Shown piece after piece: positions 1 to 64,000 of a stretch of DNA of 64,000 nt. The notes under the pieces were generated by a model. That model was not told the origin of the DNA. It worked only from the letters and a program-made list of their open reading frames with translations, and ran no database searches. The translations under genes and the position numbers were made by a program. Each line of letters opens with the position of its first letter. The stretch's first letter is position 1. Source of the DNA: Gyrodactylus bullatarudis (taxonomy: Eukaryota > Platyhelminthes > Monogenea > Gyrodactylidea > Gyrodactylidae); the NCBI GenBank assembly GCA_012064415.1, contig SSNU01000052.1, positions 123,176 through 187,175 on the forward strand, in the 5' to 3' direction.

Positions 1-437
1 CCTTTTGCAGTTCATTAAGGAAGATATGAAATGCAATAAGAAAGTTGTGAAAAACAAATAATGCAATTCATTAAATCTGCTTTTTATCCCAATGCTTTAG
101 GATAATAAAGTTTCACATGGTTTGCGTTTATTTTATCTAGAGTTTGAGAGTTTTTGGCTTTCTCTACGATCTCCTCGAGTTTTTACATAAGATATTTAGC
201 AACAGGAACATCATCTTGTTGAAAATGACACGCCCATGTGATTAATGAATTGAGACCAATCTTAACCTCTTTGATAAAAATCAATCACTCTTCCTTTAAT
301 TTAATGTAATTCTTATCTTAATTTTGTCAAGATAAATTACTAAAAGGTGAATTTTCCTTAATGTATTGCATCATTCCGTATTGTTTTTCACAACTTCCCT
401 ATTGAATTTCATATCTTACTTAACGAATTGCAAAAGG
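1..437. mobile_element. MITE-like element with ~75 bp terminal inverted repeats
   Basis: The first ~75 bases, starting CCTTTTGCA, reappear inverted at about 355-437, ending TGCAAAAGG, with one small indel in the repeat. The ~280 bp between them has no coding potential. This is the shape of a non-autonomous DNA transposon. The left end coincides with the window edge, so the target duplication and the true terminus cannot be seen and the superfamily is open. Confidence 0.6.
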
Positions 438-3258
438 TATAAATATGAATAATTTCGATTAAAAATGAATTCATCTACGAGTTATTTTTATTTACTTAAA
501 ATCAGTGTTTTTTTACTTTCTTTCGAAAATACTCCAGTAAATTTGGCAAGGTTTGAAAGATTTTCGAGACTAAAATGGGACTTATGCATGTTAGAACGTT
601 GATATTTCCTAATCTTTTTATCGAGTATAAAGTTTACAGAGCAAAAATATTCTAATTGAAGCATCGAATGAACAGTTGTTCAGGAGAAAAAGATATTCGT
701 CTTTCATTAAAGTACGTACATACATACTAGTAATCAGCTTAATTTTCAAAAGAATTAAGACCTCTAATTAGTTTTTTATTCTTTATAAAAAATACAGAAA
801 ACTTAACAAATCAGATTGCTACCATTTCAATTTTTGAGGCTCTAGTGACACCATTCATTCTGGAACTGCTTAATTCTTATTTGCCAATGAATAATCATCA
901 CTCATTGGCTGAAAATGTTTGAGTTTTGTTTTCATATTTTTCTCAATCATCACAAACTGTAGCTCAAAATGTTGTCTCTCTTAACTGGTCAACTGACTTC
1001 AGTACAATTGGATGAAGTAAATTCTCAGTTCTCTTGCATTATTATTATTGCGGTTAGTATTTTTGTGACTAATAATGTTGTAAATAAATACAAATTGTCT
1101 ACTGTATTTTAACAGGTTCAAATACAATTCGTCATGCCATCACATTCTATTTTTAAATCCTTTTCTTCCTTCTTTTCAGACTACTATTTTATGGTTCTAT
1201 TGATTATTTTGTTATTGTCTCTTGTTAAACGAAATAATTATTCCATAACGAGAGTGCGTGTGTTTGTTTGGTTATTTCCAAGTTAGAGCTATTAATAACT
1301 GCATCTCTTTCTATCTCACCTTTCAATTCTAATTTTAATAATACACTGCCATTTCGAGTTCTCAAATGAAATCTCAATTTGGCATGATGAGTTTAGAATT
1401 TCATTGACAAGACAATGGGCTCTTGTTTTTTCCTTTTCCTAATATCGTTAGAAAGGGGTATTATCCTCTTTCTAATGGTGTATGATATTATAGGCATAAA
1501 AAATTGATTTAAAAATACACAATTCTTATTGGCTTTGAGCGATCAACCAATAATGTCATAGCAGTTTCCTTCTCTCAAAGTAATTAATTTAAGTTGTTTT
1601 TTTTAACTTTTGGGAGGTTTATTATTTATGAGAATTTTGAGAAATATAGTTGATGCAGAGGAATATTTTATTCCAATACCCAGACTAACTCGCAACCAAA
1701 AGAAACCTACTCCTTATGCCAACAACGTGTGAAAATAATTATTTTATTCTAATCAAAATCCAGTACTTTTCTATTGAATTTATGTTACACTCTAATTCGT
1801 CACTCTGAATGAAACCAAATGTTAATGAATCCACCTCTTTTTGTGTAATTACGAGTTTAGGCCTTCTTTCTTTCTCAGTAGTATTAAACTTGATCATTTT
1901 CATCCTTAAAACTTCCAATGGAAGAAAATTCTGTGATTAATGATGAATTTTTTCTCATTTGTTTACAGACTTTTGATTAATTTCTTTCTTTTTTATTAAC
2001 ATCTGACATTCTCTCTTAAAAATTTGGCTTAATTACCATGATTGATAAATCAGCAATGATCATGGCACCAACCCATTAGATGCAATCAGACTATACTGAT
2101 CAAAAGCGTAGTAAACTCTAAATTTCGAAAATAGGCTATATTGAGTCCATATATGGATATGTCATCTATTGACTAATACAATCATTATTAGTGAATCCAG
2201 ACATTAACCAATCGGACAACGACTGAGAATATATTGAAAAATTCTATATTATTGATTTTAAATTGTTTGATTTTTCAATTAAAAGTAGCAAATGAATTAT
2301 TGATTAGCTTTATTCTGAGAGTAAAATAGTGTTAAGAGACAACTCTTTGGGGATGTTTTTGGTTACATTACATCCTTGGCCAAGATACATTACCAGAATC
2401 AAGACTTATTTAATCACAATAAGCTCTTTTTGATTATGATATCCCGTTTTTATGTCACAAAGAGAGACAAATTTACTTTCTTTATTAATCTTACATGAAA
2501 TTTATCATGTTTCTAGTTAGTTAGTTAATAATAGTTTTATTGTTTTATCATGTCTTCTTTCTCTTCCTCCACTAAATATATATTTATTCTTGCGTTATGA
2601 TAGAAGCCGTCTGTCTACAACTACTGTATGTTCTTATTTATCAGTAAAAGATAAAAATACACATCAATTTCCTTTATTATATCCGTACTTACCACACACG
2701 TTTCTGTCTTTGATCTGAGAGCCCTTTCGAGAATCATTCGTCATTTATTTGTTAATTGATTGAAAAAATATTTACTGTTGGAAATAAATTTGAAATCATC
2801 GTTAGTAACGAGTGAAGGAAATCATCCAAGAAATTTCAAGCATAGAAAGAAAAAAATTAATCTAACGAAGGAACATTGAGTTAAAATACTGGACAAATAT
2901 TGAATTGTATTATCGATCCAACTTGTCTCCGGAGGAAAAAGGAATTCTTTTTGTCAATTTTGAACATTATTTCATTCTTTTGTCGAGGTATTCAAATGAA
3001 GAATCAAGGGATCTGGTTAGAATCCAATTTTCATTTTTCCCAAAAGCTCTTCTTGAATGTGTGTGCTCATCATTTTTATAATTTTAAGAAACGAGAAAGT
3101 TGTTCGGATGAATAAATAATGGAATAGTTTCCTATGTCAAGGGACCCTTTTACTTTTAATACAATACTTTTATTTATACATGACCATTTAATGTTTCACT
3201 ATCTGATTTATATATCAGTTTGAATAATGAAAAAATTATCCTTTTATTTTCATTACAG
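438..3258. other. No gene recognised; AT-rich non-coding DNA
   Basis: No reading frame here looks like a protein family I know, and the open frames are short and low in complexity. If the Cys-rich exon at 3259 is real, this stretch would be intron of a plus-strand gene whose earlier exons lie left of the window. Confidence 0.5.
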
Positions 3259-3340
3259 ATGCTGTTCCTGTATCTACAAGATTTGTTGTTGCTTTGGACG
3301 TTGTCGCAGGAAAAAATATAATGCAAGCTTCAAGATTTAG
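3259..3340 (+). CDS. Possible terminal exon with a Cys-rich, basic C-terminal tail
   Basis: A good 3' splice site (pyrimidine-rich run ending cattacag) is followed, after one base, by 26 codons and a TAG. The peptide has a CC-x-C start, a CCC cluster, a further Cys and then a basic RCRRKK segment. Juxtamembrane palmitoylated tails often look like this, but I do not recognise a family. Upstream exons would have to lie left of the window. It may be chance; no donor site follows and the stop is in frame. Confidence 0.25.
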
Positions 3341-4633
3341 TTTTTCTCATCCAACCACACCCCTTCCTTTCCCCTTTGTGCGCACGATCGCCGTTTATAC
3401 TCGAGAAACATTTGAGATTAAAATAAGTATATTTTGCTTTGCTCTTTCCGCCCTATTTCTCCCATGCCCCCTCCTCCTCCTTCGGTATAATAACAACCCT
3501 TTTCAAATCTATGTCTACCATTTGTGTTTTTTTATACATGTAACCTATCCCAGAAAACCCCATCAAAGATGATTATTCTTTATCAATGTTTCTCTCTCTC
3601 TTTTATTTTGTCATCCTTATAATTGTAGTTTTGATTTCTATTCAATTATTACACAAAATTGAGTACAATTTGAATCATTCATTTAAACTTCTTGATTCGT
3701 TTCATCATTCGGCCCATCGTTGTATTTTGTAACAATTAACAATTATTCAAATATCAGTAATAATAATCAAAAACAAAAGATTACATCGAATAACAAATCA
3801 AGGAACATTATTGTGTTTAATCATCCTCCGCTTATAATACATACATATATATTTAATTAACCTCTGCGCAATTAAAAGAAGAAGAAGAAGAAGAAAAAAA
3901 GACAACAACTTTTCTAGTTGACAAAAATGACAATCCACTGTTTGAAGCGTTGTCTTAGCCCCAAATTTTATTTTTGTAACTACATACGAAGCATTAGTCC
4001 TTCATCTCTTTCCGCCCAATATAGTTGTACCATGTACATTTTCTCATACTAATACCCAACTTTAACCAAATGTCTCTGCAATGTAACTTGAATCACCCTC
4101 TACTCGTAATCTGAATTTGGAGTATTAATGTAATATTACAACGAAACCATCATTGTAGTCACACGTGAATTCCCCTCTCATCTTTTATGATCATTCCGGT
4201 CAAATATGTAAGAAACGTCAAAAGTGTGTTAATCTTTCAAAGCATACAGAGATCTCAAATTTTTGAGTCCAACCGCCGTAATCTAAATGTGCTTTTAAAT
4301 TTACCCAAATAATGTGATGATTCTATTCCTTTTTTTCTTTTTTCCCCTGTTGGAACATGAACTAAGAAACTATTCTCCTTCTCACTGAAAACATGCAGTA
4401 TCGCCTAATTTTAGGAGATTTGCTGGTGGCATTGTGTAGTTATCACTTAACCGAACCTAAAAATTAATGATATTTACTACGTTGATATCCAATTGTTATT
4501 GATAAAACAAATTAAATATATTCTATATATTATTTTTAAGAGTTTTGCCTTTTTTTTCTTTCCTTGCTAATTCTTGGGTATATAAAATTCTTCCTATTCG
4601 ATGGAAGTAATCAGGTTAAAGATGAAAAACAAT
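3341..4633. other. Non-coding, downstream of CDC6
   Basis: I see no gene here. There is a pyrimidine-rich stretch at 3350-3500 and an (AAG)n tract near 3880. The right end is the 3' flank of the minus-strand CDC6 gene. Open frames on the plus strand are isolated and match nothing I know. Confidence 0.5.
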
Positions 4634-4639
4634 TTTATT
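4634..4639 (-). promoter_or_regulatory. Poly(A) signal of CDC6
   Basis: AATAAA on the minus strand, 21-26 nt beyond the CDC6 stop codon. The position fits a very short 3' UTR. Confidence 0.5.
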
Positions 4640-4659
4640 GATAGAAACAAAATACAAAA

Positions 4660-6006
4660 TCAGATTTTCAAATCCATGATTGAAGAGAGTAAGAATCGAT
4701 CGTCCATCATTGATGTAACACCCTTGATATCCAGTTTAAGGGCAATCTTTTTAAGTCTAGATGGTGTGGAGAGTGCTTGGCTCTTTGGACCCGGTACGGT
4801 AATTCTTACTAGACCTCTAGAATCCATTAGATCACAAATGGATGCATAATCAGCCATTGAGACAGGACTAATCTTTTGGGATTGGCACACTGATTGATAC
4901 GTTTCATGAAGTAGCCCCAGGGGGAACTCTGAAGAGGTCCTACGATTCTTGAGCAAAACTAGAGATGCAAGAATCAACTTGTGATGCAATGGTAAATTTG
5001 CCTGCTCTCCCTCAGCACCCCCACTTGACTGTTGAAGGACATCACCGGCAGTCTCTGATTCTCGAATGGCATTCTTTATATGCCTAATAGTTACAATAAT
5101 CTTTGGAGTATTATTTTCCTTTTCAGTGGACTTGAATTCTTGACGTGCCATGTCCAAGGCTCGATAACAAATTGTAAAAGCCTTCCTTAAATCTCCAGAG
5201 GAAGCAGAAACATTTCTAGCACACATTTGCAGTGAAAAATTGTCAAAAACTACATTCTCTGCATGATTCTTCAGACGTTCATTAAGTATCCTTGATATTT
5301 CTTGTGGGTTATAAGGAGCAAAAGCAATGTGATGCGGCCTATGCGATGAAATAAACAACTTTGGTAACAGACGTTCTGTCAAGTCTAGAGAATTTGCAAT
5401 GCCAATAACGATGACCTTCTTCGAAAGAATCTTTGGCCAATCGAAAATTTTATAGAGCATTTGGTGGTGTTTACTAGCCAATTGATCTATCTCATCAAGG
5501 ATTATTATCAGAGGAGTTGTCAAAATGTCAAAAAGCTTCTCCAATTGGTCAAATTGTTCTTCGATGGAGCCTTTAAAATTAGCAGAATTAGAGCTTATAT
5601 TTCTTGCTACTTCTCGAATTATCGAAGGAGGACTGTCCAACTTCATACAATTTAAGAGAAAATGACGAATTTTAACATCTTTTTGAATGCCACGAATGAC
5701 CTGTAGAACTGATGCAGTTTTACCCGTACCTGGAGCTCCACTAATATAAATAGATCCACTTTTCTCTTTTATGAATTGATTAATATATTTGCTAATCGAA
5801 TCTAATTCAATTTCTCTACCAATTAATAGATCCTCGTTTTCTTCAACCAAAATTGGTTTTTCAATTGGTAACTTTGCTGGTGGTCTGACAGATTTTCGGG
5901 GCGCTGGACGAATAGATTTTCTTGGTGTAGGTAGATTGTCAACAACTATAGATTTATTTTGAATTCTAAGTGAAGCTCTAGTACGTATTTGTGTATCCTG
6001 ACTCAT
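4660..6006 (-). CDS. CDC6: CDC6 replication licensing ATPase
   Basis: An intronless 448-residue ORF. CDC6 is an AAA+ ATPase that works with ORC and CDT1 to load the MCM2-7 helicase on origins in G1. Visible motifs are Walker A GAPGTGKT at residues 90-97, Walker B LDEID at 170-174, sensor 1 GIAN near 202, sensor 2 SGDLRKA near 270-276, and a C-terminal winged-helix region. The line NCMKL after Walker A and the spacing [11 protein letters not shown] match CDC6 rather than ORC1. The basic N-terminus has a TPRK sequence at 27-30, a full CDK consensus, as expected of a CDK-regulated licensing factor. Human CDC6 is about 560 residues, and the shortening is in the N-terminal regulatory tail. The start is the first Met and gives a 124 bp divergent spacer to crooked neck. 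Confidence 0.95.
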
Positions 6007-6130
6007 TAAAGGATATTTTTCGAGTTTAAATCTTAAATTTTATACCAAGTTATGTAGTAAAATTCTTCAAACAAAATTGTTTTTGAGTTTTTGTTTGATT
6101 CTAATCGAATATTTAAATCATTCATCAAAA
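6007..6130. promoter_or_regulatory. Bidirectional promoter between CDC6 and crooked neck
   Basis: Only 124 bp separate the two divergent start codons, so both 5' UTRs and a shared promoter must fit here. No TATA box stands out on either side, as is common for housekeeping genes. An in-frame upstream ATG at 6077 would add 18 residues to crooked neck; I treat it as 5' UTR. Confidence 0.6.
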
Positions 6131-9100
6131 ATGATAACTGATCTAATCGAAATTCCCGATGAGGAAGCGATGATGCGAAAGCCTCGCATCACAAAGGTTA
6201 AGAACAAAATGCCAGCTCCCGTTCAGATTACAGCTGAGCAGCTTCTCCGGGAGGCAAAGGAGCGAGAGCTTGAAGTTACTCCGCAAGCTCCAACTCAGCG
6301 CATCACAAACATGGCAGAACTGAAAGATTTCCAACTCCGTAAACGAAAGGATTACGAAGAAAATGTACGCAAAAATCGATTAGCCATGCAAAATTGGATT
6401 AAATATGCCAAGTTTGAAGAGGCCCAAGGAGAACTTCAGCGTGCCCGTTCAGTATTTGAGAGAGCTCTTGACGTTGACTTTAAGAACATTGGTGTTTGGC
6501 TAAAATATGGTGAAATGGAGATGCGTAATAAGCAGGTCAATCATGCAAGAAATCTCTGGGATCGAGCTGTAACTTTGATGCCAAGAGTTAATCAATTTTG
6601 GTACAAATATACTCATATGGAAGAGATTTTAGCCAATATATCAGGTGCTAGAATGATTTTTGAACGTTGGATGGAATGGCAACCAGAAGAGCAAGCCTGG
6701 CATGCCTTTATTAACTTTGAACTTCGCTACAAGGAAATAAATAGAGCTCGTCTAGTATATGAACGTTTTGTTTTGGTTCACCCTGAGGGTAAGAACTGGA
6801 TTAAATATGCCAAATTTGAAGAGAAGAATAATTTTTATGCCACTGCCAGAAAAGTGTACGAGAGATCTATTGCATTTTTTGGATCAGACAATCCACAGGC
6901 TCGTCTGTTAATTGAATTTGCAAAATTTGAAGAACGCCAAAAAGAACACGAACGAGCTAGGGTTATTTATAAGTATGCTTTAGACAATTTGCCCAAAGAT
7001 GAATGTGAAGAAATCTACAAGGCTTACACCCTGCACGAGAAAAAGTATGGCGATCGGCTTGCTATCGAAGATGTTATTTTAAACAAACGCAAATTTCAGT
7101 ACGAAGAAGAGGTTTCAAAGAATCCACTTAACTATGATGTATGGTTTGATTACATTCGTTTAATGGAAGAAGAAGCAGATACTCTCCAGACACGTGAAGT
7201 CTATGAAAGAGCTGTCGCTAATCTTCCTCCATTGCAAGAGAAGCGATATTGGCGGCGTTACATCTACCTTTGGATTAATTATGCTTTGTATGAAGAGCTA
7301 ACTGCCATGGACACTGAGAGGGCTAGACAAGTTTATCAATTTTGCCTAAAACTAATTCCCCATAGAAAATTTACCTTTGCAAAAATCTGGTTGTATGCTG
7401 CAAAATTTGAAATTCGTCAAAAATGCCTCTTTGATGCTAGGAAGCTACTTGGAACAGCTATCGGTCTCTGTCCAAAGGATAAACTCTTCCGGGGTTACAT
7501 TGAACTGGAAATACAACTAAGGGAGTTTGATAGGTGTCGTAAATTGTATTCAAAGTTTATTGAGTATTGCCCAGAAAACTGCAACACATGGATGCGGGTG
7601 AGTCTTTCAAATTTATTCATCTTGTTTTATTGAATATTTTATCCTTTTAACCCTCGAATGAGATATTCATTTTTTCTAATGGGAGTTTTAATACAAATGG
7701 GGGTGTATAGACCCCCAAATTTCATTCTAGGCTTAAATGATGAATTTCATTGGTAGCTAAAAAAACACATTTATTTATGGATTTAAATGTTTTGTCTTGT
7801 AATAAAATGGTACAAAAAGATACAAATTTATGATATTGCAATACAAGAAGGTTTAGAATTTCTCGGCCTATCTACAAAATAGAGAACTGAACTTTGTGTA
7901 GTTAATCTCAGACTGGCATTTGATGTCCTTCTATGCTTTTAACTCCCTCTCCCCTGATTTGTTAACAAGTAGGTCATACTAAATTTCTCTAAACTAGATC
8001 GAGTATATTGTTCTATTTGAATTCTGAGGAATCAAGTATAAAAACTTCCGACCAATCAAGATACATATAGCTGTCAAGTTATTAACACCCATTTTTACAC
8101 CTTATGATTAATGCTTGTAATCACCAAAGAAAATTAAAAGTAGCATAGAGTATGTATCTCCATAAAACATCTCATGACTCTCATCTTATTTTAATACAAA
8201 GAGTCTAAATTTAGAGATGATTTATTGAGCAGTTGTTTTCTCATCATCACTCTCAAGTTAGCATAGCATTTTTCTCAGAATTTAAACCTCTTTCCTTTTA
8301 GTTTGCTGAAATGGAAACACTCCTTGGCGAAACAGACCGTGCTAGGTGCATTTACGACTTGGCACTAGAACAAGGGCTCCTCGATATGCCAGAACTCCTC
8401 TGGAAGGCATATATTGACTTTGAAATTGAACAAAGAGAATGGGATCGAGCTAGAGGCCTCTACAAGCGTCTCATGGATATCTCTCAACATGTTAAAGTAT
8501 GCTTATTGACACTAAAACTAATTTAGTCAAATTAATAAAATTTCCTCCATGAGTAGATCTGGATATCATTGGCAAACTTTGAGTTGTGTGCCCAAGATGT
8601 CATTGCGCCCGAGACAGCTGAGAATGAAAAGGATGAAAAGAAAATTGAACAACACAATGAAAACGAGGCCATTATGGCAATTGAGAGAGCTCGTAAGGTC
8701 TATATCGAGGCTAACAACGCATTAAAAGTCAGTGACGACAAAGAACAACGTGTCAAACTCATTCAGTCATGGAAAGAATTTGAAGTAAGTCTAAATTTAA
8801 CCCTGATAAATTTGACATGTTGAAAAATTATAAATTTATTATTCTAGATTGAATACGGTGAACCAGAGACATTGGATAATGTTGTCAAGATTGAACCACG
8901 ACGTGTTGTCAGGACTAAGCGTAGAACCAATGCTGATGATGTTTCTGCAGGTCCTTCTTCCGGCTGGGAAGAATACGTTGAGTACATCTTTCCAGATGAT
9001 GAAAATAATCAACCAAATAAAAAGTTGCTTGCCATGGCCAGTAAATGGTTGGAGGAAACTCAAAACACTAAAGGTTCCGGTCTCTTTGCACCCAGCGATG

Positions 9101-9700
9101 ATGATGAAGACGACGACGATGATGAAGAAGAAGGTTCTGAAGATGGTGATAAAACCGTAAACACTTCAAAGGATGAACCAAAGGTCATGAAACGCCAGCA
9201 TAGTCCAAGTGAAAAGATTTCCTCTGATCAGCAAGTTAAAAAGTCAAAGAGCCATCTCTCACCCCATACTCAAGTGAATGAGGAAGACTTGGATGCTGAC
9301 GATGATTTTGTGGCCATGGATAAAGATGAAGAGGACACTATTAACTCTGAGAACAAGTCAGAAGAGGTTCAATTTAAAAGTAAGTACTTCCTAATGGTTT
9401 GGGAATATGCTGAATATCTAGGATAAATTAATAGATTTCCTATCGTAAACAAAGTATTTTCCAAGTTGTGATAGAAATATCCCAGTGGGACTTTAAACTT
9501 GAAATCTTTAAATAATATAACAAAAGGAAGCATACAAAAAATAATTTTTCTCAATTCTAGAAAAACATTCGAAAGATAACATTGTCATTACATCAGAGCA
9601 AAAGATTGATCCAGATGCTCTCAAAGAATTTCGAACTCAGAACAAAATGCCCGAGGGTAATCCAGATGAGATTAAGCTCCCCGACGATTTTTATGACTAA
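6131..9700 (+). CDS. crn: Crooked neck / CRNKL1, HAT-repeat spliceosome scaffold
   Basis: Five exons: 6131-7597, 8302-8496, 8557-8784, 8848-9379 and 9561-9700. All introns are GT-AG, all phases agree, and the product is 853 residues, close to human CRNKL1. CRNKL1/Clf1 is a scaffold of the NineTeen (Prp19)-associated complex in the active spliceosome. The N-terminus contains [18 protein letters not shown], a near-invariant family signature. It is followed by a long array of HAT repeats (W-x-x-Y/F with A-R-x-x-[FY]-E-R-A), including [20 protein letters not shown]. The tail has the conserved [13 protein letters not shown], then an acidic run ([12 protein letters not shown]) and a divergent Lys/Ser-rich end. 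The start at 6131 is preferred because homologous sequence begins soon after; an in-frame ATG at 6077 is possible. Introns 2 and 3 are 60 and 63 nt. Confidence 0.95.
7598..8301 (+). other. Intron 1 of crooked neck
   Basis: A 704 nt GT-AG intron between codons for WMR and FAEME. It has no coding content. A perfect small hairpin, GGGGGT and ACCCCC around a 6-nt loop, lies at 7699-7716. Confidence 0.85.
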
Positions 9701-9748
9701 CTCATTTCCGATATATAACAAAAATCTATATCTACTCATTTGTATGTA

Positions 9749-9754
9749 AATAAA
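9749..9754 (+). promoter_or_regulatory. Poly(A) signal of crooked neck
   Basis: AATAAA about 50 nt after the stop codon at 9698-9700. Beyond it, 9755-9980 has no recognisable gene. Confidence 0.6.
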
Positions 9755-10109
9755 ATATTTAAATTTTTGTCCACACAATACAAACACTCTTCTCGATTCT
9801 AAGTAATCATTCGTTTCATTCAAATCAAAGTCATGTGGTTTATGCTATAGAAATTAAGAGTTTATTTTGAAATTTGGTAATTATTATTATTATATTTAGC
9901 CTTTTATATGCTTATCTTGATGATTGACAAATTTGGTTAGAGATTCTCTTCAAAGGATTCTATTCTACAAGAATAGAAAAAATTAATTATCTTTCTAAAC
10001 TTTGGTTTTTTTTAATGAAAAAAAGGAGAAAAGGTGTGTGACATGCTTCACGGTTCATTGCCATTGCACTGCACACATCGCCCTTTTTCTCAATACCCTC
10101 TAAGTAAAT

Positions 10110-10799
10110 TCAACGCCTTGACTTACTGCAGCAAGTAAATTTGGCAGGAGCATCAACTTTAATCGGTAGGCCAGTCAATAAATCTTTTGCTGTTATTTCA
10201 GCTCTAAGACTTCCGGTTAGCTTGGATAATTTCACATCTACATGTGTTTTGAAGAAATTTATAGTATTTTAATTACATCTTGTAGAGAGAATAAACTCAC
10301 AAGAATTCCTTGTTTTCTCTTCGTACACGAGGTTATTCTCTTGGAATACTCTGACATCATATTCAGGTGATGCACAAAATTCTTGTTCCACCGGCCTGAG
10401 TTGTAGGGTCAATTGCTTTCCATCATAAAAGAAGAATGATTTTACGTATAACGAGGACTTGTCAAAGGTCTTGGTTACTAATCTTGCTTCCGGACTCTCC
10501 TCTCCCTCCCAGTCCATGGCTATCAACGAGATCTCATAATATGTGCACTTTTTCAAGTTTTTAAACTCATAAGTCTTGATTGTCTCTGGTAAATTGGCAA
10601 AATAATTATCGGTCTTTGAATAACTCCCATTTCTCGCCACTAGATAATCAATGGCCCCATTGATTTTGCCCCAGGATACTTTTATCGAATTTACTGTTAC
10701 TGAGTCGAGTATTAAACTGGGCTTATCAACTTTATTAATGCCTGCCTGGCAGATAACCAAAGAAGCCAAGAGGAATATGAACACGAAGCGAATAATCAT
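10110..10799 (-). CDS. Secreted protein with fibronectin type III-like domain
   Basis: Two exons, 10799-10301 and 10237-10110, joined over a 63 nt GT-AG intron in phase 1, give 208 residues. The chosen Met begins a clear signal peptide (MIIRFVFIFLLASLVICQAG); an upstream in-frame Met at 10844 would bury it. Residues ~25-110 read as a fibronectin III fold: SVTVNSIKVSWGKINGAIDYLV with the B-strand Trp, then YEFKNLKKCTYYEISLIAMD with the usual F-strand Tyr. The remainder is unassigned and contains several Cys. The 3' end is uncertain. A strong donor (GTAAGT) at 10126 followed by an acceptor ending at 10100 would remove 27 nt and extend the frame to a stop at 9987, adding a Cys-containing tail. 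Its job is unknown; an extracellular binding role is only inferred. Confidence 0.7.
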
Positions 10800-10850
10800 T
10801 TTACAATGCGCAGACAATTCAATCTGAAAATTTGCGTTTTTCACGAGTTA

Positions 10851-10857
10851 CATTTAT
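10851..10857 (-). promoter_or_regulatory. TATA-like box of the secreted FN3 gene
   Basis: TATAAAT on the minus strand about 52 nt upstream of the signal-peptide Met. Other secreted-protein genes here (45254 and 53765) also have a TATA-like box about 40 nt before the start codon. Confidence 0.4.
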
Positions 10858-11465
10858 AATTTATAATAAACCAATCGAAACTCTTGGTTTCTTCAGTGAG
10901 AAAATAACAGACAGACAAAGTTTATAAATATAATGATACTGTAGTAGTTAGTGTAATTTCATATTCTTCTTTTCAGCCCTCTTTTCATTCAAATATAACA
11001 ACTGTATATAGAAATGATTTTATGCTCAAATAAGGGTTGCAATACTCGTTAATGGATAAATATTTTTTTCATTTATCTTGAGCTAAAGTTTTTCCAGAAA
11101 TATTCTTTAGAATGACAACAATTTACGAATAGAGTCTAAAGTTTAAATTTATTCAAAGTAATGAGTTATTTGACTGCAATCTCATTTTCGAAAATAATAA
11201 TACTACTTTTAAGTATACATGTGATAACTCGAGTCCTAAAAAGTTTCATGTGTAAAAAATGTGTAATAAATAAATTGATAATGTCATGTTTTTGACGCTT
11301 TAGAAATCACTAATTACTTTAATAAATAGCTGTCACTTTCAAGTAATTTCTTTATTTTTTAGAATTTTGAAAATTGAATAAATTTGAAATAATTAATCAA
11401 TATATTCTTCAACTTATAAACATGTATATAGATATAATTAAAATGCTTCTGGGATCTTGTAATTT
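10858..11465. other. Intergenic, no gene recognised
   Basis: AT-rich sequence between the FN3 gene and the 3' end of the first RING gene. I see no coding signature or repeat structure. Confidence 0.5.
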
Positions 11466-12090
11466 TTATGCAAGATTCTTTGATGCCATTCGAAGGACCA
11501 AGGGCTTATCGAAATCCTTCAGACTAAATTCATCGTCTTCATCTTCTTCATTAGGCTTATTATTCATTTTTTGTATTTTCCTTCGATAGTCGTTCTCCTC
11601 GTTCATTTCAATGATAAGTTTTCGTTGTTCTATCGTCTCCATAAGTTTAATGGATTTCTGTTTTATCTGATCATTTTCTATGTGATCTGGATTTTCAGGA
11701 CAGGACAAGTGGTGAGCTTGCATATCGCATAGTTTTAGTACTACGTCACAGCCTAGCGATCGCCAAGGACATTGAACTTCACAATCTCCAATTAATGAAT
11801 TTAATAAATAATCCCTGTGCATATCTGAAAATTTGAGAGGTCTTCTGTCATTAGGACAATTGCTTGCATTGTTTAGGGCTGGAATAATACACTAGAAATT
11901 TAGATTATAACAAGTAAATTACCTCTTTACAAAAGGAATGCCCACAAGGAGCTCTGTAAGCATCGTCAAATACTTCTAAACAAATAGGACACATTAAATA
12001 TTCGCTAATCTTGTATTTATTGACGAATATCTTCTTAAATGAAGGTAACTCAGCATGTACAGTCTGCTTAACTTTCCGTTTAGGGGGCAT
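11466..12090 (-). CDS. RING plus TRAF-type zinc-finger protein, copy A
   Basis: Exon 1 is 12090-11923 and exon 2 is 11891-11466, giving 197 residues. The intron is only 31 nt (GTAATT...CTAG), and removing it restores the RING finger: CPICLEV at ~34, CGHSFC near 49, then E-C-I and CPND. After the RING comes CPWRSLGCDVVLKLCDMQAHHLSC, a TRAF-type zinc finger (C-x-C-x-H-C). The C-terminal third is a charged, probably helical region rich in Glu and Lys. RING domains with this follow-on finger are usually E3 ubiquitin ligases (RNF41/RNF151/TRAF-like); a ligase role is inferred. The next minus-strand gene at 12376 is a paralog with the same MPP-basic start, so this is a tandem duplication. Confidence 0.85.
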
Positions 12091-12375
12091 TTTCAGAAAA
12101 TTATTTTCTGTTGCTTAAATTTTTTTGTCTAGTTGTTGTATAAAAACAAAATATTGTTGAGCCAACTTTTGTTCTGATCAAGGAATGGTTCAAATCAAAA
12201 AGTAAAATTTATCTTGATCATTAATTTTCTCATTTATTCAAATTAGATTGCAATCTAACCTAGAATGAATCAGACAAGAAATTGTAATTATGAATTGGAT
12301 AAAATAGAGTTTATATTTATCTCTTATATATATACAATAGATTTTTAGCTCTTTGAGATATAAATTGAATTAAAT

Positions 12376-12933
12376 TTAATCGAGATAGGAGTCGTCAATA
12401 AGTGATTCTTCTGCTTTAGTATCACCATTGAGTTCAAGCTCTTCTTCGCGATTATTTCTTTTATCTTCGAAATTTTTCATGTATTCTATCGCTTTCTCTC
12501 TCAGCTCCAAGTCTTTGATTTCAAAAACACTTTTCGGACATGATAAGAAATGGGTTTTCATCATAGATAATTTACATGTGTAGCTGCAGTTGAACGCTCG
12601 CCAGGGACAAATAACCTCAAACTCGTTAATAATTCCATCGACAAGAAAATCATGGTGTAAATCTTGCATTGTAACAAAAGAGCGATCATGAGGACATCCA
12701 TATCGCATCTCGACACATTTTTTGATACATTCATAGCAGAATGAATGTCCACAAACTGAACGATAGGGATTATTCATAACTTCGAAGCATATAGGACAAA
12801 AAAGAGATTGATTGATATTTTGTTTATCGACAAATAATCTTGCAAAATATTTGTCAGCTTCATGTTCAGGCTTTTTAACCGGTGTAGGTTTTTTCTTCTT
12901 GGCTACAGATTTTCTAGGTTTTCTAGGAGGCAT
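12376..12933 (-). CDS. RING plus TRAF-type zinc-finger protein, copy B
   Basis: A single-exon ORF of 185 residues and paralog of the gene just downstream. A basic N-terminus (MPPRKPRKSVAKKKK) is followed by a C3HC4-type RING with CPICFEV near residue 46, CGHSFCYECI near 61 and CPHD near 80. Then comes CPWRAFNCSYTCKLSMMKTHFLSC, the TRAF-type finger, and an acidic tail. Copy A has a 31 nt intron between CGHSFCKE and CII, exactly where copy B reads CYECI without interruption. The pair therefore shows intron gain or loss after duplication. The likely role is an E3 ubiquitin ligase; the substrate is unknown. The basic stretch could be a nuclear localisation signal. Confidence 0.85.
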   Translation of the reverse strand: MPPRKPRKSVAKKKKPTPVKKPEHEADKYFARLFVDKQNINQSLFCPICFEVMNNPYRSVCGHSFCYECIKKCVEMRYGCPHDRSFVTMQDLHHDFLVDGIINEFEVICPWRAFNCSYTCKLSMMKTHFLSCPKSVFEIKDLELREKAIEYMKNFEDKRNNREEELELNGDTKAEESLIDDSYLD

Positions 12934-15129
12934 TAGTGTAATTGGTTAATTAATAAATTTATCTGTCAAATTTTTTCGGAAAAAATTGAAAGGTCCCAAA
13001 CTAAAAACAATTGTTATCTCTAGCACTAAAACAAAAAACATTTGTTAAAATTTTCAGCTTGAAAATAGATTAACTAGAAATTAAATTAGAAATTCTAATT
13101 TAGAATTCAAGACTTGTTAGCTTAGCAGTAAATTTAATCATTAATCCATATGTCTACTTTATAGTAATCACCAGATTTTGAATGTTTAAGTATTTAGAAC
13201 AACAATGTTGGTCTATTATTGTATAATAAAAATATTTGGGCACTCAGAATTCCAAGGTACAATTTTAATTTAAAATTAAAAAATATCACCTGAATTCACA
13301 ATGTGAATTATCCTGATAAAGATAAATTGATTCATCATTCAAATCTTTTCCACTGATACTATGAAAAATAAAAACCAAACAAGAAAATTGATCGTTACCC
13401 TAGTGATGAAAGCTCTCGAGTAAACATTTTTTTAAATAATAACACTCCAAATATTACACTCCTTTCATCCTAATCACAGAAAGAGATTTGTAATACATCT
13501 CAGTTTTGCTTTAGCAAACAAAACAAAGTGTTTGTACACTAACATTTTTCTAATTTGAAAAATTTCAAGTGACTGAACGATTCTTTCAAGACACACTTTT
13601 CACAATTGATTAATTATTGATTGTCAAACTGAATAATTCAAGGGAATATAACTGATCTAAATCATGAATTTTTTGTTTTTATTTGCTCTTCTCATCAGAT
13701 GAGTAGTGGTACTTACATTTTGTCCCATTTCAGTTTTGTTTATTTATGGAGGGAGGCAAAAATCTTTTGGCTTCCATAAAATATTAAAGAGAAGAAGATG
13801 TGAACATTGGAGCATTTCTCATAAATCACTTCGTTTCTCTCTTCAATTACATTTAGATTATCTACTTGAAAGTAGCTCACATTCTAGAACTAAATCAAAT
13901 ACAGAATAAACCTTGAGAAATTTATGCTTTATTTAATCCAAAACTCGAATTTGGTTAAGATCTTTAGAAATTTTAGATCATGAAGTTATGAGAAAATGCG
14001 CCTATTCTCCACTTTCCAAATATTAGGTTCGAATTCGCCTAAAGAGGTTCACAGAAATTCGTCATTATTGTAGGAACTCGAACTTATGGAATTCTTTGAT
14101 TATCGCGAAGTTTTATTATTTCTTGAAAATCGCCAGTTTCTTTCAATCTTTATGGTCAAAATCGAATTCTTCATCTAATGATGATCAATCACATCAGCAT
14201 TAGATAGCTTTAAAATTTTGAGGTCAGACGTTGAAAAAAGTTAAAATTTTGCGCATTTTTTAAATTCAAAAAACAGATTGAATATTCTTCAGCTCATAAA
14301 CTCATTTCAAAAAGTAAATATTTTCCTGATTATCCGGAGAATTTATTATATCAATTTGCTGTATTATTCAGGTACTTTATTTTGAATAAAAAATCTACAA
14401 ATACAATTAGCCAGTGAGTAATCTGATCATAGACTCTAGACACTTTATTCTTCCTGATTCCATAAATTATAGTCTAATGTCGAAAAAATTAAAAAGAACA
14501 AGAAGAACCAACTATTTTTAAATGAACCTACTAGGCTTGATCAGATGATCAAGGAAGATTTAAAAAAAAATAAATTGAAAATTCTTAAGCAATTAAGTAG
14601 AAACGTCGTGGGCATTATAATCCTAAGGATGTACTATGCACATTGTTGAAGAAGAAACTATACTCTCCACTTACAAACTACAAGATACTTCATGAATAAT
14701 TAATTTGAAATGAAAAATAATACATAAATTTGCCTGATCAGTCTAAAATATAGGGGGAAAACCCCCAATACTCTCTGTTGCATTCTAATGATGAGTCCAC
14801 CATTACACACTTTATGATGGATTATATTATGTATGTACATTGTATATGATTAATTTGTGTACATCTCTGTGGGGTTGTAATCATACGATGACTTTTTCTT
14901 CACTGAGCAATGCCCAGAATCATCAGCTAATGAAAATATTTCCATGGTTTGTTGATAAATTTTTTCCCAAATGTAATCCATTCATTTATTTACTTTAGCA
15001 TTAATAGAATATGAAAGCGCTTGGAGTAGTCATATACTGTACACTGTATACTCATTTTTGATTAACCAAATCAGTTATAAATTATGTATTCTACTTATAT
15101 CTGTAATCTTTTAAAATCTTACAAATCTA
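12934..15129. other. Intergenic, no gene recognised
   Basis: AT-rich with short open frames only. A plus-strand frame at 13706-13909 has no family resemblance. I see no long inverted repeats or known element termini. Confidence 0.5.
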
Positions 15130-15861
15130 AGAAATATTTTTAAGAAAAAGACTGATAATGGCAAATATCTCCATTATGTCAGTTTTAGTCCAGTTTCACA
15201 TAAAGTTGGCTTAGTAATTGGTCTAGGGAAGAGAATACGAAGGATTGCTAGCCCGGAAGAAATACCAAAAGAAATAGAGACGGCGAAGTCTTGTTTAATG
15301 GAAAATGGTTATCCAGCCAAATTTGTGGACAAGTTCATCAATCAACCTTTGGTTAGAGATGAGGTTGTCAATACAGAGGAAGGCGAGAAAACAAAAGTTT
15401 TCATGAAACTTAACTTCAAAGGTGATGGTTTTAGTAATGATGTTAGGAGAAGACTCATTAATCTCATCGATCAACATTATGACAATATACAATTGAAAAT
15501 TTTATTCAAAACTCAGAGATTTTTCAGTTTAATCCATAAGGATTTACTTGACCCTCAAGAAAAGACTCTATTGATTTACAAGTTTCAGTGTGACTGTGGT
15601 GCTTCGTATATAGGACATACTATTAGGAAGTTGTCAAATAGATCTTATGATCATCTCAATTAAGATACCGCGGTGATCAGACATCTAAAACAGGAAAACC
15701 ATGCTGCTTCAATTTCTAATTTTTCCATCTTATACAAAAACCCAGGGGATGGCAGCACAGATGTGTGGGTGAAGGAGAAATTTTTCATCAACATGTATAA
15801 ACCTAATTTGTGTTTTCAAAAGAATTATTCATTTAATCTTCAACTACCATGGCCTATGTGA
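15130..15861 (+). pseudogene. Penelope-like retroelement relic: RT C-terminus and GIY-YIG endonuclease
   Basis: One reading frame runs from about 15130 to a TGA at 15861, broken by a TAA at 15661-15663. The first part, KTDNGKYLHYVSFSP then NGYPAKFVDKFI, resembles the segment after the reverse transcriptase core of Penelope-like elements. The second part is a GIY-YIG (Uri-type) nuclease: CDCGASYIGHTIRKLSNR, then IRHLKQENHAAS, a VKEKFFI helix and the terminal MYKPNLCF. The Cys pair before YIG is usual in this family. The RT catalytic core is absent, and no pseudo-LTR could be seen beside it, so this is a 5'-truncated dead copy. It matters because Penelope-like elements are known carriers of hammerhead ribozymes, one of which lies 5 kb away. 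Confidence 0.8.
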
Positions 15862-17700
15862 GCTTTTTCACCTTTTTCTCTTCACTGTTGCTATTCATTG
15901 AAGAGTTTTTGGTGTTTTTTCAGCTTACATAATATTCTTATTTCTATTCATGACCCTTATGTTCTTTAACTTGTAACTTCTTTTTAAATTGTAAATTATT
16001 ATTTTTCATTCAAATTTTAATTTTATCATTTTCAAAGAGAGACCACTGATGATCCTTTGAGAAATGCGCATTTGGTTCTAAATATATTTTCTTACATATT
16101 TCTAAATTATGTATTTAAGTGGATTTTTGGACGTTTTTGAACATCTACGTGAATCACTCGAACATCATAAAAGTTTCCTAAAATAATTTTTGACCTTCTT
16201 TTCAAAAATGGACACTTTTTCAGTCTTGATTCTAAGATTTGAAACAATTAAGTGCTGATGATCTTTGAAATCAACACTAGACAAAGAGTTTTTGCAGTTA
16301 CAGTATAACAGAAATGTAACGAATTTTGACCTTATTTTAAATCAAAGTTTTCCGTGAAATTTCCACAAATAATTTTGATTACAATGATGTGTGAGATCTA
16401 AAATAACTGAAAATTCGTTTGCAATCCCATGCATAGTCGTGCATTGCCCATTTTCTCATTTATCAGCAAAATTTTCATTCAAAATTTTAGTGGAAACGTA
16501 GTAAAAATTCATTGAAAATCTAGCGGCATTTTTAAAAAAGTCTGATTTTTAAACTTGAATATTACCTCGGACAAGCATTTTGATACTTGATCTTGTATAA
16601 AATAATTTTAAGAACTCATAGAATTATCATTTGAGTAGATTGAAATTTTATTATATATATATTGAGTTTTTTTTAGAAATAATAAATTCTCATCATCTGG
16701 GCTTTACTTTTAATGCAGATTAATCAACTGTTGAGATTGACCGATAAAGGATTGATTAAAGAGTAAATTGGCGGCCTACATTTAAATTATTAAGGATGGA
16801 TCAGGTTGCTGTAATGAGGTAGTTATCAATTTTTTTACTTTCCACTAGAATATTAAGGTGTATTTTATATGAGATGAGATAAATAAGATAACTATAGAAT
16901 TTAGAAGAAAAATCAAGATTTTACAAAGTAGAAACACAAAACGCCATGGTACTTACAAGCTCTTGAGCAGAAATCTGATTCGATATCAAGAATAGTTTCT
17001 CATTAAATACCAATAAAGTAAAGAAATGTAAGATCTTTCAACAGCATTCGAGCTGACATCCTGTCGTAATCGAATTTTTCACGTTGAAATATATAAAGTA
17101 TCACTACTATGATATCGTTAATTTTGGATAGTAGTTAGTAACTTAAAAAAATTAGAATGATTATTTCTTTTGTCAGTTTTCAGCATAACCTGATAACCTT
17201 AAAGAATTTCATACAAGTCATAAAAATAAAGGATAAAATAGCTAATTAATTGAATTAGCGGGCAAAAGAGTAGTGGAAAATCTTTAATTTCATTTGAGCT
17301 TACTCAAAGAAGAAATCTGATTGGCTCAATTTCATTTGTCCTCTCTGAGTAAGGAATTAGTTTAGATGCTTTTAAATGATTACAAGAATCATTTTTATTT
17401 GTCAAGGTGGACTAAAAGAAATACTCTGTGGATTTGAATGAAAATAAACGTATCTTCAACCTTATAGGAGAAATGGTTAGCAAAAACATTAGTCACTGAA
17501 CCATTCTCAAATTCCCTATATTATTTGACAACATGTTATCCGAAAGATATAGGATTTATTACTTTCCATTCATACCGAGATAACTAAGCGTCGATTTCAG
17601 ATTATCATGCTGGATTTTAAAATTTAAGTCTATTAAAGTAAAATTCAACAAGGAAAAATATTCACACTAATCAATAGAGCCGGATACCCATCAGAGAGAT
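15862..17700. other. Non-coding, upstream of EAG exon 1
   Basis: No gene recognised. The last few hundred bases must contain the promoter or 5' UTR of the EAG channel transcript, but no TATA box or initiator is convincing. Confidence 0.45.
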
Positions 17701-17779
17701 ATGAGTGGAGCTAGAAAAGGCTTGGTTGCACCACAAAATACTTTTCTCGACAAGATTATCCGAAGATGCAACGCTCAAG
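17701..17779 (+). CDS. eag: EAG-type (KCNH1/eag) potassium channel, coding exon 1
   Basis: The exon starts with ATG and encodes MSGARKGLVAPQNTFLDKII plus RRCNAQ, ending at a strong donor (GGTGAGT) in phase 1. The stretch GLVAPQNTFL is the hallmark N-terminal cap of EAG channels, ahead of their PAS domain. EAG proteins are voltage-gated potassium channels of the plasma membrane, and the N-terminal cap and PAS region slow gating through contact with the C-terminal cNBD. The next coding exon is at 31122 and joins in frame (G|GA). No other exon of the gene was found, so the rest must lie right of the window or in sequence I could not recognise. Confidence 0.9.
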
Positions 17780-18587
17780 GTGAGTACTTGATATGTGTAC
17801 AAAGTAGCTTTCTTTTTCAAAATATTTAAATCTTTTTTTGCCACTAAAAAAATTTAAAAAGTTTTTTAGTTAGTCATAAAATATTTCTCATTAGCAGGGT
17901 TATCAAGGTAGAAGAAAGATAAACTTTTTGAAAACCTATGAGTTTCGTACTCATTTTCCAAGATACAGAAAACTCTATTCCTTTTTGTTAGGTCTTTGAA
18001 AAGTCTTCATTCTTCTCATCCTGTATTTGGAATTAGAAAAAATTCTATTGCTACGCACTCTAATTGGTGTTTAACAAAAAGTTAAGTCTCTTCAGGTCTC
18101 ACTCTATTCAATGGAATTAATTTTAAATTGACATAAACAATGATTATGGACGTTTTTAAGAGAAACCATCCCATTTTTGCCCCCTCAGATTGGGGAAAAT
18201 AAACTTTTTTTCTATTAAGCTACTAATTTGGGAAAATTCTAGATTTGAATTGCTCTTAAAAAAAACAAATGAGACATCACTCTTTATTTACTAAATTTTA
18301 AGGACAATACGACTTGGATTTTACTTTCTTTTAAATCAAATAAATAACAACTTTTTGTAATGAAACAAACATCAATAATTACACGGATGGTCAAGTGATT
18401 ATTGCGTAAAATGAAGATTCCGAAACTACTTCTGAAAATTTTCCAAGTTGCTCAGTTTATGGGCAATTCGCCAAAAATCAAAACAGAACAATTTTCATTA
18501 ATGGGTCTTGAATAATTCAATTTTTCGAGTAGATATCCTATTATAATGAATAGGTCTTCAACGAAACCAGAAAAACTTTTTAACCCA

Positions 18588-18800
18588 CAGTGATAGTTCT
18601 ATCACGCGTCAATTTAACAACTCATTATTATTCATTCAAGCATCAGAAAATACTTCGTTTAACACCCATTCGATAGGAAATTTATTAATCTCCTGGAATA
18701 CGCAAAGATCTTGGCTATATCATTCGTCAAACTCGCGCTATACTAATTCAAAGAGAGTTGATTTTTTTGGAAAAATTAATTTTTGTTTAAAACGTTTTTT
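18588..18800. repeat. Dispersed repeat R1, copy 1
   Basis: The ~210 bp from CCCACAGTGATAGTT to the run after GAGAGTTGATTTTTTT recurs in direct orientation at about 55650-55860, with scattered substitutions. A partial inverted copy lies at about 57375-57480. A shared core is TTATTAATCTCCTGGAATAC. It is probably a non-autonomous element; no termini are defined. Confidence 0.7.
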
Positions 18801-20959
18801 TAATCATCGAGGAATTCAAATATGCAATCGCCTGAACTCTATCTGATAAAACTACAAAGATAACCTGTAGTTTAAAAATGGGTCATTTTTTGATCGATTA
18901 CTTCTGAACCAAAATTAATAAAAGATTGGATGCGGGTCGTGAAAAAAAATTCTCAGGGCCACTTCTAGGCCAATAGTATGTGATGATCACTAGGAGCATG
19001 CATTTTCCTATGTTGTAACGTCACTAATAGTTGAAATCTTTCTAGTGACACTTTTTATGCATGATTCAACAATCCGCTTGTCTAAAGTTTTCTGGAAAAT
19101 AATGAATGTAAAGAGTGAATTATTCATAAATCCGGTGTGTAAGGATTCTACCTGGAGTTATTTTGGGCAATTTTCTTTGCAATTATTTGTTTACCTTTCC
19201 CATTAAAATCTTCTTGGTTTGTAAATTTATTATGCTATCTCTCAGCAATCACTTTTCTAGACTAGAAAATGCTTTTTTGAAATTCATTTTTACCGATTTA
19301 ATGTGAGTCGAAGCTAAAAATTTATCTACTCCAGCTATTCTCGATGAATTCATGATTTTTTCATCAAAGTCTTAACATTTTTTGATATGAAAATCTTTAA
19401 ACAACCGTCAATTTGAACTGATCTCGGATCACCAAAATTCATTAATTTTCAAGCAGTAAAATTGATCGAAAAATAGGAACTAGCCTTTTGCAAGATGATC
19501 ACAAATTGTCAAATTTATCGAGAATAGCTTCACTATTTGAATTTGAGAAAAAATCTATTTAATGGAACGACATCAATGTACATGTATTCTCTAAGTGTTT
19601 CGTGAGAGTCAGGTAGCTCTTGAGCCTCAGTCAATCAAATTAATTTGAAAAACATTAATTAATTTCGTATATTACCTAATAAAATAAAATGATTTATCAA
19701 ATCTAATATCATTAAATTATGAATTAGAAAAATAAATTCAGGTTGCTTCCTCTTTTTTTCAGAATTTACTTGGAAACTATAATCACCCTCGTTCTCATTC
19801 AGATAAATTACTGCAAACTATTAGGAGGCAGGTGTTCCATAGATTATCTGTTTTTGGTTACGACCTTGGATCCAGTAATTTATTAAACCTGAACCTGTTC
19901 TCGAATAATGTGACTAGCTAGTTGTGACTATAGTTGTTAGATTCATACTCTCTAAAATAAAATTTATACAAATCTGAAAAGCATTAGTTGGTATAACTCA
20001 ACAAGACCTTAAACGTTTATCCTAATAGTTACTTGAACTTATTCTATAGGTTTTTCTAAAATAATTATAATCCAAAGTAAATTAATGAATATAGCTAATA
20101 AGTAAGCGTAACTAATTTTGGAATTAGAATTTCTCTACTCAGAAATGTTGGAGGGCTACCAAAAGCTAATTATTTTTATATCGTTTTTTTTTATTTTTAA
20201 AGAAAGTATAATAATTTTTCTGGAGGATCCAAAGAAATTCACAAAAAGTCTACATTTTTGAAATTAAAAGAAATTTAATTTCAGTAAATTATTTTGTTAC
20301 ATTAGACTCTTTTGTAGCAATTTAATTTATATAATTTTCTAGGATAATTTCTCTTAACGGGGGAAAAAAGTGAGATTATGTTGATAGATTAGAATAATAC
20401 AGAAAAATACATTTGTTTCCTGATGGAAATTTCCAGTCTTGAAAATTTCCCGTCATTTCTGGATGTAATAATTTTGTTTATTTGTGGACAGAATTTGTTT
20501 GTCACTTAAGCCCAATTCTAGGACTAAAAGAATGATTGAAAAAGCTGCACAAATAAAAAAATAAGAAATTAGACTCACTTTTACGATATTTTGAAAAGAT
20601 CAGTATTCAAGACAAGTTTTAAATTTCGAAGTAGCGCCAAATTCCCATTTTTTGGATTTTGGGTTGGAAATTTTCGTTTATTACAAAATAAGAGAGGAAT
20701 CAAAAGTTGATTTTTATGATCAAGATTAGACGAAAAGTAAGCACATGTAGAAATTACAGTGTTTTTAGACAATTAACCTACTAGTAAAGTGTGGTCACTA
20801 GTAATTACTATATCCATATGAACTCTAACTTGATGGAGATTGTCTTCTCACACCTAGATGTTAGAAATTCGGATAAGCAAGTGTTAATTCCATAAGAGAG
20901 TCGAATAATATTCAACTCACGTTGGCAGATGTAGACGCGTTTCGTCCAACGTTGAAGAC

Positions 20960-20976
20960 CTGGGTTCGAATCCTGG
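20960..20976 (+). promoter_or_regulatory. tRNA-like T arm with RNA polymerase III box B
   Basis: CTGGG-TTCGAAT-CCTGG folds as a 17-nt T arm with two G-U pairs. It contains GGTTCGAATCC, an exact box B consensus. No good box A, anticodon loop or complete cloverleaf precedes it, so it is a tRNA-derived piece and not a tRNA gene. It overlaps the 5' edge of the hammerhead. Confidence 0.65.
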
Positions 20977-21028
20977 CTATGGTGTACTGACGAGTCCTAT
21001 TAAGGACGAAACGCGTCTACATCTGCCA
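20974..21028 (+). ncRNA. Type I hammerhead ribozyme motif
   Basis: All invariant core parts are present in order: CTGACGA at 20987-20993, stem II GTCC/GGAC with a TATTAA loop (20994-21007), and GAAA at 21008-21011. A minimal stem III made from the self-complementary ACGCGT follows (overlapping the last A of GAAA), with cleavage predicted after the C of GTC (21017). Stem I pairs GGTGTA with TACATC (one G-U), then an internal loop, then TGGC with GCCA. Internal-loop stem I and a tiny stem III are typical of hammerheads from animal mobile elements, which may act as dimers through the palindromic stem III. Activity is inferred from structure only. The long flanking palindrome could compete with this fold. 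Confidence 0.8.
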
Positions 21029-23638
21029 ACGTGAGTTGAATATTATTTGACTCTCTTATGGAATTGACACTTGCTTATCCGAATTTCTAACATCTAGGTG
21101 TGCGAAGACAATCTCCATCAAGTTAGAGTTCATATGGATATAGTAATTACCAGTGACCACACTTTGCTAGTAGGTTAATTGTTTAGACGAAAATTTTTTT
21201 AAAGTCACCCCGTCCTCTTGTGAGTTTTGATTTTTTGATCATTTTCTTTATTATTTTGATGTTTCAAGATTCCTAAAAAATTGTAAATTTATCTAAAATT
21301 TTATGGTGATAATCGGTTTCTTTTTCAAATCGTGGTCCTAATCACTCTCTCACTTTAAAATCTGCAAAAATTTTCTTCATATCGTGAAAATGGGCCTCAA
21401 GATAAAATTAGATTTTTTGATGAAAAAATTGAGAATTTTGTTAAAGTAATAAATTCCCATCTAGGTTAGATCAGTCGAGAATTACATAACAAAAAGATAC
21501 ATTACAAAAATCTTAAATGCAGTATTGACATTTCCTGTATTTTTCACAAGACCGTGATGTACAGATGAAAACCGTATTCGAGGATTCTTATCGTCTTACT
21601 TTGTGAAAAATTCTTATCAGGTTCAAATCAATTGTTAAAAATTTAATTCTGATCTGAACAATGTGGTTCTATGCTCCCCAAACCTGTATTTATTTCATGC
21701 TCTGTTGAATTCAAATATGCAATCGACTGAACCTGGGTAAGGTTCGTCCGGGAACATACAACCGGAAAGTTGCCAAATTTAGATTAAAACAAAATTGCAA
21801 AATTTTTTATCAAGAGTTGTTTATATCTCTATAACGTTGCGAAAAATTGCATGTTAGTGCTGCTATCAAATGATGCGCTTCTCAGAAGAATACTTTTTCT
21901 TTTATTTTTACTATTTCATTTAAAATTTCTCTGTGAGGTTTTTAAACAATAACTAGCCATATCGAAATTCGAATGAGAATCAAGGGAGAAAGATTTCGCT
22001 CTAAAATCTATTTTCTCTTCTTATTAATAATTGACACAGAGATATCCCCAAAAAATGATAATCCACAATAGATGGGATATCTTTCTTTCGACATTTGCCA
22101 AAGTAATAAATAAATAAAGAAAAAAGAAAATTTTTCCTCAATAAAAATTAATTCTGTAACTATATATCAAAACTGTATATATATATATCTTCTTTTATCT
22201 CTCTTAATTTCTTCTTTGGAATAAACGGATATTAAATCAAGATCATCCATTAATTATCAAGATGACCGTTACTTCATTTTTATTTTCTCAATTATCTATC
22301 TGGCAATCATTTCTTTCATCTATCGCCAAAACTATTTACAATCGATTGTACGTTTTCCACTTTAACCCTTTGATTTGTAAGCATACCGAAATATTTACTT
22401 TGATCCCGAATCTGAATTAAATTTTGAAAACTGACTTACTACTCAAAAGATGATAATAATAGAAATTAAATAGTTCAAAGTAATCCACAATAAAATCGAC
22501 AGCTTAACACCTAGAATGAACTGTATTTGCAAATTTAATTAAATTAAAAATTTTCTCACCAAAGTCCTTCAAGGTCGGAAAATTTTTCTTAATTTCTAAT
22601 GTATCAATATATAATTTGATCAATAATATTTTTATGGACTAGGCTATGGGTATTGGGCAAGTAAGAAGAGTAGACGTATTCAGCTGGGACTTTATTAAGT
22701 TTGGCGAACCATAATACCTGGCTAATACCATGGTTAACAAGATAAACAACAGATTAATAATACAAATCACAAAGGTCTTTTAAAGGATATGTTTGGCGTA
22801 TATTCAAAAACCACAAAAAATATACTTTATATTCTACTACCGATGAATTACACTTAAACAGAAGAATGAATAATTTAATACAGTATGAAGATATACGAAA
22901 TTCTCAATTTTTTCATCAAGAAATCGAATTTGATCAAGATTTTTTGGAATCTAAATCCTGAGGCCCACTTTACACGATATAGAGAAAAAAGATTTTGAGA
23001 AAATCAATTTTTGAGGAAATCTTGGCATATTTCAAATGACGGTTTAGCGCTATATTCCCATTTTCTGAACTTTGCTGTTTTAAAGTGAGATAGGTATCAA
23101 AAGTTGATTTTTAAGATCACAATAAGATATAGAAATCAACTCAGCTAAATCTGATTTTGTGTGAAAATTGAATTTTAATTTTCTGATCATTTTCTATAAT
23201 TTATATAAATTTGGATTCTTTCAAAATCGTTTTTTTTTCATTTCCTCAAGATCTTATAGATTCCATAAAGTCTTGATCAAACTCGACTTGTTGATAAAAG
23301 AATTTCGAAAGAAAATCTGAAGTTCCCATATTCACATTATTAACTCCGAGTATAGATCATCGATTTGATTCGTCAAGTAAATCCATAGAGCTCATCTATA
23401 TCTGAATATACAAGAAGAAGAATTTTTGATTGTACTTCTTATAACATATTTAAACTTAAGTTGGACCGAACACCCTAAAATCGTTAATATATCCCTTATA
23501 AGTAGTTATGTAATATAAAAATATTATATAATTAAATAAGATTATTAATACTAAGATTAAATACTCACAAAAATTAATTTATTGACAACATGAATTTACA
23601 TCAAACTTTTTAGAACTTGTTCAGCAATAATTCCTGGA

Positions 23639-24096
23639 TCAAGGTAAACGTTCAACTGAATACATAAAAACTGGCCAGTTTTAATCCAACACAAGTATAA
23701 TTGATAATCAATATAATTATATTTAATACTCTAAAATATGATTAGGTTCTGTCATAGGCTTGAGTACCAAAATTTTTAAAAATAACTTCATGTCTAAACA
23801 AAACATATTTATCAAAGGTACACTTCTTATTTAAATTAACTTATTTGTATGTTTCATTTTATTATTTATTTAAAAAAATAGACATCGCATGATTCTGTTC
23901 AACATGATAAGCCTTTTTTACGCTGAGAAATCTGAACTAAGTTATGTATTTTTAATTCATTTCTAGTTAACTTGAAATTTGATCTCAATAAAAATTAATT
24001 ATTAAATATAATTATATTGATAACTGAGTATCAATTATGCTTGTGTTGGATTAAAACTGGCCAGTTTTCATGTATTCAGATGAACGTTTACCTTGA
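23639..24096. mobile_element. 458-bp MITE with long terminal inverted repeats
   Basis: The left end TCAAGGTAAACGTTCA and right end GAACGTTTACCTTGA are inverted, and the match continues for about 100 bp, including AACTGGCCAGTTTTAATCCA and a run of TATAATTATATT. No coding frame lies inside. No clear target duplication was seen. The right end abuts the hammerhead-element fragment at 24098. Confidence 0.7.
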
Positions 24097-24097
24097 A

Positions 24098-24205
24098 AGA
24101 AATTCGGATAAGCAAGTGTTAATTCCATAAGAGAGTCGAATAATATTCAACTCACGTTGGCAGATGTAGACGCGTTTCGTCCAACGTTGAAGACCTGGGT
24201 TCGAA
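24098..24205. mobile_element. Truncated copy of the hammerhead element
   Basis: The 108 bases match 20863-20970 with no difference that I can find. They cover half of the left arm and run into the T loop, stopping at TTCGAA. The CTGACGA core and the right arm are missing, so this copy cannot form the ribozyme. Its left edge lies one base from the terminus of a MITE. The two loci are only 3.1 kb apart. Confidence 0.8.
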
Positions 24206-26699
24206 ATTGTGATAGTCATGAAAATTAGGAGAATTTTTATTTTTAACTACTCGAAGAACAATTTTAATAAGATTTAAGTCATTTTTACAACTTTTTTGTT
24301 AAAATTATGAATATGAAACATTAAAAAACGCTTTAAATTTGAAAATTTTCATGATTTTGTTTATCTCATTTCAGAAGTATGGAGAGATACCTTGAAGCAA
24401 AATTTGGTGGGATAATATTAGAATACTTGAAGATTAGATCTATCATATCGATGTGCGATTTAGGTAATTGTGCAAAATTTTGGTTAAAAGGTCCCTGAGA
24501 GACTCGCAATTCCAAATTTTTATTTTAAAAATGGTCCCTTTAACGAAGTTTTAGAATATTCATCTTCCTGATGAAATAATAGGGTTTCTTGACTTAATTA
24601 TAAAAACTCCCAAATTTATATAAACCAACTTTACCTATTTCTGTAAACTACTCAAAGTTTCACGAAAATCAAACCACGCAAATATTTCGTAGTTAGTACT
24701 AAAATCGTTTCAGTTAAAGTCTGTCAAGATCTGAAAATTTCATCGAGGTCTCATATATGAATTAATTTTAGCCAGAATAAACTCCCCTAAAATAAAAAGA
24801 TATAATTTGTCACTTTTGAGTGATATCTAATAAAATGCTTGACCGATCAAAATTTAATATTCATGAAAAAAAATTTTAATATGACTAAAGTCATTTTCGC
24901 AACTTTTCTGTAAAATCAGGTTAAAATTATGAAAATAAAAAACGTTTTCAATTTTGTTTATCTTATTCCAGTGGGATAATATAAAAATACTTGAATATTA
25001 TATTCATCATATAGATGGATGGCGATTTTTTTTAATTTTGGAACCAGTAAGAAAGAGGCTACTTATCCATTTTGTTCACAATTTCATAGACTTTGCATTT
25101 TAGATAAGGGATGTAGAAATTCTAAAATTTTCCTCTTTGATCAATAATTGATAATAATAATGATAATATTATTAAAAAAAGGATAAAAAATAAACTCTAT
25201 CTTTTAGCTCAGATAGAAGTACTACAACACACACACACCAGAGCAATAAATATTCCACCCTTTTAGTAATAGTAATATAGAAGAAGTAAAGAAGACAGTT
25301 TATGCATTTTTTCTTGTTTATTTACTTTTGTCTATCCATTATTATTATTATTATTATTGTATCAACACTTGAATTTAATGTTCTCTTTTGAAATAATATA
25401 CTAATTTTTATTAGCGCTGAGAGAATGATAACTGGATCTGAGGTCATTTCATTACATAGTCGAGGATAATTTGAAAATTGACTCAAAAAGTTGTTAATCC
25501 TCAAATCAAGATCTGATCATCATCTAAGTTGATTTTACTACTAATTTTATAATCTTAAAGTCAAAGAGAGGAAATAAAGTGTACCAAGTGATTTTTTAAT
25601 TGTGGCCTATTGAATTTTCTGAAATCGGTTTCTAAACAATCGATTCACACAAAAACTTCTTGATGAATACAAATTTACAGTTTCATAATCTTTATTAACA
25701 GTCTTGGTTCAGCTTTATATCAGAGTTTATTTGTGAAAGCAATTTTTAACCCTTCATGTTCCATCGTTGCACCAGTGGAACACAACTCTTTCTCGAGCGA
25801 TAACTTTAACTGAAAGATACTTAAAATAATTTTTCCACTCCTCATTAGAAAGGAAATTTATTAAGACACAAAAATATGTGTAATTCATAAAGATAGCTTT
25901 TCACTGATGCACACCATAGTTATTTGAAGAAGGGTGATTTTTTGAAAATGTTGTCAAAAATTTAAAAAATATTTAGAACGTCTTTTTGAAAACCTATTTG
26001 CTGAGGTCTTAGAAAAAAATGAAATAACTTTGTAATGTAAAATAATAGCCGTAAATTTCATATATGCAATCGCCTGCTCGATATCTCTTATAGTTTAGAA
26101 GATAAATGGTTTTTTAAAACCAAAAATGCCAATTTTAACCTCAATTATCTTTGAAATGATAAGTCGGCTTACAAAAAGTAATTCAGCGTAATTATTTTGG
26201 TTAGATTGCAAATTTTTCTCATTTGCGAGATGAAAAATAATAATTTGGGACATGAAGGGGTAGAATTGAGAAGAAAACAGAAGAAATAGCCCAGATATCG
26301 TTAATTTCGGTACAAAAAGGGAAAAATTTAAAATTATCTTTTTCATTCTCTAATGATGATACTACTGTCTGAGAAGATGTCAATTTATAAGAATTTTCTT
26401 TAATCATTGTCTATTTTCTTGTTCACTGTGTTTTCGTATCTGACTATCTCATAGTGTAGTGGGCGACAAAATGATGAATACATATAAATAATATTTTGTG
26501 TGTTCTTTTTTTCTCATGTACTTATCGATTAGAAAATGATTTTAATTTTGCCATTGGAGATCTTTGCAATCCATGTACAAATATATATATCTATGTAAAT
26601 TAATTAATTTAAAATCAAAATCTCCTATTCCCCCCACCCTAGAGTAGAAAAAACATTTCTATTGTGAAAAGTTTGGTTATTAAAAAAATACAAAAATTC

Positions 26700-27560
26700 C
26701 ATTTAACTAAACTGATTATTTGATGAATTTGAACAAGATTTCTTGAAATCTAGATCATAAGGTCTCCTTTTACCCTACAGAGGAAAGATAATTAAAAAAA
26801 AACATTTTTAATGAAAATAAAGGCATATTTCAAATTCCCATTGTTGTGGAAATTTTCGTTGATTCTAGGAATTTTAGAAAAATCCTAAATTTCTATCTTC
26901 ATATTAACAAGGGTTAGAATCTAAGGATTAGCGATTGACAAGTGTTTAAAGTACATTTTTAGCTTTTCAATATAAATTAAATTTAGAAAAAATCAATTTT
27001 TAAAGAAAATACGGTGAATTTGAAATCTTGAAACAGCCCCAAATTCTCATTTTTTTGAACTTTGAGTTAAAATTTTTTGTTGATTTCAATGTGAGGGAGT
27101 GATCAAAAGTTGATTTTCAGGATCACAATAAGACAAAAAAACCGATGATCATCATACAAATTTTGATAGATTCATCATTTTTCAGGGATGTTTAAGTATC
27201 AAATTTCATCGACTTTCAAGTAGAGAAAATGATGAAAAATTCAAAATTTGATTTTGACACGAATATGGGGTGGGGGAGATTCTCAAAACCGCATTCAGCA
27301 TATTTGATTACTTTGAATAGTTGTGATCCCAAAACTCAACTTTTTATCACTTTCTCATATTGAAATCAACAAAAGATTTCAACTCAAAGTTCAAAAAAAT
27401 AAAAATTTGGCGCTACTTCAAGATTTCAAATATCCGTATTTTCTGTAAAAATTGATTTTTTAAAAATTTTTTTCTCTGTATTCTGATCTAGATTCTTAAA
27501 AATCTTGATCAAATTCGATTTCTTGACGACAAAATTAAGAATTTTGTAAAAATCATTTAT
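26700..27560. repeat. Dispersed AT-rich repeat R2, inverted pair
   Basis: Segments reading GAAATCTTGAAACAGC, then TTTGAACTTTGAGTT and TGATCAAAAGTTGATTTT occur at about 26740-27130 and inverted at about 27330-27540. Related copies are at about 20580-20740, 22900-23300, 56140-56350, 58040-58130 and 62080-62760. It is a high-copy non-coding family with hairpin-forming potential. Confidence 0.6.
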
Positions 27561-28525
27561 TTCTATCTATCTTCATATTAACTAGGTGTATTTATTTATC
27601 GACATAAAAATAAATTTCAAATTACTAAATACTCTGTACACAAAATAATGTATCTGGTTCCTTTGGCAATGTACAATAAAAACCTAGAAAAACTGTAAGA
27701 AATTTGTTAATTATCTGATTTATGAAGATGAGAATAAAGAAAAGAAGAAAGATGAGAAATTGGACATTACTAATTTTAGATTAGTAAGGTTCTCAAATTC
27801 AGCTAATTTAAGTTCTGAGTAAATTGAATTAAAAGCAAACAATAAAAAATTACGGCTACTTTGAGCTTTATCGAAAGACTCCAACCTTCATATTAACCAA
27901 CTAGTGTTTACCTCTCAGAAATTACACTTGTCTTTCTCAGAGTTTTAATAGCAGCTTTAGTTTCGATAATGCCTAACAAGAAATATTAATTTCCTCTGAG
28001 AATAATTTTGGAAAATACTTTTTTTATTCAGTCAATCTAAAAAGAACAGAAAAGTAAGTGGAACTTGAATAACTTACCCAATCAATAATTAAATGAGTTT
28101 ATACTAAAATTGATTTTTTCTTGTATCCAGTTGGAACCAGTTGAGCAATGATTGATTGTCTATCTTTTGGCAAAACTGTTTCCCATTTAGACCAGAGTTT
28201 TTATCTTTATCTCTCTCTTGGATTTCCTATGAACCTTGGAGTTGGAAATTTTTCACTAGAAGTATGAAAATAAATTCTTTAGATACTCTCATTAGATAAC
28301 TGAAATCCCTATAAAATCAAAAGTGCTACTCTATGTTGGAATTATTATCAACTATTCTGAATAAAGCTTTAGTAAGGAGTCTTTATAACTTGATTTTCCG
28401 CAAAAAAAGTTAGACATTTTTTGGCTTCAAAATTGTTTTAGAAAATTTTCTCATTTTTCGATAGAACGTATCTTTATTTATAGCAAATCTTACTGAGATA
28501 GACAAGTTACTTTTTCAGAGGATGA

Positions 28526-28603
28526 GACGCTTGTAACCTGAAATAGACCCGATAGGAATATGGTTTTTAGATAAAATTGAAGAGAGTTCAGGTTACAAGT
28601 GTC
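28526..28603. repeat. Short hairpin, 17-bp arms
   Basis: GACGCTTGTAACCTGAA at 28526-28542 is matched by its inverse at 28587-28603 with one mismatch. The loop is 44 nt. It could be a transposon end or a transcript hairpin; nothing decides. Confidence 0.5.
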
Positions 28604-28961
28604 TAATCCAACGAAGAAGGTACCGAAACGTCTGAAAGAGGCTTTTGAAAAGAGATTGCAATTGGTTATATTTCGATTAAATCTAGTTTTACTAATATCT
28701 TTTATAAAATTTGTTTTCCTTAAATATTCTGATTGTATATTACAATTGAATTTATTGCTCAGCTTTTTTAAACAAATTGATTCAAGATCTCATGTATATA
28801 AAGGGATCGTTTTCTTTTTGGATTCATTAAAAGTGTTTTATAGTAAAAATTTTTGAATGAACTCGCGTTAACTTTAATTTTACACCAAACAGTACACGAA
28901 AATCTGTTATTGTAAGATTTCTTGAACCAGACTGATCTCTCAAAAAATCAAGAGTTATGTT

Positions 28962-29336
28962 TTAATAAATTGAATTTTTATCACAATCACGATGATTTTG
29001 AAGATAACATTTACACTCTGATGCATGGAATAAGTCTTGATACAATGTATCTTGTAATATGCGTGCTGTTCTCAACTGCTGTCTCTTTAATTCCAATAAC
29101 TTGATTGCTCCGAAGATGTTTCGCTCAGCCTTTGGACGAATACCAATAGAATTATAAATGTTAACAATTTTCCTTGCAACAATATTTCTTTCAGCGTCAA
29201 GATTTCTATTAATTCGAGCTCCATATTGAAACTTCAAAGCTTTAATAACATCCAAGTTTGTTGGTAAAGCATCACCTTCAAAGTCTTGGGGGTATTCCAA
29301 TCGATTGTTTATTGCTATTATTTCGTTACTGTTCAT
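28962..29336 (-). CDS. Orphan ORF, probably from a mobile element
   Basis: A 124-residue ORF starting MNSNEIIAINNRLEYPQDFE. It is hydrophilic, with PTNLDVIKALKFQYGARINR, a helix-rich middle (IVARKIVNIYNSIGIRPKAE) and a short Cys cluster after LFHASECKCYLQ. The order of a LPT-x-x-DVIK segment, a WxxxxIP-like helix and LF-x-x-C-x-C recalls an orphan family expanded in many arthropod genomes and often found beside repeats; this is from memory and uncertain. No splice partner was identified. It lies antisense within the EAG intron. Confidence 0.4.
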   Translation of the reverse strand: MNSNEIIAINNRLEYPQDFEGDALPTNLDVIKALKFQYGARINRNLDAERNIVARKIVNIYNSIGIRPKAERNIFGAIKLLELKRQQLRTARILQDTLYQDLFHASECKCYLQNHRDCDKNSIY

Positions 29337-29536
29337 ACTTTTTACAGGCTTGTATTAACAGATTTAAATTTATATTGTAATGTTTGCCAAAATTAAAGAG
29401 TCACTTAAACAAATCTTAAAATTAAATATTTTAGACAATATAATTAATAAATTCAGTAATTTTTTCTGATTCTAACGGTGCTCTTTAAACGAATCAACTC
29501 TCTCTAATAACAAAGTAAGAAATTTTATCTATAATT

Positions 29537-29665
29537 GGAAGCCCGCGAAGCATTGGATTCAAAACCAAAGTAAGAGCAAAATATTGAACTAGAAGAAGCG
29601 CAAAATACACCATTTTAAAAATCTCAAAAAGCTTTATTAAATTTAGCATGAGGAAGACCAACTTT
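29537..29665. repeat. Dispersed repeat R3, copy 1
   Basis: The ~125 bp starting GCCCGCGAAGCATTGGATTC recurs in the same orientation at about 31988-32115, with substitutions and an indel. It has no coding sense. The two copies flank the TTAA MITE and EAG exon 2. Confidence 0.6.
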
Positions 29666-30331
29666 TAAATTTCATACATAACTAGTGTAAAGCGTAAACA
29701 CAGTTTTAAGGAATTCTTTTTCATCGAGGTCTAAATTATATAATATGTGATTTATTATGATTAATGTTATCTGGATCATTATTGATCTTATATGCTTAGT
29801 AACTATGGTTATTTATCATCAGTAAGTTAAAGATATCTGCATATATATTTCTATATGCCCAAATATCGAGATAGTAGTAGAACATCCCTTTGATACAAAA
29901 ATATCAGAGCATATTCTAAACTGTACCTTCTATATTTTTCTCCCTCTCTTTCTCTCTCTCTGTGTTAGATAAAGCAAATTAAACTTTTAATACTTTGAGT
30001 AGAAGGTCCTTCTTAAATTAGAATAATGATCGGATTATTACCTCCTTTGTTTGTCGAGATATTGAGTTATTATTAACTAAATAGTATTTATAGATGCTTT
30101 TTACAAAATAATGATAATACAATGAATAATAAATATAAAAAGAATCAAATCAACTTTATGAATAATACATTGGAAAAATTCTGATTCTGAAGAAGTTCCG
30201 AAATCTATATAGTATATTTTTTAAAGAAATTCATTTTTTTCTACCAAGTACACATTAGATTACTGATTTTCTTCTTTTAACTCGCCGAAATGTGTTCAAA
30301 ATTTCTAGCATTCAAGAATTTCTCTGCTTAA

Positions 30332-31002
30332 CCCTTTCAATACCATAGCTGAACGAATTAAGTTTCAGGCTTAATTCTCTCACAGAATTGCCTAAAATGT
30401 GATGATAAAAAACATTTACTAGGACAAAATTTTATGAAAATTTTTTTTTACACATAATTTCATCAGGGTCTGATTTATATTGAAATTCCTATCTACTGGT
30501 GAGTAATTTAGAGTAAAACTTTGCCAATGAAGGGATTTATTTGAAAGTTAATTTTTTCAAAGACTCAATTAATGTCAAAAAGGATATCTTTTAAATTTCA
30601 TTCGATCTTATTACAAAATAACCTAGATATTGAAGATCTAAGGTAAAAATGGGGTTGAAAATTGCCCCATTTTCACGAGACTATTGATGGAACTGCTCAT
30701 TGATTTCATGCATAAAAAATATACCTTGTTTTGGATTAACTATTTAGCTTCTACGGAAATTGATCTTATTACCTCTGAACATTGATAAGTTTAATAACTT
30801 CGATCAAAAAGAATAATGAATTAAGGAATTCTATTTCCTTCGGTAAAAGTTCAAATATCTATGGCATTCTTATGCCTGGCTAGCAAAAATATAGCATGAT
30901 AGCAAACTAAGATAGTTTTTGATATACTATCAAAGAATAATCATGAAAAAATGTTTCAAAATCATTGAAAAAAGTCAGTTTGAACATATGGTATCGAAAG
31001 GG
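30332..31002. mobile_element. piggyBac-type MITE with TTAA target duplication
   Basis: TTAA lies at both edges (30328-30331 and 31003-31006). The termini are CCCTTTCAATACCATA and TATGGTATCGAAAGGG, inverted with one mismatch. The 671 bp contain no transposase. A shorter relative with the same termini is at 47766-47981. Confidence 0.8.
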
Positions 31003-31121
31003 TTAAGGAAATTCTCTTTTGGAATAAGACGTGTAGAAATACATTTAAAAAACTATGAATAGAAAAACTTGTTCAGTAATTTAGAAACTTCAAGTTTTAT
31101 TCACTATTCTAATTCACACAG

Positions 31122-31352
31122 GAACAAGTTTTGTACTGTCAAATGCCAGAATTGTCGATTATCCAATTGTCTATTGCAATGAAAAGTTTAGTAAACTAAT
31201 CGGATTTAGTCGGGTGGAGATTCTTCAAAAGTCAAGCAACTTCTCGTTCCTCTACAGTGATCAGACGACAACAGCAATGCGTGAACAAATCCAAATTTGT
31301 CTGGACAAGCAGACTTTTGATCAGATTGAAGTCAACTTCATCAGAAAGAATA
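31122..31352 (+). CDS. eag: EAG potassium channel, PAS-domain exon
   Basis: The exon encodes the PAS core, about 76 residues: SFVLSNARIVDYPIVYCNEK, then LIGFSRVEILQKSSN, FLYSDQTT and DQIEVNFIRKN. It aligns to the EAG PAS domain (ANAQIVDFPIVY and DQFEILLYKKN in other animals). The acceptor is AATTCACACAG and the donor AGTAAGC. Phase 1 at both ends matches exon 1 at 17701, making a glycine codon at the junction. The DQ-x-E-x spacing favours EAG over the ERG and ELK branches. The FLYSDQTT loop is shorter than the usual EAG CRYVCGFMYG form. Voltage sensor and pore exons were not found to the right. Confidence 0.85.
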
Positions 31353-33443
31353 GTAAGCTCTTAAATGAAAGATATTTTTGAAGAGTCAATATAGAAAAAT
31401 GAATTTCGGTAGAATTTCTTTCTTTTATTTTTCTCCAGATACATTCAACTAACATCAGGGGAAACATCTTCCAATAAATAAGAACGAATGAATAATTACT
31501 ATTTTTCAATCTATCATTGTTGAATTCTAATTTCCTGACTGATAGCGTCAGAATGGGATATTAGGGATAAGAAATGCATTTTTCTCTACGTTATTTATTT
31601 CCTATTTCTCTTCTTCCACCTCTGTGCAACACATCTTGTTAGGAGGAAAAAAGGCCATTGGGATTTGAAAAGATACAAACTGATAGAAAAGAAGGATCAG
31701 ACAGGGGTGTGTATGTATGTAATTGAGGATCAGTCACTAGCTAGAAGATTTGATTGTACCTATGCTACGTATTTTTTACAATTTGAATAATTTTCAATTA
31801 ATTTCATTTATCAAATAATTGAAAATAACAACGACTGAATATCCTTTTTCCGGCTTTCTTCCGACGAGTTTTTATTAGTATAAAAAGGATGGTGAAAATT
31901 TTCAAAATATAATGAAATAAAATGAGAAGATGATGCCAAGCGTTTCACATTTTTGTAACAATTTTTATCGTTTAAGGTATTATTAGACGCCCGCGAAGCC
32001 TTGGATTCAGGACCAAAGTCTAAGCAAGATAATGAACCAGAAATCGCGTAGAGTATACTATTTCTAAAATCTCAAAAAGCATTATTAAACTCAATCCGAG
32101 GAAGAACAATTTAAAAATTACTTCTCAATGTTTTAATGTGTGTGATCCGACTAGTTTTAGTTAAGGGTTTTCGATTTTGAAATTTTTATAAAAATTCAAG
32201 TCAAAATCTTAGAACATTTCCTTTCCCAATATATATTCAAATTAAGTTTGTCTTTTGATATGAACGAGAAATTGAAAACTTTCTCGCCTTACGTGTTCAA
32301 TGAAATCCGATGCTCTCTATCCACTGCAAATAAATAAATTTTGAGAATAAAATTAAAGGAATTGACTTTTGCTGTAGTTCCTCAAATGTTTACCATCCCC
32401 TTTCCTTTCAATGCGGGATGATGATGGAAATTCATTTTTCAAATTAATATTTTTTTCAATTCGATATCTAATTTTATTGGAAAAACAAAGCGATTTTTAT
32501 GAATCTTGAAACAGCCATAAAGCTAGTTTGATCTTTTAAACGAGACTGCATCTTGTTGTGGGTAGATCTTCTCTTTTTCAGAATCTACATGTTTTCCCAT
32601 GTTATATCCAAAACAAACAAGATAATCCTGCTGATTTTCGAGAATTCCAGGAAGCCCAGTTTGACTTCCTTAAAACTTGTGTTTTTCAACAGGAAATAAA
32701 ATTGATTATTGATTCTCTGGTTGTTAAACTTTATCATTTCGAATTATAATCAAGAATATGCTAAAATCGCACTAAATTCTAACAGTTTAGATGGATTTGA
32801 CTATGTTAAATCGAGAATATTTCGATGCAGAATATAGATATTAGAGATCATCTCGAAAGTAAAAAAAGGTCCGGGTCATTTTTTTTCTAATGACGAAGAT
32901 ATCTTCATGAGGAATTAAAGGTCGAGTGAATATTTAGTGATTAAGTTTATATTTCACCGGATCTCATCAGACTATTACACCGGCTTGATATTTATATTAA
33001 ATTTTTGAGTATATGCAAATTCCTCTTATTTGTTCAAATTTTTTTTAGGGATCAAACATAGGGCGTGAGGGTTGCAAAATGTTAAAAATTTTCTCCAGGG
33101 CTGATTGAGTTATCTTCTCTTCTCTGGTAAATCGAGAATATTTCAATGCAGAAGATAGAGATATTATATAGATATTAGAGATCGTCTCGAAAGTAAAAAA
33201 AGGTCCGGGTCATTTTTTTTCTGACAATTTGAATAAGCTTCACACTAAATGAAAATATTAAATACTGATTATGTAATCTTTGAATTTCAGAACTATCTTT
33301 AATAAAATTGAAATATTTGCGACCATACAATCCTGATTAATGCTTAAGTATATCGATGGGAGGAAGCCTCCCAATCAGCCTTTTCTATAACCGCCGAGAG
33401 GTGCTATTCTCTAATGAGACTTCTGCTAGTATTCATCTTACAA
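31353..33443. other. EAG intron 2 sequence with direct repeats
   Basis: No gene was recognised. A ~85 bp unit with GGTCCGGGTCATTTTTTTTC occurs at about 32805-32890 and again at 33125-33225. A segment with TTACACCGGC at 32935-32993 recurs next to the Ginger element at 50843-50906. Confidence 0.55.
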
Positions 33444-33894
33444 TAGGCTAGGGTGAAATATTTAACCTCATATTAGGGCCAACTTTTCTGATAGAACTAT
33501 CAATTCTAAGCATTATTTTGTATTGAAGCATGTGTAAAAAATTATTCTCCGTTATGTCATTCGCTTTTAAAATCCAAAATTTTTCAAATCGCCGCTCATT
33601 TTTCGATGAATTTTTACTACGCAATCACTAAAATCCGGAATATCTTGGCCATTTAATGAGTTTCTTAATTTTTATCTTCAAAATTAGTAATCTTGTCATC
33701 AAAAGGAGCTTCATGGTTAATTTCGCTATTTTATCATATCCGTGGGGTATTGTGGGAAAAATGGGCAATGACATAATGGAGAATGACTTTCACACTTTAA
33801 AAATATGCAAAACATGACCTGAGTACTAAATTTTATCAGAAAAGTAAGTCCTCTCGTGAGTTGTTCGGAGAAGAAAAAATTTCATCCTAGCCTA
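33444..33894. mobile_element. hAT-like MITE with perfect 8-bp target duplication
   Basis: The termini TAGGCTAGGGTGAAAT and ATTTCATCCTAGCCTA are inverted. The 8-bp direct repeat TCTTACAA flanks the element exactly (33436-33443 and 33895-33902). An 8-bp duplication and a TAGG-type end fit the hAT superfamily. The 451 bp have no transposase. Parts of the same family occur at 47683-48060, 50450-50670, 52735-52853 and 63235-63575, so this complete copy is the reference for the nested insertions further right. Confidence 0.85.
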
Positions 33895-33968
33895 TCTTAC
33901 AATATAGCTCTAGCCATACTTTAAATGACTACTCAGAATGAAACTTTTATTAACCTCCTCGTTACCAA

Positions 33969-33984
33969 AGGTCGTATACGACCT
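33969..33984. repeat. 16-bp palindrome, subterminal copy
   Basis: AGGTCGTATACGACCT is a perfect palindrome, 15 bp inside the left end of the piggyBac element. The same 16 bases recur at 34305-34320. It is a candidate transposase or host-factor binding site. Confidence 0.7.
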
Positions 33985-34304
33985 CCTTTTTAAATCTTGA
34001 TTAAATTGTTGTTCTATAAACTTATGAATTAGATTTTTTAATACCTTTAATTTTAATAGTTTTACCTTCTTAATGGTGTATGATTTTCTCTCTCCCAAAA
34101 TTAATTAGCGTCTTTTATCACAGGTTGAAGTTTTTACTTGGAAACTATTATTGCTGAGTGTAATTAGGACTAATTATCTTCAATGAAAATTACCCAAGAA
34201 ACGAGTTAACTTATGAGCATAATTATAATCTTGTAATAATTCATATTTCGAAGGAATCAACCATCTCTGATTGGTTAGCTCGGAGTTATCTCTAATTATA
34301 TTAC

Positions 34305-34320
34305 AGGTCGTATACGACCT
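34305..34320. repeat. 16-bp palindrome, copy next to the transposase start
   Basis: AGGTCGTATACGACCT again, ending two bases before the ATG at 34322. It follows TTACAG, so it could also sit just after a 3' splice site. Its place suggests control of transposase expression by a palindrome-binding protein; this is inference. Confidence 0.65.
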
Positions 34321-34321
34321 A

Positions 34322-35938
34322 ATGGTAACCAGAAATATGGAGAGCGAGTTAAATGTACGTCACACAAGGAACGGAAAAATTTACTCACTAGTGGTAATTC
34401 CTGATGCAAATCAATCAGAAGAAGAGCTAGAAGAAGAAGCAAATACTCACCAGGAGCAAATAATTGAATCCTCTAGTGACGATGAAATTGATTTAGTTCC
34501 GAATTCCGTTAGGTCGTTAGATATGAGAGATACAAGACAGCATCCCAAGATAGTTCTTGACTTCACAAGCCAGAAAGAGAAACAAATATCCCTGAAAAAA
34601 CCTTTAGAATATTTCTATACTTATTTCAGCGATGATATGATATCATTGATGGTTTACCACTCAAATATATATGCAACTCAACAGAATCGGATTCTTCGGG
34701 CCAACATATCTGAGGCAAAAAAATATCTTGGAATCTTACTGCGAATGGGAATAATCAAACTTCCAAGATTTATGATGTATTGGAGCGATGAAACAAGAAT
34801 CGAATCAGTTGCTCGAGTTATGCCAAGAAATCGCTTTTTTGAATGGCAAAGAAATATCCATTTTTGTGATAACCATCAACCTGATCCAGATGACCGGTTT
34901 TTCAAAATTCGGGAATTCTCTAATATTTTTCATTCAAATTGTAGATCTGCTGCTTCACAAGGACAAACCCATTCTGTAGATGAGCAAATCATACCTTTTA
35001 AAGGCAGATCAAGACTGAAACAATATCTGCCAGCTAAGCCAACAAAGTGGGGCATTAAAGTATTTTCTCGAAATGATATGGATGGTCTCATGCATGAGTT
35101 TATCATCTATGATGGAAAGTGTCCAATAGTAGAAGAATCGTGTGGAATGGTATCTGGAGATTTTGTTTTAAGTGTGTGTAAGCAAATTCCTAACAACTCT
35201 AATCATATTATCTGCTTCGACAACTATTTCAACAGTCCAAGCCTTCAAAAGGCATTGTTAAAACGAGGAATTCATAGTTCGGGAACATTGAGATCTAATC
35301 GACTTAAAGCATTAGAAAAAAGTCTTCTTACAGAAAAGGAACTTAAATCGAAAGGTCGTGGCTCGTATGACCTATTATATAGCCAAAGTGACAAAATATT
35401 TATTATGAGGTGGTTTGACAACAGAGCTGTTACCTTAACCTCAACTTTTGCTTCGAGTGAACCTATCTCCATTGCCAAAAGATGGAATCGTAAAGAAAAA
35501 AAAATCGAGCAAGTACCAGTACCATATATTGTCTCAAATTATAACAAATCTATGGGCGCTGTCGATTTATTTGACTCATACCAATCCCTTTACAGAATTG
35601 ATCATAGATCAAAAAATTGGTATTTTGCTGTTTTCAAATGGATTCTTAATAGCTCAATCATAAACGCATGGCTTCTTTACAAAAGAGACATGATTAAATG
35701 TCAAAATGAAAAGCCAATGGATCTTTTAAGTTTTCAGTTAAGCGTAGCAGAATCCCTGATCAGAGAAACTTGTGAACCTACTCCGAAGAGACGAAGAATT
35801 AGTATACCTGAAGAATCCCCTGATGTTCGAAGAAAATGTTCTTTAGAAAATATTGAAGAAATTCTGAATCTCAGCACAGGCAAATCAGACCTGGAGATTC
35901 ATAAACCAATAAGAGTTGTCAAGGACAAAGATCGATGA
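34322..35938 (+). CDS. piggyBac transposase, truncated before its Cys-rich tail
   Basis: This DDE-type transposase cuts and pastes DNA at TTAA. The frame is intact for 538 residues from the Met after the 16-bp palindrome; the upstream in-frame Met at 34271 would translate the palindrome itself. An acidic N-terminus (EEELEEE) precedes DDE_Tnp_1_7. The three catalytic aspartates are in THSVDEQ (~residue 220), ICFDNYF (~300) and MGAVDLFD (~415). A nuclear-signal-like PKRRR lies near the end. The frame stops at TGA (35936-35938). The same frame continues beyond it with CFTCKK, CETCK and further Cys/His, the zinc-binding tail usual in this family, to about 36114. The copy therefore lost its DNA-binding tail through one nonsense codon. 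Confidence 0.9.
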   Translation: MVTRNMESELNVRHTRNGKIYSLVVIPDANQSEEELEEEANTHQEQIIESSSDDEIDLVPNSVRSLDMRDTRQHPKIVLDFTSQKEKQISLKKPLEYFYTYFSDDMISLMVYHSNIYATQQNRILRANISEAKKYLGILLRMGIIKLPRFMMYWSDETRIESVARVMPRNRFFEWQRNIHFCDNHQPDPDDRFFKIREFSNIFHSNCRSAASQGQTHSVDEQIIPFKGRSRLKQYLPAKPTKWGIKVFSRNDMDGLMHEFIIYDGKCPIVEESCGMVSGDFVLSVCKQIPNNSNHIICFDNYFNSPSLQKALLKRGIHSSGTLRSNRLKALEKSLLTEKELKSKGRGSYDLLYSQSDKIFIMRWFDNRAVTLTSTFASSEPISIAKRWNRKEKKIEQVPVPYIVSNYNKSMGAVDLFDSYQSLYRIDHRSKNWYFAVFKWILNSSIINAWLLYKRDMIKCQNEKPMDLLSFQLSVAESLIRETCEPTPKRRRISIPEESPDVRRKCSLENIEEILNLSTGKSDLEIHKPIRVVKDKDR

Positions 35939-36039
35939 GCATGTTTTACTTGCAAGAAGAAAAGTTATTTCTTTTGTGAAACCTGCAAAATATTTTTATG
36001 TATAAGCTCAAGTAAAAATTGCTATTATACTTATCATAA

Positions 36040-36504
36040 TTATGAAAAGACAACTTTGTTAAGAGATTTCTCTCCAGATGAAAAACTTGTATCGTCTTCT
36101 GATTCTTCGCAATGAGTTAATTTTGAAACAATAATAGGCACTTTAATCGCTGATGATACTTCAGGATATTTATGTTTTGAAGGAACCAATACAGGAGATA
36201 AAATAGTTTTGCAAAAGTAACAGTCCTCGTGATTAGCTGGTAAAGTCCATGTCATAATATTAAGTTTCCAAACTTTTTTGGTATAATTCAATTTAAGATC
36301 ACAGCTCATACAGATTTTCGAAGGTGCGAAAATTTTTCCATGATCAATAAGAGGTAATCCAAATGTAGAAAGATAACAACCAATTATCTGCTGAGTGATA
36401 GGGCGTAGCTGCTTATCTATGAAATATAATCCACATATATAACAGAAGTTATCCTTATTGTTAATACATGTGAATAATCTTGAAGTCATGTTAGAAAAAT
36501 GCAA
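36040..36504 (-). CDS. Antisense zinc-binding ORF carried by the piggyBac element
   Basis: A 154-residue ORF, convergent with the transposase. It has three CxxC pairs (CYIC near residue 21, CMSC near 66 and CYFC near 96), spaced by LRPITQQIIGCYLSTFGLPL, APSKI and WKLNIMTWTLPANHED. This pattern resembles an uncharacterised arthropod family with the core 'FCYICG...ITPLIKKAY...APHICC..C...DCYFC', here in a short form with an acidic Ser/Glu tail. Its end overlaps the antisense of the lost transposase tail (36040-36114) by about 75 nt. The function is unknown; it could be a captured host gene or a DNA-binding accessory. The start is the first Met; a second at residue 6 is possible. Confidence 0.65.
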   Translation of the reverse strand: MHFSNMTSRLFTCINNKDNFCYICGLYFIDKQLRPITQQIIGCYLSTFGLPLIDHGKIFAPSKICMSCDLKLNYTKKVWKLNIMTWTLPANHEDCYFCKTILSPVLVPSKHKYPEVSSAIKVPIIVSKLTHCEESEDDTSFSSGEKSLNKVVFS

Positions 36505-37268
36505 TTTATTAGGGAAGAATTATATATTCAGTTTCGTGTCAAATGATTGGCTAAAAATAGAGAGGGTTTTAAGTGGAGTTGGGGGTCACCAGATCCACTT
36601 GAGAATAACAAATGATATACCATTCGGAAGCTGATTAAATACTCTACAGAACTGAGTATAATGAACTTACTTAAGAAGTTTACATTAAACGCAGTCAACC
36701 ATAAAAGAGAAAAATTACCTCCCAAAAATCGTGGAAAAAACACATTTTTGAATATTCTAAAGGCGCTCCTGACCTTAAATCAAATCGGATCATATTCAAA
36801 TTTTGAACTTAAGTATATAAACTATCTGTGAAGACAATGTGTGAGTATGAAATCTTGAACTTATATCCTTGAGTATATATTTGAGTTTGAGTACACTTAG
36901 TTGCTAACGAAGTTCAAAAATCACCTAAACTCAAATAACTTTTTCATTTGATGGGAAACGCATATTTTTTCTTGCATTTTCGGAATCAGCATAATTTTTT
37001 ACATCAGAAAATGTCATTCACAAAAATATAGATTTATTTTTTTTTCAAAACTTTCCTCAGTGTAATAAATAAAATATATTTGTCGCTAACAAGTAGTTAA
37101 GTAATTTTCTATAACCTTTGATTACGACCTGATACAGATCGAAACAAAGCACTAGTTTGACTAAAATTTCAACTACATAAAGTTTGTTCAATAGAACCTG
37201 ATAAATAAATTAGTGAAAAAATCAAATAAAAATCTCAATAGGTTTTTTCCTGGTAACGAGCGGGTTAA

Positions 37269-40133
37269 ATTTTTGCTAGTCCAATCAAAAGCTATCAGAC
37301 CAGGCCCAATTACTAGATTGAGACGCTTTAGAAACAGCATGATTCAAATAAAAGAGATGATAATAACCAAGAAAAAATAGCATTCGATTTTGAATAACAA
37401 AATTATTTTCGAGAGGAAATATTTTTGAAGATTGTTAATTTCATAAATCTCATAAAATTCTAGCAACATTTCAAAAATAGCATTTTTACTGTCCTAGTAA
37501 TTAGTAAAATAGTATCATTTTTTTATCGTAAACCCTTTTGCAACTTTAATTAATTGTTTTTAAACTGAAAAAAATCATTTCGTTTCATAAATAATTTGTA
37601 TAGTTTTTATAGAAAGATTATGATTTTCTGGGCTATTTAAAAAAGGTAGTTGTTGGTTATCATGTTTGTTTGAGGTGTCAAGCTTGGAGTTGTAGTTCAG
37701 GTGTGCAGAATAATGAATAATTTGGATTATGTGAGTCAGAAGAAATAGATATATTGAGTCCATAGGTTCTAGATTTTTCTGCTAATTTCCAATTAATTTC
37801 GGCCAAGAACCAGCACACAGAATCATAAACTTTTTAATCTTGATCGATTTCACTAGACTTTCAGTAAATGGCTAGTGATATTGTTAAATCAAGCTAAAAT
37901 TTAAACAGAACTATCGTTTGTTTCTAGTCTAAAACCGTGGCTGGCTCAGTTTTTTGAATTAAGAACGTTCTGTATCTGATCAACTGGAACTTATGTCTGA
38001 AACGAATGTTAGCCGAATGGCCAGTTTACAAAATTCAAAACATGGTTTTATGAGCAGGATGTAATAAAGAGTATTACGACCTGGAAACTACTCTTGAGAA
38101 GTTGCTGTCAGACATCAAGCGTAAGACGGGAAAGCAGGTCGGGCCAATGAACATCAATTTTGTTATAATAGACATCTGCATACATGAAATAGTTCGGTTA
38201 AAATTTGAGCTTTATTTAACAATATTAAAAATGATAGTATCTTTACAAATTATACGTATTCTTGTAGCTTGATAAGTTTCCTTTCTAATGAGAGGTAAAA
38301 ATGTACTTAAAGTATTCTTTAGTTAAAATTATTGCTCAAGAAAGTGTTGTGGCCTACTGGAAAATGGGACATGAAGAGTTAACCATGATGGGAAATTTTA
38401 ATAACGTGATTGATTCTGATTGGTTCACACCTCGTGACACGTATAGTAGGTGTACACTTTCTTCAATCCTATAGACCGTAGCGCTAAGGTGTCTATGTGT
38501 TCGAGAAGCTAGTTGAAATTAATAAGATATCTAAAAGAGTTTATTTCTTATGATAAAGAAAGGCTTGTTTGATGAGCAATTCAAGAAGATATAATGGCAG
38601 ATAACTAGCATTAAAAATACCAAAAAAGTTTTTTACCGTCCTGATTATTACACATGAAAGAGTAATTTCAAACTACTTATTCAAGAGAGAATATCATTTT
38701 ATGATGTAAAATTTTATCGATTCCTGTCAAAATTAATTAATTCTATGCAAGGAATAATTTTATGAAAAATGACTACAGTACAGTTTTTGTAAAAGTGTTT
38801 CTCAAATTGTATGATGAAATTTTCTATCGCAGTTTAAATGACTGATCCTTCTATTTTTTTAGGACTGATGATAACTAGGGCATCAAAAAGACCTAAGTGT
38901 CCTTTTGGCTGTTTGAGGTCTATTTTCATTTCTATCCATAATCTAATTAGAGAAAGACTAATTTTTGTTTTTCTACGAACACTTTTCTATTTTTTGCCTC
39001 AAATAGATTCTCTAGGCTCCGTAATTGCCGTATTCGAAAACTAGATTTAAAATTTTTTGCTCTTCTAATATACTTTTTCCTATTTTCAGGGTGTATTCAG
39101 AATATATTTAATATTAATTTGACGTGAAAAACCGATTCAAAAAACCAATTGAAATAATGCAAATCTAAATAAAATTTTAAAAATAAGATTCAATACGAAA
39201 CTTTTTTCTCTCTTTTATTTTCCGTCAAATGAATGCATAAATTCGAAAAATTAAACATTTTGTAATACCCTACTATCTATATTAGGGTAATACAAAATAT
39301 TTTTTCCCGAACAACTTTCTGGGTGATTTGCTAATTTTGGACGCTTTTACACAGAAAATAAGATTTTCTTTAAAACACATTAAAATTTTCAAAAAACAAT
39401 GAGGATATGTAACGGATGGATTTTAAATAACTATCAGAATAATTCCCATCTTAAAAGTCATACAGATTACTCAAAAAAGTGAATTTAATCATTTATCGTA
39501 GTAACAATCATTCAAAATTTGTTGGCGTAAATTTTCAAATGAGATTTTGTATATCAGAAGAAAATTCAAAATATACAATTCATTAGGATTATTTTTATTT
39601 AATTCTCTATCGAATGAGCAGATAGCCGAAAAAGTTGTAAAAATTTGTACCCTAATCCATTTGAATGCAATTCAAGTTTTGATTACTCAACTTGTAAGAA
39701 TTTTATTACAGCCTGATAAGGGCCTACATTTTGTTTCAGGGCCTATTCTTTATTAAGGCCTATTAGGTCTTGATGTTTATTTCACATTGGCTCACGTTAA
39801 TCTTATTTCTAAACAAATTATCTCCTTACCATAAATGTTGTTATTTTTCTCTCATTTACTTTCTGAACTCAGTTTGTATTACAATGTACTATGCAATTAC
39901 CATCAAGTAGAAAGATGCCTACACTAAGCTCATCAATCTGGACCTTGGAGAAGATCCGGTACAGCTGAAAAATTATCTCCTGAACAGACTCAATGAAAAT
40001 GATGCAAAAGAAGTAGATGAAATGACAAAAGACCATATAGAGCCTTACATATATTCTTTGGCTAAAAAAGGCACTGTCTACCTCTTGTGGTGCAGGAAGA
40101 TCCTTTTCTATCATGAAGAATTTGTTTGTTGAT
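37269..40133. other. Non-coding, no gene recognised
   Basis: AT-rich with isolated short frames. The frame near 37980-38170 (EKLLSDIKRKTGKQVGP in one reading) is not long or familiar enough to call. A weakly conserved direct repeat joins 39260-39690 to 40600-41060, both with GAGATTTTGTATA. Confidence 0.45.
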
Positions 40134-40304
40134 ATAAGAAGATGCCAAAGTATTTCACAGATAAACATCTCTATTTCGGGCAAACTCATCAGTTTGATAC
40201 ATGCCATATAAATACAGTTTTTAGAAATTTATAAGGAACCTCACACTGATGAGTATGCCCGAAATAGAGATTTTTATTTGTGAAATACTTTGGCATCTTC
40301 TTAT
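40134..40304. mobile_element. 171-bp hairpin element with 64-bp arms
   Basis: The arms 40134-40197 and 40241-40304 are inverted, with about six mismatches, and the loop is 43 nt. The inner end carries CGGGCATACTCATCAGTGTG, which also appears singly at 61931-61950. It is a foldback-like MITE or an inverted dimer of one end. Confidence 0.65.
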
Positions 40305-41642
40305 TTCGTTCAAACATTTAATGACATCGGTAGCACAACTAAAAATCAATGTTTCTGAATAAATTGCCCATGAAAAATTTATTTATGGATAAAAGACACT
40401 TTTCAGATCGTCGCTTCGTATATTATCTTTCCTTACATTTTAATAGATCCCTTTGGTTAAATTTATTTTTGTTTTTGAACGATAATATTCTCGAACTTCA
40501 TCAAGAATATCAGTGTCCTAGTTTTTGTAATTGCCTTAATTTTAGGCTCCTAAAGAAAGGGAATAGCGTCCTATCATTGATATCATCTTTATTAGGTTAT
40601 TACAAAATTTTATTTTCCCCAAACAATGTTCTATGCCTTAATCAAAAATTGATGTTTTAACCGATCAAAACACAGTTTTGAAAGTCAAAATGAAAAATAT
40701 TTCATGTTCTGATATACAAAAATCCCATTCTCCTTGAAATCATCAAAATCACCTAATTTCCTAGAAATTTTTTTCAACATGTGAAAAAAGACTCAATTTT
40801 TACTAAAAGTCCTATTTTTATGTTGCAAAAACTACTCAGAAAACTCTATTTTGTTCTTTCTTTCTAAAATAATTTTACTAAAATTTATTGAAAAAATCTT
40901 GGCGCGTGTTCAAAATTGTCATTTTTAATCGAGATTTTGTATACCAGAACAAACTTGAAAACGTATGATTTTATAGGAAAAACTGCTTAGTTTTCGATTA
41001 TCTTCAAAATGAGATTAAGGCTGGAAAAAGTTTAAAAAATTGGCCTACTCTAATCTTCTCAACATTTACCATGAATATTTTTGGTTAACTTTCTTAATAT
41101 CAATTTGGTACCGATTATTAATTACAATTATTAAAATAATTATTCTGATATCAATGAAAAACATAATAATTAAATCTATTAAAACTTGGCTCGTCATTTC
41201 GATTATCAGTTCTTGGTGAGCATTTTTCATTAAAAAGTATCAGGTGAAAAAACAGAATACCAGATTCAAGAATTAGTCCCGTCAGATTAAACCTTATTCG
41301 TTTTTGATTCTATTCATGTAATGTAACAGGTAGAATTCCAAATTCTTGACTTTGGCCTCTTCTTTTCTCTCGTGAAATTTTCTCAGCTTAGAAAGAATGC
41401 TGATAATCTCATCATTTATCAGTTTCATCCAATCAGATTAAAGGAAAAGTATGACCTATGATAATAAAGTATACGTAATACCTATCAATAATCAAAAACA
41501 TTGATTAATATAACTATCTCGAATATTAATCTTTCTAAAAATGATATAATTATGTTATAATGCCTAGTAATTCTATTAAATAGTAATATATATAGTCTAT
41601 AAAAACATTTTTTAATTAAAATCAACATTTCCTATTTAATAG
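40305..41642. other. Non-coding, upstream of the MEK exons
   Basis: No kinase N-lobe exon could be recognised here, although one or more must precede 41643 in a complete gene. The right end is the pyrimidine-poor acceptor region before the MEK exon. Confidence 0.45.
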
Positions 41643-42401
41643 AGACGTCAAGCCATCAAACATCTTAGTAAAGAGAAATGGCGAAGTCAAATTATGTGAT
41701 TTTGGCGTCTCTGGACAGTTGATCGATTCCCTAGTCAACAGTTTTGTCGGTACCAGATCCTATATGGCTCCAGAACGTCTGTCAGGGGAACAATACTCAA
41801 CATTATCCGATGTTTGGTCTCTGGGCTTATCCCTAATTGAATTGGCTAGTGGAAGATATCCCATACCTCAGATGGAAACCGAGGAATTATTTATCGATGA
41901 TGCTTTCAGTCGGGACCGAGAAGAGAATATAAACATTCACATGGAAGTTGCACGAAACGGCACTTTTCTTAAACGTAAACTCAATCAATCGTTTTCCTTG
42001 ATTCAAACATTTTATTGATAATTTTAATTTCAGCTGTCCCATCTGAAAGGTCCAAAGTTCTCGGGATCTTTGAATTATTAACCTACATTGTTGACTATCC
42101 TCCACCACGTCTACCTGATGTCGGCTTCTCCATGGAATTTATAGACCTGGTTGATTCTTGTCTAGCTCGTCATGCAAAAAATCGTCTCGGTCTCAAGGCT
42201 CTGCTTACTCACCAGTTTGTCAAAACTGTGGGCGGTATGTTTCCCCAGGGGGTAGAAAGACGTGGGTCCATTTGCTTGCTAGACTCTTCCCTCATCTCTG
42301 ATTCCTCTCATGGTAGCAGTAACGACTATACATATTTACTTGGTGATTACCTGAAAAATATTCTACCATATCGGGAAGAGAGTAGTGCAGACCCTTTGTA
42401 A
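41643..42401 (+). CDS. MEK1/2-type MAP kinase kinase, 3' exons (partial)
   Basis: Two exons, 41643-41974 and 42034-42401, are joined across a 59 nt intron in phase 1. They encode the kinase C-lobe: [16 protein letters not shown] (subdomain VIb, preceded by a split Arg codon), [47 protein letters not shown], and the C-terminal [17 protein letters not shown]. The two serines in DSLVNS correspond to the activating sites phosphorylated by RAF. The FELL-x-YIV-x-x-PPP-x-LP stretch and GRYPIP are specific to MEK1/2 (fly Dsor1). MEK phosphorylates ERK on Thr and Tyr. The glycine loop, catalytic Lys and ERK-docking N-terminus are missing from the window's recognisable sequence, so the gene is either 5'-spread over long introns or a truncated copy. 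The tail after the kinase is Ser-rich. Confidence 0.9.
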
Positions 42402-42856
42402 ACAAATACTCAACCTACTTCCAAGTTGATCTCAGAAGTTTCGGCATGTGATAAACCTTTTACACAGATTTTTTACATTTTTTTCTGTTTGACGTGTTCT
42501 GGTTTGGTAATCGTTCATTGACATCAAGGCATTCTTTAATTTATCAAATATTTATTTCTTTTTATCAAAAATAATGCAAACTTTTTATATTAATAATTCC
42601 AAAATGAAATTTTTGTCGGTTTCTCCGGGGAAACGAAGGAAACATGAATATTTTTTTGTCTTCCAGCCAGTATATTCAAAGATACATGCGCCGGTATTTA
42701 TGTGACAATTTTCTTAGTAATGATCATGTTAAATAAAATGATTTTGTTCAAATTGTGTTGTTTATATTAGACTATTTTGTTCTTTTTTACAATTGTCTGA
42801 ATAAAATAATAAATGTCGAAATTCGATATCTTTTCTACAAGTGCACCAAGTTTATT
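42402..42856. other. 3' flanks of the convergent MEK and FUN14 genes
   Basis: An AATAAA for the MEK transcript is at 42732-42737. The MEK and FUN14 stop codons face each other across 455 bp. No other gene is seen. Confidence 0.5.
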
Positions 42857-43445
42857 TTAGGAGAATGAAAAGCCAATCATACAGCCTCCAATGAACGAAG
42901 CAGTAAAGGTTGAATCACCTCTGCGAAGTCTGTCATACTAGAAAAAGGAATTGATTAACGTTAATTTTCAAAATGAATTGTATGAGACAAGCTAGACACT
43001 ACATATTTTACTCAATTAATTGATAAAAGATGAAAAATATGGAACTAACCAATGGATTAAATCGTCTCTAAAAAGAAAAATAAATCAAATGAGAAAACTA
43101 AGTTTTAACTTAAAACTTTTAAGTAATATTTTAAAAACTCACATTGAAGGAGTCTAGAACAGAGGCGTGGTTTGTAAAGTTTCTTTTCATTTTATTCCAA
43201 TCGATTTTGAAACAACCAGATTCGTTTGCGAATTGTATAAGTATTAAAGAGGTTCCAATAATAAGGGCAGTACTTTTACCAACTTTGGCGAAAATGTAAC
43301 CAGAAAGACTTGGAGATACTAAATTTATCAAGACTTACAATCCAGATCCTGCTCCGATAGCGATTTGTTGAGTTTTAGGTCTAGAGTGGACACTCGATAC
43401 AATATCATCAACACTGGATTTAGCCTTATTTAATTGTTCTTCCAT
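42857..43445 (-). CDS. FUN14-domain protein (FUNDC1/2 family)
   Basis: Four exons, 43445-43339, 43308-43143, 43067-43050 and 42937-42857, give 123 residues. FUN14 proteins are small outer mitochondrial membrane proteins; FUNDC1 is a mitophagy receptor. The core reads QQIAIGAGSGFLSGYIFAKV then GKSTALIIGTSLILIQFANE and FKIDWNKM. The C-terminus is SFIGGCMIGFSFS, aligning to the usual GFVGGFLLGLAS. Intron 1 is only 30 nt (GTAAGT...CCAAG), and removing it keeps the alignment without a gap. Exon 3 is an 18-nt microexon in phase 0. The N-terminus is very short and has no obvious YxxL LC3-binding motif, so mitophagy receptor function is doubtful. The start lies 143 bp from the divergent IMP3 start. 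Confidence 0.85.
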
Positions 43446-43588
43446 TTTTGCGTCTAACAGTTAGACTCTAACTTTTACCTAGACGAACTAATTTACTTAG
43501 TGAATTATATTAAAATGATATTTCTAACAAGTAAAACTATTTTTTGATTCTGCCAGCCAGAACCTGTTTGAAACTTCCTATTTTTCAA
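43446..43588. promoter_or_regulatory. Bidirectional promoter of the FUN14 and IMP3 genes
   Basis: 143 bp between the divergent start codons. No TATA box stands out. An in-frame upstream ATA/ATG-poor stretch precedes IMP3, so its Met at 43589 is the natural start. Confidence 0.5.
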
Positions 43589-44137
43589 ATGGTTCGTAAG
43601 CTCAAGCATCATGAGCAAAAGTTGCTCAAAAAGTTTGATTTTCTCAATTGGAAAACAGACAATAATCTCCATGAGTTGAAAATTATGAGAAAGTTTTACA
43701 TTCAACGCCGTGAAGATTATACAACTTACAATAAATTATCTAGAGACATCAGAAATATAACCGATAAACTTAAAGAACTTCCAGAAGATGATGCTTTTCG
43801 CCAAGAAATGGTTCGTCTGCTTCTTACTAAACTACACTCAATGGGATTAGTTCCAACAAAAGCTTCTCTTTTACTAGCATCTAAAGTTTCCGCTTCAGCC
43901 TTTTGTAGACGACGTTTGCCAGTTGTCATGACCAGATCTCATATGGCAGAAAATCTCAAAGCAGCCGTAACCTTTATAGAACAAGCCCACGTAAGAGTTG
44001 GGTCCCATGTTATAAGAGATCCAGCTTACTTGGTAACTCGAAATATGGAAGATTTCATCCAATGGGCACCTGGATCCAAAATTAAAGAAAAAATTGATTC
44101 TTATAATGGACTTGAAGATGATTACGCAATGGAATAA
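43589..44137 (+). CDS. IMP3: IMP3, U3 small nucleolar ribonucleoprotein
   Basis: Intronless, 182 residues (human IMP3 has 184). IMP3 binds U3 snoRNA with IMP4 and MPP10 in the small-subunit processome and promotes U3-pre-rRNA pairing in the nucleolus. The start MVRKLKHHEQKLLKKFDFLN is the family's conserved opening. It is followed by VMRKFYIQ-like LKIMRKFYIQRREDY, LSRDIRNIT and the S4 RNA-binding domain FCRRRLPVVM to GSHVIRDPAYLVTRNMEDFI. The residues upstream in the same open frame (43544-43588) are not conserved and are read as 5' UTR. The TAA stop is embedded in an AATAAA (44133-44138), and the stop of the convergent MPV17-family gene is 9 bp away. Confidence 0.95.
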   Translation: MVRKLKHHEQKLLKKFDFLNWKTDNNLHELKIMRKFYIQRREDYTTYNKLSRDIRNITDKLKELPEDDAFRQEMVRLLLTKLHSMGLVPTKASLLLASKVSASAFCRRRLPVVMTRSHMAENLKAAVTFIEQAHVRVGSHVIRDPAYLVTRNMEDFIQWAPGSKIKEKIDSYNGLEDDYAME

Positions 44138-44146
44138 ATGAAAGCA

Positions 44147-44686
44147 TTAAATTTTATTCTCTAAAATTTCTTCATAGTAGAACATGAATGAATAAAAGGT
44201 TTCGTACAGATAAGAGACCAAATTATCGAATAAGACCCTTAGGTTGATTGGCACGTATTTAAAATTTAGAAACTGCACTGGTGCCCACGTAATTGCATCT
44301 ACAAGTGCTACAAAAACTCCGGTGTCTTGAATTTTTGAAGTGACATTCCTCAAATTCCCGTTATCCATAAAATGCTGAGTAGTGTATAGAGAAAATACAT
44401 AAGTGGGAGAAAAAATGACTCCATCCAGGACTATTTTGTAGATTATTGGCTTTTGAATTCTGTACATGTATAAATACCAATAATGAACCATGGGAGCAAG
44501 AAAGAATCCTGTTGCCGTGTACCTCATCGTTCTTTTCCAATCATATTCAGTATTAAACGATGATTTAAGACTTTGAGCCGTCAAATCAGCAACAAGAGAA
44601 AAACCGCTTGAAATTATACAGTTGGTCAATAACAAGTTACTCTTAACAAATGCATTTATTCTGCTAAAAGATTTTAGTTGATTCAT
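44147..44686 (-). CDS. MPV17/PMP22-family mitochondrial membrane protein
   Basis: Intronless, 179 residues. MPV17 relatives are multi-pass proteins of the inner mitochondrial (or peroxisomal) membrane, linked to mitochondrial DNA or ribosome maintenance. The family signature is clear: DWKRTMRYTATGFFLAPMVH YWY near residue 50 and ITWAPVQFLNFKYVPINLRV near 130 (W-x-P-x-Q-x-x-NF-x-x-VP-x-x-x-R). They frame about four hydrophobic segments. The basic N-terminus with KSFSRINAFVKSN could act as a mitochondrial targeting signal. The closest subgroup (MPV17, MPV17L or MPV17L2) cannot be told from here. It converges on IMP3, so their 3' UTRs must overlap as antisense RNAs. Confidence 0.9.
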   Translation of the reverse strand: MNQLKSFSRINAFVKSNLLLTNCIISSGFSLVADLTAQSLKSSFNTEYDWKRTMRYTATGFFLAPMVHYWYLYMYRIQKPIIYKIVLDGVIFSPTYVFSLYTTQHFMDNGNLRNVTSKIQDTGVFVALVDAITWAPVQFLNFKYVPINLRVLFDNLVSYLYETFYSFMFYYEEILENKI

Positions 44687-45211
44687 TGATAATTAAAATT
44701 ATCAATTAAACAAAATTTAATTAAATTTAAGCGCAACTACAAAATATTCGCCGTAATTTAATAAAGTTTTTGTTTCAATTTTCAATACGATTAAATGATT
44801 TAATTTTTCAAATTAAATTTATGTGACTACTTTTTAGTACATATACAATATATATTATTTGTTTCAATACTCAAAAACATCCTAATTAAATTTTGTTCAT
44901 ATTAAAGGTAATAATGAAAATACTGAGTTCTCAATAAAATTTGCCAATATTGTTTGTTGATTGAATCCTACAACTTATTTCTACAACACTGTTGGAGTCT
45001 AAAATTTAGACAGAACTTAATGAAACAGACTGGAGAAAATTTTAAGAGATTGCTTTCTTTAGAATTAGCCATATTTAAGATTGATTGATATTTTTGAAAT
45101 ATTTTGAAGAAGTCATTTATAGAAAAAAATGTGTGTGACTAGTGTGTCTTTTGGAATCTAGGTTATACGGGAGGGTCATGTGTATAAAAATGATTACATA
45201 ATACATGTTTG
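44687..45211. other. Intergenic, upstream of the acidic secreted gene
   Basis: No gene seen. AT-rich, with the MPV17-family promoter at the left end and the next gene's promoter at the right. Confidence 0.5.
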
Positions 45212-45218
45212 TATATAA
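45212..45218 (+). promoter_or_regulatory. TATA box of the acidic secreted gene
   Basis: TATATAA 42 nt before the ATG at 45254, implying a very short 5' UTR. The spacing is like that of the secreted peptide gene at 53765. Confidence 0.5.
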
Positions 45219-45253
45219 CGAGTTCTTAGTTTTGTGAAATTCTCGAGAGCAAA

Positions 45254-46085
45254 ATGCTATCAAAACTATTACTGCTAATGTTGGTTAGCCTTTTCGGCTC
45301 AACTCTTGCTGGTCGTCATTCTCATGGCCATTTTAGAGTCATTCCACATACTTACCATGGTTATCAGCATGAAAATATTTATCCAAATGATGATGTAAGC
45401 TATGATGTAAGTGGAGGGCAGTTTGAAAATGACCTGGAAGAAATTAGTGACCAAGATCTAGAAGAATTTCTTACTGGAGCTGAGAAACTTTTGAATATGC
45501 TCGTGGAAGTTGAGAAAATTTTCAATTTGTTTGAAAAAGAAATGAGCAGTATGCTGGAGGAAAGTTCTAGTATTTTCGATGGTAAGCATTATTCAGTGAT
45601 TGAGAATAAACTAATTTACAGATCTTGAAGATGATAAAACTGAATCTGATTCTGAACAAACTTCAGATCAACCTGAAACTCAAAATGAAAATGAACAGAA
45701 TACCCCAGAAGCCTCTGAAGATTCTCCAACATATGAAGATGAAACTACACAAGTACCTGTAGAAGAGAATACACCAGAAGCCTCTGAAGACTCTCCAACA
45801 AATGAAGATGAAACTACAGAAGTACCTGTAGAAGAGAATACCCCAGAAGCCTCTGAAGATTCTCCAACATATGAAGATGAAACTACAGAAGTACCTGTAG
45901 AAGAGAATACCCCAGAAGCCTCTGAAGAGGCTGAAGCAAATGAACCGGAATCTCAAAATGAGGAAAAGAAGGAAATTTCTGGGGAAAAAACAATCGACCA
46001 AGAAGCAAAAGAGTTGATTAACATGTTAGAAGAAGGTAATTCTCTCAAAGATTTGGATATCTATGACCTAACTTCACTCAGATAA
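45254..46085 (+). CDS. Secreted acidic protein with 23-residue repeats
   Basis: Exon 1 45254-45581, a 40-nt intron (GTAAGC...TTACAG), and exon 2 45622-46085 give 263 residues. A signal peptide (MLSKLLLLMLVSLFGSTLAG) precedes a His/Tyr-rich segment (RHSHGHFRVIPHTYHGYQHE) and a helical acidic region (DQDLEEFLTGAEKLLNMLVE). Exon 2 encodes three near-identical 69-nt tandem units of NTPEASEDSPTYEDETTQVP plus VEE, then a Glu/Lys-rich end. It is likely extracellular and largely disordered, with metal or matrix binding suggested by the His and Glu content; no homolog is recognised. The repeat explains a long antisense frame (45663-46001), which is not a gene. Confidence 0.75.
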
Positions 46086-46582
46086 TTGTCATATAATATT
46101 TGAATATATCTCTATGAGATAACTATTTGAGTTTTAAATGCACAATCTACAGTGTAGACTAGACTAGGGTGAAATTTTTTTGGGTTAATTCCAAAAGTAG
46201 CCCCAAATCTATTCGAAAAATTTCCAAAAGTAGCCCCAAAGTGGGAATAATCCTAAAACTAGCCCCATTCTAGAAATTTTTTCTCAGATTTAGCCCCAAA
46301 TTTTTCCAAAATTAACGCCATCGTAATTCAGTTCATCGAATTCTGAAAATTTCAACTTTTTGAAATATTTTTCTCAAATAAATGCATCGCCTATAAAGTT
46401 AACATACTATGTTAAAGAATTTTAAAATAATGTGTTTATTATCACTATGAATAATTAATTATAATTGTGAATTATATTTTAATGAATTTTCTTTTTAACG
46501 ATGGATATAAAGGGTTCTATGTATTCTCGGACATAGAGTAATACTCTATTAGAGTATACATGATTTGATTTATAAATGATTA

Positions 46583-46738
46583 GGGTTAATTCCAAAAATC
46601 ACCCCAAGAAAATTTTTTTTCCAAAAATCACCCCAATACTATTAATTATAACCAATTTATAAAAGTATTTTCTTTTGAAAATTTTTGGGGAGATTTTTGG
46701 AAAATTTTCTCCTTTGGGGTGATTTTTGGAATTAACCC
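46583..46738. mobile_element. 156-bp MITE nested in the MULE
   Basis: The ends GGGTTAATTCCAAAAATCAC and its inverse resemble the host MULE's ends but are distinct in the following bases. The flanking 9-mers AAATGATTA and AAATAATTA differ at one position. A 9-bp duplication again indicates MULE-type mobilisation, perhaps by the same transposase. Confidence 0.8.
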
Positions 46739-46790
46739 AAATAATTAATAAGTTATGGGTATTACAAAAAATTTTTCATTATTTCATCTG

Positions 46791-47351
46791 ATGACTTCGC
46801 TAACTGTTGGGAGCTCTTATTCTTCGAAAGAGGAAGCCAAAAAATTCATTCAGGATTATTCGATTGTTACTCAGAAATCCTTCAAAGTTAAGAAAAATAA
46901 CGACATGTGCTATATTTAGATCTGTGTTGTTAAAGATTGTGAAGCCTTTGTGCGCTTTAGTCAGAGAAAAAATGGAATACTATACTTAACTTCATTTAAA
47001 GGTCATTTGTGTATCGTTAATTCATTTAAACTCAAATCAAATGAACTTGATTATAATTCATTCAAGTGCTCCTGTGACTTTATGAAAACTAATGGCTATC
47101 CTTGTTCTCATCTTTTTGCTGTCTCAAAATATTTATCTTGTTCACCAAATGAATTAGCACCTTCCTTTTACAAAATGGACTCAGTAAAGAGAGCATATTC
47201 TGGATCGATTAACCTCTGCGATCTCGACGATTTGGAAGAGCAGTGCTTGTTTGAGCTTGAAGCAAAGAAGAAAAGAGGCCGACCACGTAAATTAAAAATA
47301 AGAACTAAGGATGAGAAAAGAAGATGGATATCAAAGAAATTTTTTCAATAA
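46791..47351 (+). pseudogene. MULE-derived FAR1-like / SWIM / AT-hook ORF with one stop
   Basis: From ATG at 46791 the frame encodes a FAR1/FLYWCH-like N-terminus (SYSSKEEAKKFIQDYSIV, then CVVKDCEAFVRFSQRKNGI and LYLTSFKGHLC). It then passes directly to the C-terminal SWIM zinc finger (CSCDFMKTNGYPCSH) and an AT hook (KKRGRPRK), ending in TAA at 47349-47351. In MULE transposases these modules flank the DDE nuclease, which is absent here, so an internal deletion has fused the two DNA-binding ends. A TAG at 46917-46919 interrupts the N-terminal part; otherwise the 187-codon frame is open. Without the stop it would be a DNA-binding protein lacking nuclease, the form expected of a repressor or a domesticated gene; inference only. 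Confidence 0.75.
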
Positions 47352-47528
47352 AACTTTTATGGAGAAATATGAGCAACCTATTTTTAATAAAGATGATAAA
47401 CAATGAATATTAATATTTCAAAAAAGTTGAAATTTTCAGAATTTGATGAACTGAATTACGATAGGGTTAATTTTGGTAAAATTTGGGGCTAAATCTGAGA
47501 ATGGGGTTAGTTTTAGGAATATTTTTTT

Positions 47529-47613
47529 GAAATTGAAACATTTATTCATAGAAATAAATTGTAAAAATAATTTGTGAGAGGGTTGGTGAGAGAGATACCA
47601 CTAAGCCACACCA
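47529..47613 (-). mobile_element. SINE-like insert with RNA polymerase III box A
   Basis: This ~85 bp segment is absent from the left MULE end and splits the right one. On the minus strand it starts CTGGTGTGGCTTAGTGGTAT. TGGCTTAGTGG fits a box A, and GGCTTAGTGGTA...CACC folds like a D arm. No box B follows, so it is a tRNA-derived 5' fragment. Sequence around the junctions (AATAAT and AATATT) may be a short target duplication. Confidence 0.5.
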
Positions 47614-47682
47614 GATTATTCCCTTTGGGGTTACTTTTGGAAATTTTTCGAATAGATTTGGGGCTACTTTTGGAATTAACCC

Positions 47683-48060
47683 AATTTTTTCCTCCGAACA
47701 ACTCACGAGAGGACTTACTTTTCTTATAGAATTTAGTATTCAGATAATGTTGTGCATATTTTTAACCCTTTCGGTGCCAAGACTATTTCACAATTTTTAT
47801 AAAAACCAAAATTTTGCTATGAAGATACCAAGTTATTTGGCCAAAAAATTTACTAATGCAAGTTCACATTGTGGGCTTCAATTTAAACTTTAATTAATCC
47901 AGAAACCTATCAAACTTTTAGAGTTATGAAAGTTCAAAAAAATTGGAAAATGAACATATATGTCCATCGGCATCGAAAGGGTCAAAGCGTGAAAGTCATC
48001 CTCCATTGCCCACGGACATGATAAAAAAACGAAATTTACCATGAAGGTCTTCTTAATTAA
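47683..48060. mobile_element. hAT-like MITE remnant, right of the MULE
   Basis: Outside the 216-bp TTAA insert, the sequence (CGAACAACTCACGAGAGGAC, then AAAGCGTGAAAGTCATCC and CGGACATGATAAA) is the inverse of 33700-33880 in the complete hAT-like MITE. With the matching piece left of 46182 this shows that the MULE landed inside such a MITE. Confidence 0.7.
47766..47981. mobile_element. 216-bp piggyBac-type MITE
   Basis: CCCTTTCGGTGCC opens and GGCATCGAAAGGG closes the element. TTAA lies on the left and TCAA, one change from TTAA, on the right. The uninterrupted site TATTTTTAAAGCGTGAAAG is present at 63250-63268, so the insertion is proved by an empty site in the same window. Confidence 0.85.
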
Positions 48061-48198
48061 GCTTCGTCAATTTCCTGTAAAAATTATTTCTATTAATTTA
48101 CAGAAATAAAGAATTTTAAACAAAATGAAAATATTTTGACAAACTATAAAATTTGTTTAGATTTGCTCACTCTATAGAAATATTAAATCAATTTCAAA

Positions 48199-48477
48199 AT
48201 GGGTAGACGTACATCTAACGCTATTAGACTACTATCTAAAAAGATTGACAATGATGTATCTATATGCATCCTATGCAATGAGAAATTAAAAACTCCTAAA
48301 GGGAGTATCACTGGGATGAAATACCACATCGAACATTTACATCCCGGTGATTATGAACTAATCATGAGAACTGGCAAACACCCAGAGATGAATTCTACTG
48401 ACGAATCAAATAAAAATGTATTCGAATACCTTCATATATATCATAACTTCGAAAGTTTCATTCAATTCTTTAAATAA
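48199..48477 (+). CDS. BED-type zinc-finger ORF
   Basis: The 92-residue frame starts MGRRTSNAIRLLSKKIDNDV and contains CILCNEKLKT, a gap, then YHIEHLHPGDYE. This is a C-x2-C...H-x3-5-H arrangement typical of BED fingers, DNA-binding modules of hAT transposases and related host proteins. It probably continues through splicing, but I could not find an acceptor that keeps phase with the frame at 48799. The last ~20 residues (after SNKNV) read like intron. It may be a host-captured transposase end or an orphan gene. Confidence 0.55.
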   Translation: MGRRTSNAIRLLSKKIDNDVSICILCNEKLKTPKGSITGMKYHIEHLHPGDYELIMRTGKHPEMNSTDESNKNVFEYLHIYHNFESFIQFFK

Positions 48478-48766
48478 CGAGTCTTTGAGACAGATTATTG
48501 GAAAGTCTCCTTCTGTCAATACAATCCTAAAAAACATACACTGTTTGAATAATATCAGTCAAGTTTTATTAATTATATATATTTTTAATATTTTGTAGAA
48601 TTTCTGTAGTGATCTCCTAAAGAGATTCGATTCGATAGATGTTTCTATTAATAAGTGGTCGAACTCAATTTAAACAAATTGTTGTACAAAATTTAAAGAA
48701 ATAAAATATTGTTTTGAATGAGACTGTTGATAGAACAAGGACTTTTGATTTGAACTTTTATGAAGA

Positions 48767-49099
48767 ATGATGAATAATAATGATTTTTCTTCTTCCAGCA
48801 ACATGGCAGAATCTCCAATGGTAGAAACACGCAAACCAAGGCATAAAATAACAAAATGTGACAAGAAGTTATGGAAAGAGTTCCTTGCCTTCAAAGAACA
48901 GCATATGAATGTTGATTTGGATGACGAACCAAGAGCGCAATCACAACATTTCTATATTATCAAACAGATTGGAGAAGACCTAAAGACAGCAACATTTGTT
49001 TTCGATTGCTGGAAGTGTCCAAACTCTCAACGATTTTTGGCAACTGGTGTATTCTTCATAACTTCCGATTTCCAATTATTTACAGGTAAAACCCCCTGA
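48767..49099 (+). CDS. Unrecognised ORF interrupted by a pogo/Tigger insertion
   Basis: A possible 3' splice site (TTTTTCTTCTTCCAG, ending at 48798) precedes a frame with NMAESPMVETRKPRHKIT, CDKKLWKEFLAFKEQHMNVD and FVFDCWKCPNSQRFLATGVF. No family is recognised. At 49081-49082 the TA of its TTT ACA codons is the target of the pogo/Tigger element, whose first bases supply the present stop. It may be the following exon of the BED-finger ORF. The MAESP stretch could itself be a start. Confidence 0.4.
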   Translation: MMNNNDFSSSSNMAESPMVETRKPRHKITKCDKKLWKEFLAFKEQHMNVDLDDEPRAQSQHFYIIKQIGEDLKTATFVFDCWKCPNSQRFLATGVFFITSDFQLFTGKTP

Positions 49100-50092
49100 G
49101 AGTAGAACAGATTAACATTAATCCGGATAGTATGCTTATTATATAGGGTTTTTTGGGGAGAAGACTAGTGTCGTTTCATTGGTCAGTCCTTATAGACCAA
49201 TCAGAGTCGAGTATATATTTTCGTAATTTTCTGAAGTCATTTTGATCTGTAAGATAAATCTTTTTACATGAATGACAAGAGAATTCTTCGGGCTATCTTA
49301 AACATTAAAAATAATTTTCCTAGCATACTGAATAAAAGACTTCTATATTTAAATTTTTTAGATAATATGAGTAGCACCATTCGCAAGAGCAAAAAAAGTT
49401 ATCTTCCATAAACCACAATTAAAACTGTAGGAATAGTTTGATTTCGAAGTTAGATTCCGATTTGATAGATAAAACGAAGGTTAAAAATCATTTCAATCGA
49501 AATTCTGAATTCTGATTCCCCTGCCCACCCTAATTACGAATAAATCTATCCTTGATTGCTTCCCAACATTTTACAATCGTTTCTGGGCCAATTTCATCCC
49601 AGATTTCGGCAGCTAGTTCAAATGTATCAGCAACAGACAATTCTTTTGATAGGTCGTTTAGAAATTTGTCTTTTTCAAATCGGATATCTTCAAGCCTTCT
49701 GTTATAACGAGCTTTAAAGGTTCTTACAACACCAGCGTCAACAGGCTGTAAGACTGACGTAGAATTTTGTGGAAAGTAAACAATCTAAAAAGTTATTATC
49801 AAACCTCACTTTTATATTCCTAAGTGATCGTTGTAAATCTTCAGGCTTATGACTAAAATGGCTGGAACATTGGTCTACAAAAAGAAGTATTTTACGGTCT
49901 CTTAAGTCTTCTATTCCTTCCTAAAACTCGGTCCCTCAAGCGATGAGATCTGTCCGAATACTCGTAGTTAATATTCACAGCAAGCTTAGCTTTATTCTTA
50001 ATCCAACTAGTCTTCTCCCCAAAAAACCCTATATAATAAGCATACTATCCCGATTAATATTAATCTGTTCTACTTTCAGGGGGTTTTACCTG
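49083..50092. mobile_element. pogo/Tigger-type DNA transposon, internally deleted
   Basis: The ends CAGGTAAAACCCCCTGA and its inverse are flanked by TA (49081-49082 and 50093-50094). The inverted match extends about 85 bp with few changes. CAG termini and a TA duplication are those of pogo/Tigger elements, and the transposase remnant inside agrees. At 1010 bp it is too short for a full copy. Confidence 0.85.
49530..50005 (-). pseudogene. pogo/Tigger DDE transposase remnant with a 25-nt intron
   Basis: Read from the right: WIKNKAKLAVNINYEYSDRS in one frame, then KILLFVDQCSSHFSHKPEDL in a broken frame, then IVYFPQNSTSVLQPVDAGVV and an extended helical tail to the TAG at 49530. VDQC holds the second and LQPVDAG the third catalytic Asp of the DDE_1 fold. 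The helix-turn-helix and first Asp are lost. Between RNIK and IVYF, 25 nt (49809-49785, GTGAGG...TTTTTAG) must be removed to keep both frame and alignment, which reads as a very short intron. Confidence 0.75.
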
Positions 50093-50094
50093 TA

Positions 50095-50912
50095 CTTATA
50101 AAAAAGTTTATACTTTATAATTAATGAAATCTTCATAAATACAGAAATCAAGTACTACAGAGTCAATGGCTGATTTAGTAAAAAGCTAAGGCTCATCGGC
50201 AAGTATTTTGTTGAGATAATTATTGAAAACATATAAGATATGATATCTTCATCGGGAAATGATATAAGTTTTATTCTGAAATTCAGAATCTGAATAATAA
50301 TTTCTAATACTAATTAATTTATCACAAATCATTTACTGTAAATCATTTACAGATATTCAAAATTTCGCAATTTCTTTAAAAATGCCTGTAAATTTCTGTA
50401 AATTAGAATCTTTTAAAATTCATTTTATAGAAACAAAATTTTTTACAGAATCAGGAATTTGACGAAGCTTACCTAGATATTCCGGATTTTAGTGATTGCG
50501 TAGTAAAATTTCATTGAAAATTGAGCGGCGATTTGAAAAACTCTGGATTTTTAAAACATAATGGAGAATCATTTTTGACACTTCAATACAAAATAATGCT
50601 TAGAATTGATAGTTCTATCAGAAAAGTTGGTACAAAAATGAGATCAAAAATTTCAATTTTTTCAGAGACATCCATTTAATTCTGAGCAAGTTTTTTTCAG
50701 GTTAAAATCATTAAATTTTATATCGGATTTCAAAATTATACCGTGCTAATTATTTTTAATTGTTTCGGAAGTATTGCCGAGCTTCTTCGAAAATATCTTC
50801 TGATTCTAATGAACTATTCATTAAGAGATTTTAGAAGACCAGTGAATATTTAGTTATAAAGCTTATATTTCACCGGTTCTCATCAGACTATTACACCGGC
50901 TAGATATATATA
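50095..50912. other. Repeat-derived, no gene
   Basis: Contains a piece of the hAT-like MITE (about 50450-50670, with GCTTAGAATTGATAGTTCTA) and a copy of the ACACCGGC repeat (50843-50906) into which the Ginger element inserted. Confidence 0.6.
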
Positions 50913-52496
50913 TGTTGTAGCTAATTCGTACATAAGTATGAATTAGCAGGGATAGCTCTGCTAATTCGTACTGAAAGGGCAGAGGGGAATACATCGCATA
51001 TACCAAATGTATGCTGAATAACTTTATAAATTTCATAAGCAAATGCCATGAGAGACTTGGACACGCTGGTCGTGTTTTAACCAAAAAAGAAGTTGATAGT
51101 TTCTACAAAAAACATCACTCAAGCACAGATATCATTGTTCAAATCTCTTTGTCCTCAATGTATCAAGAATCAAAGTTCAAAAAGAAAAGGAATAGTTACA
51201 CGTCCAATGGTGAGCAACTCATATAACTCCCGGGTACAAGTAGACCTTATTGACTATCAGTCGTCTCCCGATGAAGAATTCAAATTTTTAATGGTCTATC
51301 AAGATCATTTCGCGAAATATGTCCTACTTAGACCTCTGAAGAATAAATTGGCTGAAACAATATCGGAAGAAATCAAAATTATTTTAGAGATTTTGGCAAC
51401 CCGAAAATTCTTCATACTGATAACGGAAGAGAATTTAAAAATTCTACCCTTCTCAAGATGTTGGAGAGTTTTCCTGGAACTAAAATGGTACATCCCAGAC
51501 CGAGACATAGTCAAAGTCAAGGATCGGTTGAAAAAGCGAATCAAGATGTTGAAAACATGATTCGTAAATGGATGGCTGATCATAATTCAACTCATTGGGC
51601 TGAAGCGACTCCATTTGTTCAGATGCAAAAAATAGGAGATACCATCGTACAATAGGAATGTCTCCTTATAGGGCTTTGTTTGGCGTGGAGTTTACCTCAG
51701 AGGAAGATAAAGTTCAAGGTAAGCTTTAAATGTTAAATTTGAATTAGTTTATTGAATGATAAATGTATTTATTTTTAGACGATCTTAGTGATCTTGATAC
51801 AAGCTTTTTGGTTTTACCAGAAGATGATATGTCTGAAAGTTTGAAGCAAATGTCTGAATTGAAGAAGAATATTTTATTTTCTACAACAAAATGTGCTCAG
51901 AAAATGCTCGCTGATAAAGCTCCAGTAATTCCAGAAGTAGGAGATAACGTCGTTATTCCAATTCCTAAGATTGATAGGTCAAAGGTAGATTATCGTTGTC
52001 TTCTAGGTATCATAAGAGAAGTTGACGACGGAAAATGTAATGTGGAAACAGAAAACGGAATTTTGAAAGGTCGTCTGAATTCTGGCCAATTTAAAATCAT
52101 CGACCAAAAAGTTCTTGATCCACAGCCGATGGTTCAAGACGAAGAGCTCAGTATCCGAGCTGCAAGTGCGAAGCAATCGAGATCCGGAGGTCAAGGTTTC
52201 ACAAAATGTAACTGCATCCTATCCTGCTCATCGAACAAGTGTAAATGTCGGAAATTGAATTTACTTTGCAATTCAAAATGTCATCCAGGCAGAAATTGCA
52301 ACAAAAAAACCTATGATTCACAGTTTTTAATTAAAAATTATAATTAAACTATAATTCTTTAATCGCACTTGTTAAATAAGATAATAAAAGCATTCTAAAA
52401 AGGTGTCTCAGTCTTTTCAGTACGAATTAGCAGAGCTATCCCTGCTAATTCATACTTAAGTACGAATTAGCAGTTCAGTACGAATTAGCTACAACA
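50913..52496 (+). mobile_element. Ginger DNA transposon, full length
   Basis: The element runs from TGTTGTAG to CTACAACA with TATA on both sides (50909-50912 and 52497-52500). TGTNR ends and a 4-bp duplication are diagnostic of Ginger elements, which use a Gypsy-like integrase. The inverted ends are ~65-85 bp; the right end has an extra ~21 nt that repeats the 12-mer GCTAATTCGTAC. A 10-bp-arm hairpin, GAATTAGCAG...CTGCTAATTC, lies in both ends. Confidence 0.9.
51011..52347 (+). pseudogene. Ginger integrase (KRBA2-like), frameshifted
   Basis: The pieces, in order, are an integrase zinc-binding start (CHERLGHAGR then LCPQCIKN), the rve core with VDLIDYQSSP, FLMVYQDHFAKYVLLRPLKN, HTDNGREF and SQGSVEKANQDVENMIRKW, and GMSPYRALFGVEF. 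A 60-nt intron (51719-51778) and a second part ending in a CXC-like Cys cluster (CNCILSCSSNKCKCR...CNSKCHPG) follow. The catalytic D, D and E are all recognisable. Frame changes near 51130, 51390 and 51637 split the integrase, so this copy is inactive. Similar proteins are annotated as KRAB-A domain-containing protein 2-like in many arthropods. Confidence 0.85.
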
Positions 52497-52500
52497 TATA

Positions 52501-53725
52501 GCAAAATGTTTGAAAAATCAAAATCCTCTGATTGATTCTTTTAATTTGAAGTATTGAAGGAAAGGGGGCCAGGGTTGATGGCTTGTATCCATAATCATTG
52601 CTTTCTTTTTACGTATCTGTCCAATGTCGGTTGCCCACTCAGATTATTTTTAACTTTGGCCAGAGTTTTATAGACTTGAAATAAGAACCCGTTTTCTTTA
52701 ATTTTTTCACAATATCCAACGGACATGATAAAACAATGAAGTTTACCATGAAGGTCTTCTTACACTTGCTTCAATACAGAATAATGCTTAGAATTGATAG
52801 TTCTATCAGAAAAGTTGGTCCTAATATGAGGTTAAAAATTTCATCCTAGCCTATTGTACACCATTGATTGAGGGTCTATATCTGCATTTCACTGCATCAA
52901 ATCTTTGAAATCGATGAAAATTTTGAGCTTAAAAGTGGAATATTGGTGCATTCTCGAAATTCGAAAACGGCCTAATTTTGGTCAAATTGAATTTTTTTAG
53001 AAAATTTTTCCTAATTCCACAACTAATTGGCTTATTTCATAATGGTATTCAAAAAATAAATCTTTTCCTGACTTTCCGAAGAAAAATTTTGATTTTTCTG
53101 TAAAAAAAGTCAATTATCATCCTTATGTCAACTGTGCCAATGTAGCTTTAATTTAAAATTATGGCTTGCTTCAAATCTTATCATGGAGTTCTGGCTCATT
53201 TGACAAATAGGGTTAATTTCAATCTGATCAAAAACACAATGAATTTCACACGTGATTCTCTCATTTAGCAATTTAATCAAATAAAATCTCTCAGTTACTT
53301 TAATATATCTGGCAATATAATCCAGAATGTACTGCTGTAAGATCAGCTGAACAAAATGATCTCTTGTCTATTTATCTGCATTCATAATTTTAATGGCTTT
53401 CACTCCGAAATATGGTATCTTCGTGATTCAATATTCTCTGCATTTCATCTCTAGTAAAAATTTAGAAGAGCAGCCTCCAAGTATACATCATGTGAGCTAG
53501 AATCAAGTCTCGTTGAACAATACTTTTTAAAGATACCATTGAAATAGTTTTCAAAGTTTACATTTCTAAAGTATCAACAAGTAGCGTGTAATTCGATGAA
53601 TGAATATCAAGTATTGATTAGAAAATAAAAAAATTTCTATTTTGGCTAAATTGAAAAAGAAATAATTCAAGTTTTCAATGCACGTTGTCAAATCAGGTTC
53701 GTTTGTCGAATGAAAAAATATTCAA
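52501..53725. other. Non-coding, with a hAT-like MITE fragment
   Basis: The span 52735-52853 carries CGGACATGATAAAACAATG and ends TTTCATCCTAGCCTA, an internally deleted or truncated copy of the 33444 MITE in inverse orientation. The rest has no recognised gene. Confidence 0.55.
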
Positions 53726-53733
53726 TATAAAAA
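53726..53733 (+). promoter_or_regulatory. TATA box of the small secreted peptide gene
   Basis: TATAAAAA 39 nt before the ATG at 53765. Transcription would start about ten bases before the start codon. Confidence 0.55.
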
Positions 53734-53764
53734 CAAGAGCCATACTGAGAGTTTCCAAAAAGAA

Positions 53765-53971
53765 ATGTTGAAAAAATTGGCAGTTTTCACTCTTGCAATT
53801 TGTCTGGTATGTTCCAGTCCAATAGAATATTCAAAGGGGTTGGAGAAACCTTATTCCTCTGGTTTCTTTGATGTTATCAATGAAGTTGAATTGTCCTATT
53901 TAACTAAGGATCAGGCTGAATGGCTGGATGAGCTATATGAAAGTTTCCCAGGAACCAAGGATACCCATTAA
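53765..53971 (+). CDS. Small secreted peptide
   Basis: A 68-residue ORF with a clear signal peptide (MLKKLAVFTLAICLVCSS, cleavage about residue 18) and a mature chain of ~50 residues, SPIEYSKGLEKPYSSGFF then ELSYLTKDQAEWLDELYESF. The mature part is acidic, has no Cys and is probably helical. A TATA box at the right distance supports transcription. I recognise no family; a peptide hormone precursor is possible but no dibasic processing site with an amidation Gly is seen. An intron inside cannot be excluded. Confidence 0.6.
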   Translation: MLKKLAVFTLAICLVCSSPIEYSKGLEKPYSSGFFDVINEVELSYLTKDQAEWLDELYESFPGTKDTH

Positions 53972-54719
53972 GGATTACAGTCGGTTGCGAAACTCATTGG
54001 CCAATTTAGTCCGAAGAAACTGGGGAGTAATATATATCGTAGAGTATATACAAATATATCAAAATTTCACGAAAAATTCATTAGTTTTCCACTTATATTT
54101 AATAGATTTTTATTTATAAAATTCAATAATTATTTGAAAAAATTACAAAAATAGTTATGGTTCGATGGAATAAATTGATAAAGATAATTACAATTCTGTG
54201 ATATGTTCATGTCATTAAAAATGGATAAGTTAATCCGAAAACGGGCTCTGAGTGGCAGTAGTACATGGAGAAGTATGAAAAAACCTGATCCTGATCTGAG
54301 ATTATTTAACTCATGTTTTCAAGTGTAAAATTTAGAAGTGTGAGAAATTGAGTTTTTAAAAGCTTTATTGTGAATATCAGAGAATTTAAAAGTATCAATC
54401 AATACAAATTACAAGGTACTGTTTCATAAGAACATTAAAGCTTCCCTTAACAAGCCCTCTAAAAACCTTTCTACTTGTAAACAACCGATAAAAATCAGGG
54501 TTTTGGATCACATAGTGAAGGAATGTGGATCAATTATACGTTGAATGAAGTTAGAATAATATCCCAAGCTTAAAATTTTTTGTTGAATTGATCAGGCCTT
54601 ATTACGAGGTTAAGAAGCTTTAGAAAAAGGATGAATCAAATGAAGAGATGGCAATGAATGATGCAACGAAATCAGTTCGAGAATAACACGTATAAAAATA
54701 TTTATTCTGTATGCAGAGT
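53972..54719. other. Non-coding between two small genes
   Basis: 3' flank of the secreted peptide gene and, at the right, the 3' flank of the minus-strand Cys-Gly gene. No gene recognised. Confidence 0.5.
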
Positions 54720-55025
54720 TTAACAGCAACCACCGCAGCCGCAACCACCACAGCCACCACAGCATGGACCACAACCGCAGCCACAGCCACAGCAGCATGG
54801 GACACAGCAACAGCAGCATGGACAGCCACAGCCGCATCCGTGACCACAACCTCCACAGCCACCACAGCCGCCGCAGCCACATCCACAGCCATGGCCACAA
54901 CCACCACAGCCGCAACCGCCGCAGCCACAACCACAAGGACTGAAATACAAAAATGTGATTAGTCCTGTACTAGATGCAGATAGGGACACTTCAGCTACTT
55001 ACCAACCACAACCACAACCGCACAT
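54720..55025 (-). CDS. Cys-Gly repeat protein (80 residues)
   Basis: Exon 1 is 55025-55003 (MCGCGCG plus a split Cys codon) and exon 2 is 54939-54720; the intron is 63 nt (GTAAGT...TTTCAG). The product is almost entirely Cys and Gly, with a few His and Pro: CGCG, CGGCG and CGHGC units, a central PCCCCCVPCCCG and a terminal CC. There is no signal peptide, so it is cytoplasmic or structural. Composition resembles the Cys-Gly-Pro sperm-tail proteins of flies (Mst84D/Mst87F/Mst98C) and, more loosely, metallothioneins; neither is proved. The intron after seven codons preserves the Cys-Gly period, which supports the model. GC content is far above the surroundings because of TGC/GGC codons. Confidence 0.75.
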
Positions 55026-56947
55026 GTTTATTATTGGAGCTTTTCGAGTTAACTGATTCTGCTCAGATCACTTGACAATTTAAATGCATTGGCTATTTCG
55101 ATGTTCTTGATCGTGGAATCAGTTTATCGATTTTTATCAATTCTACTAATGTGCTTGTGTTGAAACTCGAAAATAAATTCAACTCGATAAAAATTCTCAT
55201 TGAACCTTATGTTTTAAATTTCATCCAGATATGCATAATTTCAATTGAAGTCTTCAATTTGAAGATGGAACAATTTTTCAAAATTGTGCCATCATTTTCA
55301 ATGAATTTTACCATGATAAATGATAAATTTCGAGTTGTGATCTCTTTAAAAAGAATTTTACGTCAAATTAATATTCTGAATAATCCCTAAAAAAACCGCT
55401 CAATTTGGGAAAAATGAATGATTCTGATGAAAATGGGATTTATCAGAAAATCAAAATTGTTTTTTCGAAAACGGCGATTACAGAGTCTAAAGAATCCATT
55501 GGAAATATCATATAGAAAAGTTCTCGAAAAAAAAAATTTTTTTTCCTCTATCATATGCAAAAGAATTCCTCAAAGGTTGCTTCATTTACTGTATCTCATT
55601 AAAATTTCTAGTACAATCTTTATTGGTATTTGCATAACCCTTAAAGTCCCACAGTGATAGTTTTATCACACGTCATTTTAACAACTCATTGTTTTTTATT
55701 CAAGCCTCAGAAAATACCTCGCTTACCAGCCATTCGAATAGGAAATTTATTAATCTCCTGGAATACGCAAAGATCTTGGCTCTATCATTCGTCAAACTAG
55801 GGCTATACTAATTCAAAGAGAGTTGATTTTTTTCAAAAAATTAATTTTTGTTTAAAACCCTTTTTGTGAAAACCTACTTTCCAGGGTCATAGATAAAAAA
55901 TAAGATAACTTTTATCGAGGAATCATACCTCAATTCAGAATTCATATATGCAATCGCCTGAACTCTATCCGCTCAACCTACAAAGATCTGCGTTAAATAA
56001 ACTGTAGATTCGTAATCAGCGTATTCAGAAACCTTGGGATAGACAAAAGATTGAATGCGAGTCATGAAAAAAAATTCTTGAAGGGTCAAGCTAATATGAA
56101 CATGTGCATTTATGATTTTTACAAAATTCTTATTTTTTTCATCATGCAATCGAATTCGATCAAGATTTTTCGGATTCTAGGAATCTAGAAAAAAAATTTG
56201 AAAAAAAAATTTTCAAGAAAATTAAGACGAATTTGAAATCTTGTACTCCATATCGTGAAAGAGTTTCATAGATTCTAAAAATTCTTTATCAAATTCTATT
56301 CCATGATGAAAGAAAAGAGAATTTTTAAAAATCATAAATTCCCATCTTTATATTAGCTCGGTGTAGATTATTTTCAATTTAACCCTTAAAGTCCATCTTC
56401 ATATTAACTAGCTTTGCATATATTCGCAACTTAAAAAGGGAGATCAATTTTGTAGAATTTCCAATTCAATTAATTATCTTTACTAGAGATATTATGTCAG
56501 TATTGAAGGTCTCTGAATCGAAAAAATTTAAAACACTTCTCAAAATGTTCAATTTGACACCTGAAGATGGTGTTTGATCTAGGAGTACAATGGAAAGAGC
56601 AGAAAATTTTGATCTTAATTGCCCAAGAAAATGCCTTGAAAATGCTTTTTAGTGCCTGCTAGGCAATTAGTGAGTTTTATCGGAAAACACCCTCAAGTCA
56701 TTCTCATAAATTTCTCTAAATCATGAATAAGAGAGTGAAAAATAATTTATTATTTCAAGTTTGCCAAATTGAAGATTCTTTCCGTTCATTTGTACAAACC
56801 TTTCTTTCATCTTTCTCCAAAGAAATTAATTTAGTCTTTAAAAATAGATAAATAAATAATTAAGAAAAAAAATAATTGAGGTTAAAAAATTGTTGTTGAT
56901 AATAGGCTTAAAAAAGGATCACAACCATACCACAGCGTAAATAAAAC
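55026..56947. repeat. Non-coding; dispersed repeats R1 and R2
   Basis: R1 copy 2 occupies about 55650-55860 and is followed by the AATATGCAATCGCCTGAACTC motif also seen after copy 1 at ~18820. An R2 copy lies at about 56140-56350. No gene is recognised; the left end should hold the Cys-Gly gene's promoter. Confidence 0.6.
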
Positions 56948-59900
56948 TTATTTAGCATCAGACTGGCTTTGGCGATAAAAAATTGGCAACTTTAAACAGA
57001 GATTCATGTCGGTATTATACCAGGATAGTGTGTTCTCTGAATGATAAAGAATGAACATTTCAATGTTTGGAAAAATCTTTTGATGTCCTTTCACGTTGAC
57101 TTTTTCGTCTTGTACAGAAATTCGTAGTTTTTTGAGACCTGTTTCAGTTCTAAAAAAAGGTTTATTATTAATAATTAGTAGTTAAAGTTTTTAGAAAGTA
57201 AAACTAGTTGACATAAAGATAAGAATTTACCCTTTTTAGAAAAATCTCTGGAAGGTCAGAAAAAATTTAGTTTTTGAAAACTACAATGAAATCTTGATCC
57301 AAAAATAGACCATCTTTAAAATAATTGAATGACAAGGGTCTGATTACATAGAAGTTAACGAATGAAAGACCTGCGATCATTGCGTATTCCAGGAGATTAA
57401 TAGATTTCCTATCAAAAGGGTGGCAGATGAAGTATTTTCTGAGCCTCGAATGAATAGCAATGAGTTTATAAATTGATGGAAATTGAATAAGTATTTGACA
57501 GGTACAAAACTTACTTGACGCATAAAGTTAAAAGATCTTGATCTGAACAAGGTCGTACGAAAAAGGTACCAGCTGGAGCTGATCTTATCTCAATTGTAGC
57601 TTTTTCAATGTCCATTTCAGAAGTGAGAAACCAATCAGATTTTTCCGATAGAATTGAAATTCTTGAAATTTTTCTTTCCAAAGTCTTTGGGGAATCCTCA
57701 GAATTCATTCGTGGCAACGGAGAATCTTCAGATTTGTTCCTCGAATTGATCATCTCTTGTATGGTCTCACGGTCAGCGAATATCTGTTGGATTACTGATT
57801 GGATTTGACATTGTTTTTCATTGTTGACTTGGTTCTTATCCTGGAGTTCGCGTTCCACGCTTAACTGACTTTCAAGTTCAATTTTGTTTTTATCTTCCAG
57901 TTTTCTAATCAATTCTCGTTGATCTTTGTAAAGAGTACTGAAAAAGTCAAAAATATTTTTCAAAATGGAATGATTTTTGTCAGTCAGAATCTCAATTCTC
58001 AATTTTGGGAATTCAGATCATGTTGCCTACTTTTACAGTTTGAAGTGAAAAAAAAATCTGAAAAATATGCGCATGATTCAAATTTCAATTCGACGCCAAA
58101 TTCCTACTTTTTCGAATTTTGAACTGAAAATTTTAGATTAGATTTGATAGAGGAAAAATGACCATATTTTTAAGGAAAAATCTAAAGTCTTAAACACATT
58201 CCAGCTTAATATCAATTAGCTTTACTGTGATAAAAAGATATTTAGAACGTTTGGTACTTTGAGATAAACTTGTACTATAGGAACAAAAGTCTTGAAACAA
58301 GATTAACGAAAATTTATATCAATAAAATTAAATATGCCTAAGCTCATAGGCTATATAAAATGATAAAATTTCAATAGAACAAACTCTGGTACATTTGGTA
58401 GAATGGATTTAGTCTTGAATAATTTCTCCATTTGTTCAGTTATCCACTTTTCAACAATCTTATGACCCTTAATCTTGACTGAAACTTCATTTATGGATTC
58501 TTGAAGGTCCTCACTTGTCTCAACAAATCTTAAATATTTGTCGGACAAGATTTTTATTTGATCGTTCAACATTTGACAATGCTCCTGAAGTTCCTCGGTA
58601 CTCATAGCGGAAATCTTTTTGAGATTGATACTGTTGACATTCTGAAAGTTGAACTTGAACTTTGAGACTGGATTTGTTAGTTTGATCGACAACTCCATTG
58701 GATGACAACCTTTCTGGAGATTATCTATCAACTGAGACACTAATGGGAAGCCTCGACTATTCTCGTTGACGTAATGGAATGTTTTATTTTTGTAATAAAT
58801 TCTTCGAAGTTTGTTTGTCTTGTTTGAGCTGAACAGAACAAAAGATTAAATTAGATCACAACCTATAAAATAGACTGAATCGTTCAAATGATTAAAAAAT
58901 CATCATAAATAGGGAGAGGAATTTACTATTTCTACAAAAATCTAAAAATTTTCTCCGAAAAGTCAGGAATATTTAGAAATCCTCGATGAAATTAGCCAAT
59001 GAGTTGTCCAAATTGAAAAAAATTCATACGGGCCAAAATTATGCCGTTTTTCCGAATTTCAGAAATGCCTCAAATTTTAAATTTTTCAATTTTCGAGCTC
59101 GGAATTTTTATTGATTTCGGAAAATTTGGTGCTCTAATTATAATTTATGAGTAGAAATCGGTGTGTCAGAAATTTTAATTTATTAGTAGAGAAGGCTATC
59201 ACACGAACCACATGGATTCAATCTGGTGTGAAGACAAGAGAGAATAAAATAAGAAAGTTCAACAACAGTCAATTTCACACATGATGACTCGCTTTAAGTT
59301 AAATGTGTGATGGCAAAGGTGTTTTATACCTCTCTGCCCCAAAAATAATAACCAATGAGAGTGAGGTATGGATTAACAAATAATATTCAAGCATACTTTT
59401 CATCTTTTATTCTCATGCTGGAACCGAAATAATCCCGTCATATGATTGTTTCGAGCATCTAATCAGTAATTTATACATCATTGAAAAGAGAATTTTTTCC
59501 TTGTTCTTAAGAGCTAAAAGTAAATTCTCAACCAACAAAGATACTTTACTTTCTATACTACAGTAAATTAAATACCACCATTCGTAAAAGCATGCAATAG
59601 TTAGTACTCTGGCTAATTTTCATGCCTCAAGCTCAAAAGAAACTTGATTAAATAAAAAATTAAGATTTCATTCGGATTTCTAAATTTAATGCAGATCTAT
59701 CCAAATATGCCAAGGGTTGAATAAACAATAAGCATCACAATGCATTACGTCACTTTAATGTACCGTGTTAGGCTTAAAGGTATCAGACCCCCTTTTTTCC
59801 TTTCTATGTTCCCCTTGAGATCCTTTCAAAAGATGTGTCCCATCTTTTTCTATGTTACCTTCAATCCCTGTTTCAATGTTTCACATTCTCATGACTCCCA

Positions 59901-62900
59901 TCTCTTTCTAACTATGTTTAACTTTATTTTGGCCAAGATTCTCAAATTTTTTCTCTTCTCATAAATAAATTGTGTCTAAGAATCTGAGTTTTAAGATAAA
60001 GATACCTCATCATATATTATCATTGGCTGATCTAAAATCTCTGCAATCTGATCAGTTAAATATTTGAAATATTGGTTTGGACAATGATTTTCACTAGCTT
60101 TAAAGAGTGTTTGATAAAAAACTCGTTATTATTTTTATGCAAAAAGGTTTCATAAAAAATATAAATTCAAAGGCAAAAAGAAAAAGAACGTAAAATCTCA
60201 CCGTATAGTCAGGGTGAAAGGAGCTGGTGATGCTTCAGATCCATCTCTAACCAAGAAGGATCCATCCTCAAAGTTGAGCATGAGATAATTTATCTTTTCC
60301 CTTGAAACATTGCCCCAGTACCATTCGTACTGCTCAATATCACGTTGGTTATTTTCGAGGACTTCTTCATCTGTCAGACCAGCATACTCATTAATAGCCA
60401 TTGAAGCTACAGAAATAGAAAGGTTTTTTAAATCAACTAAAGCGTAGAAATTAAATTATGAGAAAAAGAAACCCTACACCGGCATAAATGATTCTTTTTT
60501 CTTTTAAAGCTAACTTTTTAGAAAATAAAATTCGATCCCGAGTCTTCAACGTTGTGAGACAATGTTTCCAAAATTTTTATACGACATCATGGGCTAATTT
60601 TTCTGACTTTCTTATGGAATTGATACTTCGTTTCGGTGTGAAAAGTAAGGAAAAAATTGAAATTTTAATTGGTCTGCAACCAGGAATAAAAAGTAAATGA
60701 TGGGAAAATTAAACTTATTTAAAGTTTCAGCTGAAAATAGGCTATTTTATTATTCTATTACAAGTTTATCTGAAGAAATACTCTTTCGTATTGCGTCAAT
60801 GGTTGAGTTTCGAAAAAAATTATTCTTGTATTTACGAATACGAATACTTATATTCAGATAATTTTAGCCTTACAAACCATTTAATGGGCTTCAGTTAAAA
60901 AGAACAAGTGCCTACTTGAATCAGGAAAAATGGTAATCACATTATTCAACAGGCTATTAAAATATTTTTTTGTCTATTTGCAACAAAATTCAACTTTGAT
61001 TCAAATTTATACTTGATAAAATTATTCAAAATGAGAAAAAATTCAAGACGATAGTAGGATAAAACCCAAAATCAAACCAGCCACTCCCTGCTCCCTTCAT
61101 AACTCGCAGTAGTTTAACTGAATGACAAAAAATTAGGGACTTTCCCAACATAGATTCAATGAAAAAGAATGGTTAGTTTTCCTACCCTGATTATACGCTT
61201 CAGAATATATGAGGATGGAAAAAATATTCATGGCCCAACTTATGAGTAAGCAGTCATTGATCTTTTAATCGATAATTTTTCTAGGAAGTTTAGCAAGGAT
61301 TGAAAAAAACCGTGCATATAACTAAATTGTTATCGAATGATGATTTTCAATTATCACTAACCAATTTCTTTTGCAATTACTTCAATTTTACGATCAATCT
61401 CTTCAAGTTCATGTAGATTGAAGGGTTTCCAGACTTTGACAATTTGAATGAGTAAGTCAGACTGTTTCCTCCACAAGTTTAGAGTGTTTCGGGTGTATTT
61501 CAGGTCAGGTTTGAAGAAAAATAAATGAAAAATGTTGCCGATATGCTCAATGTTGTTCATGTCGGAGATATGTTCGAGGGTTTTCTCATCAATATTGCCA
61601 TAATCTGATGTCTTCATCGTTTGGAGGATTTCAAAAGTTGTCTTTTTCAGGTTGCATTGATAAATAAAGATTTGGCTGAGATGATCTAGCACTTGAGTGA
61701 TCAGCATTTTTTGGATTGGCGTCATGCCGTTCAAAATAACTAGCAACTGCATACGATCAAAACTTTCCAGAAGGCAAAATCTGTTCTCTACATTAATTAA
61801 AATTATATTATTACTCAAAAGTTAATAATAAGAAATACTATTCGAAAAATAATTTTCACTGAAATTCCAGTCTTAAATTTCTTTCAATTTGACTGCATTT
61901 ATATGATTTGACAAAGAACCCTTCATATCTCGGGCATACTCATCAGTGTGATACATGCTACTACCAACCCATTAACTTTAAACACTAGAAACTGAGCATG
62001 CATTTTCATTGGCCGATTTGATTGAACTAAGCTAGGATATGCAACAGCTTTGAAGTTGAGAATCTATGATTATTAAGAAAACCTCGATTTTTTCATCAAA
62101 AATTCGAATAAGTAAAAGATTTTAGGAATCCTACACATTTTGCCCACTTTTACGATTTGAAGAAGAAAAATCTGAAATAAACTTATGAAAATATGGTCAT
62201 TTTTCAAATCTTGATTTGGCGCAAAAATCTCATTTTTTCGAACTTTGAACTCAAGATTTTTATTGATTTGAAAGTGGGAGTGTGGCCAAAAGATTTTTTT
62301 AGAATCCCGATAAGAGAAAGGAATCAAATAGGTTTAATCTTTTTTTATGCATAGCCTCATTATCGTTTGGGAGCTGAATTTCGATTTTTTGATTATTTGC
62401 ACTACTTGAAAATTAATGAAATTTCTATGAATGAATTTCTATGGTGAATCTTTCGAAAATTTATAGGCGATATTTGGCTTTCTTTTCTAATTCTGTTTCT
62501 ATAAAATATCTTTTGACTACACTCCCACTTTCAAATCAATAAAAATTTTGAGTTCAAAATTCGAAAAAAGTGGGATTTTGGCGCCAAATCAAGATTTAAA
62601 AAATGACCATATCTTTTATAAAAATTATTTTTTTCAGATTTTTTTTCTTCAAATGGTAAAAGTGGGCAGCATGAGTAGGATTCCAGAAAATCTTAACAAA
62701 TTCGAATTCTTAATAAAAATATCGAGATCTCTGTAAAAATCATAAATTCCCAACTTCATATCAACCAACTTTAGATTTAATCTATGCAATCAACTGTATT
62801 TTTCAATTTCTTCAAAAATCAAAATGTCAAACTCACTTTTATCATCAATAAAATCATAAAATTTTGGTATAAATCTAGTTGGAATGACAGTTTCTGGAAG

Positions 62901-63146
62901 TTCGGATAAAAAAAACTTGACAAGATGAATATAATCCCCGATAGTTTCATCTGGCCCAGGGAGGGAATCGGAAAACTTTGTTTTGAATACCTGATAATTG
63001 GATGTTTTAGATGAGCTCCTGTATAACAAAAGAAGGTCCAGGTTTGAAGAGAAATTTTCAATATTGCTTAGATTTTTGCTGGCTAATTCGTGAATCTTGC
63101 TAAAACAGTGGGCTAGGAATTCGATTTCGTTCTTGTCATTTAATGG
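56948..63146 (-). CDS. PI3-kinase p85-type regulatory subunit (5' end outside window)
   Basis: Class IA PI3K regulatory subunit: binds phosphotyrosine and holds p110. Exons: 63146-62795 and 61787-61362 (RhoGAP/BH-like domain; LVKFFLSELPETVIPTRFIP, MTPIQKMLITQVLDHL), 60406-60202 (nSH2 first half; YEWYWGNVSREKI, GSFLVRDGS), 58828 to about 58390 (nSH2 second half and iSH2 start; PVSKFKF), 57937-57515 (coiled iSH2 and cSH2 start; WFLTSEMDIEKA, GTFFVRPCS) and 57149-56948 (cSH2 end, stop). Phases agree at all junctions except between the fourth and fifth exons, where a further small exon in 57938-58350 is likely. Both SH2 FxVR arginines are present. The sequence is divergent from vertebrate and fly p85. 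The donor at 62794 (GTTGAT) is weak. The N-terminus, including any SH3 domain, lies beyond the right of the window. Confidence 0.9.
62080..62745. repeat. Inverted pair of R2-like repeats inside a p85 intron
   Basis: About 62080-62300 and 62515-62745 are inverted relatives: CCCACTTTTACGATTTGAAG, TTTGGCGC and TTTGAAAGTGGGAGTG on the left, CTCCCACTTTCAAATC, TTGGCGCCAAATCAAG and AAAAGTGGGCAGC on the right. A similar single copy is in another p85 intron (58040-58130). Confidence 0.65.
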
Positions 63147-64000
63147 CTATAGAGAAATATAATAAGTTTATTTATAATAATAAACCAGTCAGGAATTTCA
63201 AAATCGAAAAAATTATTTTAATTTAGTACTCAGATAATGTTTTGCATATTTTTAAAGCGTGAAAGTCATTCTCCATTGCCCACGGACATGATAAAACAAC
63301 GAACTTTACCATGAAGGTCCTCTTGATGATAAAATAACTAGTTTTGAAGATAAAACTCAAGAAACTCATTAAATGGCCAAGATAAACTGGATTTTAGTGA
63401 TTGTGTAGTAAAATTCATTGAAAATTGAGCGGCGATTTGAAAAATTCTGGATTTTTAAAACTGAATGACATAATGGTGAAGTATTTTTGACACAATACAA
63501 AATAATGCTTAGAATTGATAGTTTTATCAGAAAAGTTGGTCCTAATATGAGGTTAAAAATTTCATCATATCCCACTAATCAGTGATCAAAGCTACTTTAA
63601 AATTTATTGAGGTGCAAATTTCAATTTCGGGCTCTAATTTTTAACCAAAGTTTGAACAAATATGGTTATAATTTTTTAACCCTCGCTCTGGATATGGGGG
63701 TGTATGCAGCTTTCAAAATGTTTTTTTTAAGTTTTAGCATTGTGATAGCGATGATTATTCATGTTTTTAACCCAAGTAAAAATAAACCAATATGTTTATT
63801 GTTTTTCATGAGGTTGATATCCGAAGAAATACAATCACATTTACGATAAAAATATTCACGTAAATTTTTAAATACGTCCGAAAATCCACATAAATTCATA
63901 ATTGGAAAAGTAGAAAAAGGATATATTAACACCAAATGTACATTTCTCAAAGGTTCATCAGTAGTGTCTCTTTGATAATGATAAAAGTTAAAAGATGAAT
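63147..64000. repeat. Non-coding p85 intron with a hAT-like MITE fragment
   Basis: The span 63235-63575 matches the 33444 MITE in inverse (GCGTGAAAGTCATTCTCCAT, CGGACATGATAAAACAACG, GCTTAGAATTGATAGTTTTA). It holds the empty site for the TTAA insert at 47766. The remainder has no recognised exon. Confidence 0.6.

What the first reader, a model, noticed from the sequence alone, without database searches (positions are those of the whole stretch)
20769..21182. Hammerhead ribozyme at the centre of a 414-bp palindrome with a tRNA-like T arm
The sequence shows every invariant hammerhead position, three workable stems and a palindromic stem III (ACGCGT), next to an exact box B. Hammerheads fused to tRNA-like pol III elements are known in schistosome repeats, and hammerheads are known in Penelope-like elements and retrozymes. 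A head-to-head palindromic form with 179-nt arms in an arthropod-like intron looks unusual. A transcript could fold either as a long dsRNA hairpin or as an active ribozyme, which would couple self-cleavage to RNA silencing or to circle formation; that link is inference.
Basis: partly seen in the sequence, partly recalled or inferred. Interest (0 to 1): 0.9.

Follow-up and report, generated by a model that had tools for sequence, protein, structure and literature searches.

The report
Head-to-head double copy of ribozyme retroelement
A small flatworm jumping element that carries a self-cutting RNA motif sits here as two copies joined head to head, and comparison with about a hundred related places suggests that such palindromes form during insertion, when both ends of the cut DNA are extended on the element's RNA.

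Summary
The palindrome, hammerhead and exact box B are real. They are one insertion (20737-21182) flanked by an 11-bp target duplication: a head-to-head dimer of a non-coding element with a ~369-nt unit (tRNA-like head, type I hammerhead, body, 34-nt tail). The 77-Mb genome, flatworm by its proteins, holds 521 matches to a body 30-mer. In 79 loci not chosen for being palindromic, 51 of 79 clusters are head-to-head. In 33 of the 51 a 10-16 bp duplication lies at both ends; 27 of the 33 pair a full-tail end with an end about 34 nt shorter, none pairs two full tails (random pairing: mean 14, at most 26). Partner arms share rare variants above chance (19 against 0.3). This is the insertion form of Penelope-like elements (PLEs), whose enzyme extends both DNA strands from two adjacent RNA sites (PMC11167929). 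Best reading: a PLE-mobilised, tRNA-headed retrozyme whose RNA is copied from both ends of the cut, against the published self-priming account. The arthropod setting is wrong; the dsRNA/ribozyme switch is untested.

The parts
20726..20736 (.). left copy of the 11-bp target site duplication TTAGACGAAAA
   Evidence: read; the script found the same 11-mer but placed it 13 nt away, because its left alignment stopped early in the variant tail, so it did not count the window as a clean duplication
20737..20947 (-). left copy (minus strand), monomer positions about m306 to m93: 3' tail and body, truncated inside the hammerhead; outer end of full-tail type (A)
20737..20763 (-). PLE-like tail (about m278-m306), present on this arm only
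20937..20960 (+). head-to-head junction GCGTTTCGTCC|AACGTTGAAGACC
   Evidence: three places in the genome at up to 3 mismatches (here, 24172-24195, and C157)
20948..21182 (+). right copy (plus strand), from about m37 (tRNA anticodon arm) to the inner start site (B); no tail
20963..20973 (+). box B GGTTCGAATCC in a tRNA-like T arm (stem 20960-20964 / 20972-20976)
   Evidence: own reading; heads with box A in other copies
20981..21023 (+). type I hammerhead ribozyme, predicted cut after 21017
21183..21193 (.). right copy of the target site duplication TTAGACGAAAA
24098..24205 (+). 108-bp copy of the middle of the same dimer, with the junction but neither outer end; no duplication found

Best explanation
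The locus is one retrotransposition product of a non-coding, tRNA-headed hammerhead retrozyme of a flatworm, mobilised in trans by a Penelope-like element. The tRNA-like head starts the RNA. The PLE enzyme cuts the two strands of the target about 12 bp apart and extends BOTH 3' ends on the element's RNA, one from start site A (end of the tail, about m311) and one from start site B (about m277, 34 nt further in). The two cDNAs, each running towards the RNA's 5' end and stopping at a variable point, are joined at their heads. This gives a head-to-head inverted dimer with one tail, an asymmetric centre and a short target duplication. Shown here: the dimers, the duplications, the one-tail rule, and sharing of rare variants between arms in part of the dimers. 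Inferred: the enzyme (PLE), the cutting and joining steps, the promoter, and that one RNA molecule (or RNA of one source locus) usually serves both ends. The window's own dimer, or its C157 sister, may be a re-copy of an older dimer.
For: Repetition. In the 79 loci that hold the 100 listed zero-mismatch body sites: 51 of 79 clusters head-to-head (6 clusters at edges left out); 33 of 51 with a 10-16 bp duplication within 5 nt of both ends; ends A/B in 27 of 33, B/mid 5, B/B 1, A/A 0; random pairing gives A/B mean 14.1, max 26 in 10,000. Seven further head-to-head pairs: 5 with a duplication (9-14 nt), of which 3 A/B, 2 mid/B, 0 A/A. Rare variants shared by partner arms: 47 against mean 0.9 in 40 of 45 dimers; in the 33 above 19 against mean 0.34, max 2, in 28 of 33 tested. 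5' ends pile up at the tRNA start: 22 of 176 at m3-17. PLE RT motif: 557 candidates, 150 scored, 150 matched; an open 854-aa frame hits RVT_1 and flatworm RT proteins. L029 joins the element's head directly to a PLE RT piece. A published PLE enzyme cuts and extends both strands and starts at two adjacent internal sites bracketing the tail (PMC11167929); PLE copies optionally carry a tail on one of two inverted pLTRs (PMC3846280).
Against: 18 of 51 head-to-head clusters have no adjacent duplication, and 28 of 79 clusters are not head-to-head, only 3 of these with a duplication. Among all 51 there are 3 B/B, 1 A/A and 9 with some other end. Only 10 of 28 tested dimers share a rare variant; 78 rare variants are unshared. 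Sharing could also come from gene conversion between arms or from two RNAs of one source. The junction seen here recurs at C157 with another duplication, so this dimer was copied as a whole at least once. No match to the element's tail was found in seven stretches around PLE copies, but none certainly holds a full PLE start region, so the partner is not pinned. In vitro the PLE enzyme showed no difference in start site between strands, which does not by itself predict the A/B rule.
Confidence: 0.75

Rival explanations
1. Two RNAs: the two cut ends are extended on two separate RNA molecules held by an asymmetric enzyme dimer that uses site A on one strand and B on the other.
For: The published PLE protein is predicted to form a dimer. 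The junction of L029 with PLE sequence needs two RNAs. 18 of 28 tested dimers share no rare variant.
Against: Shared rare variants above chance need both RNAs to come from one source locus. Independent use of two RNAs would give A/A pairs; none among 33.
Confidence: 0.35
2. Fold-back: the palindrome arises when a cDNA or an antisense RNA primes on itself (the account offered for PLE palindromes in PMC3846280).
For: Head-to-head palindromes and shared variants between arms would follow.
Against: Copying one arm from the other should give equal outer ends (own reasoning); here they differ by the tail in 27 of 33 and A/A is not seen among the 33. The two arms are truncated unequally, and duplications flank the whole dimer.
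Confidence: 0.07
3. The palindrome is a fixed mobile unit (a MITE-like inverted-repeat element or a dimeric SINE subfamily) that moves as a whole.
For: The window's junction recurs in three places, one of them with its own duplication.
Against: Truncation points differ between dimers; duplications vary from 10 to 16 bp; the window's junction has 3 matches against 521 body matches.
Confidence: 0.08
4. The palindrome is kept because its transcript folds into long dsRNA or an active ribozyme and regulates silencing.
For: A transcript across the locus could form a long hairpin; the hammerhead core is intact in this copy.
Against: Insertion alone explains the structure, which recurs at many loci; 19 of 76 aligned stretches spanning the hammerhead lack the core pattern. 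No expression data were available.
Confidence: 0.05

Closest known systems
Schistosome Sm-alpha / Sj-alpha SINE-like repeats
   Same: SINE-like, hammerhead, flatworm host; S. mansoni tRNA-Gln-like SINEs are reported as similar to Sm-alpha (PMC2770079, passages)
   Different: More than 10,000 Sm-alpha copies are quoted there, here hundreds. No Sm-alpha sequence was held for comparison; here the head looks Glu(CUC)-like (own reading). The passages seen do not speak of head-to-head dimers or PLE-type insertion
Metazoan non-LTR retrozymes
   Same: type I hammerhead, unit of 170-400 nt (here about 369), direct repeats in some copies, PLE suspected as partner (PMC7229834: abstract, passages, section on mussels, discussion)
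   Different: tRNA-like head; inverted dimers are the commonest form in the sample, while the words inverted and head-to-head do not occur in that paper; 5' ends point to a primary transcript, not to the cleaved RNA
Penelope-like elements with inverted pLTRs (A. vaga Pen families, Poseidon of Anolis)
   Same: head-to-head inverted terminal copies, short target duplications (8-10 bp in the cases quoted, none in some), a tail of about 31 nt optionally on one of them (PMC3846280 passages); hammerhead in the pLTR region and internal start sites (PMC11167929 parts 1-2 of 4)
   Different: no protein gene; this insertion is 446 bp; duplications here are 10-16 bp
LINE-1 twin-primed inversions
   Same: both DNA ends prime on RNA (recalled; only a search listing seen)
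   Different: there the inverted part is a different segment of the RNA (recalled); here both arms copy the same segment and both outer ends are 3' ends of the element

Membership tests
Type I hammerhead ribozyme | core CUGANGA...GAAA...NUH with three stems | tested here: met
   core pattern present in 57 of 76 aligned stretches spanning it
Type I hammerhead ribozyme | Rfam RF00163 gathering score 34 | tested here: not met
   24.2 bits here; other copies 21.6-32.6 bits
Type I hammerhead ribozyme | self-cleavage | not testable with these tools
   needs a bench assay
Metazoan retrozyme | 170-400 nt unit with type I hammerhead | tested here: met
   unit about 369 nt; same-strand neighbours 369 apart at C148
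Metazoan retrozyme | tandem direct copies | tested here: inconclusive
   partial direct repeats in some copies (for example L069, L028, L099); not the main form
Metazoan retrozyme | linear and circular RNAs ending at the cut site | not testable with these tools
   no RNA data; insertion 5' ends not enriched at the cut site (2 of 176)
tRNA-derived hammerhead SINE (Sm-alpha kind) | box A and box B in a tRNA-like head | tested here: met
   heads (TGGCCTAGTGG, GGTTCGAATCC; consensus boxes recalled); no TTTT in my 369-nt reference. Against: ARAGORN calls no tRNA in 14 loci, and the window copy lacks box A
tRNA-derived hammerhead SINE (Sm-alpha kind) | sequence descent from Sm-alpha | not tested
   no Sm-alpha sequence held
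Penelope-like element | RT plus GIY-YIG gene | tested here: not met
   the insertion between its duplications is only 446 bp
Penelope-like element | insertion form: head-to-head ends, one tail, short target duplication | tested here: met
   with the exceptions counted there
DNA transposon / MITE | equal inverted ends and fixed duplication length | tested here: not met
   unequal ends, duplications 10-16 bp

The most novel reading that the evidence does not exclude
PLE-type enzymes copy one RNA twice in a single insertion: the leading reverse transcriptase starts at site B, the trailing one at site A about 34 nt behind it on the same RNA, each from one side of the cut, so that a palindrome with exactly one tail is the normal product. 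Inverted terminal copies of PLEs and of retrozymes would then be by-products of normal chemistry rather than of self-priming. In line with this, the B arm reaches further towards the RNA 5' end in 19 of 27 A/B dimers of the less biased set (A arm in 7, equal 1); in all 35 A/B dimers it is 21 against 13, equal 1, which is weaker.
Probability: 0.45. Interest if true: 0.8.

Novelty: new variant of a known kind. Interest (0 to 1): 0.62.

Why it matters
How PLEs insert, and why they sit as inverted copies, is left open in the two PLE papers seen (PMC3846280, PMC11167929). A short, abundant, well-preserved non-coding relative gives many natural insertion products with which to test models. It also offers what a 2020 review says is missing for metazoan retrozymes, a motif that points to the autonomous partner (PMC7761336, passage): two end sites 34 nt apart and one-tailed head-to-head dimers point to PLEs.

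Tried and rejected
Constant sum of the two truncation points (about 130) in the first copies: dropped as selection by the 420-bp query; the second sample is spread (compared by eye). MITE or DNA transposon: rejected on unequal ends and variable duplications. Far partner for solo copies: of 35 solos, one search found a duplication of 10 nt or more in 5 (control 1.8%): L033 and L040 at the element, L071 and L074 inside nested clusters, and L036, which is a 167-bp direct repeat of the target (98.8%); L079 has 9 nt at the element; the rest stay unexplained. Tail hairpin at the start sites: not better than shuffles (z 0.26 and 0.30). Shared tail with PLEs: no match better than chance in L107-L109 and none in L108, L110-L113; a weak test, as no full PLE start region was certain. 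Pfam on short PLE pieces and on window ORFs 15115-15663 and 51081-51557: nothing relevant; the 854-aa frame does hit RVT_1. Solved structures and homologues with the 229-aa piece: nothing useful (the piece is too short to reach full-length PLEs). MicroRNA-family matches are palindromes scored as hairpins, below gathering.

Limits of the counts: one search lists 100 of 521 matches (zero mismatches, contigs up to C365); a dimer has two chances to be listed, so the head-to-head share is somewhat inflated; 6 clusters at locus edges were left out. L009-L047 of the wider set came in by likeness to the window's palindrome (40 of 919 candidates scored). Ends are BLAST ends, so they are good to a few nt. 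End classes (A from m298, mid 285-297, B 255-284) were set after seeing the first data. The 7 follow-up pairs were chosen as head-to-head pairs from the 100 places listed. One search used 45 dimers picked (L074 left out as a chance match of simple sequence), including the window, and tested 40; three of the 45 besides the window (L031, L068, L080) fail the stricter test. One search used 30 of the 33 (L009, L071, L097 left out by oversight: 14 shared against 0.28 in 25 tested); one search repeats it with all 33 (28 tested).
Full report
WHAT IS THERE. Two arms of 182 nt (20766-20947, 21004-21185) are 97% complementary, 56 nt apart. The middle and the start of the right arm hold a T arm with an exact box B and a type I hammerhead core. 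The hammerhead scores 24.2 bits against RF00163, E 0.0031 in 1001 bases, below the gathering score of 34; its pattern occurs once in the window and in none of 100 shuffles.

IT IS ONE COPY OF A FAMILY. The window lies in a 77.3-Mb assembly of 471 contigs. With the 420-bp palindrome as query, 40 of 919 candidates were scored and gave 111 matches. A 30-mer of the body has 521 matches and a 30-mer of the hammerhead 335, up to 3 mismatches, with none for the reversed control. A splicing-factor protein of the window is closest to that of Cichlidogyrus casuarinus, a monogenean (84%), then to those of flukes and tapeworms, so the host is a flatworm, probably a monogenean (inference), not an arthropod.

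THE UNIT. Other copies show a fuller head: TTCTGGCCTAGTGGTTAGAAGCGTTGCCTCACAACGTTGAAGACCTGGGTTCGAATCCTGGC (with small differences between copies), with a box A, an anticodon loop that reads CUC (Glu; own reading) and box B. ARAGORN calls no tRNA in 14 loci; the 3' half of an acceptor stem is missing (own reading). Then follow the hammerhead, about 170 nt of body and a 34-nt tail. Head-to-tail copies are joined by about 58 nt, unit about 369 nt. My 369-nt reference has no TTTT, which would suit pol III.

THE PALINDROME IS AN INVERTED DIMER. In the window the left copy (minus strand, 20737-20947) runs from the tail to inside the hammerhead; the right copy (20948-21182) runs from the anticodon arm to a point that lacks the tail. 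TTAGACGAAAA lies directly outside both ends (20726-20736, 21183-21193). The script found the 11-mer but did not count the window as a clean duplication, because its left alignment stopped early in a variant tail; the reading is by eye.

SAMPLE. The 79 loci that hold the 100 listed zero-mismatch body sites were read. They give 79 clusters, 6 more being left out at locus edges: 51 head-to-head, 28 not. Of the 51, 33 have a duplication within 5 nt of both ends (10-16 bp, mean 12.5); of the 28, 3 do. In the wider set longest flank matches of 8 nt or more occur in 49 of 103 clusters against 2.2% of re-paired flanks. In the listing inverted neighbours within 600 bp are all head-to-head (by eye); a few nested clusters hold short pieces in the other order (L072 and L091; L116).

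ONE-TAIL RULE. Outer ends fall at m298 or beyond (A, full tail) or at m255-284 (B), with a few between. Of the 33 duplication-bearing dimers 27 are A/B, 5 B/mid, 1 B/B and none A/A; random pairing of the same ends gives 14.1 A/B on average and at most 26 in 10,000. All 51 head-to-head clusters: 33 A/B, 5 B/mid, 3 B/B, 1 A/A, 9 with another end. Seven further pairs: 5 with a duplication (3 A/B, 2 mid/B), and without one L116 (one A and one B end) and L118 (B/B).

ONE TEMPLATE OR ONE SOURCE. Variants rare elsewhere (6% or less) are shared by the two arms of a dimer 47 times in 40 dimers; re-paired arms share 0.9 on average, at most 5 in 200 trials; 90 are unshared. In the 33 dimers above (28 with enough overlap) 19 are shared against 0.34, at most 2 in 300 trials; 78 are unshared, and 10 of the 28 carry at least one shared variant. 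L047 is a clear case: both arms carry five rare changes, one at an invariant hammerhead position and one beside it. So in a part of the dimers the arms come from one RNA or one source locus; the rest are uninformative or differ. Later gene conversion between arms could add to the sharing.

JUNCTIONS AND 5' ENDS. In 30 dimers the inner ends, as BLAST gives them, overlap by 0-4 nt in 16 and leave gaps of 1-55 nt in 14. 5' ends of 176 aligned stretches are spread, with a pile-up at the tRNA start (22 at m3-17; about 8.5 expected from the density over m20-250, my estimate from the histogram) and none at the hammerhead cut (2 at m104-110); a second peak at m-60 to -51 (12) is the edge of my reference. 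The template therefore looks like the primary transcript. This fits the PLE study in which unprocessed RNA was the dominant substrate (PMC11167929), and does not support cleaved linear RNA as the usual template; circles are not excluded.

RE-COPYING. The window's junction has 3 matches in the genome: here, at 24172-24195, and at C157. The C157 copy is 97% identical and has its own duplication, AAATTCTTCAT, so one dimer was copied as a whole at least once; the 24.1-kb piece lacks both outer ends.

PENELOPE LINK. A 51-aa RT piece from L029 has 557 candidates, 150 scored, 150 matched. One 854-aa open frame hits RVT_1 and, among others, flatworm RT proteins; its GIY-YIG part is by motif (own reading). 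Stretches around PLE copies hold hammerhead-like motifs, and one has an inverted pair (L110 769-979; motifs by eye). L029 joins the retrozyme head directly to PLE RT sequence in the head-to-head sense; its other end lies beyond the contig, so no duplication can be checked. L052 has an endonuclease-like piece in the same sense about 0.27 kb from its 5' side, not at a direct junction. Published: a PLE protein cuts and extends both strands and starts at two adjacent sites bracketing the tail (parts 1-2 of 4 of PMC11167929); inverted pLTRs, a tail optionally on one of them and duplications, explained there by self-priming on an antisense template with other routes left open (passages and discussion of PMC3846280). 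Fold-back models should give equal outer ends (own reasoning), which the one-tail rule contradicts. Two-ended extension predicts the dimers, their orientation and the duplication; extension of one RNA from two start sites also predicts the A/B pairing.

WHAT IS IN PRINT. In the listings (open-licence PMC papers only) and the passages opened I saw no account of head-to-head hammerhead retrozymes or of the A/B rule. The papers on Sm-alpha (Ferbeyre 1998) and on PLE hammerheads (Cervera 2014) were not held, so absence from print is not shown.

VERDICT. The element is a new variant of a known kind (tRNA-headed hammerhead retrozyme). Its collective insertion pattern is the interesting part, because it bears on an open question about PLE insertion.

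Noticed in passing
window 15115-15750: Open frame ending in a GIY-YIG-like stretch (own reading), similar to pieces in L021, L009 and others: probably a decayed PLE endonuclease. Pfam gives no relevant hit.
   Followed up: partly
window 34271-35938: 555-aa open frame with DDE_Tnp_1_7 (PF13843, E 5.3e-68): a piggyBac-type transposase (name recalled).
   Followed up: no
window 51081-52347: Two frames that look like a retroviral-type integrase and a cysteine-rich part (own reading); no relevant Pfam match for the first.
   Followed up: no
window 60530-60628: Short inverted pieces of the same element (m19-60 and m137-161), probably an old head-to-head copy.
   Followed up: no
L036: A single copy flanked by a 167-bp direct repeat of the target (98.8%): a far larger duplication than the usual 12 bp.
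   Followed up: partly
L110 769-979: A self-complementary stretch (73% over 214 nt) with a hammerhead-like motif near a PLE copy.
   Followed up: no
solo copies, for example L038, L044, L063, L066, L073: Most of 35 single-orientation clusters show no target duplication within about 700 bp; some may be joined to other RNAs, as L029 is to PLE sequence.
   Followed up: partly
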